A stretch of DNA of 12,389 bases from the NCBI GenBank assembly GCA_024689605.1, contig JAILDD010000236.1, forward strand, positions 1-12,389. The letters are read 5' to 3'. This DNA comes from Lachnospiraceae bacterium. GTDB taxonomy: Bacteria > Bacillota_A > Clostridia > Lachnospirales > Lachnospiraceae. Position numbers and translations under genes: made by a program. Positions 1 through 12,389 of the stretch are shown one piece after another. The notes under the pieces were generated by a model, which saw nothing but the letters and a program-made list of their open reading frames with translations, ran no database searches and was not told the origin of the DNA. Numbering within the stretch: position 1 is the first letter of the stretch; each line of letters opens with the position of its first letter.

Positions 1-775
1 TTTCCGCAACCACTTTCAGTAATTCCTCGTCCTTTGATATATCAATGGAACACTGCGTCATCCAGTGCATCTTAAGCTTTTTTATCTCACTGCAGAGAGC
101 AAAGGCATACTCCCTGTTTGAAAATAGATTGTCATCCAGCAAAAGGAACTGCTTGAATCCGAGTTCCTTTACCCGCTTTATATCCCGGATCACGTCCGGT
201 ATCTCACGCCTTAAATACTGGCCGTGATACAGACAGTATATGGAGCAGAAACTGCAGGTCTTTGGGCACCCTCTTCCCGCCTGTACCGGAAGAAAATTAC
301 CTATCCTCTTTTTCAGTACCAGCTCGTACCTGGGCAGCGGAGTCTCTAACTTCGTAAGTTTCTTTTGATACACCTTCTTAAGCGTGCCGTTACGGTAATC
401 CTCTATCATCTCGCCCCAGGTCTCTTCCGAATCGCCTATCATGACGCTGTCACAGTATTTCTTCGCTTCTTCAGGCATCAGTGAAACCATATAGCCACCC
501 AGGATAACTGTTTTTCCCAGCGCCCTGAATTTATTCGCTATGTCAATGGTACGCATCACGGCATGTCCCATGCTGCTTATGCCTATCAGCTCCGCATCAG
601 TGTCAAAAGGCACATCCTCAATGGTCTCATAGCACAGCTCCACCTCAAAATCATCAGGCGTAAGTGCTGCCAGAAGCGGAAGTGCAAGACCCACAAAATA
701 GAGCCTGCTCTTCTTTACCAGGTTACCGTACTGGTCATATGGTGTAGGTTGTATTAATAAAATCTTATTTTTCAT
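1..775 (-). CDS. B12-binding radical SAM protein E (N-terminal 258 codons, runs off the left edge)
   Basis: This is the N-terminal part of a cobalamin-type radical SAM enzyme; the reading frame is open from the ATG at 775 to base 1 and continues outside the window. Residues 1 to about 130 look like a B12-binding Rossmann domain: strand MKNKILLIQP at the start, an ELIGISSMG segment near 62-70, and VILGGY near 90-95. I see no DxHxxG cobalamin-ligand motif, which is often lost in class B radical SAM proteins. The radical SAM core starts with C170-x3-C174-x2-C177 (GRGCPKTCSFCS), the ligands of the 4Fe-4S cluster that cleaves SAM, followed by the LLLDDN strand near 151 bases from the left edge. 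The YQGQYLRRE stretch after the cluster recalls the hopanoid C-2 methylase (HpnP) side of the family rather than proteins A-D. It has its own likely promoter (920-948). The substrate is unknown. The SD is weak (GAGAAG a few bases before ATG). Confidence 0.9.
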   Translation of the reverse strand, partial: MKNKILLIQPTPYDQYGNLVKKSRLYFVGLALPLLAALTPDDFEVELCYETIEDVPFDTDAELIGISSMGHAVMRTIDIANKFRALGKTVILGGYMVSLMPEEAKKYCDSVMIGDSEETWGEMIEDYRNGTLKKVYQKKLTKLETPLPRYELVLKKRIGNFLPVQAGRGCPKTCSFCSIYCLYHGQYLRREIPDVIRDIKRVKELGFKQFLLLDDNLFSNREYAFALCSEIKKLKMHWMTQCSIDISKDEELLKVVAE

Positions 776-919
776 AAGTACTTCTCACTAAATCCGTGTG
801 CATACACCCATAGGTTTATATCTCAAAACTTCCCACTCACTGTGGCATCGAAACAGTTGCGATACAGTCTGAAGTATACCTTTTCTGCACGATGCAAATC
901 ACAGTTCTGTTTCCAACAA

Positions 920-948
920 ACTATATGTGAGAAATTCCAGTATATCAA
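920..948 (-). promoter_or_regulatory. Sigma-A-type promoter for radical SAM gene E
   Basis: On the minus strand there is TTGATA (943-948) and TATAGT (920-925) separated by exactly 17 bases, a good match to the vegetative consensus TTGACA-17-TATAAT. Transcription would start near 913 and leave a leader of roughly 140 bases before the ATG at 775. It lies in the 192-base gap (776-967) after rSAM A, so gene E can be transcribed independently of the long operon. I see no clear rho-independent terminator in the gap, so readthrough from rSAM A is also possible. Confidence 0.6.
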
Positions 949-967
949 TTCTTCTAATCGAATTTAT

Positions 968-2350
968 CTATAACACAATCATCCGCTTAATCTTTACAAA
1001 AAATACCTTTATGATATACAAAACAGCACCCGGGTAATTATTATCCTTGTATAAAGGTGACTTGCGGTTCTTAAATGCCAGTCCCAGAGAAAGCTTGTAA
1101 TACTCCCTCGTAAATGTTCCCACGCTCATATGCTCCGGCTTCAGAAGACAGTGAAAAAGATCCTGCTTGGTCACATCCTTATTTATCATCTGATCCTCGT
1201 ATTTCTTGTACATGGCAGAACCCTGCATGGGTGTGAATACAGAGACCGTCGGAATAATTTTTCTGGCCGCGATCCAGTTATAAAGTTTCTTAAAATCCTC
1301 TTTGGTCATTCCCGGGTGTACTATAAAAAGCCCTGCACATATCACATTGTTTTCAGCAAGAATACGAATGCATTCCTCATTCTCAGAAACCGTGACTCTC
1401 TTATTATAGGAATCCAGCTCCTCTTCGCTGGTTGCTTCCAGCCCCACCATTATCAGTGAAAGACCTATTTCCGCAAATTCCTTTATTATATCCTCATTGT
1501 GTGCGATAAAATCCGCACGCCCATAGATAAGATATTTCTTATGAATATCCCTCTCCTTTATCAGACGGATAAATTCTTTCAGATAATCCCGGTCAATCAG
1601 GAAATCATCATCAGTAATATGTATCGCCGGCACATCAAGTGACGCAATTTCATCCACTAAACTCTCCACGCTCCTGCAGGCATAGCGTCCGCTGTTCCTG
1701 TTTGTACAGAAGCAGAAATTGCAGGCTTTCCTGCAGCTGTATGAATTCTTTACCAGTGCAAGAGGTCTGAAACAGAGATACCTAAAGCGGTGCTTGTTCT
1801 TATAAAAATATGTCCTGTCCGGAACCGGCAGATCAGCCGGTGTCTCCACCACCTTTGGATTGACTACCCACTCTCCGTTTTCACGGTAGCATATTCCCGG
1901 GATATCCTTTAATGATATCCCTGCAGCACTATCATCTTCTGCCCGCTTCTCCTGCTCTATATATCTGATCAGTTTCTTCTGGTTTTCCAGTCCGCTCAGA
2001 TGATAAAGATAATCTGCCTTTGACCCAAAATAATTTGCGTAATTGATCTCGACATTCGATCCCCCCAAAATAATCTGTATCTTTGGATCATAGGACTTTA
2101 TCACATCACAGTACTTTATCACCAGTTTCTGCTGTGTTATATATCCTGTAACACAGACAACATCCGGCTTAACTTCCTTAAGCTTCTTCTTCATAGAAGT
2201 CAGTTCGTACCTCCGGTCATAAATTACCGCATGATGACCCATGGCAGTAAACACCGTATAGAGATACTCCATCTCTAGCGGTTCATGCTCCACCAGATAT
2301 GTATAACTGAATATTCCTACTGTCTCAGGTTTTATGAGAAGTATGTTCAC
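968..2350 (-). CDS. B12-binding-type radical SAM protein A (460 aa)
   Basis: This is the last gene of the tandem array of four radical SAM paralogues. Residues 1 to about 130 form the B12-binding-like domain (MNILLIKP strand, EPLEMEYL at 23-30, VTGYIT at 67-72, IILGGSNVE at 93-101); no DxHxxG histidine motif is seen. A PDR linker (177-179) leads to the radical SAM core, with cluster ligands C206-x3-C210-x2-C213 and an extra cysteine C215 directly after. Further core marks are TDDDF (246-250), YGRADFIA (276-283), VGLEA (302-306) and YNKR (315-318). The end (about 440-460) is hydrophobic and basic, possibly membrane-touching. The start is a GTG at 2350: an in-frame TGA lies directly upstream and an AGAGG SD sits at 2361-2365. 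The gap to rSAM B is 17 bases. It most resembles rSAM D of the same array. Role by family: radical chemistry (methyl transfer, C-C bond formation) on an unactivated carbon; the substrate is not known. Confidence 0.93.
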   Translation of the reverse strand: MNILLIKPETVGIFSYTYLVEHEPLEMEYLYTVFTAMGHHAVIYDRRYELTSMKKKLKEVKPDVVCVTGYITQQKLVIKYCDVIKSYDPKIQIILGGSNVEINYANYFGSKADYLYHLSGLENQKKLIRYIEQEKRAEDDSAAGISLKDIPGICYRENGEWVVNPKVVETPADLPVPDRTYFYKNKHRFRYLCFRPLALVKNSYSCRKACNFCFCTNRNSGRYACRSVESLVDEIASLDVPAIHITDDDFLIDRDYLKEFIRLIKERDIHKKYLIYGRADFIAHNEDIIKEFAEIGLSLIMVGLEATSEEELDSYNKRVTVSENEECIRILAENNVICAGLFIVHPGMTKEDFKKLYNWIAARKIIPTVSVFTPMQGSAMYKKYEDQMINKDVTKQDLFHCLLKPEHMSVGTFTREYYKLSLGLAFKNRKSPLYKDNNYPGAVLYIIKVFFVKIKRMIVL

Positions 2351-2367
2351 TCACAAAATTCCTCTTA

Positions 2368-3690
2368 TCATTTATTCTTATACTTTTTATTGAACAGATG
2401 AGTTATCCCCGCCCAGTAGATCCGAGGATAGTTCACATAGTAAAGGAAATGAAACTCCAGCTTGAACAGAAGCATGGGCATATTGCTCGGCTTCATCAGA
2501 ACGCTGGTACCACCGGTTCTTCTGTAGGTATAGTTGTAAAGTTTGTCCTTGTTTTCCTCATATACACTCGTACCCTTAAACGGAATGAGGATACTGAAAA
2601 GAACCCATATCAGGCCTTCGTCTCTTATGAACCTGTTTATGTTCATGAAGTCCTTATGCTTGAAATCATAGTTTATGACAAAGAGTCCCACACAGAGCAT
2701 ATTATGCTCCCTGAGTATCCGTACAGCATTTTTATTTATAACCACGCTGGAATTCTTATTGTATTTCTCAAGGGTAGAATCCTCCACTGCTTCCAGCCCC
2801 ACCAGCATATCACGGATGCCTGCCTTGTAAATAAGAGGCATGATGTCCTCGCAGTTCACTATACTGTCCGCCCTGGAAAAGATCATAAAAGTCTTGTGGC
2901 AGCCGAGTGCCAGAAGTCTTTCGCAAAATTCCTTCACCCGCTCTTTATTGACCAGGAAGTCATCATCTATGATAAAGATCTTGTCATTGTCAAGATTCAT
3001 GATCTCATCTATCACATCGTCCAGTTCCCGCACCCTGTAAGCACAGCTGTTGAACTGCCTTGATATACAGAACTTACAGTTCTGGGGACAGGAAAAAGCA
3101 GTTTTCATCATAGAAAAGCAGCCCTTTGCCAGCACTTTGAACTTATCCCTGTTCTCATAGAAATGGCTTCTGTCCGGAAGTATCCCGTAATCGCTCACAG
3201 GCTCCCCCTTAAGATTCTGCACCCATTTTCCATTTTCATCGCGGAAGGAAATGCCGCTGCAGTTCTTAAGAGTTTCGATTTCCATGTCATTCCTTACGGC
3301 AAGACGGAACGAATCCAGGCCGTTGTCATAGTAAACATAATCAACCTCATCCAGCAGGAAGTCCTCGTGATTGATGACCACTTCCGGCCCCCCTACCATT
3401 ATCTTTACATCAGGACGTTTTTTCCTCAGGAATTTAATGAGCTTCAGAACATACCATGCAGTATTGGACATAACAGAAAAACCCGCAACGGTAACGCCAT
3501 TATCGTCTATCTTTTTTAAAAGACGTGAATACCTTCCTATGGGGCTTTCTATGCTCTCGTCATAGATAAAGCCTTCCCTCCCCTCTGCCTTAATGCAGGC
3601 CATAAGATACTCCAGGCCCAGGGGTTCCAGACTTGCAACTCTCTTATCATAATGGACACGTACAAACATGTATTTCTGCTTCATGATCAA
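2368..3690 (-). CDS. B12-binding-type radical SAM protein B (440 aa)
   Basis: This is the third of the four tandem paralogues in order of transcription. The B12-binding-like domain spans roughly 1-135 (LEPLGLEYL at 21-29, IMVGGPE at 97-103, YYDNGLDSF at 120-128). The PDR linker is at 172-174 and the cluster ligands are C201-x3-C205-x2-C208. Unlike A, C and D it lacks the extra cysteine two residues after the last ligand (I209, S210 here). Core marks are IDDDF (241-245), SRADS (272-276), VGLEA (297-301) and YNKN (310-313). The C-terminal part (about 405-435) is rich in aromatic and hydrophobic residues. The start is uncertain: TTG at 3690 gives a 4-base overlap with the stop of rSAM C and has an AGG about 6 bases upstream, while the ATG at 3684 leaves a 2-base gap; either implies translational coupling. 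Its sequence is closest to rSAM C. The EPLGLE opening recalls hopanoid C-3 methylase HpnR, but nothing here points to hopanoids. The substrate is unknown. Confidence 0.92.
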   Translation of the reverse strand: MIMKQKYMFVRVHYDKRVASLEPLGLEYLMACIKAEGREGFIYDESIESPIGRYSRLLKKIDDNGVTVAGFSVMSNTAWYVLKLIKFLRKKRPDVKIMVGGPEVVINHEDFLLDEVDYVYYDNGLDSFRLAVRNDMEIETLKNCSGISFRDENGKWVQNLKGEPVSDYGILPDRSHFYENRDKFKVLAKGCFSMMKTAFSCPQNCKFCISRQFNSCAYRVRELDDVIDEIMNLDNDKIFIIDDDFLVNKERVKEFCERLLALGCHKTFMIFSRADSIVNCEDIMPLIYKAGIRDMLVGLEAVEDSTLEKYNKNSSVVINKNAVRILREHNMLCVGLFVINYDFKHKDFMNINRFIRDEGLIWVLFSILIPFKGTSVYEENKDKLYNYTYRRTGGTSVLMKPSNMPMLLFKLEFHFLYYVNYPRIYWAGITHLFNKKYKNK

Positions 3691-5030
3691 AACCAGCCTG
3701 TTCTCTTTGTATCATAACCTGTGCCGAAAAATGTCCTTACCATTATCTTTGGATAGGTCAGCACATGTATCCAGTAGTAACGGAACATGTATTCAAAGGA
3801 TGACATATTGGTGGGCTTAATGGTAATATGAGTTCCATCAAGCCTCCAGGATTTAAAATTCACCACCATGTCTTTATACTCATCATAGGCATCCGTACCT
3901 TTGTAGGGCGTAAAAATTCCGAACACCACCCACAGCAGGTTATTATCCTTAATGAATTTCATCAGGTTGCGGAAATCTTTCCTGGTAGCTGTATAGCTGA
4001 TAACAAACAGTCCGTCACAGACGATATTATTATCCAGAAGATTCTTTATGGCTTTTTCGTTTATCTCCTTTGATGTCTGCTTGTTATACTCATCCAGCAG
4101 TTCATCTGTGATAGCCTCCAGCCCCACAAGTATGTCCCTGAAGCCCGCCTCATACGCCAGGGGAAGAACATCAGGATTCTCAGCAATGAAATCAGCCCTT
4201 GCATATGCCATGAATTCCTTTTTTATTCCTCTTCTGATAACCTCGTTACAGAACTCAATGACACGTTCCTTATGGAAGAAAAACGTATCATCAACGAACC
4301 ATACCTTGTCGTGCTTAAGCTCCTCCAGCTCATCAAGCACTTCATTCATATCACGTTCAGTATATACGCCGCTATTCATTTTGGTACAGTAGCAGAAACT
4401 GCAGTTAAATGGGCAGGAAAAAGAAGCTTTGCTGAGAGCATACTTCCCCTTCATGAAAATGTAATTTTTCTTAAGTCCTCTGTAAAAAGCAGTCCTGTCC
4501 GGCTTGTTTATGAAACCGCATACCGGGTCGCCTTTTTCCTTTACAACCCATTCGCCGTTCTTCTTAAATGCAATGCCTGTCTGCTCATCCATTACATTAA
4601 TATCAAGTCCTGCTGACCATATGGCCTTCAATGACCTAAGTCCGTTATCATAATAGACAATATCAATATCATCGGTTAAAAACTCACGGTAATTCATTTC
4701 CGCTTCCGGTCCGCCCACCATTATCGTTATATCCGGAAACTTCTGTTTGAGCTGCTTCGCCCTTTTTGTAATATAGTCAACCGTATTCGCATTGGCATTC
4801 AGCCCCACAAAATTATATCCGCCCTTTTTAATAATGCTGCACATCCTGCTGAAGCGGAAAGTCCAGGGTCTGTCGAACTCATCATGTATCTCGCAGGGGA
4901 TTTCCAGATCCCTTGCAAGACCGGCAAGATACTCCAGTCCCAATGGTTCCAGATGTGCCACAAGGGACGAATACTTCGGACGTATGAGAAGAACCTTCAG
5001 TTCTTTTTTTGCATCATTTGACTGTGACAT
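3687..5030 (-). CDS. B12-binding-type radical SAM protein C (447 aa)
   Basis: This is the second paralogue of the array. The B12-binding-like domain covers about 10-140 (LKVLLIRP at 11-18, HLEPLGLEYL at 26-35, IMVGGPEAEMN at 103-113, YYDNGLRS at 126-133). The PDR linker is at 177-179, followed by the radical SAM core with C206-x3-C210-x2-C213 and an additional C215. The usual DDDF is altered to VDDTF (246-250). Other marks are YARADFIA (276-283), VGLEA (302-306) and YNKQT (315-319). The tail (about 412-447) is aromatic and basic (YYWIHVLTYPKIMV) and may touch the membrane or bind an acyl chain. The start ATG at 5030 is fixed by an AGAGGG SD at 5036-5041 with 5-base spacing. It is nearest to rSAM B in sequence, for example over the GGPE and YYDNGL segments and the KPTNM/KPSNM motif. 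The gap to rSAM D is 13 bases. Function by family only: SAM radical chemistry, probably cobalamin-assisted; substrate unknown. Confidence 0.93.
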   Translation of the reverse strand: MSQSNDAKKELKVLLIRPKYSSLVAHLEPLGLEYLAGLARDLEIPCEIHDEFDRPWTFRFSRMCSIIKKGGYNFVGLNANANTVDYITKRAKQLKQKFPDITIMVGGPEAEMNYREFLTDDIDIVYYDNGLRSLKAIWSAGLDINVMDEQTGIAFKKNGEWVVKEKGDPVCGFINKPDRTAFYRGLKKNYIFMKGKYALSKASFSCPFNCSFCYCTKMNSGVYTERDMNEVLDELEELKHDKVWFVDDTFFFHKERVIEFCNEVIRRGIKKEFMAYARADFIAENPDVLPLAYEAGFRDILVGLEAITDELLDEYNKQTSKEINEKAIKNLLDNNIVCDGLFVISYTATRKDFRNLMKFIKDNNLLWVVFGIFTPYKGTDAYDEYKDMVVNFKSWRLDGTHITIKPTNMSSFEYMFRYYWIHVLTYPKIMVRTFFGTGYDTKRTGWF

Positions 5031-5043
5031 AAATACCCTCTTT

Positions 5044-6420
5044 CTATCCGTGCTTCCTCTCCCCCATGATCAGCTTCTTCCAGTACTGGTTGTTTACCAT
5101 TGCGGCTCCCCAGGTCAGTTTAAGCGTATCATGCAGGCCGTATTTCTTCACCATATACCACCAGCTCACGGGATTTGCAGTGATCAGGTAATACAGGACC
5201 ATCGTATACCAGTAATACCTGCGTACGGAAATATGGTCCGGCCGCACCACCAGATGTGCAAGATCCCATTTTTCGTACTCATCCTCTCCCACTATAAACC
5301 TCGGCCTGTACTTTTCATAAATGTCTGTCCCCCGTAAAGGCGTCAGAGGCTGCAGGTTTACAAATACCAGCCCCAGCTTTTTTATCCATTTATGAAGCGC
5401 TGAGAAATCCGCCCAGGTCCAGTCAAGTCCAAGGATAAACGTGCCATAGCACTCCACGTCATATTTCCTGAGGGTACCCACTGCCTTTTCATTTATCTCC
5501 ACATTTGTCCGCTTGTTGTAGTCATCCAGCTGTCTGCTGTCACAGGATTCAAGACCTACAATGACAGCCCGAAGTCCCACTTCCTTGAAACGCTTAATGA
5601 CATCATCGTTTGCTGCGATAAAATCTGCTCTGCCATATATCAGATATTTTTTCTTTATGTCCCGCTTTTCCAGCAGGTCGCAGAACTCAAGGATCCTCTT
5701 CCTGTCTACAAGGAAATCGTCATCCACTATATAAATTTCCGTTTCCTTTATGGATTCAAGTTCTTCAACTATGCTTTCAAGGCTTCTGGCAAAATACTGG
5801 TCATCCATTATCTGCCTGCAGAAACAGAACTTGCAGTTGTAGGGACAGCCGAAGGAGGTCTTGATAAGGCTGCAGTTCCTGTGGAACATGTAATAATACT
5901 TTGAGCGGTATGCATCTACCTTGCTCCTGTCCGGGAAACGGTAATCAAATACAGTATCCTTTTTAGGTGCGGGCTTTTCTCCCGAATAGATGCACTCTAT
6001 CTCATCCTCCGGTTTCTTTCCCTCAAGTGAATTCAAAATATCTATAAAAGTCCTTATACCATTTGCCCGAATGATATAATCCACATACTCGCTTTCAAAA
6101 TCCCCGGGATTTACCTCAGCATGGACCCCGCCGATAATGGTCTTTATGCCGGGATCCACCTCTTTGGCTTTTCTCGCATAATCCTTCATAATATTTACAT
6201 GGGAGATATAGCCTGTAATTCCCACCACATCAGGCGCATACTTTTTCACAAAATACTTCACATCTTTTTTCTCGATGATCATATCTATTATGGTACATGT
6301 ATGTCCGAGGGGTTCTATATTTGCGGAAATATATTCAAGCTCCAGGGGCTCGCAGATCATCACGTTCTGCAGTCCTATGGTCTCTTTATCCGGTCTCGGT
6401 CTGAATAACAATACGTTCAT
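5044..6420 (-). CDS. B12-binding-type radical SAM protein D (458 aa)
   Basis: This is the first radical SAM gene of the array. The B12-binding-like domain spans about 1-135 (MNVLLFRP, CEPLELEYI at 23-31, GITGYISHV at 67-75, IIGGVHAEVN at 95-104, RANGIR at 118-123). The PDR linker is at 163-165 and the 4Fe-4S ligands are C192-x3-C196-x2-C199, again with an extra cysteine, C201. Core marks are VDDDF (232-236), YGRADFIA (262-269), VGLES (288-292) and YNKRT (301-305). The C-terminus (about 400-450) is long and tryptophan/tyrosine-rich, which would suit a hydrophobic substrate or membrane contact. The ATG at 6420 has a clear AGAGGA SD (6425-6430). The 44 bases between it and the upstream acyltransferase gene are the largest gap within the operon, so an extra start site there is possible, although no promoter stands out. 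It is most similar to rSAM A. Substrate unknown. Confidence 0.93.
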   Translation of the reverse strand: MNVLLFRPRPDKETIGLQNVMICEPLELEYISANIEPLGHTCTIIDMIIEKKDVKYFVKKYAPDVVGITGYISHVNIMKDYARKAKEVDPGIKTIIGGVHAEVNPGDFESEYVDYIIRANGIRTFIDILNSLEGKKPEDEIECIYSGEKPAPKKDTVFDYRFPDRSKVDAYRSKYYYMFHRNCSLIKTSFGCPYNCKFCFCRQIMDDQYFARSLESIVEELESIKETEIYIVDDDFLVDRKRILEFCDLLEKRDIKKKYLIYGRADFIAANDDVIKRFKEVGLRAVIVGLESCDSRQLDDYNKRTNVEINEKAVGTLRKYDVECYGTFILGLDWTWADFSALHKWIKKLGLVFVNLQPLTPLRGTDIYEKYRPRFIVGEDEYEKWDLAHLVVRPDHISVRRYYWYTMVLYYLITANPVSWWYMVKKYGLHDTLKLTWGAAMVNNQYWKKLIMGERKHG

Positions 6421-6424
6421 TGGT

Positions 6425-6430
6425 TCCTCT
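6425..6430 (-). promoter_or_regulatory. Strong ribosome binding site of rSAM D
   Basis: The minus strand reads AGAGGA, with AGAGG 5 bases from the ATG at 6420. It confirms this start and shows that the first radical SAM gene is translated on its own initiation signal, unlike the overlapping acyltransferase genes before it. Confidence 0.7.
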
Positions 6431-6464
6431 GATATCTAATACAAAATACGGCTTTACGGTTTTT

Positions 6465-7574
6465 TCATTCCATCCGAAAAACCTTAAAATCCGGGAAATC
6501 ATATCTGTATTCAAGCAGTCTCTTGCCCAGTATGGCAAACATGTTCAGGAAAGGATTCGTGTGGTGCGCATAAAAGTATCTTTTTGACAATTCTGCACCG
6601 AACTTCATTTTTGTAAGTTCTGATGTCTGCCCGAAATCTATGGTGGTCAGATTTTTCTCGATTGCAAATCCGACTATATGCAGCAGCATGAAGAAATACA
6701 GATCCGCTGTATTCTGCATGCTCTCATAATCCATTCCGCAAAACTGGAAAACCAGCTTTTCACCTTCTTCATGCAGCAGCACAAAACCCGCAGGTCTGCC
6801 GTCCTTTACGAAGACCAGCCTCGTGCCTTCACTTTCTTCAAAAAACTTTCTGTCAAGGCATTCCAGCTTATATTCCGACTTCCTGTACGTATTCAAATAC
6901 AGGGGATATATTTCCCAGTGCTTCACTTTCTTATCAGCTGTTCCCGCCGTATTCTGTACATCAGAAAATTTTCCGGTATCTGCATTTTGGCGACTGTCGG
7001 ATATTTCTTTCCTGTATACACTGACCCCCCTGCACCTTTTCTCAGCCAGCCTTATCCTTCTCCTGTACTGGCTGCGGAGCGAAGCCACATAATCATCTAT
7101 AGTGCGGTATTCTTTTTTTATAGACAGCACGCAGCTCGGAAGGGTCTCGCCAAAACCCATGCCTTTTATTTTTACCGGTTCGTCAACATTTAATATAAGC
7201 TTCCCGCCCTTTATCCTCTTGCAGTAGGAAAGCAGGAATTCAAGGTCATTGGTAACATAGCCGCTGTTACTTAAGGAACACGGGAAGCCGACGGTCTTTA
7301 CATTCATCATCCATTCGGAATTTCCCAATGTCATTATGTTCATCCGGCTTTCGTAAATTATAAAGAAAGCAAAGCTTTCACCGGATTCAATATAATGGTA
7401 TGTCTGCCGAAAGGGATTGGTCTCCTTAAGAAGCTTAAGCATTCCCTCCGTATATGGATACTTTAGTTCCTGAAACACAGCCCTTTTTTTCAGAATATCG
7501 AGCATTACCTCCGGCTGCTCACAGCTGAAAACCTTTATTCTGTCTTTTTCATTTTTAATCGATTTCTTTTTCAT
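6465..7574 (-). CDS. GNAT-fold acyltransferase, BioF2/FemAB-like (369 aa)
   Basis: The protein looks like a GNAT-superfamily acyltransferase of the BioF2-like/FemAB-like type (two related halves). Marks are a DDYVASLRSQYRRRIRLAEK stretch at 160-179, typical of the joint before the second half; a strand segment RLVFVKDGRPAGFVLL (252-267); and the C-terminal DFGQTSELTKMKFG (313-326) followed by YFYAHH, characteristic of this group. Family members move an acyl or aminoacyl group onto an amine or peptidoglycan-like acceptor. Between the halves, residues about 191-216 are a polar, Asp/Asn/Thr/Ser-rich stretch that looks like a flexible insert. The start overlaps the end of the previous acyltransferase gene by 20 bases and no good SD precedes the ATG at 7574, so translation is probably coupled. 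With a ligase and carrier protein just upstream, it may use acyl-ACP as donor (inference). Which acceptor it uses cannot be read from the sequence. Confidence 0.85.
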   Translation of the reverse strand: MKKKSIKNEKDRIKVFSCEQPEVMLDILKKRAVFQELKYPYTEGMLKLLKETNPFRQTYHYIESGESFAFFIIYESRMNIMTLGNSEWMMNVKTVGFPCSLSNSGYVTNDLEFLLSYCKRIKGGKLILNVDEPVKIKGMGFGETLPSCVLSIKKEYRTIDDYVASLRSQYRRRIRLAEKRCRGVSVYRKEISDSRQNADTGKFSDVQNTAGTADKKVKHWEIYPLYLNTYRKSEYKLECLDRKFFEESEGTRLVFVKDGRPAGFVLLHEEGEKLVFQFCGMDYESMQNTADLYFFMLLHIVGFAIEKNLTTIDFGQTSELTKMKFGAELSKRYFYAHHTNPFLNMFAILGKRLLEYRYDFPDFKVFRME

Positions 7575-8643
7575 ATACGGCGTACTGCTTATATCGTCCG
7601 TCAGTTATCATCTCACAGATGCTGTTTGAATCCTCATTCTCATCAAGTATCCAGGACGACTCCATAAAGGAACAGTTATAATTCGACAAGGTCTGATACA
7701 CGCAGTCCACCAGTGCCACAGGAAGCCCGCAGCCCCTGTATTCATCCAGCACGCCCCACTCCATTACCTTGACAGTCTTTATGCTTTTTCCCTTAAGCTT
7801 ATTCAGGAAAAAATGTTTTGTCCCGAAGGACTCTCCGGGCTTAGCCAGCTCATTATAGTCAGGATACCAGAGTATAAAACCCACCGGCCTTTCTCCGTCA
7901 AAAGCAAAATAGAGCGAGTCCTCATTTATAAAGAGGAACAGTTCCTTCAGCATCTCCAGGTCATCTTCATAATCCCTGCGGTAATAGTACTTGTGCTCCG
8001 TAAAGCACTCGTTATTAAGATCCGTATAGGCTTTTGCATAGTACTCAAATTTCTTTTTATCAAAAGTCCTGAATTCATATTTACGCTTTAGCTTTGAAAT
8101 AAGCGCGCTGTACTGGTCCAGCTTATGGTCCAAAGTTTTGGCATAATAGGAATTAAGCTTTATGGCCTGACATCCCAGTTCCTTGAAATAATCATTATAG
8201 AATGATGCATTTCCGGGGGATGAGAATGAATTCACTTTGTCATAATGCGAAGCCAGAAAGCCAAGGCCGTAGTTGAGATGACCCGACAGACCTATTACAA
8301 TCCTTTTACAGCCATATTTACTGCCCAGCTTTTCAGCATGACCGATCAGCATTTTAACCGCATCACTGCAGCCTTCCAATGCCTCAAAAAAACAGACCTG
8401 GACATACTCAGGAAGAAGCGGTGCAAATGCGATGATTGCTTCACACAGCACATCCCCGGTATCATCAAGTATCATGACAGGTGTGATCTTAAGATTTTGA
8501 GTAAAATGAAGCTTCTCTGCAAAGATCTCCTCTATCATGAAATAATTATTATCAATGTACTTAGCTTCGCTTTTATACTTTTTTTCGCGAAAGGAAAGAA
8601 ACTGCTTTTTGTCTTTTTTTTCTTCAACAGTCTTAAGTTGCAT
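7555..8643 (-). CDS. GNAT family acyltransferase, YghO-like (362 aa)
   Basis: The C-terminal third carries the GNAT acyl-CoA/pantetheine-binding motif: GVLDEYRGCGLPVALVD (297-313), with the R/QxxGxG/A loop at R303-G304-C305-G306. The closing block ESSWILDENEDSN (328-340), then DGRYKQYAVYEK (348-359), is typical of the YghO-like family, a large GNAT group of about 370-390 residues, so the length fits. Residues 1-50 are lysine-rich and charged. A middle segment with FAFDGERPVGFILWYP (246-261) is a typical GNAT beta strand pair. The gene starts at ATG 8643, overlapping the end of the carrier protein gene by 11 bases, with an AGGGA close upstream. This tight joint to the carrier protein suggests that the pantetheine arm donating the acyl group is that of the ACP rather than CoA (inference). 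The acceptor is unknown. YghO-like proteins have no well-established substrate that I can name. Confidence 0.87.
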   Translation of the reverse strand: MQLKTVEEKKDKKQFLSFREKKYKSEAKYIDNNYFMIEEIFAEKLHFTQNLKITPVMILDDTGDVLCEAIIAFAPLLPEYVQVCFFEALEGCSDAVKMLIGHAEKLGSKYGCKRIVIGLSGHLNYGLGFLASHYDKVNSFSSPGNASFYNDYFKELGCQAIKLNSYYAKTLDHKLDQYSALISKLKRKYEFRTFDKKKFEYYAKAYTDLNNECFTEHKYYYRRDYEDDLEMLKELFLFINEDSLYFAFDGERPVGFILWYPDYNELAKPGESFGTKHFFLNKLKGKSIKTVKVMEWGVLDEYRGCGLPVALVDCVYQTLSNYNCSFMESSWILDENEDSNSICEMITDGRYKQYAVYEKEID

Positions 8644-8866
8644 CGTTCCCTACCAGTGTTTCCAGATAATCGCAGAGCTCGCCTACAGTAACGATATGGA
8701 TATATTTTTCCTCGTCCAGCTCTACGCCGTATTTTTCCTCAAAGATACAGATCAGGTTCAGGAAATCAAAGGAGCTGAGTCCCAGCTCTTTTCTGAAATT
8801 AGTTTCTCTGCTGATTCCCGTAATGTGGTATTCCGAATCAAGTATTTTTTTTATTTCCTCAAACAT
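8633..8866 (-). CDS. Acyl carrier protein, dedicated type (77 aa)
   Basis: This is a small acidic protein of normal ACP length (77 residues). The segment FRKELGLSSFDFLNLICIFEEKYG corresponds to helix II of ACPs in two parts: FRKELGL (24-30) leads to the phosphopantetheine site, where the standard D-S-L is replaced by S31-S32-F33. S32 is the expected modified serine, and DFLNL with an acidic helix follows. A phosphopantetheinyl transferase encoded elsewhere must activate it. It carries acyl thioesters in the cytosol. It sits 19 bases after the AMP-forming ligase gene and overlaps the YghO-like acyltransferase gene, so its likely partners are the ligase that loads it and the acyltransferases and radical SAM proteins that act on its cargo (inference). 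The unusual motif and the absence of fab genes nearby argue against its being the housekeeping fatty-acid ACP. A peptidyl or D-alanyl carrier role cannot be excluded. Confidence 0.9.
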   Translation of the reverse strand: MFEEIKKILDSEYHITGISRETNFRKELGLSSFDFLNLICIFEEKYGVELDEEKYIHIVTVGELCDYLETLVGNDAT

Positions 8867-8885
8867 ATTTAAAGTCCGCTCCGTT

Positions 8886-10457
8886 TTATGTATATAGCTT
8901 CCTGATAATCTTCTTTGAACTGGTCTTCCGGAAAGCCTCCGTCATTATATCGTAATCATCGATCCGCATGTATGACGGCAGGCTCTCATTAAGTGCTTTA
9001 AGGTCTTCCCTGAACTTCTGCTCTTTCTGCTTGCCGTCCTCTCCCATATAGACTTTCGCACAGACGATGCTCACATTATTTATACGTTTTGATACCACCA
9101 GGCTTTCTTCCACTTCCTCGAAAGAATTTATCTTGGCCTCAAGATACTCCGGTGCAATATTTTCGCCGTTCTCCGTAATGATAAGATTCTTTTTGCGTCC
9201 CGTGACGAACACCAGTTTTCCCAAAGTGTATCCTATGTCACCGGTCTTAAAATATTCGCCCTCCATTGCGGCACGGGTTGCTTCCTCATCCTTATAATAG
9301 CCCAACATTACATTAGGACCCTTGACCAGCAGCTCGCCGTCCTCCGCCACTTTGACATCTATGTGTTTCATAATAGTGCCCGCGCTCCCCGGCACATTGT
9401 TGATGGTACGGCTGACGGCTATAGTGGGCGAACACTCGGTCAAGCCGTAACCGTTGAGTATAGTGATGCCTATGTCATCGAACAGTTCCACATACTCACG
9501 GCGAAGCGGCGCACCGCCGCTTACCACAAGCCTAAGTCCCGGAGTAATTATATTTCCGAAAAATTTATGCCTCAGGTCTATCCCCACTTTTCTCAGTGCA
9601 TTGCTAACTTTAATAAGACGCTGAAGGGATTTTTCCTTATTCTGTTTTTTCGCCTCCCGCAGTATGTTGTCATACATGCCTTCGATGACCATTGGCACAG
9701 CTCCGAAAAAGAAGGGATCAAAAGCCTTGATATCCCTGAACAGTTTCTTCACGTCACGGTTAATACAAAGAGTGGTGCCGTTATACAGTGTTGCCAGTAT
9801 GCAGGGATTGAAACCATAGGTATGATGCATGGGAAGAAATGAAAGTGTAGGTGACTTCAGCACATTATTTTCCAGTGTCCCCCTGATGTTCGTTATCACA
9901 TTGTACTGTGTGAGCATCACACCCTTCATCCTTCCGTCAGTGCCGGAGGTGGAAGCAAGTACTGCAAAACGGTCTTTATTTGTCTTTTTTGTTTCTTCAA
10001 AAAATTGCGGAACAGAAATCTCCGTCTTTAGAATATTCTGAAAATTCCGGTCTATATTGAACTTTTTTATTTCCGAATCCCGGTCGACCTTCTTCTCAGT
10101 CCTGTCTGTAACAAAAACAGCAGATACATCGAAACGTTCCAGCATTTCGCCTATGACTTCCGGCGTGGCCTCTCTGTCCATGGGAACTATGACTGAATCC
10201 AGTACTGCAGCAAGATAAATGATTATGTATTCATAACGATTCTCCGACAGTATGGCTATATGTTTTCTGCTTAAACCTTCCTTCTGCAGAAACGCATAAA
10301 CCGATGCCACTCTTTCAACCATCTCCGAATAAGTGACATCAGTGATCTTTTCGCCCTCAAAATAACGCAGGGCAACTACTGATGAAGACTCCTCATAGCG
10401 TCCCCTCAGCATTGCCGCAAAATCGTCATATATGATTGTTTCAAGATATTGTTCCAT
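8886..10457 (-). CDS. AMP-forming acyl ligase, acyl-CoA synthetase/fatty acyl-AMP ligase-like (523 aa)
   Basis: This is a member of the ANL adenylate-forming superfamily. It activates a carboxylic acid with ATP to acyl-AMP and passes it to a thiol, here plausibly the ACP encoded directly downstream. Core motifs in order: phosphate loop STSGTDGRMKGVMLT (169-183), in which the usual proline before Lys-Gly is methionine; LPMHHTYGF (208-216); SGGAPLRREY (313-322); NGYGLTECSP (335-344), with the catalytic Glu at 341; YFKTGDIG (402-409), with Asp407 binding the ribose; VTGRKKNLIITENGENIAPE (418-437), the hinge region; and TSSKKIIR (512-519), with K516 as the C-terminal catalytic lysine where most relatives have SSGK. 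Order and length (523) fit a single-module long-chain acyl-CoA synthetase-type enzyme, not an NRPS module. The ATG at 10457 lies 6 bases after the yigZ stop, with only a weak SD. The substrate chain cannot be derived from the sequence; a fatty acid is the best guess. Confidence 0.92.
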   Translation of the reverse strand: MEQYLETIIYDDFAAMLRGRYEESSSVVALRYFEGEKITDVTYSEMVERVASVYAFLQKEGLSRKHIAILSENRYEYIIIYLAAVLDSVIVPMDREATPEVIGEMLERFDVSAVFVTDRTEKKVDRDSEIKKFNIDRNFQNILKTEISVPQFFEETKKTNKDRFAVLASTSGTDGRMKGVMLTQYNVITNIRGTLENNVLKSPTLSFLPMHHTYGFNPCILATLYNGTTLCINRDVKKLFRDIKAFDPFFFGAVPMVIEGMYDNILREAKKQNKEKSLQRLIKVSNALRKVGIDLRHKFFGNIITPGLRLVVSGGAPLRREYVELFDDIGITILNGYGLTECSPTIAVSRTINNVPGSAGTIMKHIDVKVAEDGELLVKGPNVMLGYYKDEEATRAAMEGEYFKTGDIGYTLGKLVFVTGRKKNLIITENGENIAPEYLEAKINSFEEVEESLVVSKRINNVSIVCAKVYMGEDGKQKEQKFREDLKALNESLPSYMRIDDYDIMTEAFRKTSSKKIIRKLYT

Positions 10458-10463
10458 ATGTAT

Positions 10464-11087
10464 CTACCAGTCTATCTCCACCGGGCGCGGTTCCGATATC
10501 TGTACTTTGCCGCCGGTCAGATCCTTAATTTTCTTTACGGCATCCTCATATACGGACTGTTCAAAGGCACAGGTATAAGTGACATCTGCGCCGTATTCCT
10601 GGGCACATATCCTTGCGTCGGCTGCTTCAATATAATTCTTCACTGCCCCCACATCGGCATATGAAAAAACAATATCAGCTTCCATCCCTGCCCGTATGGG
10701 CACTATCTCGCTTGAGGCAATTGCCTCCTTAAGCGCCTGAGTATATGCCCTTACCAGTCCTCCGGTTCCTAAAAGCGTCCCGCCGAAATACCTGGTCACC
10801 ACCACAACAGCGTCATGTATACCTTCAGATACCAGGGTCTCTAACAGGGGCCGTCCCGCTGTTCCTGAAGGTTCCCCGTCGTCTGAGCATCTGGATATCT
10901 CGTTATTCTCCCCTATCACAAAAGCATAGCAGTTGTGCTTTGCATCCCAGTACTGCTTCTTTACGGAAGCGATCAGCTCCGATGCCTCATTCTCATCCTT
11001 TACGGGACAAAGTCTTGCAATGAAACGGGATTTTTTTTCTTCATATTCACCGGTACCCCCGGTCCTTACGATCCTATACTCAGCCAT
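10464..11087 (-). CDS. yigZ: YigZ/IMPACT (UPF0029) family protein (207 aa)
   Basis: The N-terminal IMPACT domain shows the conserved RCSDDGEPSGTAGRPLLETL block (residues 66-85 from the chosen start) and the RYFGGTLLGTGGLVRAY block (99-115). A C-terminal domain of about 65 residues, as in E. coli YigZ and B. subtilis YvyE, follows; total length of about 205 is normal. The eukaryotic relative IMPACT modulates GCN2 and translation control; the bacterial role is not settled. I chose the ATG at 11087 because GGAGA (11092-11096) sits about 5 bases ahead of it. The ATG at 11102 would add five residues (MYGDR) but places that SD inside the gene. It is the first gene of the minus-strand run and ends 6 bases before the acyl ligase gene, so it is probably cotranscribed with it although its function looks unrelated. 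Confidence 0.93.
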   Translation of the reverse strand: MAEYRIVRTGGTGEYEEKKSRFIARLCPVKDENEASELIASVKKQYWDAKHNCYAFVIGENNEISRCSDDGEPSGTAGRPLLETLVSEGIHDAVVVVTRYFGGTLLGTGGLVRAYTQALKEAIASSEIVPIRAGMEADIVFSYADVGAVKNYIEAADARICAQEYGADVTYTCAFEQSVYEDAVKKIKDLTGGKVQISEPRPVEIDW

Positions 11088-11091
11088 CCGG

Positions 11092-11096
11092 TCTCC
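11092..11096 (-). promoter_or_regulatory. Ribosome binding site deciding the yigZ start
   Basis: GGAGA on the minus strand lies 4-5 bases before the ATG at 11087. The upstream ATG (11102) has no purine-rich element before it, so the shorter protein start is preferred. Confidence 0.6.
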
Positions 11097-11126
11097 ATAC
11101 ATTACTGTATCAAACTATCAGTATAA

Positions 11127-11132
11127 ATTATA
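11127..11132 (-). promoter_or_regulatory. Possible -10 element for yigZ and the operon
   Basis: A perfect TATAAT on the minus strand lies about 40 bases ahead of the yigZ start. No convincing -35 is present at 16-18 bases (CGTGTT, CCGTGT or GCCGTG), so the promoter is weak or needs an activator. No other promoter is obvious before the acyl ligase, so this may drive the whole run from yigZ to rSAM A. Confidence 0.4.
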
Positions 11133-11189
11133 CACTTTTTCGCCGTATAACACGGCCAGAAAAACAAAATTCCCTCCGGGTCCGGTCAG

Positions 11190-11219
11190 TTGATTATAAG
11201 ACGGCGGATTTGGTATAAT
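11190..11219 (+). promoter_or_regulatory. Extended -10 promoter of the class A PBP gene
   Basis: TTGATT (11190-11195) and TATAAT (11214-11219) are separated by 18 bases, and TGG directly before TATAAT makes an extended -10 (TGn). The predicted start of transcription is near 11226, inside a small palindrome (11217-11233). The ribosome site GGGAGG follows at 11235-11240. Confidence 0.65.
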
Positions 11220-11233
11220 TACAAAATGTAATT
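11217..11233. repeat. 7-bp inverted repeat over the PBP transcription start
   Basis: AATTACA and TGTAATT form perfect 7-base arms around an AAA centre. The element starts inside the -10 box and covers the predicted +1, ending just before the SD. It could be a repressor operator or, in RNA, an unstable AT-rich hairpin next to the ribosome site. No regulator is encoded in the window. Confidence 0.45.
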
Positions 11234-11234
11234 T

Positions 11235-11240
11235 GGGAGG
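11235..11240 (+). promoter_or_regulatory. Ribosome binding site of the PBP gene, unusually long spacing
   Basis: GGGAGG is a strong SD, but 12 bases separate it from the ATG at 11253, longer than the usual 5-9. No closer ATG, GTG or TTG in frame exists, so the ATG at 11253 is kept. Confidence 0.55.
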
Positions 11241-11252
11241 TTTCTACCTATT

Positions 11253-12389
11253 ATGAATTATACAAGAAGAGGCATCATAAATAAACAGCATGCCCTCAGT
11301 TCAAAGGGTGTAAAGTTCAAAAAAATGATCTGGATCACCATACTGAAGGCACTGCTTATATGTACCATATCTTTCATTGTCATAGGAAGCTGTATGGGAA
11401 TCGGCATGTTCAAGGGCATAATAGCCGGCGCCCCCAGCATCGCAACCATCGACGTAACTCCTACCGGCTATGCGACAATGCTCTATGACAGTGAGGGACA
11501 CCTGCTGACCAAACTGGTGGCTGAGAATTCCAACAGAACTTACGTTGGCGGGGACAAAATCCCTCAGCAGCTTAAAGACGCTTTCGTAGCTATAGAGGAC
11601 GAAAGATATTATGAACACAACGGTATCGATATCAAAGGTATCATGCGTGCCGCTGCCCTCGGCGCAAAAAACAAGTTCAATTTCTCACAGGGTGCAAGTA
11701 CCATCACCCAGCAGCTCATAAAAAACAGCGTATTCGACAAGTGGGCCACCGGCGAGACAAAGATGGAACGTGTAAAGCGTAAGATACAGGAACAGTACCT
11801 GGCCACAGAGTTGGAAAAAAACATGAGCAAGGATGACATCCTTGTTACTTACATGAACACTATAAACCTCGGCCAGAATACCCTGGGAGTACAGGCCGCG
11901 TCATTGCGCTATTTCGGAAAGCCCGTTTATGAACTCAACCTGTCGGAATGCGCCTGCATTGCCGGCATAACCAAGAATCCTTCAGCATACAATCCCATTA
12001 GTCACCCCGAGAAAAACAACGAGCGCCGCATCACGGTACTTAAGAAAATGCTCGAACTGGGATACATAGACCGGGAGACCTATGACGAAACAGTAGCAGA
12101 TGATGTTTATTCCCGCATAACCGAGGTCAATACACAGTCAAACGAGGAAACGATCTATACATATTTTGAGGATGAGGTGATCGAACAGGTCGTTGAAGAC
12201 CTTACCGAAATGTTCATCAACAGCGGCTATACCGAAGCCCAGGCATCCTCCAAAGCTTATACCCTGCTCTACAGCGGCGGCTTAAGCATATATACCACTC
12301 TTGATCCCACCATACAGTCCATGTGTGATGAGATTTACGCGGATGAAACCAATTATCCCGAAGGAACCAAGTGGTACCTGAATTACAAG
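11253..12389 (+). CDS. Class A penicillin-binding protein (N-terminal 379 codons, runs off the right edge)
   Basis: This is a bifunctional peptidoglycan synthase anchored in the membrane by one N-terminal helix (about 26-58) after a basic cytoplasmic stretch. The GT51 glycosyltransferase domain is complete with its five motifs: EDERYYEHNGID (115-126, catalytic Glu115), GASTITQQLIKN (147-158), RKIQEQYLATELE (176-188, second Glu about 180), YMNTINLGQNTLGVQAA (200-216) and AGITKNPSAYNP (237-248). It polymerises lipid II on the outer face of the membrane. After residue 290 the linker to the transpeptidase begins (GGLSIYTTLDPTIQ at 342-355 is the typical joint); the SxxK serine and later penicillin-binding motifs are beyond the window. 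It is transcribed away from yigZ with its own promoter at 11190-11219, so it is not part of the radical SAM operon. It resembles PBP1A-type proteins of Clostridia; the exact gene name is not assigned. Confidence 0.95.
   Translation, partial: MNYTRRGIINKQHALSSKGVKFKKMIWITILKALLICTISFIVIGSCMGIGMFKGIIAGAPSIATIDVTPTGYATMLYDSEGHLLTKLVAENSNRTYVGGDKIPQQLKDAFVAIEDERYYEHNGIDIKGIMRAAALGAKNKFNFSQGASTITQQLIKNSVFDKWATGETKMERVKRKIQEQYLATELEKNMSKDDILVTYMNTINLGQNTLGVQAASLRYFGKPVYELNLSECACIAGITKNPSAYNPISHPEKNNERRITVLKKMLELGYIDRETYDETVADDVYSRITEVNTQSNEETIYTYFEDEVIEQVVEDLTEMFINSGYTEAQASSKAYTLLYSGGLSIYTTLDPTIQSMCDEIYADETNYPEGTKWYLNYK

Follow-up and report, generated by a model that had tools for sequence, protein, structure and literature searches.

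Which product would an anaerobe build with an acyl ligase, a dedicated acyl carrier protein, two acyltransferases and a row of radical SAM enzymes? The question is raised by a contig of a Lachnospiraceae bacterium (JAILDD010000236.1, 12,389 nucleotides, the whole stretch being referred to here as the window). Judging from the gene families, the product that we favor, with a probability of about 0.42, is a carbon-modified fatty amide: this compact gene set of a gut bacterium, kept together in distantly related anaerobes, probably builds a fatty amide decorated by several radical enzymes, and it hints at a molecule family not yet described.

Gene content and layout of the operon

Eight genes lie on the minus strand between positions 968 and 10457, encoding a ligase (LIG), an acyl carrier protein (ACP), two transferases (G1 and G2) and four radical SAM enzymes (RSa–RSd). 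In transcription order, LIG and ACP are separated by 19 bases, ACP overlaps G1 by 11 bases and G1 overlaps G2 by 20; spacings of 44 bases (G2–RSa) and 13 bases (RSa–RSb), an overlap of 4 bases (RSb/RSc) and a spacing of 17 bases (RSc–RSd) follow. All eight genes that the initial annotation had joined into one operon are therefore present, either overlapping or no more than 44 bases apart, and the operon is confirmed as real. Chance association is ruled out by conservation of the neighborhood across 56 loci. The annotation was also right in describing an array of four B12-type radical SAM genes, but not in giving four as the total: a fifth radical SAM frame, RSe, begins 192 bases beyond RSd and is cut by the end of the window. 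The features are as follows.

10464..11102, minus strand: yigZ (IMPACT family; TIGR00257 177.9 bits, above cut-off)
8886..10457, minus strand: LIG, AMP-forming acyl ligase, 523 aa (PF00501 plus PF23562 C-terminal domain)
8633..8866, minus strand: ACP, dedicated acyl carrier protein, 77 aa (PF00550)
7555..8643, minus strand: G1, tandem-GNAT N-acyltransferase, YghO homolog, 362 aa, core (BLASTP, HHalign, profile, model)
6465..7574, minus strand: G2, Acetyltransf_6/FemX-like transferase, 369 aa, core (PF13480, model folds)
5044..6420, minus strand: RSa, B12-binding radical SAM enzyme, 458 aa, core (PF04055 plus PF02310)
3687..5030, minus strand: RSb, B12-binding radical SAM paralog, 447 aa, accessory (PF04055 plus PF02310)
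2368..3690, minus strand: RSc, B12-binding radical SAM paralog, 440 aa, accessory (PF04055 plus PF02310)
968..2350, minus strand: RSd, B12-binding radical SAM paralog, 460 aa, accessory (PF04055 plus PF02310)
2..775, minus strand: RSe, fifth radical SAM gene, first 258 aa in the window, core (open frame)

Core and accessory genes

Distribution was counted over 47 distinct untruncated loci containing G1. RSa is present in 46 of these, G2 and RSe in 44 each, and LIG with ACP in only 23; G1–G2–RSa–RSe is thus the steady core unit, and LIG/ACP is a lineage-specific feeder. Among the 24 loci lacking LIG and ACP, radical SAM genes adjoin G1 in 23 and G2 is also adjacent in 22. One co-inherited gene set, as previously claimed, is upheld, but LIG and ACP are not its fixed members; separation of the radical SAM array from the ligase and ACP genes, named earlier as evidence against a joint pathway, is half borne out by these 24 loci. 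With the ligase and ACP outside the core and the radical SAM genes numbering five, the overall interpretation in the initial annotation is partly supported. In four Lachnospiraceae genomes whose locus has the array but lacks a ligase (G004–G007), a genome-wide search gave no ligase match at E ≤ 1e-30, these genomes being metagenome-assembled and possibly incomplete.

The cassette occurs in Lachnospiraceae, other Clostridia and the phylum of Desulfopila. RSa and RSe orthologs are found in an identical set of 13 of 391 genomes (class of strain AB2028), and G1 in 4 of 397 genomes of the family. RSb, RSc and RSd form their own tree clades of 33, 28 and 22 members; other lineages have RSf, RSd2 and a class I methyltransferase. 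Across 16 loci, the median identity to the window is 74–88% for the radical SAM proteins versus 49–64% for LIG, ACP, G1 and G2, a pattern that fixed radical chemistry and drifting acyl or amine specificity would produce. Locus L042 carries four genes; elsewhere in the same genome (G009), a separate place (L101) encodes an RSb-like protein (46%) and a methyltransferase (35%), so "minimal" describes the locus and not the genome.

Several apparent exceptions proved to be artefacts. An eight-member radical SAM array in L039 arose from split frames, the tblastn pieces fitting five genes, and the seeming absence of G1 (L011, L014, L030, L033) or of ACP (loci such as L013, L022 and L040) arose from antisense frames, both genes being found by tblastn. 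RSa matches of 29–37% in G475, G729 and G782 have no G1 or G2 beside them and are not orthologs. RSe relatives at ≤40% identity lie in other gene settings in all seven cases examined (L110–L116).

Predicted acyl activation and transfer

LIG and ACP both pass Pfam cut-offs, with 188.6 bits to PF00501 and 35.1 bits to PF00550, respectively, in agreement with the earlier assignment of an acyl ligase adjoining an ACP. The ACP serine lies in LGLSSF, and the xSF serine site is present in 28 of 28 frames (22 by regular expression, 6 by eye). With its AMP-binding domain and the ACP gene beside it, LIG resembles an acyl-ACP synthetase, and acyl transfer to this ACP is predicted. Among the matches listed, none of 25 NCBIfam models reaches its cut-off for LIG, so homology does not fix the substrate; from its family, LIG would adenylate a free carboxylic acid and load it onto the dedicated ACP, the acid probably being a fatty acid. 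Lineages without LIG and ACP may draw acyl-ACP directly from fatty-acid synthesis. In L039, a locus of this type from a termite-gut genome, accD, accA and fabI precede the cassette on the same strand at a distance of about 1.1 kb, with a 213-aa frame between; in a search for these fatty-acid genes, L039 alone had relatives next to the cassette. No PKS or NRPS domain was detected in the window proteins scanned for these two classes, as the initial annotation had stated.

G1 matches PF00583 with 25.4 bits. Its relationship to E. coli YghO, proposed previously as a resemblance, is established as homology by a full-length BLASTP alignment (E = 5e-21), by HHalign (98.5%) and by a profile score of 104.5 bits, where the A1 profile gives at most 17.2 bits for any of 177,635 PDB sequences; by these sequence comparisons, G1 is a true homolog of YghO, of the ceramide N-acyltransferase family. 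The best fold matches of the G1 model (pLDDT 89.5) are tandem GNATs, and its fold neighbors include small-molecule acetyltransferases. G1 would move the acyl group from the thioester to the primary amine of some acceptor, which may differ much from that of YghO given an identity of only about 23%.

The comparison with YghO leads to the ceramide pathway of Rhodobacteria, in which this N-acyltransferase (aca) is required for dihydroceramide and a dedicated acyl-ACP synthetase and ACP take part (PMC9386255). The same paper shows the dedicated acyl-ACP feeding serine palmitoyltransferase (SPT) rather than YghO, and so offers no direct precedent for the step from ACP to G1. The two systems share a YghO/Aca-type N-acyltransferase and a dedicated ligase and ACP (compare AasR/AcpR), but the present cassette adds five radical SAM enzymes and G2 and contains no epimerase. 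LIG is not an AasR ortholog (33% over 111 residues plus a short motif), and ACP and AcpR gave no meaningful alignment. Searched with E. coli Spt at E ≤ 1e-20, 10 of 16 cluster genomes returned nothing, and the proteins matched at 32–39% in the remaining six may be ordinary alpha-oxoamine synthases. With SPT, AasR and AcpR missing, a sphingolipid pathway was rejected.

At the same threshold, an SPT-like protein is absent from all six Lachnospiraceae tested (G001–G005, G007), which must therefore use another amine source. This absence, together with the role of YghO in ceramide synthesis, would suit a membrane lipid in which the radical SAM enzymes themselves produce the long-chain base, joining an acyl chain to an amino acid by C–C coupling in place of SPT, with G1 as a true ceramide-type synthase. 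We consider this unlikely: a plain amino acid or polyamine may serve as the amine. We know of no precedent for a radical SAM reaction that forms a long-chain base in this way.

G2 matches PF13480 (26.3 bits); at E ≤ 0.1 its sequence matches no PDB chain, even when profiles are used. The folds nearest to its model (pLDDT 84.6) are Sbb17, FemX and MprF-type synthases, with TM-scores of about 0.5 to FemX and Sbb17. G2 may thus be termed FemX-like by modeled fold similarity, with aminoacyl-tRNA use predicted at most; it could add a second acyl or aminoacyl unit.

Radical SAM enzymes

RSa, RSb, RSc and RSd each score above the gathering thresholds of PF04055 and PF02310. The cluster cysteines C192, C196 and C199 of RSa, and a further C201, are invariant in 16 diverse orthologs, and CxxxCxxC is present in 196 of 196 radical SAM frames (188 within the searched span, 8 elsewhere in the frame). 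RSe is intact in relatives (439 aa in L004, the locus of strain AB2028, presumably an isolate since its record carries no MAG label), and the window copy is 97–100% identical to the RSe frames of L002–L004. The B12 domain of the L004 copy scores 30.7 bits, just under the Pfam cut-off of 32.1, so only RSa–RSd are confidently predicted to be of B12 type in the window; RSe of L103 has no PF02310 match, and one RSf and one RSd2 exceed the cut-off.

For RSa–RSd, RSf, RSd2 and RSe, the top-scoring NCBIfam model is either HpnR or BchE. Membership in the hopanoid C-3 methylase family HpnR was rejected, as scores of 67–181 bits (best 180.6) fall below the equivalog cut-off of 650. The ladderane-type model TIGR04072 was likewise rejected, RSf scoring 92.2 bits and RSe 78 bits against a cut-off of 360, and the cassette has no FabF or desaturase gene. 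BchE ranks first or second by score for the seven radical SAM types scanned, and BchM is the second model for the methyltransferase of other lineages, which could point to modification of a tetrapyrrole or a cobamide-like cofactor. Such a role is highly improbable, since the scores lie far under cut-off (BchE 92–137 versus 481 bits; BchM 51.5 versus 158.9 bits), HpnR or BioC scores as well or better in most cases, a non-systematic inspection of the flanks recognized no tetrapyrrole gene, and an acyl ligase, ACP and YghO homolog do not fit.

The nearest PDB entries are AprD4, OxsB and CysS for RSa, and AprD4 and 9ccb for RSe; AprD4 belongs to the apramycin pathway and OxsB to the oxetanocin pathway. 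These relatives suggest a soluble or secreted acylated natural product (an antibiotic, a signal or a siderophore-like compound), in which the radical SAM enzymes build or rearrange an amino-acid or sugar core that G1 and G2 cap by acylation or aminoacylation, much as happens in streptothricin- or apramycin-type biosynthesis. Sbb17, the nearest fold to G2, is an aminoacyl-tRNA-dependent peptide synthase crystallized with streptothrisamine, and the patchy spread of G1 resembles that of secondary metabolites. Exporter genes within 4 kb also hint at a secreted product: a MatE-family gene in five loci (L005, L006, L028, L029, L031), in L005 just upstream of LIG on the same strand, and an AcrB-type pump on the other strand in three (L021, L022, L026). 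However, these are only 8 of 65 distinct loci, on either strand, so exporters are not core; moreover, the window has a ligase and ACP yet no condensing or NRPS gene, G1 is nearest a lipid N-acyltransferase, and the core evolves slowly and is deep, spanning two phyla. A natural product of this kind is a strong contender, though somewhat less likely than the fatty amide.

Proposed pathway and relation to known lipids

Returning to the fatty amide, we infer the product, its amine and the order of steps from the gene families. After acyl transfer by G1 and G2, RSa and RSe would perform obligatory radical steps, either methylation or C–C/C–N coupling at unactivated carbons, on the acyl chain or the amine part, while RSb, RSc and RSd, or elsewhere RSf, RSd2 and the methyltransferase, would add lineage-specific changes. 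More specifically, and tentatively, G1–G2–RSa–RSe could form the core of an anaerobic lipid pathway not yet described. Its product would be a fatty amide resembling a ceramide, with obligatory B12/radical chemistry methylating or cross-linking the backbone or chains. Each lineage would elaborate this product by exchanging radical SAM paralogs, and a private ligase and ACP would feed the pathway in some gut Lachnospiraceae.

A literature search found nothing on such a gene set, nor any radical C-methylation or coupling of fatty-acyl amides by one. The Mss (membrane-spanning lipid synthase) pathway of Bacillota similarly involves Clostridia enzymes acting on lipid chains; Mss is described as Tes-like, and 561 listed Lachnospiraceae species carry both mss and ger (PMC13274423). 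Such breadth, against G1 in so few genomes of the family, sets the present cassette apart and argues, as judged by distribution, against identity with the diabolic acid/Mss system. If our reading is true, the cassette would mark a new class of lipid or acylated metabolite in rumen, gut, termite and sediment anaerobes, detectable as a biomarker; the ceramide-synthase (YghO) family would extend beyond sphingolipids, and the minimal four-gene loci would offer a compact system for sequential B12/radical SAM chemistry.

Flanking sequence

The window contains no Rfam match at or above the gathering score, and thus no B12 riboswitch was found there. The yigZ gene lies 6 bases upstream of LIG and is possibly co-transcribed with it; it adjoins the cluster only in the four closest relatives (L001–L004) and is outside the system.

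Organization of the cluster

Within the 12,389-base window, the genes transcribed from the minus strand are, in order, yigZ, LIG (AMP-forming acyl ligase), ACP (acyl carrier protein), G1 (YghO-like tandem-GNAT N-acyltransferase), G2 (Acetyltransf_6/FemX-like transferase) and the radical SAM (rSAM) genes RSa, RSb, RSc, RSd and RSe, the last represented by its first 258 codons. The spacings from yigZ to RSe are 6, 19, −11, −20, 44, 13, −4, 17 and 192 bases. The initial annotation had described an operon of a ligase, an ACP, two acyltransferases and four B12-type rSAM enzymes; Pfam and NCBIfam bear out these family names in kind, and the rSAM genes named there are present, but the array contains a fifth, RSe, cut at the window end, which that annotation lacked. 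In Lachnospiraceae bacterium AB2028 a lipoprotein-like gene (L004:17723–18496) lies between RSd and RSe, where the window has the 192-base gap. No Rfam families were found in the window, the other end of which carries a further gene:

11253–12389, divergent: PBP1A-family gene, beside the cluster in loci L001–L004 only

Conservation of the core and accessory genes

A scan of genome contigs with a G1 alignment yielded 56 loci, mainly from rumen and gut Lachnospiraceae and including records titled Butyrivibrio, Ruminococcus, Defluviitaleaceae, Oscillospiraceae, Clostridiaceae, Peptostreptococcaceae, Petrocella, Desulfopila and Deltaproteobacteria. All were annotated by tblastn together with ten cassette loci from genome searches; L091, from this second group, is the contig of L045, so the 66 loci include 65 distinct ones. 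Loci with no cassette gene less than 600 bases from either stretch end were classed as untruncated (48; 47 distinct). RSa was present in 47 of these (46 distinct), G2 and RSe each in 45 (44), LIG with ACP in 23 (23) and the class I methyltransferase MT, whose best model is BioC at a score under the cut-off, in 19 (18). Among the exceptions, RSe is locally missing in L015 and L053, G2 is missing in L025 and L030, and L032 has only a lone G1 paralogue. When truncated loci are included (n = 66; 65 distinct), the counts are 62 (61) for G2, 62 (61) for RSa, 53 (52) for RSe, 32 for LIG and 33 for ACP.

Untruncated cassettes hold two to five rSAM genes each, counting neighboring copies of one type as one, and a tree of 196 rSAM proteins resolves the groups RSa–RSe, an additional group RSf and relatives of RSd. 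RSb and RSc occur mostly in Lachnospiraceae-type cassettes, and RSf, RSd2 and MT are common in distant ones. A four-gene locus, G1-G2-RSa-RSe, is found in L042, in L103 of genome G934 and perhaps in L052, where the contig ends. Elsewhere in the L042 genome, a second site (L101, G009:C30) pairs an RSb-like gene (46%) with a methyltransferase (35%), so the four-gene locus may be only part of the pathway in that genome. In the 16 loci that carry the complete nine-gene set, the median identity to the window counterpart is 88% for RSe (258 residues only; 86% in a variant count partly using the L004 copy as reference), 82% for RSa, 80% for RSb, 78% for RSc, 74% for RSd, 64% for G1, 60% for LIG, 51% for G2 and 49% for ACP. 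Locus L088 contains, inside the array, a gene that we take from its motifs to be reverse-transcriptase-like (7784–9130) and, adjoining it, a long, presumably SMC-like gene (12723–17174).

Co-occurrence was followed in 391 genomes sampled from the class of AB2028 (Clostridia, going by name). RSa matched in 16 at E ≤ 1e-40, comprising 13 orthologues (at least 44% identity) and three matches at 29–37%; RSe matched in 29 at E ≤ 1e-60, comprising 13 orthologues (at least 47%) and 16 matches at 40% or less, with both identity lines drawn after the gap was visible. The two orthologue sets are the same 13 genomes, although misses are possible because at most four candidates were scored per genome among the rows listed. 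Three of the 13 (G001, G009 and G014) were known carriers, G496 is the genome of L045, and in all nine newly found genomes G1 and G2 share the stretch with RSa and RSe. In the phylum of Desulfopila (297 genomes), RSa matched at E ≤ 1e-90 in two, one being the known Desulfopila, and both have all four core genes.

G1 is rare, occurring in 4 of 397 genomes of the AB2028 family, two of which (G259 and G054) have no cassette nearby. Searches of about 5.8 billion proteins gave 216 G1 matches at E ≤ 1e-3, and every source name shown among the best 120 of the 216 is Lachnospiraceae; the G2 protein search gave 173 matches, the best 120 of which were listed. L032 is a lone G1 paralogue on the same contig as L106 (there at 8641–9768), 50% identical and without a cassette; its neighbors presumably encode an indolepyruvate ferredoxin oxidoreductase and an aryl-CoA ligase, judging from sequence starts.

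LIG was seen in Lachnospiraceae-titled loci and in L019, L027 and L038; tblastn found none in the loci of Clostridiaceae, Peptostreptococcaceae, Petrocella, Desulfopila and Deltaproteobacteria or in the ten genome-search loci. Four Lachnospiraceae genomes with an array lacking LIG at the locus (G004–G007) have no genome-wide LIG match at E ≤ 1e-30. Given these LIG-less loci and genomes, LIG and ACP are part of the set in certain lineages but can be done without in others. The AB2028 genome also encodes a second ligase–ACP pair (L107:7289–10114), with 33% and 37% identity, whose neighbor is a class I methyltransferase.

Predicted enzyme functions

The best studied YghO-family enzyme is bCerS of Caulobacter. 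G1 aligns with E. coli YghO over its full length (BLASTP E = 5e-21, 23% identity, 382 columns; HHalign probability 98.5%), and a profile built from 18 cassette G1 sequences retrieved YghO at 104.5 bits as the sole match at E ≤ 10 among 416 frames from two E. coli stretches. The profile of alignment A1 reached at best 17.2 bits against 177,635 PDB sequences, and the G1 model (pLDDT 89.5) matches tandem GNATs. G2 belongs to PF13480, and PDB sequence searches with it gave nothing at E ≤ 0.1; the nearest structures to its model (pLDDT 84.6) are Sbb17, FemX and MprF-type transferases, at TM-scores of about 0.4 to 0.5. Its candidate donors are aminoacyl-tRNA and an acyl thioester.

A study of the Rhodobacterial ceramide pathway lists yghO (ECD_02850) as the acyl-CoA N-acyltransferase gene (aca) needed for dihydroceramide, and describes a dedicated ACP, AcpR, charged by a dedicated synthetase, AasR, with acyl-AcpR shown to supply SPT rather than the N-acyltransferase (PMC9386255). 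LIG and ACP are analogous to AasR and AcpR but are not their orthologues, and SPT was missing in the six Lachnospiraceae tested.

The CxxxCxxC motif is present in all 196 rSAM frames, and an additional invariant cysteine lies near it in RSa (C201, 16 diverse orthologues) and RSe (C181, 15). Profile searches of the PDB placed RSa near AprD4, OxsB, CysS, TokK and TsrM, and RSe near AprD4 and 9ccb; a B12 domain scored above the Pfam cut-off in all rSAM types scanned except RSe. The known outcomes noted in PMC13331322 include methylation, ring contraction, thioether formation and ring formation, so the reaction type is not readable from sequence. Parallel arrays in other genomes (L112:4672–10760 and L111:7716–17088) combine a GH3-family protein, two or three RSe-like rSAM genes and Pfam-less proteins, and may represent a sister system with different activation chemistry.

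Proposed product and flanking genes

Together, these proteins are best explained as producing a radical-modified fatty amide. Such a pathway would involve acyl loading and radical carbon chemistry, as the enzyme families suggest, and N-acylation, as suggested by enzyme homology. Among open-access papers other than preprints, searches listed none that deals with such a cluster, as judged from titles and the openings of abstracts.

The main alternative is a soluble, exported, acylated natural product, on which the flanking genes bear. No flanking family is shared by more than five loci. Among those that reach this number are MatE exporters, near L005, L006, L028, L029 and L031 (Pfam-checked in L005, L029 and L031); those of L028, L029 and L031 are on the opposite strand, and that of L005 is placed as follows:

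L005:6669–8132, same strand as LIG and 36 bases upstream of it: MatE-type gene

An AcrB-type pump is encoded on the opposite strand in L021, L022 and L026 (Pfam-checked in L021). These exporters lie outside the core, yet they favor export in some lineages; the fatty amide remains the best-supported reading.

In L039, an Oscillospiraceae-titled record from termite gut by isolate name, the cassette is preceded on the same strand by accD, a split accA and fabI, with about 1.1 kb and one 213-aa frame between them and G1; none of the other loci fetched yielded relatives of the three. In the same locus (L039:398–13367), accA, RSd2 and RSa are all broken into several frames and RSe is present in two copies. 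Finally, the cassette of L053 is followed by genes for an ABC-type ATPase, a CobW-like protein and a cysteine-containing protein (17534–19628), which may serve together in the activation of a metal or corrinoid.
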